From Candidatus Izemoplasma sp. (GTDB lineage: Bacteria > Bacillota_I > Bacilli_A > Izemoplasmatales > Izemoplasmataceae), in assembly GCA_029939945.1 (NCBI GenBank), contig JAOZRX010000001.1:1-43383 (forward strand): a stretch of DNA of 43,383 bases, read 5' to 3'. The notes under the pieces are model-generated. The model ran no database searches. It saw only the letters and a list, made by a program, of their open reading frames with translations, and was not told the DNA's origin. How positions within the stretch are numbered: position 1 is the stretch's first letter; each line of letters opens with the position of its first letter. This document shows, piece after piece, positions 1 through 43,383 of the stretch. Position numbers and translations under genes: made by a program.

Positions 1-54
1 AGCGCTTGGTTTGGGACCAAGAGGTCGCAGGTTCAAATCCTGTCTTCCCGACCA
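1..54 (+). tRNA. tRNA-Pro (TGG), 3' part
   Basis: The window opens inside a tRNA gene. The end of the D arm, a complete anticodon arm with TGG in a 7-base loop, the T arm (GGTTCAAATCC) and the 3' acceptor strand followed by encoded CCA are present. TGG reads proline codons. The 5' acceptor strand and most of the D arm lie before base 1. Confidence 0.93.
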
Positions 55-64
55 TCTGAAGTTT

Positions 65-94
65 AAAAGTAAATCTTATGATTTACTTTTTTTT
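65..94 (+). terminator. Intrinsic terminator after tRNA-Pro
   Basis: An AAAGTAAATC / GATTTACTTT stem with a TTAT loop runs straight into a T tract, 11 bases after the tRNA CCA end. It ends the tRNA transcript. Confidence 0.8.
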
Positions 95-99
95 ATGCA

Positions 100-125
100 A
101 AAAAAAGAGCACTAGTTGTGCTCTT
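100..125 (-). terminator. Intrinsic terminator of the GGDEF/HD-GYP gene
   Basis: Read on the minus strand, AAGAGCAC / GTGCTCTT form a stem followed by a run of Ts. The stem overlaps the TAG stop codon of the gene it terminates. Confidence 0.75.
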
Positions 126-2499
126 CAAACATTGAAATAAATAATGAAACTAAATTAGGATCAAATTGTATACCTGCTTGTTTTTGTAATTCTAATATTG
201 CGTTTTTATGTGAAATAGCTGGTCGATATACTCTTCCACTAGTCATCACTTCATATGCATCTATAATAGCAATAGCTCTTGAGAGTAGTGGAATATCAAT
301 TCCTTTAAGTTTGTATGGATATCCTGTTCCATCAAAATGCTCGTGATGGAACAATATTCCATCTTCAAGATGTTGTAGTTCGGGAATAGATTTTACAATT
401 CTACTTCCGACTTCGGGATGGGTTTTTATTTTCTCCCAATCTGATTCATTTAATTCTTCAGGGTTTACTAGTATTTCTTTATCAATTGCAATTTTACCTA
501 TGTCGTGAAATCTTGCAAGTAGTGTAAGTGTTTTTGTACTGTCATTATCCAATGATAGTTTAATTGCGAATTTTTCAGATAATTTAATCATATTTTCATT
601 GTGTTCTTTTTTCTCATTACTTTTACTTAAGAGAGTATTTTCAAGGCTATCAATTAGATTCTCTCTCATAGTTCTACCTTCTTGGAGTTTTTCCTTGTAC
701 ATTCTTTCTTCTGCAGTTTTCAGGATGTTATAAATGTCTTCTTTCTCATCTATTTTTGTAGCAATTCCTAGGGAAATACTTGGAGTAATTGGGGAATACA
801 TAGATTTATTACATAAGTCTTTTACTCTAGAGTAAATTCTTTGTGAATCTAGATATGATGTTTGTGGTAATAGAATTACAAATTCATCTCCACCCCATCT
901 AGCCACTATATCTTCAGCTCGTGTTGCTTTTTTGAAGATCTTAGCAATCTCAATAAGTAAATTGTCTCCTTCTAAATGACTAAATGTGTCATTAAGTAAT
1001 TTAAGACCGTTTACATCACCTAAAATTAGTGTTAGAGGTAGTTGTCTTTTTGTATCTAGTCTTTTGAGTTGCTCCTCAAAATAGAATCTATTATACAGTT
1101 TAGTAAGAAAATCATGGTGACTAATATATTTAATTTCTGTCTTACTTGCTTTTTCTAAAGTTACATCTCGAATAACCAAAATAGCTCCATGATTAACTCC
1201 TTCTTCGTAGTTGATTGGAGATATTGTGAAATCTACAAATATTTCGGTGTCTTCATAGTTTTTAATTAGAGAGAAGGCATCACCACTTTTAAAAGATACT
1301 TTATTTTTTACACAATTGTTGAATATTTGTTTAAATGAAATCTCTTTACTACCCGAATAAATTCTAAAAACATCATAAATTTTTCTTCTTGTAGGATTCT
1401 TTGCTCCACCTAAGATTTTAAGAGCTCGATCATTTATAAGAGTAATTCTAGATGATTTATCAGTAGCTACAATTCCTTCTCCAACGCTTAGCAGTGTAGC
1501 TTTTAGTTTTTCATCAACGTCTTTATATAGTCTTTCTTTTTCAACCTTATCAGTAACATCAAAAAGGGAGGTTAAAAGGAACTGTTTACCATTAAGTTCT
1601 ATTGGTCCAGAGTGGACTTCTACATCTATAATAGAATTGTCTTTTAATATATGTTTAAATTTGAAAAAACTTTTTTTATCAATACGAGCTTTATCAATTT
1701 CTGCTTGTACCTCATCATTTGGTAAAGTGTTAATATCTTTGATATTGAGATTTCGAAACTCTTCTAAAGTGTACCCATATTTCTCGATTGCTGTTTCATT
1801 AACATCATAAATTTCCCCTGTTTCTGCATCTAGCAAAAACATTATAGCTTTACTTTTATGAAAAAGATTTCGATATTGAACTTCAGAATTAATAGTTTTT
1901 ATATGTTGGAAATATCTTTGTCTTTGTATTAACATAAATTGAGATATTAATAGACCTCCAAGAGGATATATAGCTATCAAATAGAAAGAAGTAGCTCTTA
2001 GGGTTGATGCTCTTACTTCATCAGGCAAAGTGAGCATTAGAACAACCATAACAAATTGAATTAGTAAAGAGAATAAATATAATTCAATCCAAGTGATTTT
2101 AATATTTTCAAATTTTGGATTTTTAAGTCTATATTTTCTCCAAAGTAGACCAATGACTCCTGAGGATATAATCCATAGAACTCCAGTCAATGCTCCTTGT
2201 CCACCAATATATATACGATATAATGACATAAAAAGTCCTGCAATAATTGTTGGAATAAATCCTATAAACATTGCAGTAGTACTTATTGCAACAGATCTTG
2301 CGTCAAACATAATTCCTGGAGCTAATTCAAAAGGTGTAGACATAATAATTACACCTATCAAAGTAACCAAAAAACCGATGAGAATGGTTTTTGATATACT
2401 CCTAGTTTTTGTAGTAAACGGAAAAATAGAATAAATAACAGCTAATCCAAGTAAAAGTAATATATTCGCTGAAAATGATAAAATTATATCAAAATTCAT
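112..2499 (-). CDS. Membrane c-di-GMP protein: 5TMR-LYT, PAS, PAS, GGDEF, HD-GYP
   Basis: A membrane-anchored signalling protein predicted to make and/or degrade cyclic di-GMP. The first ~190 residues are hydrophobic and resemble the 5TMR-LYT sensor of LytS-type proteins (FDARS; YRIYIGGQGA). Two PAS domains follow (about 210-330 and 335-455). The GGDEF domain has an intact RWGGDEF active site and an RAED inhibitory I-site five residues upstream. The C-terminal HD-GYP domain keeps HDIGK, the HHE motif and DGTGYP. Both catalytic halves therefore look active, which is less common than one degenerate half. ATG start with AAAGGAGAG upstream; monocistronic, with its own promoter and terminator. The signal sensed is unknown. 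Confidence 0.9.
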   Translation of the reverse strand: MNFDIILSFSANILLLLGLAVIYSIFPFTTKTRSISKTILIGFLVTLIGVIIMSTPFELAPGIMFDARSVAISTTAMFIGFIPTIIAGLFMSLYRIYIGGQGALTGVLWIISSGVIGLLWRKYRLKNPKFENIKITWIELYLFSLLIQFVMVVLMLTLPDEVRASTLRATSFYLIAIYPLGGLLISQFMLIQRQRYFQHIKTINSEVQYRNLFHKSKAIMFLLDAETGEIYDVNETAIEKYGYTLEEFRNLNIKDINTLPNDEVQAEIDKARIDKKSFFKFKHILKDNSIIDVEVHSGPIELNGKQFLLTSLFDVTDKVEKERLYKDVDEKLKATLLSVGEGIVATDKSSRITLINDRALKILGGAKNPTRRKIYDVFRIYSGSKEISFKQIFNNCVKNKVSFKSGDAFSLIKNYEDTEIFVDFTISPINYEEGVNHGAILVIRDVTLEKASKTEIKYISHHDFLTKLYNRFYFEEQLKRLDTKRQLPLTLILGDVNGLKLLNDTFSHLEGDNLLIEIAKIFKKATRAEDIVARWGGDEFVILLPQTSYLDSQRIYSRVKDLCNKSMYSPITPSISLGIATKIDEKEDIYNILKTAEERMYKEKLQEGRTMRENLIDSLENTLLSKSNEKKEHNENMIKLSEKFAIKLSLDNDSTKTLTLLARFHDIGKIAIDKEILVNPEELNESDWEKIKTHPEVGSRIVKSIPELQHLEDGILFHHEHFDGTGYPYKLKGIDIPLLSRAIAIIDAYEVMTSGRVYRPAISHKNAILELQKQAGIQFDPNLVSLFISMFEEHN

Positions 2500-2526
2500 A
2501 CTATCTCTCCTTTCATTCTTATTAAC

Positions 2527-2554
2527 ATTATACTATACTATATAAAAGAAACAA
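2527..2554 (-). promoter_or_regulatory. Promoter of the GGDEF/HD-GYP gene
   Basis: On the minus strand TTGTTT and TATAAT are separated by 16 bases, and TATAAT lies about 27 bases before the start codon. The spacer is a TATAC-rich repeat. Confidence 0.6.
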
Positions 2555-2592
2555 AACTTCTTTATAATTTGTGGATATCTTGTTTATAATAC

Positions 2593-2621
2593 TTGCTTTT
2601 AAACTACATTACTATTATAAT
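2593..2621 (+). promoter_or_regulatory. Promoter of tRNA-Cys
   Basis: TTGCTT and a perfect TATAAT are separated by 17 bases, with TATAAT ending 15 bases before the mature tRNA 5' end. Confidence 0.65.
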
Positions 2622-2636
2622 ATATAAGGATAATAT

Positions 2637-2711
2637 GGTCCCGTAGCCAAGTGGCTAAGGCAATGGACTGCAACTCCGTGACCACCAGTTCGAATCTGGT
2701 CGGGACCTCCA
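2637..2711 (+). tRNA. tRNA-Cys (GCA)
   Basis: A full cloverleaf: acceptor GGTCCCG pairs with CGGGACC, the anticodon arm GGACT-GCA-ACTCC presents GCA, the T arm is ACCAG-TTCGAAT-CTGGT, and the discriminator is T (typical for tRNA-Cys) followed by encoded CCA. Confidence 0.97.
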
Positions 2712-3006
2712 TATTGAGTTAACTGAGGTTATTTGTATTTTTATTTAATATTAGCGTATTTGTACCTGTTATTGAGTGAATTGACACAAATAAGCTCTTT
2801 TTTTTGCCTTTTTTTAGAAAATAAGATATAGAGTTTTACTTAGCCACATACTATACATTATATTTATGTCATTTTTAGTATTATTGTGACTAATATCAAT
2901 AAGGGGATTTGGTTTTTGGAAATACGGATACTTGGGTCTTCTATGACCTGTGAATTATAAAAAAGCTATGCTATAATATAGTTAAAGAAATGTAGGGAAG
3001 AAATTG

Positions 3007-3032
3007 TAGTCCTAATTAGTAGGGCTATTTTT
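3007..3032 (+). terminator. Terminator-like hairpin in the decayed region
   Basis: TAGTCCT pairs with AGGGCTA (one G-T pair) over a 7-base loop, followed by TTTTT. It lies just downstream of a TATAAT-like box and 17 bases before the small ORF, so it could be a leader attenuator or simply a remnant. Confidence 0.4.
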
Positions 3033-3048
3033 AAAAGGTGGAAATAAG

Positions 3049-3156
3049 ATGGAAATAAAGAAATTTAAGAATGCTTTTGGTATTAAAGAATTACATTTTA
3101 AACATAATGAAAAGTATAGAAATCATTTAAAATCATCTTTACTACTTTTAACTTAA
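3049..3156 (+). CDS. Possible small protein or 5' gene remnant (35 aa)
   Basis: A 35-codon ORF, too short for the track, has a plausible ribosome site (AAGGTGG, about 7 bases before ATG). The peptide is basic with a leucine-rich end (MEIKKFKNAFG..., ...SSLLLLT). I do not recognise it. It sits in a decayed region ahead of an ABC-ATPase remnant, so it may be the start of a dead gene rather than a functional small protein. Confidence 0.2.
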   Translation: MEIKKFKNAFGIKELHFKHNEKYRNHLKSSLLLLT

Positions 3157-3255
3157 AGTCTACACTGTTCTGATTAACCACATTATCAACTCCTTTGTAC
3201 TATTATCCTAAATTATTTGTTCTAGAGGGGGACTATGTGTCCCGGTTTTTCATAG

Positions 3256-3505
3256 CAGTGTAGTGGTGAACAGCTAAGAATTGCTCTTGTTAGAAGTGTA
3301 GCCATTAGATCAGATTTATTAATTCTTGATGAGATATTTAGTATTTAGATTCAGATTTATAACATCAGATTAGAGATGATTTAATAGTGATTTTAAATAA
3401 AGCTAAAATCACTCGTTGTTTGATACACGTGATTTTAATGATACAACTTGTATTGCTGATAGAACTATAGGAATAGTAGAAGAAGTCATAATTATGAATT
3501 TGTAA
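3256..3505 (+). pseudogene. ABC transporter ATPase remnant
   Basis: The reading frame preserves an eroded signature (CSGEQLRIALVRS) followed by a Walker B-like LLILDEIFS, then a stop. After frame changes it resumes with an H-loop/D-loop-like stretch (TRDFNDTTCIADRTIGIVEE), comparable to THDINEAIxLADRIIVL of nitrate/taurine-type ATPases. The Walker A half is missing. In-frame stops and at least one frameshift mean no functional product. The ATPase call rests on motif resemblance only. Confidence 0.6.
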
Positions 3506-3680
3506 AACTATATTTCTGAGTTGTTTACAGACAGCTTTGTTTGTGATAAACTATTTTGGAACGGATTTTATATTTTGAATTTTAATTAGATATTATTTGC
3601 ACTTAACACTACTTGAAAATTTCAGAATAATTCTTACTGAGATTGTTTTAATTAGAAATAAATAGATAATAGGTGATTTC

Positions 3681-4766
3681 ATGATAACAGAATTAGTAAG
3701 AGCATTAGCTTTTATATTTGTAGCTGAAATGGGTGATAAGACCCAAATTTTAGCTATGGCATTTGCGACAAAATATAGCATAAAAAAGGTCCTGCTTGGA
3801 ATATTCTTAGGCTCTTTGCTAAACCACGGAATAGCTGTATTGCTTGGAAATTCATTAACTAGAATTATAAATCCAAATACCTTGCAAATAATTGCTGGAT
3901 TTGCATTTATAATTTTTGCTCTTTGGAGTTTGAAAATGAATGAGAAAGAAGAAGGAGTTAAAAAGAAAGTTAGATATGGTCCAGTTGTAACTGTTGCCGT
4001 TGCCTTTTTTATAGGGGAACTTGGAGATAAAACACAGCTTACCGCTATTACTCTTTCAGCAAACTCTCAGTTTCCTCTTTTTATACTTATGGGAACAGTT
4101 TTAGGAATGGTAGTAGCTGGTGCTCTTGGAATATTTGTTGGTATAAAATTGGGTAATAAAATACCCGAATTCTTTATAAAATTAGGTGCAGCTATTATTT
4201 TCTTCATATTTGGATTCTCAAAATTATTTCAGTCAATTCCAGATAATATAATGAATATCTATTATGTAATTCCATTTATTGTTGTTGTCTTAGTAATAGC
4301 ATATCTATTACTATTACCTACGCTTAGACAACGTAAAGAAGGTACAACTACTATATATCGAAAAACTATGGAACAATTGTATTCCTTTTATAATGATATA
4401 TCTAATAGGCTTGAAGATATTTGCTTAGGCGAAAATGTTTGTGGTAGTTGTGGAGGAACAAACTGTCTTATTGGATATACAAAAGAACTAATAAAAAGTG
4501 CTAAAAATTCTATTGATATTGATTTAGAATATATTGAGAATCTAGATAATCAAAAGAACTTTGATAAAGAAAAGGTTCTTGAAAGCTTAAGATTAACGAT
4601 TAGTTTTCTTAAAGACCATCCTGAAAATAGCGCTTGCAAGATAATCCATCAAGCTAGAATGAATTTTGAAACTATTTTATTTAAAACACATATAGAAGAT
4701 TTTAATGATTATAAGAAATATAAATCTAAACTAGATAGGATTAATAAAAACAGGTTTAAAATATGA
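3681..4766 (+). CDS. Gdt1/UPF0016-family cation (Mn2+) exporter with Cys-rich cytoplasmic tail
   Basis: A membrane protein with two E-x-G-D-K-T motifs (EMGDKTQ near residue 16 and ELGDKTQ near 113), the hallmark of the UPF0016/GDT1/TMEM165 family, whose members move Mn2+ and Ca2+. Six hydrophobic segments form the internally duplicated core and a seventh lies near 190-213. Unusually, about 140 residues follow, with the cysteine cluster C-x5-C-x2-C-x4-C (CLGENVCGSCGGTNC) and helical acidic/lysine-rich sequence. Bacterial family members are often near 190-230 residues, so this tail is an added domain that could bind metal. ATG start with AGGTG upstream; monocistronic. Mn2+ as substrate is inferred from the family. 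Confidence 0.85.
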   Translation: MITELVRALAFIFVAEMGDKTQILAMAFATKYSIKKVLLGIFLGSLLNHGIAVLLGNSLTRIINPNTLQIIAGFAFIIFALWSLKMNEKEEGVKKKVRYGPVVTVAVAFFIGELGDKTQLTAITLSANSQFPLFILMGTVLGMVVAGALGIFVGIKLGNKIPEFFIKLGAAIIFFIFGFSKLFQSIPDNIMNIYYVIPFIVVVLVIAYLLLLPTLRQRKEGTTTIYRKTMEQLYSFYNDISNRLEDICLGENVCGSCGGTNCLIGYTKELIKSAKNSIDIDLEYIENLDNQKNFDKEKVLESLRLTISFLKDHPENSACKIIHQARMNFETILFKTHIEDFNDYKKYKSKLDRINKNRFKI

Positions 4767-4932
4767 AACAATCAAAAAGATCTATATAATATAACTAAAT
4801 TGGCTATGATAAGACATTAAAGTAAGGTATGAGATAAACTCTATTAAGACAACCCCAAAAACCTTATAAACTCTATAACAACAAGATAGATGATGGTATT
4901 GAAATTTGAGAAAAATAGATTATATGTATATG

Positions 4933-4991
4933 ATAGAATTGTAGAAAAATGGCGGTTAAAAAATGTCGAAATCTACAATTCTATTTTTTTT
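4933..4991 (+). terminator. Long inverted repeat followed by T run
   Basis: ATAGAATTGTAGA and TCTACAATTCTAT are perfect 13-base complements around a 26-base loop, followed immediately by a T tract. It is 166 bases downstream of the exporter gene. It may be that gene's terminator, although the large loop is unusual for one. Confidence 0.5.
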
Positions 4992-5029
4992 GATATAATA
5001 AAATATTAGATAAGTCTGGGAGCACATAT

Positions 5030-5067
5030 AAACACACATACGCTTAATAGCTTATGTGTGTTTTGAT
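5030..5067 (+). terminator. Hairpin with short T tail
   Basis: AAACACACATA pairs with TATGTGTGTTT over a 12-base loop, ending in TTTT then GATTTG. It is symmetric enough to act weakly on either strand. Confidence 0.4.
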
Positions 5068-5205
5068 TTGAGAGGGAAAAGCTGAGAAGAACATTTATTA
5101 TATTGGCTATTGGAAGATTAAATGAGCAAGTGATTCCAAGGATGTTTGTGATATAATAAAGTGATAACTTATATAAACTATCTACATTAAGAGGCTGGTG
5201 ATTTA

Positions 5206-5742
5206 ATGAGAAATATTCTTATCAACCATTATCAAAACTATCAAAAAATGGAAGTATCTGATTTTCTTAAATTACTTTATCAAAGTAGTTTTGGTCCAAG
5301 ACACCTCCATCTTATTCCGAATGTTGAAACCATACATAGATATTTGGATGAAGAAATTAAATCTATGACCCATAAGACTAGTTCCTATGAAGAAAATATT
5401 GGGAATGGTTATGTTAGGGTCTATCTTTCTTCTATAAAAAAAGGCCTCATTACACAAAGTCAATTAGAGAGAGCCTTTTTGTCTTCAATGAACGATGAAA
5501 AGAATATGGAATCAGCTAGTAAAACTTTTTATGGTGGAATCAAAGTTTTTATGGATTTATGTAAAAAAGATATAATACAGATTCCTTTGTCACAAGTAAC
5601 CACAGAAATTGATAAGTATTTGATAAAAGGAGTAAGACCAATTCATCATTCAGAAATATATAGAAAAACATATAATCCCCATTATCGCGTGGTAGCGAAA
5701 AAACACTTAGAAATGAAAATCATTGAAGAATATGCAATTTAA
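5206..5742 (+). CDS. Conserved-looking protein of unknown function (FGPRHL motif)
   Basis: A soluble 178-residue protein with no membrane segment or signal peptide. The N-terminal part has LLYQSSFGPRHLHL, which resembles uncharacterised Firmicutes proteins carrying a '(L/I)YQxxFGxxHL' motif; I recall the pattern but not a function. The C-terminus has a repeated basic/aromatic pattern (RPIHHSEIYRKTYNPHYRVV). Several conserved-type His and Arg residues (RH, HH, H-Y-R) would suit an enzyme or nucleic-acid binder, but I cannot assign one. ATG start with GAGGCTGG about 8 bases upstream. Monocistronic, followed by its own terminator. Confidence 0.65.
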   Translation: MRNILINHYQNYQKMEVSDFLKLLYQSSFGPRHLHLIPNVETIHRYLDEEIKSMTHKTSSYEENIGNGYVRVYLSSIKKGLITQSQLERAFLSSMNDEKNMESASKTFYGGIKVFMDLCKKDIIQIPLSQVTTEIDKYLIKGVRPIHHSEIYRKTYNPHYRVVAKKHLEMKIIEEYAI

Positions 5743-5842
5743 GGAGAAAAAAATATATTTTATAATCCTAGGGAAAGAAACTCGGCACTTAAACCCCTTA
5801 AAATGACATAAACTCGGTACAGACAAGATATATTTATATTGT

Positions 5843-5876
5843 AAAGGTTCTATCTAAAGATGGAATCTTTTTTTAT
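5843..5876 (+). terminator. Intrinsic terminator
   Basis: AAAGGTTCTAT pairs with ATGGAATCTTT (two G-T pairs) over a 6-base loop, running into a seven-T tract. It separates the unknown-function gene from the kinase gene. Confidence 0.75.
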
Positions 5877-5907
5877 ATTAAAAAATTCAAAAAGGTGAAG
5901 TTTAACT

Positions 5908-5936
5908 TTGACATTTTTACTTAATTTTTATATAAT
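5908..5936 (+). promoter_or_regulatory. Consensus sigma-A promoter of the deoxynucleoside kinase
   Basis: TTGACA, 17-base spacer, TATAAT: a perfect match to the housekeeping consensus, ending 31 bases before the ATG. The gene should be strongly and constitutively transcribed. Confidence 0.88.
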
Positions 5937-5967
5937 TATTCTATAGTTTTATACAAAGGAGAATAAT

Positions 5968-6588
5968 ATGAGAGTAGGAATTATCGGGCCAATCGGTTCA
6001 GGAAAATCAACTTTATCAAAATTATTAGCAGATCATTATAAGGTTCCAATGGTAGCTGAACCAGTTGAAAAAAACGAATTTTTACCTTTGTTCTATGAGG
6101 ATAAAAAGACCTTTGCTTTATTAAGTCAAAACGCATTTTATTCTTCACTATTTTTATTAATGTGGAACTCAAAACATTATAAATCTTGTATTTTTGATTC
6201 AACATTATTTTCAAATCTTGTATTTACTGAATTATTGCGTTTAGAAGGTATCATGTCTGCATATGAAGTAGCTTTGACTTACGCTATTGCGGATGAACAT
6301 TTAAAACGTTTGCCTGATGTTGATATCCATCTTGTTCTATTAAGAGATGAGGATCAATTGTTTGAGAACGTTAGAAAGCGTGGTAGAGACATTGAGAAAG
6401 ATCAACACGATTATTTAAAATTTCATTATAAGAATTATTTTGATGTGTTAGAACGAATATTTAAGAATTATCAAGTTCCTGAAGAAAAAATACTTTATTT
6501 AAAAATTGGGGATATGTTTCAAGAAGATGAATTTAAGAGAATTTGCAATATTATTGAAACACGTTATAAAAAACTGCAAGAAAGATAA
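5968..6588 (+). CDS. Deoxynucleoside kinase (dGK/dAK/dCK family)
   Basis: Phosphorylates deoxynucleosides to 5'-monophosphates in purine/pyrimidine salvage. The 206 residues fit the bacterial deoxyguanosine/deoxyadenosine kinase family. Walker A is GPIGSGKST at residues 7-15; the substrate-binding glutamate follows in AEPVE (near 31); FDST (near 77) occupies the place of the family's DRS motif; the LID-type RKRGRDIE lies near 135. Substrate preference cannot be read from sequence alone. ATG start with AAAGGAGAA upstream; monocistronic between a consensus promoter and a strong terminator. Salvage would suit an organism dependent on external nucleosides. Confidence 0.88.
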   Translation: MRVGIIGPIGSGKSTLSKLLADHYKVPMVAEPVEKNEFLPLFYEDKKTFALLSQNAFYSSLFLLMWNSKHYKSCIFDSTLFSNLVFTELLRLEGIMSAYEVALTYAIADEHLKRLPDVDIHLVLLRDEDQLFENVRKRGRDIEKDQHDYLKFHYKNYFDVLERIFKNYQVPEEKILYLKIGDMFQEDEFKRICNIIETRYKKLQER

Positions 6589-6603
6589 TCATTTAAAGAA
6601 TAC

Positions 6604-6632
6604 AAGGCACTATTAAACGTTAGTGCCTTTTT
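6604..6632 (+). terminator. Intrinsic terminator of the kinase gene
   Basis: AAGGCACTA pairs with TAGTGCCTT over an 8-base loop, followed by a T run, 16 bases after the stop codon. Confidence 0.85.
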
Positions 6633-6670
6633 CAGTGCTTATATGATATAATTTACTAAGAGGAATTTTA

Positions 6671-7264
6671 ATGAGGAGTGAGAAGATGTACGAAAGTTTA
6701 TTTAAGAATTATTTACCTACTTGTGAACAAGAAAAAATAGATAAAAGCTCAATCTTGAGTTTCATTAAAAGTAATAATGATTGTCTTTTAAGAACAAATC
6801 TAGTTGCTCATATTACATCTTCAGCTATTGTAGTAAACAAAACAATGGAAAAAGTGTTATTCATCCATCACAATATCTATAATTCTTGGGGATGGGTAGG
6901 AGGACATAATGATGGTAATCCTAACTTGCTAGAAGTGGCTTTGGAAGAAGCGAAAGAAGAAACTGGTGTTAAAAACATTGTTCCTTTTAATGATGAAATT
7001 ATTGGTATTGATATAATCTTAGTTGAAAATCATATTAAGAATGGATTGTTTGTAGGAGATCATCTACATTTAAACGCAACTTTCCTATTAATTGCTGATG
7101 AAAAAGATAATCTAGTAATAAAAAGGGACGAAAATTCAGGAGTAAGATGGTTCTATATAAACGAAGTTATGGAATATATAACAGAGGAGAGAATAAAGGT
7201 TGTTTATAATAAATTATTCAAAAGAATTTCAGGGATAAAAAAGAGAGCTAAAAATAATGAGTGA
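6671..7264 (+). CDS. Nudix hydrolase
   Basis: A ~195-residue Nudix protein hydrolysing a nucleoside-diphosphate-linked substrate (inferred from family). The Nudix helix is GHNDGNPNLLEVALEEAKEETGV. The catalytic EExxEE core is intact, but the canonical Glu after G-x5 is Pro and the usual Arg is Glu, so the box is atypical. An N-terminal ~45-residue helical segment precedes the fold. Two starts are possible: ATG at 6671 (AGAGGA, 6 bases away) and ATG at 6686 (GAGGAG, 7 bases away); the second has the stronger ribosome site. The substrate is unknown. It follows the kinase terminator and has no clear terminator of its own before the MoaD-like gene. Confidence 0.85.
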   Translation: MRSEKMYESLFKNYLPTCEQEKIDKSSILSFIKSNNDCLLRTNLVAHITSSAIVVNKTMEKVLFIHHNIYNSWGWVGGHNDGNPNLLEVALEEAKEETGVKNIVPFNDEIIGIDIILVENHIKNGLFVGDHLHLNATFLLIADEKDNLVIKRDENSGVRWFYINEVMEYITEERIKVVYNKLFKRISGIKKRAKNNE

Positions 7265-7360
7265 GTGTCATTAACCATATACTTAGATATCTTATGCTAT
7301 ACTTAAATTAAGTATTATGAAAATAAACATACATTTTTTAAAGAAAGGATGTTTTAAAAT

Positions 7361-7609
7361 ATGGTGAAAGTTATATTCTTAAATCTACTTCGAAGTAAGT
7401 ATGATATTCATGAAATCGTAGTTAACCCAGGAACTATACGTGATATAATCAAACAAATTCAGGTGATCTATCCAGAAGTCCTTTCTGAAGATTTTAAACA
7501 TTCTGTTGTATTTGTTAATACAAATAGAGTAGTAAATCAATTTATGTATGACGAAGTAGTTAATGATGGAGATGAATTAGTATTTACTCATTTCATTGGT
7601 GGAGGGTAA
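7361..7609 (+). CDS. MoaD/ThiS-like ubiquitin-fold sulfur carrier (orphan)
   Basis: An 82-residue beta-grasp protein ending in Gly-Gly-Gly, the tail that an E1-like enzyme adenylates and thiocarboxylates in MoaD/ThiS proteins. GDELVFTHFIGGG matches the MoaD C-terminal pattern (xxDExxxxPPxxGG) but lacks the usual prolines. No ThiF/MoeB gene is adjacent; the nearest is 7.3 kb away in the AOR cluster. Good ribosome site (AAAGGATG) and its own terminator, so it is expressed alone. It could supply molybdopterin synthase or a different sulfur-transfer pathway. Confidence 0.75.
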   Translation: MVKVIFLNLLRSKYDIHEIVVNPGTIRDIIKQIQVIYPEVLSEDFKHSVVFVNTNRVVNQFMYDEVVNDGDELVFTHFIGGG

Positions 7610-7638
7610 ACAAGTTAGCAAAAAACAAATAAACTGAT

Positions 7639-7670
7639 AAAGTGTTTTTATTTTAGAAACACTTTTTTTA
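7639..7670 (+). terminator. Intrinsic terminator of the MoaD-like gene
   Basis: AAAGTGTTT pairs with AAACACTTT over a 9-base loop, followed by a T tract. Confidence 0.85.
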
Positions 7671-7842
7671 TTTGTATATAAAGACGAATAATGCTTTTAA
7701 TTCTTAGATTAAATATCCAATAAATATGTTTAGTAAAAACGAATATATTTATCACTCTAAATGCCTATAATTAGCGATGTAATTTACAAGTGGATTTCAG
7801 ACAAAAAAAATACCCGTAAATAATTGTTTGATATTGAAACTA

Positions 7843-7875
7843 TTTGTTGCAACAAAGAGGTTTATGCGTTATAAT
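7843..7875 (+). promoter_or_regulatory. Hydrogenase operon promoter with palindromic operator
   Basis: A -35 TTGCAA (7847-7852), 17-base spacer and perfect TATAAT (7870-7875) precede hydC by ~70 bases. The -35 box lies inside a perfect 14-base palindrome, TTTGTTGCAACAAA (7843-7856). A repressor bound there would block RNA polymerase. TTGTT...AACAA half-sites recall Rex, the NADH-sensing repressor, but the central spacing differs from the usual Rex site, so the identity is inference. Confidence 0.6.
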
Positions 7876-7945
7876 TTCGTTGTAAATCTATTATAGATTT
7901 TTTGTATCAAAATCAAACATAAAAACTAGTTTAGGAGGACACATC

Positions 7946-8407
7946 ATGGAGCTAAGAAGACTATTGAGTAAATACACGAAAACAGAAGACAGTTTAATCA
8001 TCATTTTATTGGAATTACAAACCATAAAAAAGAGTAATTTTATTTCTGAAAAAGAATTAGTTGAAATAGCAAACTATCTTGGAGTAACAGAAAGCAAAGT
8101 TTGTAGTGTAATGTCATTTTACACATTACTTTCAACAACTGAAAAAGGAAAACATATTATCCAAGTTTGTAATGATGTTCCTTGTTATTTGAATGATGAT
8201 ATTAATGTATTAGAAAGAATAGAAAGAGAATTAGGCATTAAAGTAAATGAAACTACAAAAGATAAAGAGTTCACTTTAGAACATACAAGTTGTATTGGGT
8301 GTTGTAATGAATCACCTGCGATGAGAATTGATAATGTTACATATACAAACTTATCTCCTGGTAAAATATCAAGTATTTTACATAGTGTAAGGGGGGTTAA
8401 ACAATGA
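7946..8407 (+). CDS. hydC: NADH-linked [FeFe]-hydrogenase, NuoE-like [2Fe-2S] subunit
   Basis: The small thioredoxin-fold [2Fe-2S] subunit of a trimeric hydrogenase, relaying electrons between the flavin subunit and HydA. About 153 residues with ligands C-x4-C (VCNDVPC) and C-x3-C (within SCIGCC). The N-terminal three-helix region is typical of NuoE/HydC. ATG with AGGAGG upstream. Its stop overlaps the next start (ATGA), so translation is coupled to hydB. A second NuoE paralogue lies in the formate dehydrogenase operon. Confidence 0.88.
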   Translation: MELRRLLSKYTKTEDSLIIILLELQTIKKSNFISEKELVEIANYLGVTESKVCSVMSFYTLLSTTEKGKHIIQVCNDVPCYLNDDINVLERIERELGIKVNETTKDKEFTLEHTSCIGCCNESPAMRIDNVTYTNLSPGKISSILHSVRGVKQ

Positions 8408-9663
8408 TTGAGTTAAAAATCTTAACTAAAAGATTTGGAATAATTAACCCTGCTTCAATAGAAGAGTATATTGATAATGGTGGATATGATATGCTTAATA
8501 AAGCATTTACGATAAAACCAAAAGAAATTATAGAGGAAGTAATTAAATCTAGACTAGGTGGTCGCGGTGGAGCGGCTTTCCCTATGGCTTATAAATTACT
8601 AGGATTAGCGAAAGAAAACGGAATGAAGTATATAATCTGTAATGCAGATGAAGGAGAACCTGGTAACTTTAAAGATAGATTACTAATGGAAAATGATCCT
8701 CATCAAATAATTGAAGGAATGGCTATTACTGCTTATGCTACTGGAGCTACTAAAGGTTTCATTTATATTAGAGGAGAATATAGTAAACCTGCTGATATTA
8801 TGCAATGGACAATTGATGAAGCAAGAAGAAAAGGAATAATTGGAAGAAAATCATCAAATCTTGATTTTGATATAGAAATTCGCTGTGGAGCAGGTGCTTA
8901 TATCTGTGGTGAAGAATTTGCATTAATTGAATCAATAGAAGGAAAACCAGGAAGAACAAGAGTAAAACCTCCATACCCAACTCAAAAAGGATTATTTGAT
9001 AGACCAACATTGCTTAATAATGTTGAAACATTATGTAATATTAATCACATTATAGATATGGGTGGAGATAAATACTCTAAAATTGGAAATAAAAATGCTT
9101 CAGGAACTAAGTTAATTAGTTTATCTGGGAATGTAAAAAATAAAGGAATGTTTGAAGTCCCTTACGGCACTACAATTAATGATATTATATATAAATTAGG
9201 AAAAGGTATTAAAGACAATCGTGAATTAAAAATGATTCAACTAAGCGGAGCAAGTGGGCCAATCATCCCAATAGAGTTGCTTGATATGGAAATAGACAAT
9301 GAGGGATTTGATGGGTTTGGTGGCAAAATTGGAGCTGGAGCTATCATTGTAATTGATGATAGATTTGATTTATTTAAGATTTTATTAAAGACAATTAAGT
9401 TTTTTGAACATGAATCTTGTGGGAAATGTACACCATGTAGAGAAGGACATATTCAATTAGTAATTTTATTAAATAGATTCTTAAATTATGAAGCAACACT
9501 TAAAGATTTAAAATCATTAGAATCATTAGCCAATGTAATGAGTGAAACATCACTTTGTGGATTAGGACAGTCTTCACCAACTTCTATCCTAAGTACATTA
9601 AAGTACTTCAAAAGCGAATATCTTGAACGCTTAAGCGAATATCATTATAGTGAGGTGGAATAG
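8404..9663 (+). CDS. hydB: NADH-linked [FeFe]-hydrogenase, NuoF-like flavin subunit (short form)
   Basis: Binds FMN, NAD(H) and one [4Fe-4S] cluster. Motifs in order: GGRGGAAFPMAYKL (NADH/FMN loop; the paralogue has GRGGVGFPTGLKW), CNADEGEPGNF, GAGAYICGEEFALIESIEGKPG, and SCGKCTPCREG with the distal cluster Cys in LCGLG. At 419 residues it is only the NuoF core. The N-terminal thioredoxin-like [2Fe-2S] domain and C-terminal 2[4Fe-4S] domain of classic bifurcating HydB (~600 residues) are absent. GEEFAL replaces the usual GEETAL. Coupled to hydC by ATGA and close to hydA. The missing ferredoxin-like domain suggests an NADH-dependent rather than bifurcating enzyme. Confidence 0.88.
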   Translation: MIELKILTKRFGIINPASIEEYIDNGGYDMLNKAFTIKPKEIIEEVIKSRLGGRGGAAFPMAYKLLGLAKENGMKYIICNADEGEPGNFKDRLLMENDPHQIIEGMAITAYATGATKGFIYIRGEYSKPADIMQWTIDEARRKGIIGRKSSNLDFDIEIRCGAGAYICGEEFALIESIEGKPGRTRVKPPYPTQKGLFDRPTLLNNVETLCNINHIIDMGGDKYSKIGNKNASGTKLISLSGNVKNKGMFEVPYGTTINDIIYKLGKGIKDNRELKMIQLSGASGPIIPIELLDMEIDNEGFDGFGGKIGAGAIIVIDDRFDLFKILLKTIKFFEHESCGKCTPCREGHIQLVILLNRFLNYEATLKDLKSLESLANVMSETSLCGLGQSSPTSILSTLKYFKSEYLERLSEYHYSEVE

Positions 9664-9664
9664 A

Positions 9665-11383
9665 ATGGTAAATCTAAGAATAAATAACATTGATATAGAA
9701 GTTAAAGAAAATATGTCTATATTAGATGCTGCCGCAGCTAATAAAATAAAAATACCTACATTATGTCATTATCCTGATTTGGATATAGATGCAGAATGTC
9801 GTATCTGTGTTGTAGAAGTAAAAGGACAAAGCAAACTACTAACATCTTGTTCAAACGCAGTAAGAGAAGGAATGGATATTAAAACTAATTCTCCACGAGT
9901 ATTAAATGCAAGAAAGACTATAACAGAACTTATGCTTTCTAATCATGATGCTAATTGTCCTGCTTGTCCAAGAAGTTTGACTTGTGAATTACAAGACTTA
10001 GCAAATAAACTTGGAATTGATGAAAATAGATTTCCCTCAGTTTTAGATAAAAAACCAGTGGATAATAATAACCCGGCTATTGTAAGGAATTATAACCGTT
10101 GTATTAAGTGCGGACGATGTGTTGAAGTATGTAAAACTGTCCAAGGGATGAATGTTCTTGAGTCAATGAATAGAGGCCAAAAAACTGAAATTTCTCCAGC
10201 ATTTGGAAAGTATCTATCTGATGAAAACTGTACATACTGCGGACAATGCGCATCAGTTTGTCCTGTTGGTGCAATCACAGAAAAAGATAACACGGATATT
10301 GTTTGGGAAAAACTGTATGATGATGATAGACACGTGGTAGTTCAAATAGCTCCAGCGGTTAGAGTCTCAATTGGGGAAGAACTTGGGTATAAAACAGGAC
10401 ATATTAATAATGGTAAGATAGTTTCAGCAATGAAAAGATTAGGATTTGATCATGTCTATGATACTAACTTCACCGCAGATTTAACAATCATTGAAGAAGG
10501 TAACGAACTTATTAGGAGAATGGAAACTGGTGGAGTTTTGCCAATGATTACTTCATGTTGCCCTGGGTGGATAACTTTCGCAGAGCAAAAATATCCTGAA
10601 GTGTTAAAACATATCTCAACATGTAAATCTCCCCAACAAATGTTTGGTTCTTTAGCTAAGTCATATTATGCCGATAAACAAGGAATTGATCCTGAGCATA
10701 TTTATGTTGTTTCAATAATGCCATGTACTGCAAAAAAATATGAAGCTAAAAGAGAAGAAATGAGTCTTGATGGAGTTAATCCTGATGTAGATATAGTTTT
10801 AACTACAAGAGAACTGGGGAAAATGTTAAGACAAATGGGAATAGATTTTGAAGAACTTGATGAAATAGAATTTGATAATCCATTTGGAATCACAACCGGT
10901 GCTGCAGCATTATTTGGAACAACCGGTGGAGTAATGGAAGCGGCTCTTCGCACAGTTTATGAAGTGGTAAATAAAGAACCTCTTGAAGATGTAAACCTAT
11001 TACCAGCTAGAGGATTAACTGGAATAAAAGAATCCGAAGTAAATCTAGGCGGAAAAATGGTTAAATTTGCTGTTGCTCATACTTTATCAAATGCTAAAAT
11101 TATAGTTGAAGAAATACTTGCAGGAAATTCCCCTTATGCTTTTGTTGAAATTATGGCATGCCCGGGAGGGTGTATTGGTGGGGGAGGACAACCTTACGGA
11201 ACAACTAATAAGGTTAGACTTGAACGAATGAAAGATATTTATCTTGAAGACGAAGAAATGGTCTATCGTAAATCCCATGAAAATCCAAGAATTATTTCCC
11301 TATATGAGGAATATCTAGACAAACCTCTAGGACATAAATCACACGAATTATTACATACGACATATAGAGCCAAACAAATATAA
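9665..11383 (+). CDS. hydA: [FeFe]-hydrogenase catalytic subunit (M3 type)
   Basis: Evolves or oxidises H2 at an H-cluster. Domain order: N-terminal [2Fe-2S] ferredoxin (LCHYPDLDIDAECRIC), His-ligated [4Fe-4S] (HDANCPAC...C), two [4Fe-4S] sites (CIKCGRCVEVC; CTYCGQCASVCP), then the H-cluster signatures L1 TSCCPGW (near 296), L2 MPCTAKKYEA (near 351) and L3 MACPGGCIGGGGQP (near 498). All ligands are intact. The 572-residue length lacks the extra C-terminal [2Fe-2S] domain seen in Thermotoga HydA. I start at ATG 9665 (GAGGTGG 6 bases upstream), not the track's 9650. The HydE/F/G maturases are not in this window. Confidence 0.95.
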   Translation: MVNLRINNIDIEVKENMSILDAAAANKIKIPTLCHYPDLDIDAECRICVVEVKGQSKLLTSCSNAVREGMDIKTNSPRVLNARKTITELMLSNHDANCPACPRSLTCELQDLANKLGIDENRFPSVLDKKPVDNNNPAIVRNYNRCIKCGRCVEVCKTVQGMNVLESMNRGQKTEISPAFGKYLSDENCTYCGQCASVCPVGAITEKDNTDIVWEKLYDDDRHVVVQIAPAVRVSIGEELGYKTGHINNGKIVSAMKRLGFDHVYDTNFTADLTIIEEGNELIRRMETGGVLPMITSCCPGWITFAEQKYPEVLKHISTCKSPQQMFGSLAKSYYADKQGIDPEHIYVVSIMPCTAKKYEAKREEMSLDGVNPDVDIVLTTRELGKMLRQMGIDFEELDEIEFDNPFGITTGAAALFGTTGGVMEAALRTVYEVVNKEPLEDVNLLPARGLTGIKESEVNLGGKMVKFAVAHTLSNAKIIVEEILAGNSPYAFVEIMACPGGCIGGGGQPYGTTNKVRLERMKDIYLEDEEMVYRKSHENPRIISLYEEYLDKPLGHKSHELLHTTYRAKQI

Positions 11384-11390
11384 AAATAAA

Positions 11391-11423
11391 AATAATAACA
11401 CTCCTTCTGAGAGTGTTATTATT
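11391..11423. terminator. Terminator-like hairpin between convergent hydA and guanylate-kinase-like gene
   Basis: AATAATAACACTC and GAGTGTTATTATT form a perfect 13-base stem with a 7-base loop. Tails are A/T-rich on both strands, so it probably serves both converging genes. Confidence 0.7.
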
Positions 11424-11437
11424 AACTAATATTGTTG

Positions 11438-11977
11438 TTAATCTAATGACAGATGTGTTTTATATAAATCGTTTATCTGTTTAGCTAATTCTTCTAAAGT
11501 ATGCGTACTTGTATTGACAATATAATCTAAATGTTTAAATCTTGATTTTCTAAAATGCTTTTTGTCTTCTTTAAATCTAGAAGATACGTTAATTAAACTG
11601 TCTCCCCTATTTAACATTCGAACTCTTCTAATTAACTCATCAGTTTCCAAAAATATGAAAACAGTATTTGGAATTTTTTTCTTAAAGATGCTATTGGCTC
11701 CTTTGGGGTCAACTATAATTACTTTATAAAAATCTGCACCTTCAACAGGAGAACCGTAGTGAGTGTCATTGTAAATTGCAGTTTCCAAGAACTCTTTATT
11801 AGACTTCTTATTTATAAAAACTTCTTCTGAGACAAAATGATAATCTACTCCATTTACTTCTGAATTTCTAATCTCTCTTGTTGTATAAGTAATCATTTTC
11901 TTGAAGTTATAGTTCGAGATTAGAATCTTTGCTATTTCAGTTTTTCCACTTGCACTCGCTCCAATTAATACCAACAT
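11438..11977 (-). CDS. Guanylate-kinase-like P-loop kinase
   Basis: A 179-residue kinase of the guanylate kinase family, predicted to phosphorylate GMP or a related nucleotide. P-loop GASASGKT at residues 7-14 is unusual (GPSGxGK is typical). The GMP-binding block TYTTREIRNSEVNGVDYHF matches the family's TTRxxRxxExxGxDYxF. An Arg-containing lid (RRVRMLNRGD) follows. The track's extra 15 residues are discounted because ATG at 11977 has AGGAG 7 bases upstream. The divergent P-loop hints at a paralogue rather than the essential Gmk. Monocistronic. Confidence 0.75.
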   Translation of the reverse strand: MLVLIGASASGKTEIAKILISNYNFKKMITYTTREIRNSEVNGVDYHFVSEEVFINKKSNKEFLETAIYNDTHYGSPVEGADFYKVIIVDPKGANSIFKKKIPNTVFIFLETDELIRRVRMLNRGDSLINVSSRFKEDKKHFRKSRFKHLDYIVNTSTHTLEELAKQINDLYKTHLSLD

Positions 11978-12068
11978 AATATCACTCCTGAATAGTAAAA
12001 TTGTACCAAAAAAATCATACAAAGTGAAGATACAATTGAAAATTAATTTAGAATAATTGTCATTTGAT

Positions 12069-12096
12069 TTGTTTTAAACTAATAAAATTATATAAT
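12069..12096 (+). promoter_or_regulatory. Promoter of the small lipoprotein gene
   Basis: TTGTTT, 16-base spacer, TATAAT, ending 36 bases before the ATG. Confidence 0.6.
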
Positions 12097-12131
12097 TATA
12101 TAGTAGTACATGTTGAAAGGAGCAATAATAT

Positions 12132-12467
12132 ATGAAAAAAATATTTTTGTTAAGTATGATAACAATCTCTCTTTTACTATTAAGTGGATGCGGAGCATTA
12201 CGCGAAAAAATTCTTGCTCCACCTGATGAAATGACTATTCCTGAAGGATCTTTAGTAGCAGAATGCACAGTTGATGATGATGTATTTAAGCATATTTATA
12301 AAGATGATGGTATATATCAATATTTTATTAATGATATATTGCAAGATGAGTCTAAACTAGATGTAATTCAAGAACAAGCATATTTAAATGGAGAAAGTAT
12401 GGATAATTATCTTAATATTACATATAACACTGGTGAGTGTGTAATAACTGATTATTACGAGGATTAA
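12132..12467 (+). CDS. Small lipoprotein of unknown function
   Basis: A 111-residue predicted lipoprotein: basic start MKK, hydrophobic core, lipobox LSGC with the lipidated Cys at residue 20. The mature part is acidic (many Asp/Glu) with no domain I recognise. ATG with AAAGGAG upstream. It lies 118 bases before a fused ABC exporter that has its own promoter; a functional link to it is only suggested by position. Confidence 0.75.
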   Translation: MKKIFLLSMITISLLLLSGCGALREKILAPPDEMTIPEGSLVAECTVDDDVFKHIYKDDGIYQYFINDILQDESKLDVIQEQAYLNGESMDNYLNITYNTGECVITDYYED

Positions 12468-12534
12468 ATATTAGAATGCAAAGAAGATGATAAAAAATAA
12501 TATGGTTAAGTTATAAAATAATTTAAATAATTTA

Positions 12535-12563
12535 TTGCATTTAAAATAATAGTTTGGTATAAT
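12535..12563 (+). promoter_or_regulatory. Promoter of the ABC exporter
   Basis: TTGCAT, 17-base spacer, perfect TATAAT, ending 22 bases before the ATG. Confidence 0.7.
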
Positions 12564-12585
12564 AACTATATACGAGGTGATAAAA

Positions 12586-14841
12586 ATGTTAGAATTAAAA
12601 AATATTAGTAAAGATTACAAAGTTGGAGAAGGTACATTTAGAGCGTTAAATAATGTTTCAATGAAATTTAGAAAAGGTGAATTTGTTGCTATATTAGGAC
12701 ATAGTGGTTGTGGTAAAACTACTACCTTAAATATTATTGGAGGATTAGACAGATATACTGAAGGTGATTTAGTCATAAACGGTACGTCAACTAAAAACTT
12801 TAGTGAAAGAGATTGGGATGCATACCGTAATAATAGTATTGGGTTTGTTTTCCAAAGTTATAACTTAATTAGTCATCTATCTGTACTAGATAATGTTGAA
12901 CTTGGAATGACACTTTCAGGTGTTAATAAAACTGAAAGAAAAGAAAGAGCTCTTGAAGTATTAGAAAGAGTGGGACTTAAATCTCATGTAAATAAAAAAC
13001 CAACGTTATTATCAGGTGGAGAAATGCAAAGAGTAGCTATAGCTAGAGCTTTAGTAAATAATCCTGATATTATGTTAGCTGATGAACCAACTGGTGCATT
13101 AGACAGTAAAACAGCAAGAGAAATTCTAGATCTAATAAAAGAAATTTCAAAAGATAAATTAGTTATTATGGTTACTCATGAAGCAAAATACGCGGAAGAG
13201 TATGCCTCAAGAACTATTAAATTATTAGATGGTGAAGTTCTTGATGATACTGATAAATTTACTGGAGAAGATGATAATAGCGGATATACTCCAAACAAAA
13301 CATCAATGAGTTTCTTAACTGCTTTAAAATTATCATTCAATAATTTAAGAACAAAGAAATTTAGAACAACAATAACGGCATTAGCATCAAGTATTGGAAT
13401 TATTGGGGTAGGTCTTGTTCTGTCAATCAGTAATGGATTCTCTGGTATATTAGATGATCTTGAAAGTGATCAATTAGTTGGGTTACCAATTATGATTAAT
13501 GAAGGACAAACATTTCACATGGGACCACCAATTCAAATTAACAATAATGTATTAGATGAAGCAGGAGAAAACGAAATAGTAGTTGATGATCCAGAGGAGT
13601 ATACTCACGTTAATGATTTAACTGCTGAATTTGTCTCATATTTAGATTTGATGGATGAATCAGTATATACAACTGTTCAGTATAATTATGGATATAATCC
13701 ACAATTATTGATTGAAAAAGATGGCGTAAGTACAACAGTTAGTAATTGGGATATTAATTTTATTAGCTATATTACTCCAGAAGATGATTTAGAAGAATAT
13801 TATGAATTGCTTATAGGTGATTTTCCGCAAAATCCTTATGAAGTAACTTTGTTTGTAAAAGAAGGTAATGTTGTTGACATAGACATTATTGAATCTTTAG
13901 GATTTGATTCAGATTCTACAATAACATTTGATGATATTCTTGGAACAAAAATATATATTGCTAGAAATAATGATTATTTTGCAAAAACTAATAATTTATA
14001 TGTTCCTCAACTTGCTCATTTAGATACTGTTCTTGCTGGTGGAGTTGAACTTGAAATTACTGGTATAGTTCAAATGATAGATGATACTATTAGTATTAGT
14101 GGAGATAATGGGATCTATTATTTATATGACTTAGAAGAAGAACTTATTAATTTAAATATGGCATCTGATGTGTGTATAGATCAAGAAGCATCAAATAATT
14201 CAGTCTTCACTGGTGAAGCTCTCACAGAAGATGAATTATCTGATACATTATCATTTCTTGGATGTAACAATACATTACCAAAAATGATAAATATATATAC
14301 AGATAGTATTGATAATAAAACAGCTATCAAAGATTATCTTGCAGAATACAATGTTGGACTATCTGATGATGCTCAAATTCAAGAGTTAGATCTTGCTGAA
14401 ACTATTGGAGATACTATGGGAACAATTATAACTATGATATCAATAGTTTTATCTTCTTTCGCATCTATATCACTAGTTGTATCAAGTGTAATGATTGGTA
14501 TAATTATCTATATTAGTGTACTTGAAAGAACAAAAGAAATTGGAATTATTAGATCACTCGGTGGTCGTAAGAAAGACGTAAGTAGAGTATTTAATGCTGA
14601 AAGTATTATTATTGGAGCATTCGCAGGAATATTAGGAGTAACAATCACTTATATACTTACGTTCCCAATTAATATAATAGTAACTAGATTTGAAGAAACA
14701 CTTACTGGAGTTGCTCAAGTTAATGTACTTCATTTACTTGGTCTAGTACTTATTTCAACAGTATTAACATTTATTGGAGGATATATTCCTTCAAGAATGG
14801 CAGCTAAGAAAAATCCAGTTGAGGCATTGAGAGTAGAGTAG
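12586..14841 (+). CDS. Fused ABC exporter, LolD/MacB-type ATPase plus FtsX-type permease
   Basis: One 751-residue polypeptide joining an N-terminal ATPase (1-225) to a MacB/FtsX permease. Walker A GHSGCGKT, signature LSGGEMQR, Walker B IMLADEPTGAL and H-loop VTHE are intact. A transmembrane helix near 262-283 is followed by a ~330-residue extracytoplasmic domain, then three more helices (near 610-640, 670-695, 715-735) and the family ending RMAAKKNPVEALR. This type exports or senses peptides/lipoproteins or drives cell-envelope enzymes; the substrate is unknown. ATG at 12586 is preferred over GTG 12577, since GAGGTG lies 6 bases before it. Confidence 0.85.
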   Translation: MLELKNISKDYKVGEGTFRALNNVSMKFRKGEFVAILGHSGCGKTTTLNIIGGLDRYTEGDLVINGTSTKNFSERDWDAYRNNSIGFVFQSYNLISHLSVLDNVELGMTLSGVNKTERKERALEVLERVGLKSHVNKKPTLLSGGEMQRVAIARALVNNPDIMLADEPTGALDSKTAREILDLIKEISKDKLVIMVTHEAKYAEEYASRTIKLLDGEVLDDTDKFTGEDDNSGYTPNKTSMSFLTALKLSFNNLRTKKFRTTITALASSIGIIGVGLVLSISNGFSGILDDLESDQLVGLPIMINEGQTFHMGPPIQINNNVLDEAGENEIVVDDPEEYTHVNDLTAEFVSYLDLMDESVYTTVQYNYGYNPQLLIEKDGVSTTVSNWDINFISYITPEDDLEEYYELLIGDFPQNPYEVTLFVKEGNVVDIDIIESLGFDSDSTITFDDILGTKIYIARNNDYFAKTNNLYVPQLAHLDTVLAGGVELEITGIVQMIDDTISISGDNGIYYLYDLEEELINLNMASDVCIDQEASNNSVFTGEALTEDELSDTLSFLGCNNTLPKMINIYTDSIDNKTAIKDYLAEYNVGLSDDAQIQELDLAETIGDTMGTIITMISIVLSSFASISLVVSSVMIGIIIYISVLERTKEIGIIRSLGGRKKDVSRVFNAESIIIGAFAGILGVTITYILTFPINIIVTRFEETLTGVAQVNVLHLLGLVLISTVLTFIGGYIPSRMAAKKNPVEALRVE

Positions 14842-14851
14842 AATAATAATG

Positions 14852-14880
14852 AAGGCGATTCATTTTGAATTGCCTTTTGT
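14852..14880 (+). terminator. Terminator of the ABC exporter
   Basis: AAGGCGATTC pairs with GAATTGCCTT (one G-T) over a 5-base loop, followed by TTTG. It shares the core TTCATTTTGAA with the next hairpin, so the two look like variants of one element. Confidence 0.65.
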
Positions 14881-14914
14881 TAATGATCCAATATTTGATG
14901 TGAAACCAAAATAA

Positions 14915-14948
14915 AAGTGTAGTTCATTTTGAACTGCACTTATTTTTT
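14915..14948. terminator. Bidirectional terminator between convergent ABC exporter and ThiF-like gene
   Basis: AAGTGTAGTTCA pairs with TGAACTGCACTT over a 3-base loop. On the plus strand it is followed by ATTTTTTG; on the minus strand by TTTTATTTT. The stem overlaps the ThiF-like stop codon. Confidence 0.75.
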
Positions 14949-15614
14949 GTAAATTATTCTATATTCATGATCTAAAACATCTATATAAAGTATTTGATTT
15001 ACTAAAGCTCCTTTACCCAAAATGAACTTAATAAACTCACTGATCATCATATTCCCGACAATACCAGGAATAAATGTTGGGCTCTTTAAAGTATCCTCAA
15101 TACCCTTTGTTTTGTTCATATATATTTCACTTAATATATTACTATTAGGCATAATTACACCAACTTGTCCATACCAGCCACCGATTGCCCCATGAATAAG
15201 TGGAATGTTATATAAAGACGAGTGTTTTTCAAGTATTAATTTAGTTTCAATATTATCAACTGCATCAAAAATGATATCAATATCATCTAATATTGATTTA
15301 TCTATTGTGTCATCATATCTTGTTTCAACTTTTTTTATTTTTACTGAAGGGTTGATATCTTCTAAATTTTTCTTTGTAACTTCAGCCTTTGATTTTCCGA
15401 TAGAACTAGTTGTAGAATAGATTTGTCTATTTAAATTCGACTCATCAAACTTATCAAAATCAACAATTACTAACTCTTTCACACCAAGGCGAACTAAACT
15501 ACTAGCAATGAAACCTCCAAGACCACCAAGACCTACTACTAATACTTTTGTTTGGGTAATTTTTATATGTTCTTCTAGATTTATGATACCCATATTTTTA
15601 CTATATTGATCCAT
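14940..15614 (-). CDS. ThiF/MoeB/HesA-type E1 adenylyltransferase (AOR cluster)
   Basis: Activates the C-terminal Gly-Gly of a MoaD-like carrier by adenylation. VLVVGLGGLGG is the nucleotide loop, followed by DFDKFDESNLNRQ and DAVDN, all family hallmarks. The 224-residue protein contains no cysteine at all, so it has neither the zinc CxxC pairs nor a catalytic Cys of MoeB/ThiF; HesA-like short forms share this. I start at ATG 15614 (GGTGG 5 bases away) rather than the track's GTG. Its start region overlaps the stop of the MoaD gene, implying coupling and a dedicated pair. Confidence 0.85.
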   Translation of the reverse strand: MDQYSKNMGIINLEEHIKITQTKVLVVGLGGLGGFIASSLVRLGVKELVIVDFDKFDESNLNRQIYSTTSSIGKSKAEVTKKNLEDINPSVKIKKVETRYDDTIDKSILDDIDIIFDAVDNIETKLILEKHSSLYNIPLIHGAIGGWYGQVGVIMPNSNILSEIYMNKTKGIEDTLKSPTFIPGIVGNMMISEFIKFILGKGALVNQILYIDVLDHEYRIIYKK

Positions 15615-15615
15615 T

Positions 15616-15849
15616 CTATCCACCAGCCATTGGTGGAAACAAATGGATTAAAGAAGACTCTTTAACTTCATGGTCTAACATAATATCTGGAGTGCTATCA
15701 AAATGATCTAAAATTATTATAGATATCTCTTTAATTGGGATTTTTAGTTCCTCTACGATATCTCTAACCCTCAGATTTTTTTTGTATTCAAACATAACTT
15801 CTTTTCCACCATATTTTCTTATTGCTGAATATAATTTAACTGTAATCAT
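15616..15849 (-). CDS. MoaD-like sulfur carrier (AOR cluster)
   Basis: A 77-residue beta-grasp protein ending FPPMAGG, the MoaD-type PPxxGG tail. It lies between the radical-SAM maturase and the ThiF-like gene, so its E1 partner is encoded next door. I use ATG 15849 with TAGGTG six bases upstream rather than the track's GTG. Such a carrier could deliver sulfur for the dithiolene of tungstopterin. It differs from the orphan MoaD-like protein at 7361. Confidence 0.85.
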   Translation of the reverse strand: MITVKLYSAIRKYGGKEVMFEYKKNLRVRDIVEELKIPIKEISIIILDHFDSTPDIMLDHEVKESSLIHLFPPMAGG

Positions 15850-15858
15850 AATTATCAC

Positions 15859-16884
15859 CTACGTACATTTTATAATATTTCTGTTCCATAAACAATCAGC
15901 ACAACTTGGAGTGTAACTTAAACAATCATATTCTGTTGTCTCAATGAAACTACAACAATCCTCAAATTCACAATCAACACAACTAGGATGCTTTGTATTT
16001 AGAACACTTTCTCTAAATTCAGTATACTCTTTTCCATAGTATATTTCATTAATATTTAAATCCATAACATTTCCAAAAGAATGTTTTAAAACTGTTTTTT
16101 CTCTATTAAATACCCACTCAGTATAAGTGTTAGCAAATCTATAACAAGGAATAACATTACCTAAGTAATCGATATAAGTAAAATCATTTTCTACAAATTG
16201 ACAGTAGCGTTCTGTTTTAATTTCCATATAGGGAAAAGTAATATTGATACTACTACCATATATCGCATATTTAGAAACTAATTTCATATATTCATGACCT
16301 TCATAGTTATAATTTTTAGTATAAAAAATATCTTTTGTTTGTTCTTTGTTTTGAGGTAACAGGTGTGAGACTAATATTTTATCTACATTATGTTCCTTAG
16401 CAAAATCAATAACTCTGTAAATTGTATCTTTATTAGATTTTGTTAGTACAAATGCAAATATAATTGATGGTAATTTTGAATTATTTTTCTTTTTACAGAT
16501 ATTGATATATTCTAATGTTTCTCGGATATGTGAAAATTCAGTCTTTCTAACTGAAAAGTAATCATCTTCAGTGCCATCAACACTAATTATGATTTTACTA
16601 AAGTTTTTACATACTATTTCAATTTTTGATTTAAGTATTATTCCATTTGTAGTAATCTCTAAATCATATTGTTTGAATTTCTCAATAGCATACTCAAATC
16701 CTTTAGCTATCGTTGGTTCTCCAATCCCACCGAAAACAATGCTTTCTGGATTTTTGAGATGAGTACTTATTTCATCAATAACTTCATTTCTCATATCACC
16801 TAAGGTATTTTCCCATGAATGTCTATAGCACATTTCACAGTTTAGATTACATCTATTTGTTAATTCAATATATACTTTTTTCAT
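15859..16884 (-). CDS. Radical SAM/SPASM maturase of tungsten oxidoreductase
   Basis: A 341-residue radical SAM enzyme. The CxxxCxxC cluster site is CNLNCEMC at residues 12-19. GGIGEP is the SAM-binding GGE-like motif. A Cys-rich C-terminal SPASM-type domain (C-x2-C-x4-CC ... C-x2-C) can carry auxiliary clusters. Its place directly after AOR and before MoaD and ThiF matches the family annotated as tungsten-cofactor oxidoreductase radical SAM maturase. Its chemistry is not established as far as I know. No clear Shine-Dalgarno precedes the ATG; instead a 12-base-pair hairpin lies 9 bases upstream. Confidence 0.82.
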   Translation of the reverse strand: MKKVYIELTNRCNLNCEMCYRHSWENTLGDMRNEVIDEISTHLKNPESIVFGGIGEPTIAKGFEYAIEKFKQYDLEITTNGIILKSKIEIVCKNFSKIIISVDGTEDDYFSVRKTEFSHIRETLEYINICKKKNNSKLPSIIFAFVLTKSNKDTIYRVIDFAKEHNVDKILVSHLLPQNKEQTKDIFYTKNYNYEGHEYMKLVSKYAIYGSSINITFPYMEIKTERYCQFVENDFTYIDYLGNVIPCYRFANTYTEWVFNREKTVLKHSFGNVMDLNINEIYYGKEYTEFRESVLNTKHPSCVDCEFEDCCSFIETTEYDCLSYTPSCADCLWNRNIIKCT

Positions 16885-16893
16885 AATATTAAT

Positions 16894-16921
16894 AAGGAAT
16901 GAATATTGCTATTCATTCCTT
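16894..16921 (-). other. Intercistronic hairpin between AOR and its maturase
   Basis: AAGGAATGAATA and TATTCATTCCTT are perfect 12-base complements around a TTGC loop, in the 44-base gap between the AOR stop and the maturase ATG. The minus-strand tail (TTATTAATATT) is a poor U tract, so it could be a partial terminator or a 3'-end stabiliser. Confidence 0.75.
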
Positions 16922-16928
16922 AATAAAC

Positions 16929-18713
16929 TTATAATCCTAAATCTTTAAGTTTTTCAGCTGTTGGGATACCTTCAGAATCCCAACCTCTAAGATCGTAATA
17001 CTCAGGTAATAGTTGATCTAAATGATGTACATGTCCTTCAGTTGGACCACTTGGCATTGGTTCTATAAGTAATCTTGGAGGTAGTGTATCTTCTTCAGGT
17101 AAAATACCAGCTGCTAGATTGAATTGTTTTTCTAATGTATAGATTCTTTCTCCAGCTTTTAGTACATCATCAGCTGTCCATTTAGTACCTACTACACTAT
17201 TATAAATATCTGCATATTCTGCAGCACCTAATGCGAATGAAGTAAATAAGCATAGTCCTATAGAATCAATAAATGCAGTTAAATCTTGGAATGTTTTTGT
17301 CCAGAAAGGTTTATCTTTTAAGTCTAAACGCTCAAGTTTAGTAGGTAAACCTAATATTTCTGGAGAAATCATGTATCCACGCACATGACATCCACCACGG
17401 TTAGAAGTTGCATAGTTTAAACCATGACCTTGTACACCACGAGGATCATATGCTGGGATTTCTAATTTCTTAACAGTCATTGATAAATCTGCTCTTCCAT
17501 ATCTATTACATAAGCGATAAGAACCATCAGCCATTTCATCTCCGAAACCTTCTCTGTTTGCTAGTTTTTTAGTCCAGTAAACAATTGCATCATCATTCCC
17601 AAATTCTAAATCATGACCTTCAAAATCAATATGATCTAATAAACCTTTTTGCTTTAATTCCATTGCAGCAGCAAGAGTAGAACCAGCAGAAATTGTATCA
17701 ATACCTAATTGGTTACACCACCAGTTAGCTTCAATGATTGTTTCTAAATTTTTAACTCCACAATCTGCTCCAAATGCCCAAATTGTTTCGTATTCTGGTC
17801 CGCCACCTTCAACTTTATCAGTTTTAGTATAACGACCACAACCAATAGTACAACGGTGACATGGATCTTTTCTTACTAAATATTTTTCAGCAAGCGTTTC
17901 TCCTGAAATATCTTCAGCATTTGCGAAAACACCTTCCTGGAAATTATTCGTAGGTAAGATTCCATTAGCATTAATAACATTTACTAATACTGCTGTACCA
18001 TAAGCTGGTAATCCTTGTCCTGTAACAGGATTTTCTTTGATTTTTAGATTAGCATCTTTGACATAAGCCTTAACTGAATCAGGATCAGCTAGAGATACTT
18101 TTAAATTACCAGTAACAACTATTGCTTTTAAAAGTTTGCTACCCATAACAGCACCAACACCACTACGTCCAGCAGCACGGTCTTTATCATTCATAATTGC
18201 AGCGATTTTACTTAATTTTTCCCCTGCAGGGCCGATTGTTAAAACGTTAGTTTTTTTGGTATCTTTTAAGATATCAGTTGTATCTCCAACCGTTTTACCC
18301 CATAAATCTTTTGCATCTAATAATTCTACGACATCTTCATTAATATTGATATAAATCGGATTTTTCGCTTTTCCTTCAACGATAATTCCGTCATATCCAG
18401 CATACTTGAGTCTTGCTCCCCAAGTTCCTCCAGAATTTGATGATGCTATTGTACCTGATAATGGTGATTTAGTAACTACCATATATCTTCCACCTGTTGG
18501 TGTAGGTGTTCCTGTAAGCGGTCCATTAATAAAAATTAATTTATTTTCTGGACTTAAAGCATCAATCTTTGGATCGATTTCATCGAATAGGATTTTAGTT
18601 CCTAATCCTCGACCTCCTACGTATTTCTTTGCAAGTTCGAAATCTAAGTCTTCAACTTTTACTGATTGATCAGTTAAGTTAATTCTTAGAAGTTTACCCA
18701 TGTATCCAAACAT
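16929..18713 (-). CDS. aor: Tungsten-containing aldehyde:ferredoxin oxidoreductase
   Basis: Oxidises aldehydes to carboxylic acids (or the reverse) with ferredoxin, using tungsten-bis-pterin and one [4Fe-4S] cluster. The 594 residues match the family's ~600. The N-terminus (KLLRINLT..., YVGGRGLGTKIL, TPTGGRY) is the typical AOR_N fold. Cluster ligands are C-x2-C-x3-C in DPCHRCTIGC (near 283-290) plus a distal Cys in SIGLCLF (near 488). ATG with GGGAGG 7 bases upstream, behind a TTGAAA-N17-TATAAT promoter. Divergent from tungstate uptake genes, which supports tungsten rather than molybdenum. The substrate aldehyde is unknown. Confidence 0.95.
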   Translation of the reverse strand: MFGYMGKLLRINLTDQSVKVEDLDFELAKKYVGGRGLGTKILFDEIDPKIDALSPENKLIFINGPLTGTPTPTGGRYMVVTKSPLSGTIASSNSGGTWGARLKYAGYDGIIVEGKAKNPIYININEDVVELLDAKDLWGKTVGDTTDILKDTKKTNVLTIGPAGEKLSKIAAIMNDKDRAAGRSGVGAVMGSKLLKAIVVTGNLKVSLADPDSVKAYVKDANLKIKENPVTGQGLPAYGTAVLVNVINANGILPTNNFQEGVFANAEDISGETLAEKYLVRKDPCHRCTIGCGRYTKTDKVEGGGPEYETIWAFGADCGVKNLETIIEANWWCNQLGIDTISAGSTLAAAMELKQKGLLDHIDFEGHDLEFGNDDAIVYWTKKLANREGFGDEMADGSYRLCNRYGRADLSMTVKKLEIPAYDPRGVQGHGLNYATSNRGGCHVRGYMISPEILGLPTKLERLDLKDKPFWTKTFQDLTAFIDSIGLCLFTSFALGAAEYADIYNSVVGTKWTADDVLKAGERIYTLEKQFNLAAGILPEEDTLPPRLLIEPMPSGPTEGHVHHLDQLLPEYYDLRGWDSEGIPTAEKLKDLGL

Positions 18714-18752
18714 TTAAAAACCTCCCTTGAGTTTTATTTGTATTCATCTTTT

Positions 18753-18781
18753 ATTATACGAAATATTGAAAGGGTTTTCAA
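18753..18781 (-). promoter_or_regulatory. AOR operon promoter
   Basis: On the minus strand TTGAAA, 17-base spacer, TATAAT, about 40 bases before the AOR ATG. No riboswitch-like leader fits in that distance. Confidence 0.8.
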
Positions 18782-18883
18782 GGAAGGTTTGTAGATTAAC
18801 TATTATTATTTCTGTTAATAGAATAAAATGACAATTAATATTTAATATTGATGTTCTATATGGTAAAATATTTATAGATAAAA

Positions 18884-18979
18884 AATATTCCGAGTTGTTT
18901 AACCTAAGGATATCTATGGTTATATAGCCGATGGGTCTAGCTAGAAATTGCTATTCCTCCCGCGTTTGGAAAGGATGTT
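18884..18979 (+). promoter_or_regulatory. Candidate Moco/Tuco riboswitch aptamer
   Basis: The leader of the tungstate-uptake/pterin operon has features I recognise from the Moco RNA family: a 5' CCGAG next to the closing stem, and a 3' CTCCCG ... GGAAAGGA block. AATATTC (18884-18890) pairs with GGATGTT (18973-18979) to close P1; internal TAGC/GCTA forms a smaller hairpin. Only ~82 bases lie between the P1 strands, compact enough that the P3 arm is probably missing, the variant proposed to sense tungsten cofactor. It precedes tupABC-moeA and faces AOR. The call rests on motif memory, not a covariance search. Confidence 0.7.
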
Positions 18980-19020
18980 AGATTTTTTACTCCTTTTTAG
19001 GCGTAAAAAATCTTTTTTTA
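18980..19020 (+). terminator. Riboswitch expression-platform terminator
   Basis: AGATTTTTTAC and GTAAAAAATCT form a perfect 11-base stem over a 12-base loop, followed by a seven-T run. It starts one base after P1 and ends 25 bases before tupA. Cofactor binding would be expected to favour termination (feedback OFF), by analogy with known biosynthetic Moco switches. Confidence 0.85.
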
Positions 19021-19044
19021 TTGAATTAGGGGAAGAGAGATAAT

Positions 19045-19824
19045 ATGAAAAAAGTTTTGATAGTAACAATGATATTGTTTACATTATTATTAAGTTCATG
19101 TTCGAGAGATGAATTACTATTAGTTACAACAACATCAGTTGAAAATAGTGGATTACTTGCTTATATTATTCCTAGTTTTGAAGAGGAATATGATGTATTT
19201 GTCAAAGTAGTCGCAGTAGGAACTGGAGCTGCACTTGAACTTGGAAAATTAGGAGAAGCAGATGTACTTTTGGTTCATGCTTATGATTTAGAAGTTGAGT
19301 TTGTTAATGACGGTTATGGTGAAAAGAGAAATAATGTTATGTATAATGATTTTATTTTTGTTGGTCCTAATGAATTAACTACAACTACACTCGCAGATAC
19401 TTTAAATGAAATAATTAATAACTATGATTTTTACTCTCGAGGAGATAATTCAGGAACTCATACAAGAGAATTATCTATTTGGGAACAAAATGGTCATACC
19501 GTTGATGATTTTGGGAGTTGGTATAAAGAAACTGGGCAAGGTATGGGATCTACATTATCAATGACATCTTTAAGTGGATATTATACATTAACTGATCGAG
19601 CTACTTATTTATCAATGCTTGAAAATCTAGATTTAGTAATAGCTTATGAAAATGCAGAAGAACTTAAAAATCAATATGGAGTTATTAAGATTAATCCTGA
19701 GTCTCATAATAGAAATGAATTATTTGCCGATCAGTTTTATGATTGGATAATTAGAGAGGATACTCAAGAATTAATTGGAACTTATATAAAATATGATGAA
19801 CAACTATTCTTTCCGAATAGTTAG
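19045..19824 (+). CDS. tupA: Tungstate ABC transporter, substrate-binding lipoprotein
   Basis: Captures tungstate outside the cell for TupBC. Lipobox LSSC (Cys near residue 19) anchors it. The mature N-terminus TTTSVENSGLL and the block VAVGTGAALELGKLGEADVLLVHA are TupA hallmarks, as is VMYNDFIFVGP. The later SRGDNSGTHTRE supplies oxyanion-binding Ser/Arg residues typical of the family. 259 residues, normal length. First gene after the riboswitch, with GGGGAAGAG upstream. TupA-type proteins favour tungstate strongly over molybdate, which fits the AOR neighbour. Confidence 0.92.
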   Translation: MKKVLIVTMILFTLLLSSCSRDELLLVTTTSVENSGLLAYIIPSFEEEYDVFVKVVAVGTGAALELGKLGEADVLLVHAYDLEVEFVNDGYGEKRNNVMYNDFIFVGPNELTTTTLADTLNEIINNYDFYSRGDNSGTHTRELSIWEQNGHTVDDFGSWYKETGQGMGSTLSMTSLSGYYTLTDRATYLSMLENLDLVIAYENAEELKNQYGVIKINPESHNRNELFADQFYDWIIREDTQELIGTYIKYDEQLFFPNS

Positions 19825-19841
19825 TTAACTAGGTGATTTAA

Positions 19842-20525
19842 GTGATAATAGAAAGCACAATGAAAGCAGTAGAATTACTATTTTCTTTTGATTCAGAAAT
19901 ATATACAATTATATTTCTGTCTTTAGCTATATCTTTATTAGCTACAGCTACTGCGTCATTTTTTGGAACAATACTGGGAATTCTTATTAGTATATCAGAT
20001 TTTAAATTAAAGAGATTTACTAAGAAAATTGTTTTCACTTTCATGGGAATTCCACCTGTAGTGATGGGACTTGTAGTTCTATTATTAATTACAGGACCTT
20101 TTGATGGAATGAATTTATTATTTACTAAATCAGCCATGTACATAGCTCAAACATTACTTGTATTACCAATTATTGTAGGTAATATAATTATCTCAAGTGA
20201 AAAAACTCAAAAGAAAATACTAGAAACTGCGACTACACTAGGCGCAAATAAATATCATAAAATAACTCTTCTAATAAAAGAAATAAAACCTTTCATTTTA
20301 ATGAGTGTTATTTTAGGTTTCTCAAGAGCACTTAGTGAGGTTGGAGCAGTAATGCTTGTTGGTGGGAATATTAAAAACGATACAAGGGTAATGACTACAT
20401 ATATTGCCTTAAACAATAGCATGGGGGAATACTCTATGTCGATAGCAATGGGAATTATATTACTTCTTATTGCGTTTGTTCTTCATACATTACTTGCAAG
20501 GTTTAGAGGTGATTTTTATGATTGA
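19842..20525 (+). CDS. tupB: Tungstate ABC transporter permease
   Basis: Membrane subunit of the tungstate importer, 227 residues with about five hydrophobic segments. The EAA-like coupling loop is ETATTLGANKYHKI (near 127-140), followed by SRALSEVGAVMLVGGN, typical of TupB/ModB permeases. GTG start at 19842 with AGGTG six bases upstream; 17 bases after tupA, and overlapping tupC by 8 bases. Confidence 0.9.
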   Translation: MIIESTMKAVELLFSFDSEIYTIIFLSLAISLLATATASFFGTILGILISISDFKLKRFTKKIVFTFMGIPPVVMGLVVLLLITGPFDGMNLLFTKSAMYIAQTLLVLPIIVGNIIISSEKTQKKILETATTLGANKYHKITLLIKEIKPFILMSVILGFSRALSEVGAVMLVGGNIKNDTRVMTTYIALNNSMGEYSMSIAMGIILLLIAFVLHTLLARFRGDFYD

Positions 20526-21108
20526 GATAAAAGGTTTAGTAGTAAGGTATAAAACAGTTGAATTTAAATTTGATGATTATAAATTCAAGAAAAATATGAT
20601 TTCAATTATAAGTGGTCGCAATGGAACAGGTAAAACAACACTATTAAAATCACTTTCTTCTTTAATTGAATATGAAGGAAATATAAAAGTGAATGGAGAA
20701 ATAACATATAACTCTCAAGAACCAATCTTGTTTAATAGAAGTACATATGAAAATATAGTTTATCCACTAAGAATAAGAAACTTAGACTTGAATTTATATA
20801 AAGAGAAAATTGATAAGTACACTAGAGTTTTAAGTATTGATCATTTATTAAATGAAAATGCTTTGAAGTTATCATCAGGTGAAAAGATGAAAGTTTCAAT
20901 TATAAGAAGTATTATATTTAATCCAGATATAGTACTACTAGATGAGCCTACAACTCATCTAGATTTAGAGTCAATCGTAGAGCTAACTACATTGATAAAA
21001 GAACTAAAAAATGAGTTAACATTCATTATTGTTAGCCACAACAGTTCATTCGTAGAAGAATTAAAAGACGAGGAATACCGTTTAGGAGGAAATCATGTTT
21101 ATAGTTAA
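20518..21108 (+). CDS. tupC: Tungstate ABC transporter ATPase
   Basis: ATPase of the tungstate importer, 196 residues (short for the family). Walker A GRNGTGKTT near 34-42; signature LSSGEKMKV, where the first Gly of LSGGE is Ser; Walker B IVLLDEPTTHLD; H-loop VSH. I start at ATG 20518 with AGAGGTGA upstream, because the track's 16 extra residues lie within tupB. It overlaps moeA by 14 bases, so import and cofactor assembly are translationally coupled. Confidence 0.9.
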   Translation: MIEIKGLVVRYKTVEFKFDDYKFKKNMISIISGRNGTGKTTLLKSLSSLIEYEGNIKVNGEITYNSQEPILFNRSTYENIVYPLRIRNLDLNLYKEKIDKYTRVLSIDHLLNENALKLSSGEKMKVSIIRSIIFNPDIVLLDEPTTHLDLESIVELTTLIKELKNELTFIIVSHNSSFVEELKDEEYRLGGNHVYS

Positions 21109-22324
21109 ATCGATTGATGAAACAATAAAAATACTAAAAGATAATTTTAATGATTATAATATTAATAAAATCAAGATAAAACTAGAGGATGCACTTAATT
21201 ATGTTGCTACAAGTGATATTGTATCAAAAGAAGATGTTCCTCATTTTGATCGATCAATAGTTGATGGATACGCTGTTGATTTTAATAGTGTAAAACTAGC
21301 AAGCAACTCAACACCCTCAATTTTAAAACTATCAGGTGAAGTGATTATGGGACAAGCATCACAGTTCACTGTTAACTCTGATACAACAGTTTATGTTCCA
21401 ACTGGAGGGCATTTGCCAATGGGTGCAAACAGTGTTGTAATGATTGAAAATACAGATAAATTACTAGATGAGATTATTATTAATAAATCTGTATCCATGT
21501 TAGAAAATGTATTAAAAATGGGTAGTGATATTTCAATTGGAACAAAAGTTTTAAGTAAAAACACATTAATTACTCCATTAGTGATTGGAGCCTTAAAATC
21601 AATAGGAATTGACGAAATTGAAGTGTATGAAAAACTATCTGTTTCACTTATTTCAACAGGGGATGAAATTGTTAAGAATAAAGCAAAACTAGAAATTGGT
21701 GAAATAAGAGACATAAACAGTTACACAATTAGTAACCATTTAAGAAATAAAAATATCATCATCAATGACAATATTATTATTAATGATGATTTTGAGTTAT
21801 ATAAAAATGCAGTGATTAAGGGATTTGAAAATTCAGATATAGTAATTACAAGTGGTGGAAGCAGTGTTGGGGATAAAGATTATACATTTGATATTTTAAA
21901 GAAGATGGGCGCAGAGATATTAGTTCATGGGGTAAACATTAAACCAGGTAAGCCTACAATAATAGCTAAATATAACAACAAATTGTTCTTTGGTCTACCA
22001 GGACAACCTACTAGTGCTTTCTTTGTTTTAAATACTTTTATTAATACAGTAATTAATACTATTTATAAAATCAAGAAAGAGCTACCCTCACCGTATATTG
22101 AGGCAACACTTCAAATAAATGTTCATTCAGTATCTGGTAGAAGAATGTATCAATTAGTTAAAGTTGAATATAATGAAACTGGTAAATTAATTGCTATTCC
22201 ATTATTTGCAAAATCAGGAATGATAAATGCTCTAAAAGAAGCTGATGGATATATTATTATTGATGAATTTATTGAAGGATATTCAGCTGGAAGAATTGTA
22301 AAAGTTTTTAGGTTGGGTGATTAG
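21095..22324 (+). CDS. moeA: Molybdopterin molybdenum/tungsten transferase (MoeA)
   Basis: Inserts metal into adenylylated pterin. Domain order and motifs fit MoeA: VPHFDRSIVDGYAVDF (N-terminal), a beta-hairpin domain, GDEI, then the MoCF-binding SGGSSVGDKDY and HGVNIKPGKP plus FGLPGQPTSAFF. At 409 residues it is full length. GGAGG precedes the ATG. A second MoeA follows; organisms with two often use one for Mo and one for W, so this pair may be specialised (inference). Confidence 0.93.
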   Translation: MFIVKSIDETIKILKDNFNDYNINKIKIKLEDALNYVATSDIVSKEDVPHFDRSIVDGYAVDFNSVKLASNSTPSILKLSGEVIMGQASQFTVNSDTTVYVPTGGHLPMGANSVVMIENTDKLLDEIIINKSVSMLENVLKMGSDISIGTKVLSKNTLITPLVIGALKSIGIDEIEVYEKLSVSLISTGDEIVKNKAKLEIGEIRDINSYTISNHLRNKNIIINDNIIINDDFELYKNAVIKGFENSDIVITSGGSSVGDKDYTFDILKKMGAEILVHGVNIKPGKPTIIAKYNNKLFFGLPGQPTSAFFVLNTFINTVINTIYKIKKELPSPYIEATLQINVHSVSGRRMYQLVKVEYNETGKLIAIPLFAKSGMINALKEADGYIIIDEFIEGYSAGRIVKVFRLGD

Positions 22325-22325
22325 C

Positions 22326-24230
22326 ATGAGAAGAAAAGTATATTTAAATAGCGTAGATTTAAAAGAGATACCTGGAATAATAGATAAATTAATTAGTGAA
22401 TCCAAATATAATAATAGTCCTGAAGTATTAAAAACGACTAAACTATTAAATAGAATTACTTTTGAAGCAATATACGCAAAAGTATCTTCGCCTTTTTATA
22501 ACGCAGCTGCTATGGATGGAATTACTTTGAAAGCATCTCTTACTTATGGAGCAAGTGAAACTAACCCAGTTACTATATCAAAACAAGATTATATTCCGGT
22601 AAACACAGGTAATGTTATTCCGTTGAAATATGATGCTGTAGTTATGATTGAAGATGTAATTGAAAATAGTGATGGATCGATAAACCTAATAAAAAGTGTA
22701 AGACCATTTCAAGATATTAGACCTATTGGAGAAGATATTGTTCAAGGAGATATGGTGTTACCTAAAAATCATAAAATTAGACCTGTCGATATTTCTGCAC
22801 TTTTGAGTGCAGGAATAAAAGAAGTAAAAGTAATTAAAAAACCTCTTATCGCAATTATTCCTACAGGTGATGAGATAATAAATGATATAGAGGAATTAAA
22901 AGCTGGTAAAATTATTGATTCTAATTCTTACTACATTTTTAATGAGCTTGAATTGCTTGGAGGAAAGGCAAAAATACTAAGTATTCAAGAAGATGTTTTT
23001 GATACTCTTGAAAAAGTGATAGTCGAAGCAACTAATACTTGTGATTTAGTAATTATTGGTGCTGGAAGCAGCGCTGGAACAAAAGATTTTGCTAAATCAA
23101 TAGTTGAGAAAAATGGAACTGTGTATGTTCATGGTATAGGTATAAAACCTGGAAAACCTACAATCATTGGTGAAATTAATAATACTCCAATCGTTGGATT
23201 ACCTGGATATCCCGTATCAACTTTTATTGCATTTGATATAGTAGTTAAACCAATTATTCTGTCATATTTAAATCAAGAATTTAATTCACAAAGAATTGTA
23301 AAAGCAACCTTAACAAAAAAAGTATACTCATCACTTAAAAATCATGAGTTTATTCGAGTGAAACTTGGAGTAATTGATAATAGGATTATTGCAACTCCTC
23401 TTGATAGAGGAGCAGGAGTAACAATGAGTCTTGTTAAGGCTGATGGAATTATGGTGATTGATAAAAATAGCGAAGGGTATATTGAAATGAGTGAAGTTGA
23501 AGTTCACTTATTTAGAAATATAAAAGAAATAGAGAAATCTCTAATTGTTATTGGATCTCATGATATTTTGCTGGATAAAGTAGATGATTTAATGAGTAAT
23601 GAAAAATTTCATTTATCTAGTTCTCATATTGGTAGTTTTGGTGGAATTATGGCAATTAAGAATAGAGGATGTCATATAGCTCCTGTTCATATTTTAGGAG
23701 AAAACGGAATCTATAATGACTTTATTATTGAAAAATATTTAGATGACACATATTCACTTGTTAGAGGAGTAACAAGAATTCAAGGGCTTTACGTTAAAAC
23801 AGGAAATCCTAAGAATATAAAATCCTTGAAAGATTTAGAAAGAGATGATGTCACTTTTGTTAACCGACAAAGAGGAAGTGGAACTAGAATTCTTTTAGAT
23901 TATTTACTTGAAAAAGAAAATATAAAAAAAGAAAATATTATAGGATATGATCTTGAACTTGGTACTCACATGTTAGTTGCATCTAGTGTATTAGATCCTC
24001 GTTATGATACAGGGATGGGAGTAGCTAGTGTGTCTAATTTAGCTAATTTAGATATTGTTGAAATAGGAGAAGAACATTATGATTTTATAGTTTTAAATGA
24101 AATTATTGATACTCCTTTATATAACAACTTCATCAAAGTTCTTCAGAGTGAAGAATTTATAAATGAGTTAAATAAAATGGGTGGATATAAGATAGACAAT
24201 ATCGGACAAATTATTAGGAAAAAGAGGTGA
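22326..24230 (+). CDS. MoeA fused to a periplasmic-binding-protein-like domain
   Basis: A 634-residue protein: residues 1-400 are MoeA-like (YNAAAMDGI, GDEI, GAGSSAGTKDF, HGIGIKPGKP, VGLPGYPVS), and the rest is a PBP_like/LysR-substrate-type domain (RGCHIAPVHILGENGIYN ... RQRGSGTRILLDY). Such fusions occur in anaerobes and may bind oxyanion or pterin for delivery. SGGSSVG is replaced by GAGSSAG. I start at ATG 22326 with GGGTG six bases upstream, not the track's GTG. It directly abuts moeA. Confidence 0.9.
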   Translation: MRRKVYLNSVDLKEIPGIIDKLISESKYNNSPEVLKTTKLLNRITFEAIYAKVSSPFYNAAAMDGITLKASLTYGASETNPVTISKQDYIPVNTGNVIPLKYDAVVMIEDVIENSDGSINLIKSVRPFQDIRPIGEDIVQGDMVLPKNHKIRPVDISALLSAGIKEVKVIKKPLIAIIPTGDEIINDIEELKAGKIIDSNSYYIFNELELLGGKAKILSIQEDVFDTLEKVIVEATNTCDLVIIGAGSSAGTKDFAKSIVEKNGTVYVHGIGIKPGKPTIIGEINNTPIVGLPGYPVSTFIAFDIVVKPIILSYLNQEFNSQRIVKATLTKKVYSSLKNHEFIRVKLGVIDNRIIATPLDRGAGVTMSLVKADGIMVIDKNSEGYIEMSEVEVHLFRNIKEIEKSLIVIGSHDILLDKVDDLMSNEKFHLSSSHIGSFGGIMAIKNRGCHIAPVHILGENGIYNDFIIEKYLDDTYSLVRGVTRIQGLYVKTGNPKNIKSLKDLERDDVTFVNRQRGSGTRILLDYLLEKENIKKENIIGYDLELGTHMLVASSVLDPRYDTGMGVASVSNLANLDIVEIGEEHYDFIVLNEIIDTPLYNNFIKVLQSEEFINELNKMGGYKIDNIGQIIRKKR

Positions 24231-24234
24231 TACA

Positions 24235-25179
24235 GTGTTAGATTCATTTAAAAGAGAAATTGATTATTTAAGAATTTCAGTTACTGATAGATGTAACCTC
24301 AGATGTTTATACTGTATGCCAGATGGTATTGATAAGAGACCACATGATGAAATACTTCGTGACGAAGAAATTGTTAAAGTAGTAAAAGAGTCTGTGAAAA
24401 TAGGTATTAAAAAGATAAGGATTACAGGAGGAGAACCTCTTGTAAGAAAAGGAATTTACGAGTTAATCAGGAAAATACATGATGTTGAAGGTGTTAAGGA
24501 AATCACTATTACAACTAACGCTACTTTGTTATTAGGGAATGTTAAGAAACTTAAAAACGCAGGAATCTCAAGAGTTAACTTTAGTTTAGACACTCTAGAT
24601 GATGAGAAATTCCAGTTTATATCAAATACAGATTTAACATTAGATTATCACAAATTAATAAAAGAACTTATTGAAAACGAAATGTCTCCAATTAAGATAA
24701 ACGCTGTTCTTTTAAGAGGATTCAACGATAATGAAATCCCTAAATTCATTGAACTAGCTGATAAATATAATTTAATTGTAAGACTAATAGAACTTATGCC
24801 AGTTGGACATTTAAATTTTGATTATGATAAGTATTATATTAGTAAAGATAAGGTATTAAAGACCTATAAAGAACTAATTTTTCATCGTAAGGATAGCATA
24901 TCAGAGTACTATCATGTTGAAGGTAAGAAAGGACTAATTGGCTTCATTAATCCAATTAGCCACAAGTTTTGTTCTTCGTGTAATAGAATCAGATTAACTG
25001 CGGATGGACATCTAAAACCTTGTTTACACAATAATAATGAAATTATGATTAAAGATATTGATGAAACACAATTACTTGATAAATTAAAAGAAGCAATTAA
25101 AGCAAAACCAATAAGTCACACATTGGATGAATCAAGAGATAATATTTCTGATCGTCCAATGAACAAGATTGGAGGTTAA
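24235..25179 (+). CDS. moaA: GTP 3',8-cyclase (radical SAM)
   Basis: First step of molybdopterin synthesis: GTP to 3',8-cyclo-7,8-dihydro-GTP. N-terminal CNLRCLYC (CxxxCxxC) holds the radical SAM cluster; ITGGEPL is the GGE motif; C-terminal C-x2-C ... C ([18 protein letters not shown]) holds the second cluster. It ends in Gly-Gly as MoaA should for activity. 314 residues. GTG start with AGAGGTGA five bases upstream; 4 bases after the MoeA-PBP gene. Confidence 0.95.
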
Positions 25180-25183
25180 GAAA

Positions 25184-25663
25184 ATGAAATTATCACATTT
25201 AAACAAAGAAGGACGAGCAAAAATGGTTGATGTGACAGATAAACAAGATACAATTAGAGTCGCAATCGCAGAAGCTACAGTTAAAATGAAAAAAGAAACT
25301 TTGAAAAGAATAATTGATGGAGGAATGAAAAAGGGAGATGTTCTCGCAGTTAGTCAAATTGCTGGGATAATGGCTGCTAAAAAAACTCCGGAATTAATTC
25401 CAATGTGTCATCCGTTATTATTAACTGGAATTGATATTAGTTTTAAACATGATTTTAATATTGATGAGTTAACTATTAATTCAACTGTCTCTTTATCTGG
25501 AAAAACTGGAGTTGAAATGGAAGCTTTAACTGCCGTAAGTGTTGCAGCTTTAACAGTTTATGATATGTGCAAAGCGATTGATAAAGACATTATTATCAAA
25601 GAAATAAAATTAATTAAAAAAACTGGTGGAAAAAGTGGTTCATATAGGAGAACAGACAAATGA
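25184..25663 (+). CDS. moaC: Cyclic pyranopterin monophosphate synthase
   Basis: Second step of molybdopterin synthesis, working with MoaA. Motifs [20 protein letters not shown] and [23 protein letters not shown] are diagnostic, and the active-site Lys-rich KKTGGKSG ending is present. I start at ATG 25184 with GGAGG 8 bases upstream, giving 159 residues; the track's extra five overlap moaA. Its stop overlaps the next start by four bases (ATGA). Confidence 0.95.
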
Positions 25664-26097
25664 CAGGAAAAGTTATTTCAATAAACATAAGTGAAAAAAA
25701 AGGTGTTGTTAAATACCCGGTTGATGAAGCTTTTTTTAAAATTAATCATGGGATAATCGGAGATGCTCATGCTGATAATTGGCATCGACAAGTTAGTATG
25801 CTTGGAATTGAGAGTTTTGAAAGAATGGAAATATCTGAGGGCATTGATTTACCAGTTGGATCATTCGCAGAAAACCTAACTACACAAGGAATAGAATTGT
25901 TTACTTTGCCAATTGGAACTATGTTCAAAATTGGTGAAACAATTCAAGAATTAACTCAAATAGGAAAGAAGTGCCATACAGGTTGTGCAATATCTCAACT
26001 TGTTGGTAAATGTGTAATGCCTAAAGAAGGTATATTCACAAAAGTTATTAAAGAGGGTATAATAAAACCTGGGGATGAAATAAAAATTATCACTTGA
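25660..26097 (+). CDS. MOSC-domain protein 1 (Cys-containing)
   Basis: A stand-alone MOSC domain of 145 residues, a family linked to molybdenum cofactor sulfuration or binding. [30 protein letters not shown] and [19 protein letters not shown] match. The conserved family Cys is within CHTGC. MOSC proteins in mog/moa operons may hand over or modify the cofactor, but their activity is not well known. ATG overlaps the moaC stop. Confidence 0.88.
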
Positions 26098-26113
26098 ATG
26101 GGAGGTATCAAAA

Positions 26114-26548
26114 ATGGTAGGAAAAGTTATATCATTAAACATTAGTGAGCAAACAAGTGTAATAAAAGAACCAGTTCAATCAGCTGAATTTGTAGCAGAC
26201 TACGGGATAAAAGGTGATGGACACGCTGGCTCTGGACATCGTCAAATTAGTTTACTTGGTATTGAAAGTTATAATAGACTTGAAGAAAAAGGTAAAAAAT
26301 TTAACTGTGGAGCTTTTGCTGAAAATATTACTACTGAAGGATTTGTTTTAAACAAATTAACAGTAGGAACAGTATTAAAAATTGGAGAAACAATTCAAGA
26401 GATTACAGAAATCGGTAAAAAAGGACACGATAAATTTGAGATTATTAAATTATTTGGAGCATATATTTTGCCAGTAGAAGGAATATTTACAAAAGTTATT
26501 CATGGTGGAATTGTAAAAGTTGGAGATAAAATTGAAATTTTAAAATAA
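26114..26548 (+). CDS. MOSC-domain protein 2 (lacks the conserved Cys)
   Basis: A tandem paralogue of the preceding MOSC protein: GIKGDGHAGSGHRQISLLG, AFAENITTEGF and GETIQEITEIGKKGH align with it along the whole length. CHTGC of paralogue 1 is here GHDKF, so the conserved Cys is gone. It either binds pterin without sulfur chemistry or is diverging. ATG with GGGAGG upstream, 16 bases after paralogue 1. Confidence 0.88.
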   Translation: MVGKVISLNISEQTSVIKEPVQSAEFVADYGIKGDGHAGSGHRQISLLGIESYNRLEEKGKKFNCGAFAENITTEGFVLNKLTVGTVLKIGETIQEITEIGKKGHDKFEIIKLFGAYILPVEGIFTKVIHGGIVKVGDKIEILK

Positions 26549-26569
26549 TAAAATAGATAGGATGATATT

Positions 26570-27055
26570 ATGTTTAATGCTGCTGTAATTGTATGTAGTG
26601 ACAAAGGAGCTAAAGGGCTTAGAGTGGACACATCTGGAGAATACATTAAGGAATTTCTAACTGATAAAAAATTTGAAGTTTTAGAGAAAGTTATAATTAC
26701 AGACGATTTAGACACTATAAAAAACAAATTACTATATTATACTGATGAAATAGAAGTAGATTTAATTATTACAACAGGAGGTACTGGGTTTTCTCCTAGA
26801 GATAATACTCCTGAAGCAACAAAAGAAGTAATAATGAGAGAAGTTCCTGGGATTGGAGAAATGCTTCGAGCAGAGAGTTATAAAATTACACCAAGAGCAT
26901 ATCTATCTAGAGGAATTTCGGGAATAAGAAATAGAACATTAATAATAAATTTACCAGGTAGTTTAAATGCAGTAAAAGAAAATCTCTCATTCTTAGGAGA
27001 TGTATTAAATCACGGATTAAAGATATTAAAACTTGTAGATACAGAATGCGGATAA
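26570..27055 (+). CDS. mogA: Molybdopterin adenylyltransferase (MogA/MoaB family)
   Basis: Adenylylates pterin before metal insertion by MoeA. The MoCF fold motif TTGGTGFSPRDNTPEAT near 66-82 is intact, followed by INLPGSLNAVKE, where an extended MoeA-like GLPG is replaced by NLPG as in MogA. 161 residues, normal. ATG with AGGATG upstream. Last gene of the tup-moe-moa operon, before a bidirectional terminator. Confidence 0.93.
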   Translation: MFNAAVIVCSDKGAKGLRVDTSGEYIKEFLTDKKFEVLEKVIITDDLDTIKNKLLYYTDEIEVDLIITTGGTGFSPRDNTPEATKEVIMREVPGIGEMLRAESYKITPRAYLSRGISGIRNRTLIINLPGSLNAVKENLSFLGDVLNHGLKILKLVDTECG

Positions 27056-27056
27056 T

Positions 27057-27083
27057 AAAAAAACGACTTAGGTCGTTTTTTAT
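27057..27083. terminator. Bidirectional terminator between mogA and the formate dehydrogenase operon
   Basis: AAAAAACGAC pairs with GTCGTTTTTT over a TTAG loop. A-rich and T-rich flanks serve both converging transcripts; the right edge overlaps the NuoE-like stop codon. Confidence 0.88.
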
Positions 27084-27559
27084 TTATCTGAGCATTCTAT
27101 TATTAATTCATCAAGTTGCGTAATGGTTACTGCATTATAAACTTTCCCGTCTATTGTAATATTAGGAGCTGCATCACAATTCCCAATACATTTAACTGGA
27201 ACAATAGTAAATTGACCATCACTAGTAGTTTCTCCTTCTCTAATACCTAATTTATGTTCTAAATGTTTTAACAGTTTGCCACTTCCATTAAGGTGACAAG
27301 TTGTTCCGGTACACACACCAATATGGTGTAATCCAGTTGGATTAGTGTGAAACATTGAATAGAAAGAAGCTACTCCATTAATTTCTGCATTTGAAATTTT
27401 TAGTTTCTTTGAAATCAGATTTTGAACTTCAATCGGTATATATCCATACATATTTTCTGCTTCATGTAAAATTGGAATTAATGGACCTTTAATATTTTGG
27501 AAACTATCAATTATAAGTTCAAACTTCTCTAAGTTTATTTTTTCTCTTTGACTCATCAT
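27080..27559 (-). CDS. NuoE-like [2Fe-2S] subunit, formate dehydrogenase operon
   Basis: Thioredoxin-fold [2Fe-2S] electron-transfer subunit pairing with the NuoF-like protein. Ligands C-x4-C (VCTGTTC) and C-x3-C (KCIGNC) are intact, with PLIPILHEAENMYGYIP and ASFYSMF typical of NuoE. I start at ATG 27559 (AAGGAG five bases away), because the track's GTG lies on the ribosome site. It is the last gene of the operon, separated from NuoF by formate dehydrogenase and MobA-FdhD, an unusual split order. Confidence 0.9.
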   Translation of the reverse strand: MMSQREKINLEKFELIIDSFQNIKGPLIPILHEAENMYGYIPIEVQNLISKKLKISNAEINGVASFYSMFHTNPTGLHHIGVCTGTTCHLNGSGKLLKHLEHKLGIREGETTSDGQFTIVPVKCIGNCDAAPNITIDGKVYNAVTITQLDELIIECSDK

Positions 27560-27561
27560 AT

Positions 27562-28914
27562 TCACTCCTTTTTAATTCTGTCTTGATGCGTATAAATATT
27601 TAATTTTTTCTCTCGAGCAAACCCAATAATAGTTACACCTAATTTATCTGCTAATTTAACTGCGAGAGAAGTAGGCGCACTTCTGGATACTATCAAACTA
27701 ATATTTATTAAAGCTGATTTAAGTAAAATGTCTGATGATATTCTTCCGCTTGTAATGATATAAATATCATCTCTTTTAATGTTATTCTTAAGTAAGTATC
27801 CAACAACTTTATCAACTGCGTTATGTCTTCCGATATCTTCAAATAACAGTTTCTCATCATCGTATAATACTTCAACACTATGAACTCCACCGGTTTCTCT
27901 AAATAAAATCGATTTTTTGTTAAGCGTTTGAACTTCATTTAAAATTTCCTTTAGTTCGAATTTGTAATTTGTTTTAACAAATGGGAGATCTTCATCTTTC
28001 ATTTTTACTAATTGAGCATTACTACAAGCAGTGGACAAAATGTTCAATCTTTGAGTATTATTAGTTTCTATTTGTTTCTTAACTATTATATCACTTCGAT
28101 GATTTTCTAGGTCTAAATTAAAACTAATAATATCTGTTAAATTACTTATGACAAACTCACTGAACAAATATCCAATTATTAGAAATTCGATATTTTCAGG
28201 AGTCATCATCATTGTCGAATAATGATTATCATTAACATATATTGATAATGGATATTCAGTGATTACCTTATCTTTAATATAAAATATTTCTTTTCCTATT
28301 ACTTTTTGAACATCTAGAATATGATAATTCGAAGTAATATTTAAATAATCATCGTATAAATCAGATTCTTTATTTATATTCTTAAACATATCCATTTTTT
28401 GTTGATAAAAACTAACTTTCTGCTCACTTATATATTCCGTATTTAATTGTTTGACCAACCTTTGAAAACCATACGTTTTACCATTTAAAAACGTTTCTAT
28501 TTTTGGGATTATATCTTTACTATAAACTGCATTGAAAGGTTCAATGAAGTTATTGTATTTAGCGACATATGCATCATGTCCTTTTGTTAAACTAATCATA
28601 TAATTAATAAAATCAAAATTAATAAATGCCATATCACAAGCTATACAATAGTTGTATCTATTACTCGAATGAACTAGACCTGAATGTAGCCCAATTATCG
28701 GAGTATTTCCAGTTAAGATATCACTTACTACTTTTACATTCAGGGATTTGTAATGATCGGGATTGTTACTAACGACGATTACTTCTTTAAATTGTGTAAG
28801 TAGTTTTTCTATTTGTTGGTGAACTAAGAAACTATCACCAATTTTGATGAATTCCTTATTATACTTCATCCTTGAGGAGTTACCTCCTGCTAAAATAATT
28901 GCTGAGACATTCAT
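27562..28914 (-). CDS. MobA-FdhD fusion: cofactor nucleotidyltransferase plus formate dehydrogenase sulfurtransferase
   Basis: A 450-residue two-domain protein. The N-terminal ~190 residues are MobA-like (LAGGNSSRMKYNKE, IIGLHSGL, CDMAFIN), which attaches GMP to molybdopterin; the canonical RMGxDK is here RMKYNK. The C-terminal ~230 residues are FdhD, which sulfurates formate dehydrogenase (FRETGGVHS, EDIGRHNAVDKVVG, SGRISSDI). The FdhD CxxC is reduced to a single Cys (TACSNAQ). Fusing the two makes one chaperone that finishes the cofactor and delivers it. I use ATG 28914; the track's first nine residues overlap the upstream gene. Confidence 0.88.
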   Translation of the reverse strand: MNVSAIILAGGNSSRMKYNKEFIKIGDSFLVHQQIEKLLTQFKEVIVVSNNPDHYKSLNVKVVSDILTGNTPIIGLHSGLVHSSNRYNYCIACDMAFINFDFINYMISLTKGHDAYVAKYNNFIEPFNAVYSKDIIPKIETFLNGKTYGFQRLVKQLNTEYISEQKVSFYQQKMDMFKNINKESDLYDDYLNITSNYHILDVQKVIGKEIFYIKDKVITEYPLSIYVNDNHYSTMMMTPENIEFLIIGYLFSEFVISNLTDIISFNLDLENHRSDIIVKKQIETNNTQRLNILSTACSNAQLVKMKDEDLPFVKTNYKFELKEILNEVQTLNKKSILFRETGGVHSVEVLYDDEKLLFEDIGRHNAVDKVVGYLLKNNIKRDDIYIITSGRISSDILLKSALINISLIVSRSAPTSLAVKLADKLGVTIIGFAREKKLNIYTHQDRIKKE

Positions 28915-28916
28915 TG

Positions 28917-31601
28917 TTAGACTTTCTCTACTATTTCGCAAGCCGCAACTTTTAATTCTGGGATATCACAAGTTGCGTCTAGTTCAGTATTAGTTAACAT
29001 ATTTGCTCCATCAGCAAAGTGGAAAGGCATGAATACAGTTAAATCACCGATTTTATCTGTGATATGAACTTCAGCCACTGTTTCTCCACGACGTGATTTT
29101 ACAATTACTTCTTGCATATCATGTAGATTATATTTATCTGCTGTAAATTGGTTTATTTCAATGAAGTTTACAGGAACTATTTCATTAATCTCATTATTTT
29201 TACCTGTCATAGTTTTGGTATGGAAATGATAAAGAACTCTACCTGTTGTTAATGTTAATGGGAACGCTTTATCAGGTAATTCTCTTGCTCCCAAATAATC
29301 AACTGGAGTAAATAATCCAAGTCCTCTACTGAATTTATCTTTATGTAAGAATTTAGTTCCAGGATGATCTTTTCCAAAAACTGGCCATTGTAATCCAATT
29401 TCATTAATTCTTTCAAAATCAATTCCAGAATATATTGGTGCCACACTAGCGAGTTCATCCATAATTTCTGAAGGATGATTAAACTTTTGAGGGTATTCAA
29501 GTAATGTCATTAATTCTTGAATAATTACCCAGTCAGGTTTAGAATCTCCAATTGGGTCAATTGCTTTTCTAACACGTTGAACACGTCTTTCAGTATTTGT
29601 GAATGTTCCATCTTTTTCAGCATAAGTTGATGCAGGTAAAACAACATCTGCATATTCAGCAGTTTCTGTCATAAAAATATCTTGAACAACTAAAAAATCT
29701 ATTTTATCCATTGATTCTCTGACATGAGTAATATCAGGATCACTTACGATTGGATTTTCACCCATTATGAATAAGAATTTAATTAAGTTATTATAAGCGC
29801 CATTAATAATATGAGGCAAACTTAATCCAACTTTATTACTTAATTTTGCTCCCCATGCTTTTTCAAACTTATTGTGTATTTCAGGGATATGAACTTTTTG
29901 GTAACCAGGATATACATCAGGCAATCCACCAACATCACATGCTCCTTGAACATTATTTTGTCCTCGTAAAGGATTAATTCCTGTTGATTCTTTACCAACA
30001 CTTCCTGTCATCATTGCTAAGTTAGCAACACTCTTGACATGGTTTGTGCCGTTTGAGTGTTGAGTTATACCCATAGCATAGTATATACCTGCTTTTTTTC
30101 CTGCAGCATAAATACGAGCTGCTTTTATAATTCCTTCTTTAGTACATCCACAAATTTCTGCGGATCTTTCTGGTGGATATTGTTTAATGACTTCAATCAT
30201 TTCATCAAAACCTTCAGTACGGGTTTTGATGAAATCCTCATCATATAGTTTTTCGTTATAAATTACATTCATCATCCCGTTTAATAATGCAACATTAGTA
30301 CCCGGTTTAATTTGAACAAACACTTCAGCTTCATCAGCTAAATCAATTCTTCTTGGTTCAGCAACAATTATTTTTGCTCCGTTTTTTCTTGCTTGTCTCA
30401 TGAAATTACCGATAACTGGATGAGTTTCAGTAGTATTAGAACCAATAACGAAGATAACATCATGATGTTTAACTTCTTCAATACTATTTGTCATTGCACC
30501 GCTTCCTAATGTAGTAGCGAGTCCAGCAACAGTAGAAGCATGACAAAGTCTAGCACAGTGATCGACATTATTTGTACCGATAACCGCTCTAATAAATTTT
30601 TGGAATAAATAGTTTTCTTCATTAGTACATTTAGCACTAGCAAGTCCAGCGAAAGCACTAGGTCCGAATGCTCTTTTTGTTTCATTTATCTTATTAACAA
30701 TAACTTCATAAGCTTCTTGCCAAGAAGCTTCTACAAAAATACCATCTTTTTTAATAAGTGGTGTTTTTAATCTATCTGGATGATTTATATATCTAAAAGC
30801 AAATTTTCCTTTAACACATAATAATCCTTCATTAGGTGTTGTATCAATCGGATCTATTCTAACTACTGTATCTCCTTTTAAAACAACGTTAAATTGACAA
30901 CCAACTCCACAATAAGGACATGTAGTTTTAACTTTACGAGTTTCTTTCATTCTGAATTTTACTTTACTCTTTTCAACAATTGCTCCTGTAGGACAAACAC
31001 TAACGCAATTTCCACAGCTAACGCACATTGAATAATCCATTCCCTTATCAAAAGCAAAGGATACATAAGTGTCTTTACCACGTTCATTGAAACTTAAAGC
31101 ACCTACTCCAACTAACTTGTCACATACATTTACACATTTACCACATAATATACATTTGCTTGGATCAATATAGAAAAACTTATTTGAATAATCAATTTCA
31201 AAGTCTCTTACTTTGATATCATATTCTTTTTCGCTAGGAACATCATAGTAATACATGTAGTCTTGAAGTTTACAATCTCCATCAGCATCACAAACTACAC
31301 AATCATTAGGGTGACTTGCCCAAGTAAGTTTTAAAACTTCTCTTCTTGCTTCTAAGACCTTATCATTTTTTGTTTGAATTTCAACACCTTCACTCGGTAT
31401 TAAAGTACATGAAGTCATTAATTTATTTGAATTGCTTGCTTCAACTAAACACATACGACATGCTGCTTCACCAGCAAATCGATCATCATGACAAAATGTA
31501 GGGATAAAAATATCATTCTTCTTACAGACATCTAATACAGTTTCATTCTCTTTAGCACTATATTCAATTCCATCAATTTTAAACTTAATTAGTTTTTTCA
31601 T
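28917..31601 (-). CDS. fdhF: NAD-linked formate dehydrogenase catalytic subunit (Cys type, Mo/W)
   Basis: Interconverts formate and CO2 at a bis-pterin Mo/W site. Domains: N-terminal [2Fe-2S] (CHDDRFAGEAACRMC), His-ligated [4Fe-4S] (HPNDCVVCDADGDC), two [4Fe-4S] (CILCGKCVNVC; CVSCGNCVSVCP), a further [4Fe-4S] (CPYCGVGC near 232), then the pterin-binding domain. The metal ligand is Cys 353 in CARLCHAST, encoded TGT, not selenocysteine. 894 residues, matching the long NAD-linked type. RBS within GGGGAA; 3 bases after the NuoF-like gene. The N-terminal cluster domains resemble those of hydA here. Confidence 0.95.
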   Translation of the reverse strand: MKKLIKFKIDGIEYSAKENETVLDVCKKNDIFIPTFCHDDRFAGEAACRMCLVEASNSNKLMTSCTLIPSEGVEIQTKNDKVLEARREVLKLTWASHPNDCVVCDADGDCKLQDYMYYYDVPSEKEYDIKVRDFEIDYSNKFFYIDPSKCILCGKCVNVCDKLVGVGALSFNERGKDTYVSFAFDKGMDYSMCVSCGNCVSVCPTGAIVEKSKVKFRMKETRKVKTTCPYCGVGCQFNVVLKGDTVVRIDPIDTTPNEGLLCVKGKFAFRYINHPDRLKTPLIKKDGIFVEASWQEAYEVIVNKINETKRAFGPSAFAGLASAKCTNEENYLFQKFIRAVIGTNNVDHCARLCHASTVAGLATTLGSGAMTNSIEEVKHHDVIFVIGSNTTETHPVIGNFMRQARKNGAKIIVAEPRRIDLADEAEVFVQIKPGTNVALLNGMMNVIYNEKLYDEDFIKTRTEGFDEMIEVIKQYPPERSAEICGCTKEGIIKAARIYAAGKKAGIYYAMGITQHSNGTNHVKSVANLAMMTGSVGKESTGINPLRGQNNVQGACDVGGLPDVYPGYQKVHIPEIHNKFEKAWGAKLSNKVGLSLPHIINGAYNNLIKFLFIMGENPIVSDPDITHVRESMDKIDFLVVQDIFMTETAEYADVVLPASTYAEKDGTFTNTERRVQRVRKAIDPIGDSKPDWVIIQELMTLLEYPQKFNHPSEIMDELASVAPIYSGIDFERINEIGLQWPVFGKDHPGTKFLHKDKFSRGLGLFTPVDYLGARELPDKAFPLTLTTGRVLYHFHTKTMTGKNNEINEIVPVNFIEINQFTADKYNLHDMQEVIVKSRRGETVAEVHITDKIGDLTVFMPFHFADGANMLTNTELDATCDIPELKVAACEIVEKV

Positions 31602-31603
31602 CT

Positions 31604-32980
31604 TTATTCCCCTCCTTTAACGGGCATACTACATACACCAGTTTTACATGTTTTATGTTCAATATGATCTATAAATTCATCATAAAAATGTGTTAAAGCA
31701 GAAAAGATTGGAGCAGGGGCAGCCTGCCCTAATCCACATAAGGATGTTGTTGAAACCATTTTCGATAAATGTTTTATTTTTTCTAAGTCTTCTAATGAGG
31801 ATTTACCTTTAGTAATATCATCTAACATATTATATAAGATAGTTGTACCCTCTCTACAAGGGGTACATTTACCACAAGATTCTTCAGCATTGAATTTCAT
31901 GAAGTGTTTAATAGTATCAATTATACAGTCATTTTGATCAGCAATAATAATTCCGCCTGAACCCATTATTGATCCTAGTTCCACAAGACTATCAAAATCA
32001 ATTATTGTATCTAGATGATCTTTTGTTAGAACACCACCACTTGGTCCACCAGTGAAAGCAGCTTTAAACGTACTGCCTTCAGACATTCCGCCACCTATTT
32101 TATATATTACATCATATAGCGTTATTCCCATTGGAACTTCGAAAATACCCTTATTCTTAGTTTTTCCAGATAAAGAAAATACCTTTGTTCCAGTTGATTT
32201 TTCTGTACCAATTTTACTATACCATTCTCCACCATTAAGGATGATTGAAGAAACGTTAGCTATTGTTTCAACATTGTTAATAATAGTAGGTTGCGCGAAT
32301 AATCCTATTTGCGCAGGGAAAGGAGGCTTGTTTCTACTAAGTCCTCGTTTTCCTTCTATTGATTCCATTAATGCAGTTTCTTCACCACAAATAAAAGCAC
32401 CTGCACCTAATCTAATTTCTATATTAAAACTAAAATCTGTATCAAATATATTATCTCCTAATATCTTAAGTTCTAAAGCGTCATCAATTGCTTTTTGAAG
32501 TCTTGATGCAGCAAGAGGGTATTCAGCTCTAACATAAATATAACCTTTAGATGCTCCAATAGCGTAGCCAGCAATCATCATTCCTTCAATATTGTTATGG
32601 GGATCTCCTTCTAAAATATGGCGATCCATAAAAGTACCCGGTTCACCTTCGTCTGCATTGCAAATAACATACTTATCATCTGACTCATATCCTAAGGCAA
32701 ACTTCCATTTCAAACCTGTTGGGAAACCTACTCCACCACGTCCTCTGAGTTTAGAAATAGTTATTTCATTAATAACTTCTTTTGGGCTCATTGTAAGTGC
32801 TTTTGATATTCCTTGATATCCATCATTTGCAATATATTCTAAAATACTTTCAGGATCAATTACCTGATAGTTTTTTAGCACTATTCTTTGCTCTAAGGGA
32901 TGAACATTCTTTGCTGCAACAAATTTTGGGTTGTTTTCTAGGAAGTCTTTTTTTATTTGATTTAATAGTATTTGATTCAT
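31604..32980 (-). CDS. NuoF-like NADH/FMN subunit, formate dehydrogenase operon
   Basis: Transfers electrons between formate dehydrogenase and NAD(H). GRGGVGFPTGLKW, CNADEGEPGTFMDR, GAGAFICGEETALMESIEGKRG and SCGKCTPCREG are all canonical. 458 residues: an ~40-residue N-terminal segment precedes the NuoF core, and no ferredoxin-like C-terminal domain follows, so ferredoxin coupling is not evident. GAGGAGG precedes the ATG. First gene of the operon. It keeps motif residues that the hydrogenase paralogue at 8404 has changed. Confidence 0.92.
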   Translation of the reverse strand: MNQILLNQIKKDFLENNPKFVAAKNVHPLEQRIVLKNYQVIDPESILEYIANDGYQGISKALTMSPKEVINEITISKLRGRGGVGFPTGLKWKFALGYESDDKYVICNADEGEPGTFMDRHILEGDPHNNIEGMMIAGYAIGASKGYIYVRAEYPLAASRLQKAIDDALELKILGDNIFDTDFSFNIEIRLGAGAFICGEETALMESIEGKRGLSRNKPPFPAQIGLFAQPTIINNVETIANVSSIILNGGEWYSKIGTEKSTGTKVFSLSGKTKNKGIFEVPMGITLYDVIYKIGGGMSEGSTFKAAFTGGPSGGVLTKDHLDTIIDFDSLVELGSIMGSGGIIIADQNDCIIDTIKHFMKFNAEESCGKCTPCREGTTILYNMLDDITKGKSSLEDLEKIKHLSKMVSTTSLCGLGQAAPAPIFSALTHFYDEFIDHIEHKTCKTGVCSMPVKGGE

Positions 32981-33033
32981 ATGGTCCTCCTCATGAAAAT
33001 TAATAAATATGTAAGCGAATACAATTTATATTA

Positions 33034-33050
33034 ATTATATCACAATGTGA
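33034..33050 (-). promoter_or_regulatory. Formate dehydrogenase operon -10 box and palindrome
   Basis: On the minus strand TATAAT (33034-33039) is directly preceded by TCACATTGTGA, a 5-1-5 inverted repeat where the -10/-35 spacer lies. No good -35 is visible (TTATCT at 18 bases). A protein bound here could repress, or compensate for, the weak promoter. Confidence 0.45.
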
Positions 33051-33148
33051 ATTGAATAGATAAGTTTCTCCGGAATTTCTAATTAATATCAAGTTTCTTC
33101 AAAGTATAAATAAATAATTGAACAATTAGGAGAAAAACAACATAATCC

Positions 33149-33176
33149 TTTACTTTTTCTCTATATGTGGTACACT
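33149..33176 (+). promoter_or_regulatory. Promoter of the RNA helicase
   Basis: TTTACT, 16-base spacer, TACACT, ending 28 bases before the ATG. A moderate match. Confidence 0.45.
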
Positions 33177-33204
33177 TAATTGCTTTGTGGTAATAGGAGG
33201 AAAT

Positions 33205-34818
33205 ATGTTATACAAAAATAAACAAATTGAAAAATCATTAACGGAAATGGGTTTTGAAGAATTTACGGAAATTCAAGCAAAGACAATTCCACTACTTAAC
33301 GAAGGAAAAGATGTAATTGGGCACTCTCAGACTGGTACTGGGAAGACAGCTGCATTCACTATTCCAATACTAGAAAATCTTAATTATGAAAATAATTTAA
33401 TCCAAGCGATTATTTTATGTCCTACCAGAGAACTTGCAGTACAAGTAAAACGCGAAATCGATAAAATTGGTAAATACATTCAAAAATTAAAAACAGTTTG
33501 TGTTTACGGTGGCGAACCTATATCTAAACAAATTCATGCTTTAAAGCGAAAACCACAAATCATTATAGGTACTCCTGGAAGAACTATCGATCATATTAAT
33601 CGAAAGTTAATTAAGCTGCAAAACGTTAAATTTGTAATATTAGATGAAGGCGACGAAATGTTGAAAATGGGATTCAAAGAAGACATCGAAACAATTTTAG
33701 ACGCAACTAACGCGACTCATCAAACAATGATATTTAGTGCAACAATGCCAAAGACAATTCAAAACATTGCTAAAAGATATATGAATGATCCTGTTCATGT
33801 AACTGTAGTAACTGGAGAAGAAGCTAATAAAGACATTACGCAATACTATTATACTGTTAATGAAAAGAATAAACTTGAAGCAGTTTCAAGATTACTTCAT
33901 GTTTATAATCCTAAATTAACATTAATATTTTGTAACACTAAAAGAAAAGTAGATGATGTTACAAGAGAATTAATAAAAAAAGGATACAACGTTGATAAGA
34001 TTCATGGTGAATTACCTCAAACAGCACGTTTAGACGTGCTTAACAAATTCCACCATGAAGTATTAGAAATCCTTGTAGCAACTGATGTTGCCGCACGTGG
34101 ATTAGATATTAAAAACGTTGGAGTTGTAATTAACTATGATGTACCTGAAAAAGCAGAGTATTATGTTCATAGAATTGGCCGTACAGGTAGAATAGGAAAC
34201 AAAGGATATGCCTTTGCTTTAGTAAATAGAAAAGACATGGGAAGATTAGAACAAGTCATGAGATTTACTAAACAAACAATTAAGAAAAGAAATATTCCTA
34301 CTCCAGAAAAAGTAATCAAAGTAAAACAAGAAAAAGAACTAGAAGAAATTATGGACATTGTAAATAACCAATCTACAAATAGACAAGTAGACCTTGCACA
34401 AAAATTACTTGAAGGAAATGAACCTTTGAAAATTGTTTGTGCATTACTAAGCAAAATAGAGAAAAAAGATACTTCAGGTAGAGTCTTTGGAGATATTAAT
34501 GAAAATATTTCAAAAGGTTCAAATAGAAGAAGTGGTGGAAGAAACGATCGTTCTTCAAGTAGAAGAAATGATGGTGACATGGTAAGATTCCATATTAATA
34601 TTGGTACAGGACTTGGACTATCTCCGAAAAAACTTGCTGAGTTTATTGGTGAGAAAACTAAGTTAAGAAACCAACAAATTAAGGATATTACTATTAGACA
34701 TGCATTCTCTTTCTTCACTGTTAATAAAAAACATGAAAAAATGGTTATGAAGACTTTATCTAACTTTACTTATCAAGGAAAAAGAACTTCAATTCAACGT
34801 GCAAAAGAAAAACAATAA
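33205..34818 (+). CDS. DEAD-box-family RNA helicase with DbpA-type RNA-binding domain
   Basis: Unwinds RNA using ATP, probably in ribosome assembly or RNA decay. Motifs in order: Q motif, SQTGTGKT (I), PTRELA (Ia), TPGR (Ib), VILDEGD (II), SAT (III), ARGLDI (V), HRIGRTGR (VI). Motif II is DEGD, not DEAD. After a Ser/Arg/Gly-rich linker, the last ~80 residues (VRFHINIGTGLGLSPKKLAEFI) form a DbpA-like RRM. 537 residues from ATG 33205 (AGGAGG four bases upstream); the track's GTG overlaps the ribosome site. Monocistronic. Confidence 0.92.
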   Translation: MLYKNKQIEKSLTEMGFEEFTEIQAKTIPLLNEGKDVIGHSQTGTGKTAAFTIPILENLNYENNLIQAIILCPTRELAVQVKREIDKIGKYIQKLKTVCVYGGEPISKQIHALKRKPQIIIGTPGRTIDHINRKLIKLQNVKFVILDEGDEMLKMGFKEDIETILDATNATHQTMIFSATMPKTIQNIAKRYMNDPVHVTVVTGEEANKDITQYYYTVNEKNKLEAVSRLLHVYNPKLTLIFCNTKRKVDDVTRELIKKGYNVDKIHGELPQTARLDVLNKFHHEVLEILVATDVAARGLDIKNVGVVINYDVPEKAEYYVHRIGRTGRIGNKGYAFALVNRKDMGRLEQVMRFTKQTIKKRNIPTPEKVIKVKQEKELEEIMDIVNNQSTNRQVDLAQKLLEGNEPLKIVCALLSKIEKKDTSGRVFGDINENISKGSNRRSGGRNDRSSSRRNDGDMVRFHINIGTGLGLSPKKLAEFIGEKTKLRNQQIKDITIRHAFSFFTVNKKHEKMVMKTLSNFTYQGKRTSIQRAKEKQ

Positions 34819-34825
34819 CAGTACA

Positions 34826-34855
34826 AAAAGATAATCAACTGATTATCTTTTTTTT
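34826..34855 (+). terminator. Intrinsic terminator of the helicase gene
   Basis: AAAGATAATC pairs with GATTATCTTT over a 4-base loop, followed by an eight-T tract. Confidence 0.88.
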
Positions 34856-34971
34856 GTTTTATTAAATAATTGTATATTTTATAAATAAGCATTTTATCTT
34901 AATTAGAAATATGAGTAAATTATAGCATACTATTGCTAATTTAATATAAAATATATGTGGCAGGTGATATT

Positions 34972-35199
34972 ATGAAAAAAATGATATCCTTAACTGATTC
35001 AATCTATTCTATTGTAAAAGATTATGAAGAAGTTATTGAGGTAATGGAAATCCTAGGATTCGAAGGTATGACTAATAAAAAAACTATTAGCACAGTTGGT
35101 AGAATTATGACCTTGGAAAAAGGAGCTAAATTTAAAAACATTGATATAAATATAATAAAGGATGAATTTGAGAAACATGGATTCATTGTAAAGGAGTAA
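34972..35199 (+). CDS. DUF1858-family small protein
   Basis: A 75-residue protein matching DUF1858: SLTDSIYSIVKDYEEVIEVMEILGFEGMT ... VGRIMTLEKGAKFKNIDI. The domain resembles the N-terminus of ScdA/YtfE and often travels with hemerythrin or DUF438 proteins, as here, where the partner starts 5 bases downstream. No cysteines. I start at ATG 34972 (AGGTG upstream) rather than the track's 34957. Its molecular role is unknown; a redox or NO-stress link is suggested only by company. Confidence 0.8.
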   Translation: MKKMISLTDSIYSIVKDYEEVIEVMEILGFEGMTNKKTISTVGRIMTLEKGAKFKNIDINIIKDEFEKHGFIVKE

Positions 35200-35204
35200 T
35201 AGTT

Positions 35205-36431
35205 ATGAGTGAATTTATTAATAATGATTCTTTGAGAAGAGAAAAGTTAAAAGCTTTGATTAAAGAATTACATGCAGGTGCGACTGTAGAAGATGTGAAG
35301 GATAGATTTAAGACTGAATTTGGAGGAATAACTACAACAGAAATATCGCAAATGGAACAAGAACTTGTTGCTGAAGGACTTCCAATTGAAGAAGTTCAAA
35401 AATTGTGTGATGTTCATGCTTCTGTGTTTGATGGTTCGATTGAAGATATTCATCCAAAAAAAGATAACGCGCAGATTAAAGGACACCCAGTTTATGTTTT
35501 CTCACTTGAAAATGATAAACTAGAAGAAGTAATTAAAGATGAAATAACACCTTATATTGAAACACTTAAAAAAGGATTAGATAACACAGCAATCTTAATG
35601 TTGAGAATTGGATTTGAGCGTTTAGCTCAAATCAATATTCATTATTCTCGTAAAGAAAATGTGCTTTTTCCAATGCTTGAGAAACATGATATTACAGCTC
35701 CACCTAAAGTAATGTGGGGAATAGATGATGAAATCAGAAGTGAGATAAAAGAAGTATTATCTATCTTATCTCAAAATACATTTGACAAAAATACATTAGT
35801 TCAAAAGGCTACTAGGACAATCACAAAGACGTCAGAAATGATTTTCAAAGAAAATAATATTTTAATTCCTTTAATGAACACTACTTTCTCATTAGTAGAA
35901 TGGTACAATATTGATAAAGCACAAAGAGAATTTGGATTATGCTTAATTGAAGCTCAAGAAGATTGGGATATCAAAATCGATGATTTAGACAAAGAAGAAC
36001 TTGCTGAGGAAGTTACAAATCAAGATGGTGAAATAAAGTTTGATGCTGGTTCATTAGTTCCTGAGGAAATTAACGCAATATTAAATACAATACCTTTGGA
36101 TATTACTTTCGTTGATAAAAATGACAAAGTCAAATACTTTACACAAGGTAAAGAAAGAATCTTTGATCGTCCAGTTACAATTATTGGAAGAGAAGTTAGT
36201 ATGTGTCACCCACCATCAAGTGTTCATATCGTTGAGCAAATCGTTGATGATTTTAGAACAGGTAAAAAAGATAATGAAGATTTTTGGATAAAAATGGGAC
36301 CTAAATTTATTTATATACGTTACTTTGCAGTAAGAAATAAAGTTGGAGAATTCCTTGGAACATTAGAGGTTACTCAAAATATTAAACCTATTGTTGAACT
36401 CGTTGGTGAAAAACGATTAATGAGTAATTAA
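35205..36431 (+). CDS. DUF438 / hemerythrin-like / PAS protein
   Basis: A 408-residue soluble protein: DUF438 (about 15-85), a hemerythrin-like HHE region (about 90-240, with HPVYVFSLENDKLEE and HYSRKENVLFPMLEKHD supplying His/Glu di-iron ligands), an acidic linker, and a C-terminal PAS domain with GREVSMCHPPSSVHIVEQI and EFLGTLEVTQNI. The CHPP motif is typical of the PAS variant in this family and could hold heme or another ligand. Probably an O2/NO/redox sensor or di-iron protein of anaerobes; no output domain is visible. Ribosome site AAGGAG; coupled with the DUF1858 gene. Confidence 0.85.
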   Translation: MSEFINNDSLRREKLKALIKELHAGATVEDVKDRFKTEFGGITTTEISQMEQELVAEGLPIEEVQKLCDVHASVFDGSIEDIHPKKDNAQIKGHPVYVFSLENDKLEEVIKDEITPYIETLKKGLDNTAILMLRIGFERLAQINIHYSRKENVLFPMLEKHDITAPPKVMWGIDDEIRSEIKEVLSILSQNTFDKNTLVQKATRTITKTSEMIFKENNILIPLMNTTFSLVEWYNIDKAQREFGLCLIEAQEDWDIKIDDLDKEELAEEVTNQDGEIKFDAGSLVPEEINAILNTIPLDITFVDKNDKVKYFTQGKERIFDRPVTIIGREVSMCHPPSSVHIVEQIVDDFRTGKKDNEDFWIKMGPKFIYIRYFAVRNKVGEFLGTLEVTQNIKPIVELVGEKRLMSN

Positions 36432-36447
36432 ATCTTAATAGTATATC

Positions 36448-36486
36448 AAAAAAGTACAATTAGAATCTCTCAATTGTACTTTTTTA
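36448..36486 (+). terminator. Intrinsic terminator after the DUF438 gene
   Basis: AAAAAAGTACAATT and AATTGTACTTTTTT form a perfect 14-base stem over a 10-base loop; the T run is part of the stem's 3' end. Confidence 0.85.
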
Positions 36487-36640
36487 TTATCTATATTTTG
36501 ATTTGGTTTAGATAAAATTCATTGTAACTCAGTAAATCTAGGTTAACTTATATATATTTAGATAAGGGGTTCGTATATCGCATACAAACTAACTAAGCCT
36601 GATTTTAGTTGGGTTTCTTATTTAAGTATTTGAATATATA

Positions 36641-36649
36641 TGGTATAAT
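36641..36649 (+). promoter_or_regulatory. Extended -10 promoter of the V-ATPase operon
   Basis: TGGTATAAT fits the extended -10 pattern TGnTATAAT; a -35 is poor. It leaves a ~85-base leader before ntpF. Confidence 0.55.
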
Positions 36650-36739
36650 TATGCTGGTAATTTTATCTGTTTATTTAAAAAGATTCCTTCTTCCAACTTT
36701 TAATAAACTGGAAGGAAATTTATTTAAGGAGAACTAAAA

Positions 36740-37051
36740 ATGAGAAAAATCACTCGTGAAGTAGTAGAAATTGACAAGGAAATGAGAGATATTATCAAGA
36801 ATATTTTAGAGGAAAAGGAAAAAATTCCTGAATTTCTTCATGCTGAAAAAGAGAAGATATCTTTGGAAGAAAGACAAAAAGCTGAAGATATTATTGAAAA
36901 AAGAAAACAAGAGATAGAAATTGATCTTAAGCGCAGATTGGATAATGCAAAAAAGGAATATACTGTATCCAAAGATTATATTGACAAGACATTTAATAAA
37001 TATCGAGAAGAGTGGGTTAAAGAAATATTTGAATATTGTATATCTGAGTAA
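36740..37051 (+). CDS. ntpF: V-type ATPase peripheral-stalk subunit (G/H, NtpF-like)
   Basis: A 103-residue, highly charged, almost entirely helical protein (long Glu/Lys/Arg heptad-like stretch from 20 to 85), as expected for the coiled-coil stalk subunit that pairs with subunit E. Sequence identity to any one family is weak, so the call relies on its composition and its first place in the operon, as in Enterococcus hirae ntpF. ATG with AAGGAGA upstream. Confidence 0.75.
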   Translation: MRKITREVVEIDKEMRDIIKNILEEKEKIPEFLHAEKEKISLEERQKAEDIIEKRKQEIEIDLKRRLDNAKKEYTVSKDYIDKTFNKYREEWVKEIFEYCISE

Positions 37052-37068
37052 AAAACAGAGGTGGATTT

Positions 37069-38106
37069 ATGGGTTCATTTACTAGTAACGCAATTATATC
37101 AAAAGCAAAGAATATATATGGAAATAGATTAAAAAAAGAAGACTATGACTACATGGTCTCTTTGAAAAGTGTTTCTGAAGTAGAGTTATATTTGAAGACA
37201 AAACATTATTATAAAGACTCTTTAAAGAATACACAAAGCGGTTTTGTTCATCGTGGACAACTTGAAGAGATTATTAGGAAAGTTATTTTTTCACACTCAT
37301 TAAAGTTAGTACATTTCATTAAAACAAAAGATTATTCATTTTACACATTGAACATGGTTCAGCGGGAAATAGATATTGTTCTTTCAGTTTTACGTGCGAT
37401 TATTTCAGGAGAATATGATGCTATGTTAGCTAATTATCCTTCTCATTTTAAAAAGCATGCAAGTTTTGATTTAGATAAGCTAACTATCTCAAAAACATAT
37501 GATGATTTACTGGATTCCCTAAAAAACACAAGATATTTTGAAGTATTACAACCATTTTATGAGAAAGAGACAGAGTTGATTAAGTATGTAGCAATTGAAC
37601 AGTCTTTAGATATCTTATTCTATGATGTTGTTTTTCAGCGAATAGCTGATAATTATAAACGAAAACATAGAGAAAAGTTAGAAATTATTTTTTCTACAAA
37701 AATCGAGTTAAACAATATTGTTAAGATATATCGTTTAAAAAAATTCTACAAAGCTGATAGAGAAACAATTTTAGAATCATTAATACTTAAATACTCGAGG
37801 ATAAGTAGTAAGAAACTTGAAGAAATTATTTCTTTAGATGATGCAGATTTAATCTTGCAATACTTAGAAAAATCTGAATATTCTAAATATATGGATGAGA
37901 AAGAATATATATACGTTGAGTATTACGCAGAACGTATGAAATATAATCTTTCGAAGAGATATATGTATTTCTCAAATGATGCTCCTGAAGTATATTCTGC
38001 ATTTATTATCTTAATGGAAATAGAAAGAGATAATTTGTTTAATATAATAGAAGGTATCAGGTATGAACTTGAGGAAGAAGAAATAAGAAGAATGTTGATA
38101 TACTAG
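37069..38106 (+). CDS. ntpC: V-type ATPase subunit C (central stalk/membrane socket)
   Basis: Connects the rotor ring to the central stalk. A 345-residue, mainly helical soluble protein. The N-terminus FTSNAIISKAKNIYGNRLKKEDYDYMVSLKSVSEVELYL has the family pattern of a Lys-Arg-rich helix followed by LL/SVxEVxxYL. It lies between ntpF and ntpI rather than after ntpE as in Enterococcus. ATG with GAGGTGG upstream. Confidence 0.87.
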   Translation: MGSFTSNAIISKAKNIYGNRLKKEDYDYMVSLKSVSEVELYLKTKHYYKDSLKNTQSGFVHRGQLEEIIRKVIFSHSLKLVHFIKTKDYSFYTLNMVQREIDIVLSVLRAIISGEYDAMLANYPSHFKKHASFDLDKLTISKTYDDLLDSLKNTRYFEVLQPFYEKETELIKYVAIEQSLDILFYDVVFQRIADNYKRKHREKLEIIFSTKIELNNIVKIYRLKKFYKADRETILESLILKYSRISSKKLEEIISLDDADLILQYLEKSEYSKYMDEKEYIYVEYYAERMKYNLSKRYMYFSNDAPEVYSAFIILMEIERDNLFNIIEGIRYELEEEEIRRMLIY

Positions 38107-38123
38107 AGAAGAGGTGAATCTAG

Positions 38124-40046
38124 ATGGCAATCGCAAAAACAAATCTTATTAATATTACTGCACATATGGAATATCTTGATGTTGCTTTGGAGAAATTTAT
38201 CAATTTAAAGTGCTTTCATCCAATTGAATCAAGCATGATTGTTGGAAAAGTACATGGATTGACAACTTTTCATTCGGAAAATCCATGTAGTATTTCTCTA
38301 AATGAGATACTAGAAATTGAAAAGGAATTCAATTTTAAGATTGAAGAAATAAAAGTAGAATATATCGATCGCTCTATAGATGCAGTATGTGGTATTATTA
38401 CGTCAATACATAAAAAATTAAAGAAACTAGTTGAAAAAAGAAGAGATATTCAAGATCAAATTAAAAAACATGAAGATGCTTTAGTTCAAATTAGGAATAT
38501 TGAGTCGCTAGATATTTCATTTGATGACATGTTTTTATGCGAGTATATTTCTGTTCGAGTAGGAAGAATTCCTAAAGATAGTATTGAAAAACTAAGATTT
38601 TATCGATCAAGACCATTTGTTTTTATGTCTTTTAGTGAGGATGAACACTATTCATGGTGCATGTATTTTACTGCGAATAGATTTAAAAGAGAGGTAGACA
38701 ATATATTCTCATCATTATTCTTTACTAGAATATTTATTCCTGAATTTGTGCATGGGAAACCTCAAGATGCAGAAATTGTATTACAAAATGAAATTTATAA
38801 TGCAAAAAACGATTTAGATAGACTTCAGGAGGAAGTTGATAAATTTCTAATTGATTCTAGTGAAAATTTATCATATTCTAAGAGTTCATTAAAGTATATA
38901 TCAAAAATTAATGAAGCAAAGAAATATGTTGTTGGATTAGGAGATAAATTCATAATTACTGGTTTTGTTGAAGAAATCGATGTAGATACAGTATTAGGTA
39001 AGTACGAAGAAATTGAAGAAATAGCTGTTGAAGTTTTCCCATCTGATTATGATAAGAGGTTAACACCTCCAACAAAATTAAAAAATGGATGGTTCAGTAA
39101 ACCATTTTCAATGTTTGTTGAAATGTATGGATTACCTAGTACAAAAGATATTGATCCTACTCCTTTCGTTGCTATTACGTATTGTTTGCTATTTGGAATA
39201 ATGTTTGGAGACGTGGGACAAGGATTGCTACTTGCATTACTTGGATTCATGCTTGTAAAATTCAAAGGATTAAGAATTGGTAAAATAGGGATTAGAGTTG
39301 GAATTTCCGCTGCATTTTTTGGGTTAATATACGGATCAGTTTTCGGAAATGAGGAGATTTTAAATCCTTTATATACAGATATTCTTGGATTTAGTCATAA
39401 GCCTATACATGTGATGGATTCTAATTTTACAATGACATTATTATTAGCTGCAATAGCAATTGGAGGCTCCTTAATTGTTCTATCGATGGGGTTAAATATT
39501 TATACAAATATGAAGAAAAAACATTACGCAGAAGTTTTATTTTCTCATAATGGATTAGCTGGATTGTTATTCTACTTATTCATTGGAGTAGGGTTTGCAG
39601 TTCAAAGTACATATGATATAGTTGTATTTAATAATTTAACGATTATATTACTTGTAGCCATACCGTTAATATTAATATTCATGGCAGAACCTTTAGATAG
39701 ATTGTTTGATAAAGAAAAAATGTTTCCTGATGGAATCGGAGGATTTTTCACAGAAGGGATCTTTGAGTTATTTGAAGTGCTTTTATCATATATTACTAAT
39801 ACGATGAGTTTTATGCGTGTTGGAGGATTTGTTTTAGCACATGCAGGAATGATGTTAGTTGTTTACAGTTTAATGTCTATGCAGAGTGGAGTAGTAGGAA
39901 CAACAATTGTATTTATTTTCGGGAACTTATTCGTAATGGCTCTTGAAGGATTGATTGTTGGAATTCAAGTGTTACGTTTAGAGTTTTTCGAAATGTTTTC
40001 ACGTTACTACAAAGGTGATGGCTTGGCATTTGAGACTTTTAAATAA
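38124..40046 (+). CDS. ntpI: V-type ATPase membrane subunit I (a-subunit)
   Basis: Provides the ion half-channels next to the rotor ring. The first ~330 residues are soluble and helical (stator arm); the last ~310 hold about seven membrane helices. DPTPFVAITYCLLFGIMFGD is a family signature, and the essential Arg is likely in SFMRVGGFVLAHAG (near 566). 640 residues, normal. ATG with GAGGTGA upstream. Ion specificity is not readable here. Confidence 0.93.
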   Translation: MAIAKTNLINITAHMEYLDVALEKFINLKCFHPIESSMIVGKVHGLTTFHSENPCSISLNEILEIEKEFNFKIEEIKVEYIDRSIDAVCGIITSIHKKLKKLVEKRRDIQDQIKKHEDALVQIRNIESLDISFDDMFLCEYISVRVGRIPKDSIEKLRFYRSRPFVFMSFSEDEHYSWCMYFTANRFKREVDNIFSSLFFTRIFIPEFVHGKPQDAEIVLQNEIYNAKNDLDRLQEEVDKFLIDSSENLSYSKSSLKYISKINEAKKYVVGLGDKFIITGFVEEIDVDTVLGKYEEIEEIAVEVFPSDYDKRLTPPTKLKNGWFSKPFSMFVEMYGLPSTKDIDPTPFVAITYCLLFGIMFGDVGQGLLLALLGFMLVKFKGLRIGKIGIRVGISAAFFGLIYGSVFGNEEILNPLYTDILGFSHKPIHVMDSNFTMTLLLAAIAIGGSLIVLSMGLNIYTNMKKKHYAEVLFSHNGLAGLLFYLFIGVGFAVQSTYDIVVFNNLTIILLVAIPLILIFMAEPLDRLFDKEKMFPDGIGGFFTEGIFELFEVLLSYITNTMSFMRVGGFVLAHAGMMLVVYSLMSMQSGVVGTTIVFIFGNLFVMALEGLIVGIQVLRLEFFEMFSRYYKGDGLAFETFK

Positions 40047-40064
40047 GAATAGGAGGAATTTGAA

Positions 40065-40508
40065 ATGTTAAACGGAATTGAATTTTTATTACCATTAATA
40101 TTGTTATTATTAACATTTTTACCATTCGTTAAAGTATTTAGGGAAAAAGTAAAAAAAGAATCTTTTGTTAGAAGATTAGTTACACAAATTTCATTATTTG
40201 CTGCATTATCTGTTTTTACTTTCTTCTTTGCTATAAGTAATCAAGTTGTATTTGCAGCTGATGATGTTATTACTAGTGGTATTGAAGGAACTTTAGCACA
40301 AGGACTTGGGTTCTTAAGTGCTGCTTTAGCTACAGGATTAAGCGCAGTAGGAGCAGGAATTGCTGTTGCAGCAGCTGCACCAGCAGCAATAGGTGCTTTT
40401 TCAGAAAATGAAAAGAACTTCGGTAAATCATTAATTTTTGTTGCCCTTGGAGAAGGAGTAGCAATTTACGGTTTATTAATATCGATTCTAATTATCAATA
40501 AATTATAG
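40065..40508 (+). CDS. ntpK: V-type ATPase rotor subunit K (c-subunit) with N-terminal extension
   Basis: The proteolipid of the rotor ring. The last ~75 residues are one c-type hairpin: a Gly/Ala-rich helix (GLGFLSAALATGLSAVGAG), polar loop SENEKNFGKS, and an ion-binding helix with the conserved Glu in LGEGVAIYGLL. Before it lie ~75 residues with two hydrophobic segments (5-22, 38-66), the second ending in FAADD like a signal-peptide site. The PETQ/PGTQ pattern common in other K subunits is GEGVA here. 147 residues. AGGAGG precedes the ATG. Confidence 0.9.
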   Translation: MLNGIEFLLPLILLLLTFLPFVKVFREKVKKESFVRRLVTQISLFAALSVFTFFFAISNQVVFAADDVITSGIEGTLAQGLGFLSAALATGLSAVGAGIAVAAAAPAAIGAFSENEKNFGKSLIFVALGEGVAIYGLLISILIINKL

Positions 40509-40529
40509 TATAAAGAGAGTTGGATTTTT

Positions 40530-40838
40530 ATGAAATTTTTCTTACTTTCTGACAATATCGATACTCAAGTTGGTATGAGACTTGTTGGAATTGAAAGTGT
40601 AATAGTTAATAAGAAGGAAGATTTAATTGAAGAACTCGAAAAAGTGTTAGCCAATCCCAATATAGCTATTCTTTTAATCACGACTAAATTAGTTGAATTA
40701 GCTCCTAAAATGATATCTGAGCTAAAACTTAAACAGTCAAAACCTCTAATCGTGGAGATTCCTGATCGACACGGGACATCCAATGTTGGTGAAATGATTA
40801 ATAAATATGTTAGTGAAGCTATTGGCGTAAAGCTATGA
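40530..40838 (+). CDS. ntpG: V-type ATPase subunit F (central stalk, NtpG)
   Basis: A 102-residue alpha/beta protein of the central stalk. The pattern MKFFLLSDNIDTQVGMRLVGIE and a later IAILLITTKLVELAP, then PLIVEIPDRHG, match the F subunit (called NtpG in Enterococcus). ATG start; the ribosome site AGAGAG is weaker than its neighbours'. It is separated from ntpE by 10 bases. Confidence 0.88.
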   Translation: MKFFLLSDNIDTQVGMRLVGIESVIVNKKEDLIEELEKVLANPNIAILLITTKLVELAPKMISELKLKQSKPLIVEIPDRHGTSNVGEMINKYVSEAIGVKL

Positions 40839-40848
40839 GGTGAAAATA

Positions 40849-41454
40849 ATGGAATATAATAATTATGAGAAGTTACTTGATTTCTTTAAAAAGGAAATTA
40901 ATCAGATTGGTTCTGAAAAAATCAAAGAATTAGAAAATGAGATTAGTGAAATTAAAGATAGAGAAATAGGTAAAATAAGAAGCGATATTGAAGAAAATGT
41001 TAACCGATACAAGATGTTTGAATTAAAATCTGTGAATACAGATCATAGTTCAGAAATTAACAAAATAAATAATAAAAACCATCGTCTGTTGATGCAAAAA
41101 AGACAGGAATTAATTGATAGTATTTTCAACGATGTTATAAAAAAAATAAATAAATATATTAAAACTGATAACTACTATCAACTAATGAAAAAAAAATTAT
41201 TAAAGGCTCTTAAAATATTAAAAGCAGATGATATAGTATTTAAATATAAAAAAGATGATAAATTACTAAAAAAAATCTTATCAGAAAATGGATTTAAAGA
41301 TAAAACAACGATTGCAAGCACAGATATATTAATTGGAGGATTTATTGCCTCTAGTGTAAAAAGAAGAATAGAGATTAACGAGACTTTAGATGTAAGACTA
41401 GAAGAGAAAAAACAATGGTTTTTTGAAAATTCCAATCTTTTTATTCGTAACTAG
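40849..41454 (+). CDS. ntpE: V-type ATPase subunit E (peripheral stalk)
   Basis: A 201-residue protein, helical and charged in the first 110 residues, with a smaller globular C-terminus (GGFIASSVKRRIEINETLDVRLEE), the pattern of V/A-type subunit E. It pairs with the NtpF-like subunit. I use ATG 40849 (GAGGTG six bases upstream) over the track's GTG 40840. Composition is Lys/Ile/Asn-rich. Confidence 0.85.
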   Translation: MEYNNYEKLLDFFKKEINQIGSEKIKELENEISEIKDREIGKIRSDIEENVNRYKMFELKSVNTDHSSEINKINNKNHRLLMQKRQELIDSIFNDVIKKINKYIKTDNYYQLMKKKLLKALKILKADDIVFKYKKDDKLLKKILSENGFKDKTTIASTDILIGGFIASSVKRRIEINETLDVRLEEKKQWFFENSNLFIRN

Positions 41455-41477
41455 TTTATTTTTTGCGAGGTGAGATG

Positions 41478-43229
41478 ATGAACGAAAATGTAATTTTTTC
41501 TATAAATGGTCCTGTTATTAGGGTGAAAGACACAAGCACGTTTTCTATGTTGGAGATGGTTTTTGTTGGGCACAAAAAACTATTAGGAGAAGTTATCGAA
41601 ATATCTAAAAAATTCACAACTATTCAAGTGTATGAAAGAACTGTAAATCTAAAACCCGGAGAACCTGTATTATCAACTAAAGAAGCAATTTCACTAACAT
41701 TGGGACCAGGAATTATAAACAATATATTTGATGGAATAGAACGTCCTTTAAAAAGTATTGCGAAAGAAAGCGGAGCATTTATACCAATAGGTAGTAATGT
41801 AGATCCTTTGAGTATAGATAAAGAATGGGATGTAACTTTTAAAATTAAGATAGGAGACTATGTTACATTTGGTGATATATATGGTGTGATACCAGAAACT
41901 AAAATTATTGAGCACCGTTTGATGGTTCCTAAAGGAGTAGATGGACAAGTTGTTGAAGTTGTTCTTGATGGATTATATCGTCTTTACGATGTTGTTGCTG
42001 TAATAAAAGACAAATTTGATGTTTTACACGAATTAACTCTTTGTCAACGTTGGCCAATAAAAACTCCTAGACCAGTTGCTGAAAGAATACAGACAACAAC
42101 TCCATTAATTACAGGACAGCGTATTATTGATACTTTGTTCCCTATTGCTAAAGGTGGGACAGCTGCAATTCCCGGAGGATTTGGATCTGGGAAAACAATG
42201 ATGCAACATCAAATAGCAAAATGGTGTGATGCAGATATTATTATTTATGTAGGTTGTGGAGAAAGAGGAAATGAAATCACACATGCATTAGATGAGTTTT
42301 CGACTTTAGTTGATCCTAAATCTGGCGACTTATTGATTGAAAGAACAGTGCTGATTGCTAATACTTCTAATATGCCAGTTGCTGCTCGTGAAGCGAGCAT
42401 ATATACCGGAATTACAATCGCAGAATATTTCCGTGATATGGGATATCATGTTGCAGTTATCGCAGATTCAACTTCTAGATGGGCTGAAGCTCTTAGAGAA
42501 ATTAGTGGTCGCTTAGAAGAAATGCCTGCTGAAGAAGGATTCCCACCTTACTTATCTACAAGACTTTCACAGTTTTATGAAAGAGCTGGTTATGTTAAAA
42601 CATTAAATGAACTAACAGGTTCAATTACCATTATTGGTGCAATTTCTCCGCAAGGAGCAGACTTTTCTGAACCAGTTACCCAAAATACAAAACGCTTCGT
42701 TCATTGTTTTTGGGCTTTAGATAAACAACTAGCTTATAACCGTCATTATCCAGCTATAAATTGGTTACAGAGTTATTCTGAATATATTCAGAGTTTAGTT
42801 AAATGGTATAACCGTAATGTAGATATAAACTTTTTAGATAATCGACAAAAGTTTATTGCTCTTTTAGCTGAAGAAGATAAATTAATGGAAATTGTTAAAT
42901 TAATTGGAAGTGACTTGTTACCTGATCACCAAAAACTTATAATCGAAACCGGAAAATTGATCAGAACAGGATTCCTTCAACAAGATGCTTTCCATAAAGA
43001 AGATACTTTTGTTCCACTAGATAAACAGAGCAAAATGATGGAGATAATTCTTTACTTACATGACCAATCACTTAAAGTACTCCAAAGTGGAGTAGCTTTT
43101 CGTATGATTACAAATACTAATATATTTAGTGATTTATCAAAAATGAGATATAAAATAGCAAATGATGAATTAGAATTATTTGATAATTACCTAAAGAAAA
43201 TAGATACTGCTTTAGCTGGTGTCAGATAG
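41478..43229 (+). CDS. ntpA: V-type ATPase catalytic subunit A
   Basis: Nucleotide-hydrolysing/synthesising head subunit. [13 protein letters not shown] (near 232-244) is the P-loop; the catalytic GERGNE follows near 257; [22 protein letters not shown]-type sequence and [24 protein letters not shown] are catalytic-subunit signatures. 583 residues, including the family's non-homologous insert after residue ~110. I choose ATG 41478 (GAGGTG five bases away). The track start lies on the ribosome site. Confidence 0.95.
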   Translation: [583 protein letters not shown]

Positions 43230-43238
43230 GAGGCAACT

Positions 43239-43383
43239 ATGAAACTTCAATATGTCGGATTAGAAGAAATTAAAGGACCATTAATTGTTATTGATCATGT
43301 TAAAGATGTTGCTTATGGAGAAGTGGTTGAAATAGAATTAGACGATGGTACTATAAGAAGAGGCGGAGTAATTGAGATATCTG
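43239..43383 (+). CDS. ntpB: V-type ATPase subunit B, 5' part
   Basis: An open frame from ATG 43239 runs off the window. The visible 48 residues (MKLQYVGLEEIKGPLIVIDHV ... AYGEVVEIELDDG) match the beta-barrel start of the non-catalytic B subunit. AGGAGG lies 6 bases upstream, 9 bases after ntpA. Only the N-terminus is here, so catalytic details cannot be checked. Confidence 0.9.
   Translation, partial: MKLQYVGLEEIKGPLIVIDHVKDVAYGEVVEIELDDGTIRRGGVIEIS

Follow-up and report, generated by a model that had tools for sequence, protein, structure and literature searches.

The leader RNA in front of tupA in Candidatus Izemoplasma sp. is a P3-less Moco/Tuco riboswitch that probably acts as a transcriptional OFF switch on one long operon for tungstate uptake and cofactor assembly, with the tungsten cofactor as its most likely ligand. 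In the 43,383-nucleotide stretch of DNA analysed here (the window) and its relatives we observed the aptamer, its covarying stems, a covarying terminator, helices that compete within the sequence, and the gene context; from these we infer ligand binding, a preference for tungsten over molybdenum and the direction of control. The link between P3-less RNAs and Tuco was already proposed in 2008, and what is new here is the spelled-out terminator/antiterminator mechanism.

The tupA leader carries an RF01055 aptamer that lacks the P3 arm

When the window was scanned against all Rfam families with cmscan, the leader matched RF01055 (Molybdenum/Tungsten aptamer) with a score of 65.3 bits, well above the gathering score of 36 bits. 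Model positions 1-135 were aligned end to end, with the P3 columns entirely deleted and a CGAU junction in their place, as anticipated by the preliminary description, which had read the leader as a Moco-type RNA with a compact core and probably no P3 arm. The landmarks on which that reading was based, CCGAG at the 5' side and CTCCCG...GGAAAGGA at the 3' side, are both present. This is the only RF01055 copy in the genome assembly (1.72 Mb, about 85% complete). Its parts are as follows.

18876..18992, + strand: Moco/Tuco riboswitch aptamer, P3-less form (RF01055, 65.3 bits, E 1.2e-13)
18889..18891, + strand: P1 5' strand, core UCC, partner 18973-18975 (RF01055 alignment, covariation, folding)
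18894..18928, + strand: P2 arm with tetraloop receptor CCUAAG...UAUGG; 18894-18904 pairs with 18918-18928 (alignment, covariation, folding)
18929..18932, + strand: junction CGAU in place of the P3 arm (alignment, P3 parsing)
18933..18958, + strand: P4 hairpin, GAAA tetraloop at 18944-18947 (alignment, covariation, folding)
18959..18969, + strand: P5 (CC/GG) and loop CGCGUUU (alignment, covariation, folding)

A closing stem had been proposed as AATATTC/GGATGTT. The stem itself stands, while its register has to be moved by one base to agree with that of the family, in which U18889 pairs with A18975, C18890 with G18974 and C18891 with G18973. In this conserved register P1 of the window copy is short, since the three conserved pairs are followed by three mismatched positions. 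These mismatches in outer P1, together with a score below that of the best relatives (up to 81.4 bits), are what one might expect of a decayed aptamer, behind which the terminator would be constitutive or run by another factor. We consider this very unlikely, because the conserved core bases are intact, as are the GAAA tetraloop on P4 and the CUAAG...UAUGG receptor in P2, both identified in the RF01055 alignment, and because the antiterminator and terminator described below are both conserved.

The RNA thus shows the features of RF01055, namely P1, P2, P4 and P5 with covariation in relatives, a position 5' of MPT/Moco/Tuco genes and a typical expression platform, along with those of the P3-less subgroup, namely the absence of the P3 arm and the presence in the organism of tup and AOR rather than mod genes. 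Judged by its sequence, the leader RNA is a true P3-less RF01055 riboswitch. It has the core, tetraloop and receptor in common with the Moco riboswitch of E. coli moaA, which represses cofactor synthesis, as is predicted for the window RNA; the E. coli RNA differs in having P3, in being reported as unresponsive to tungsten and in a predicted platform that masks the ribosome-binding site.

The riboswitch precedes a tungstate transport and cofactor assembly operon

Downstream of the leader lie tupABC and two moeA genes, and an AOR gene is transcribed divergently, just as the preliminary description had it.

19045..19824, + strand: tupA, tungstate-binding protein, putative first controlled gene (NF041772, E 2.6e-60, below the curated cut-off)
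19842..20525, + strand: tupB permease (homology, context)
20470..21108, + strand: tupC ATPase (homology, context)
21095..22324, + strand: first moeA (homology, context)
22317..24230, + strand: second moeA, with a C-terminal binding-protein domain (PRK14498, 694 bits, above cut-off)
24235..27055, + strand: moaA, moaC, two MOSC proteins, mogA/moaB (homology)
16929-18713, - strand: AOR, divergent (homology)
15859-16884, - strand: tungsten-type radical-SAM maturase, divergent with AOR (TIGR04317, 333.7 bits, cut-off 380)
15616-15858, - strand: ThiS/MoaD-like protein of 80 aa, beside ThiF (homology)
14940-15623, - strand: ThiF (homology)

As TupA, TupB, TupC, the first MoeA and the radical-SAM maturase do not reach the NCBIfam curated cut-offs, their names rest on homology and context. 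The divergent AOR cluster (14940..18713, - strand) is not downstream of the riboswitch, and AOR has a promoter-like site of its own at 18781-18753 (11/12 matches). Past the operon, the other strand holds a formate dehydrogenase cluster, adjoined by a 459-aa protein (27562-28941) in which MobA (guanylyltransferase) is fused to FdhD. MoaE, the molybdopterin synthase large subunit, was not found in 13 Bacilli genomes with the riboswitch (the window's and 12 related ones) and was present in 11 of 14 control genomes; in the window's genome the operon holds two tandem MOSC proteins (25660-26548).

The aptamer stems covary among relatives

The RNA is present in 19 of 150 related genomes. In the window's own family it occurs in 13 genomes (the window's and 12 others), always as a P3-less RNA of 115-126 bases with the CGAU type of P3 absence, and other Bacilli families have either the P3-less or the P3-containing form. 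A pattern scan of public genomes added 118 further loci with organism names, one of which (L091) comes from 'Tenericutes bacterium MC-10'.

Covariation was analysed in an alignment of 28 P3-less RNAs. Here 87.8% of the cells in the consensus stems were paired, as compared with 36-49% when the strands were slid against one another, and 216 cells were changed on both sides, as compared with 86 in shuffles (0/500). Slid and cross-species controls supplement the mononucleotide shuffle, which on its own is a weak null. The stems therefore covary strongly in relatives, so that the pair conservation on which the earlier reading had been made to depend is borne out.

Presence of the RNA also goes with that of the transporter: in 49 genomes of the family, TupA was found in all 13 with the RNA and in 1 of the 36 without it. 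The latter genome (G017, C12:7523-8218) is alone in the family in having a TupA homologue without a riboswitch match; its tupA contains an in-frame TAG, and no AOR was seen in that genome.

A terminator competes with a predicted antiterminator that uses the aptamer's 3' strand

The leader between promoter and tupA contains the following elements.

18842..18869, + strand: candidate promoter, TTAATA, 16-nt spacer, extended -10 TGgTAAAAT (9/12 matches, TG before -10)
18980..19019, + strand: intrinsic terminator, stem 18980-18990/19003-19013, U tract 19013-19019 (-14.3 kcal/mol; covariation)
18962..18975, + strand: antiterminator 5' strand GCGUUUGGAAAGGA, comprising P5 loop, junction AAA and P1 3' strand (14 bp with 18991-19004)
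18991..19004, + strand: antiterminator 3' strand UCCUUUUUAGGCGU, comprising the terminator loop and first bases of the terminator 3' arm (complementarity, slide control, folding)

The extended -10 of the promoter candidate falls at 18864-18869, where relatives have TATAAT, and the transcript would probably begin close to the first aptamer base. Directly after the aptamer and before tupA, where a perfect terminator had been claimed, we found an uninterrupted stem of 11 bp followed by a tract of seven Ts (19013-19019). In 12 family members 92.4% of the terminator cells were paired, 8 of the 11 pairs were changed on both sides, and the covariation amounted to 18 cells as compared with 5.8 in shuffles (0/500). 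A consensus terminator scanner did not detect the 18980-19013 hairpin because its stem is A+T-rich.

The predicted antiterminator is a helix of 14 uninterrupted pairs (18962-18975/18991-19004) with an energy of -17.4 kcal/mol, as compared with -5.7 for shuffles. It is kept in 12 of 12 family members, at -11.4 to -20.4 kcal/mol (mean -16.9, as compared with about -5.6 for shuffled partners), and 87% of its cells were paired, as compared with 46-61% when slid. At L013 the P5 loop differs and the partner strand differs too, so that the helix is kept, and at L017, where one base has been lost in this region, there are still 16 perfect pairs. Column-wise covariation of the antiterminator in the family alignment did not go beyond that of shuffles, since the aptamer fixes its 5' strand; the case for this helix is one of complementarity and the slide control. 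Many of the 75 RNAs of the whole set that have a nearby terminator-like hairpin reuse the aptamer 3' strand in the same way, and the window's RNA has the strongest z-score.

Folding of the RNA up to 19004 gave -34.7 kcal/mol for the antiterminator fold and -19.6 for the aptamer fold, so that with the polymerase at this position the antiterminator would be favoured over the unbound aptamer by 15 kcal/mol. With terminator and U tract complete, the predicted energies are -35.2 kcal/mol with the antiterminator, -37.3 for the best fold with the terminator and -30.9 for aptamer plus terminator. Since these states lie within about 6 kcal/mol of each other, the energy of ligand binding could tip the balance.

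An aptamer 3' strand that is shared with an antiterminator, which in turn competes with a terminator, is the layout of a transcriptional OFF switch. When the cofactor is scarce, the aptamer 3' strand GCGUUUGGAAAGGA would pair with UCCUUUUUAGGCGU, holding the terminator 5' arm in a loop, so that no terminator would form and tupABC-moe-moa would be transcribed. When the cofactor is abundant, it would lock P1 and P5 and thereby use up the antiterminator strand, the terminator would form, and transcription would end before tupA. This arrangement very probably makes the RNA a feedback OFF switch that works through transcription termination, and the antiterminator supplies the mechanism for the feedback on a whole uptake-and-assembly operon that the preliminary description had envisaged.

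The opposite direction of control was considered as well. In an ON switch the leader AUAAAAAAUAUU would lengthen P1 and pair with the terminator 5' arm, so that ligand binding would prevent termination, and in several relatives leader and arm are indeed complementary (e.g. AAAAGU/ACUUUU and AAUGAC/GUUAUU). This complementarity is, however, weak and no better than that of shuffled sequences (-4.0 as compared with -3.0 +/- 2.1), the antiterminator is far stronger, and activation of uptake by its end product would make little physiological sense. An ON switch via an extended P1 was therefore rejected as extremely unlikely.

Transport and enzyme genes in Bacilli point to tungsten

For the tungsten form of the riboswitch we know of no direct demonstration of ligand binding. 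Across 21 Bacilli genomes that carry the RNA, aptamer form tracks the transport genes without exception (Fisher 5e-5), in a split that covers only five families and that shared descent could explain. All 16 genomes with a P3-less RNA have TupA and AOR and lack a strong ModA, with only weak SBP_bac_11 matches; the window's genome, at about 85% completeness, gave no SBP_bac_11 match at all. All five with a P3-containing RNA lack TupA and have strong ModA-like matches (1e-39 to 1e-59); AOR is absent from four of them, and one has a weak AFOR_C match. RF01055 RNAs with a P3 arm occur in other Bacilli families (L009, L016, L019, L020 and L021); they share with the window's the class of bacteria and the core, and differ in the P3 arm and in a genome that has ModA and no TupA.

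This agrees with the earlier view that the gene context fits tungsten better than molybdenum. No oxyanion importer of this type other than Tup was found, and AOR occurs in every relative with a P3-less RNA, so that on genomic grounds the tungsten cofactor is the most likely ligand in these cells. One point against tungsten is that the window's formate dehydrogenase could use Mo or W, and a point against the preferred explanation is that the genome is only about 85% complete.

The Bacilli split also agrees with the published correlation between P3-less RNAs and tungsten, for which Regulski et al. (2008, PMC2408646) put forward the tungsten cofactor as the ligand. Like members of that group, for example in Syntrophomonas wolfei, the window RNA is an aptamer without P3, stands before tungstate transport and MPT genes and is followed by an intrinsic terminator; it differs in belonging to an uncultured Tenericutes/Bacilli family, in serving a whole operon as a single copy and in having its antiterminator spelled out.

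The P3 rule is weaker in the wider sample

The wider sample comprised 121 operons, 82 with P3-less and 39 with P3-containing RNAs, in which P3 was called by a stem-by-stem parser with hand correction of at least L010, L021, L097 and L138, so that the counts carry an error of a few per cent. A P3-less covariance model for calling P3 had been dropped, as it misplaced P3 insertions in other RNAs. tupA or AOR follows 34 of the 82 P3-less and 10 of the 39 P3-containing RNAs (Fisher p 0.11; p 0.05 when operons without an identified gene were dropped). The published account associates P3-containing RNAs solely with MPT or Moco genes (PMC2408646), yet outside Bacilli clear P3 hairpins lie directly before tupABC at nine loci (L033, L053, L054, L087, L098, L112, L125, L133 and L137), and P3-less RNAs lie before modA at six. 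At the nine loci, either Tup also serves molybdenum, or the selector is something other than P3; a missing arm is by itself no proof of tungsten. Because the rule is perfect in Bacilli and weak in the wider sample, tungsten is better argued from the transport and enzyme genes than from the lack of P3.

It is possible, though somewhat short of probable, that P3 does not set metal specificity at all, that the published rule is a lineage correlation and that both forms of RF01055 respond to whatever group-6 cofactor is made in the cell. For the window, the poor tracking of tupA by P3 and the nine P3 hairpins before tupABC would likewise suit a switch of the same design that responds to the molybdenum cofactor or fails to discriminate between metals, tungsten being merely what TupABC imports. 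We regard this as unlikely in view of the perfect split in the 21 Bacilli genomes and of the E. coli P3-containing RNA, whose reported unresponsiveness to tungsten (PMC2408646) implies that metal discrimination exists in the RF01055 family.

The survey also turned up unusual Moco RNAs. In variants from Lachnospiraceae/Blautia (L031, L037, L066 and L072), mostly before AOR, P2 is shortened and the P4 GAAA tetraloop and the CUAAG/UAUGG receptor are both missing, seemingly having been lost together. Other Moco RNAs lie before ordinary aldehyde dehydrogenase genes, or before TonB receptors or FecCD/periplasmic-binding transport genes (L067, L103, L107, L086, L028, L022; L106, L128, L061, L117, L127, L048, L078, L083), and these transport genes may represent group-6 metal uptake systems. 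At L121, three near-identical P3-containing Moco RNAs stand in tandem, about 300 bases apart, before a gene for an S-layer-homology protein.

A single RNA per genome, a single oxyanion importer, a long undivided operon and a clear terminator/antiterminator pair make the tupA locus a clean test case for the preferred reading of a tungsten-cofactor OFF switch, and the sister families in the Bacilli that have the P3 form together with ModA offer a comparison. The counter-examples to the P3 rule, in turn, bear on how RF01055 RNAs tell tungsten from molybdenum.
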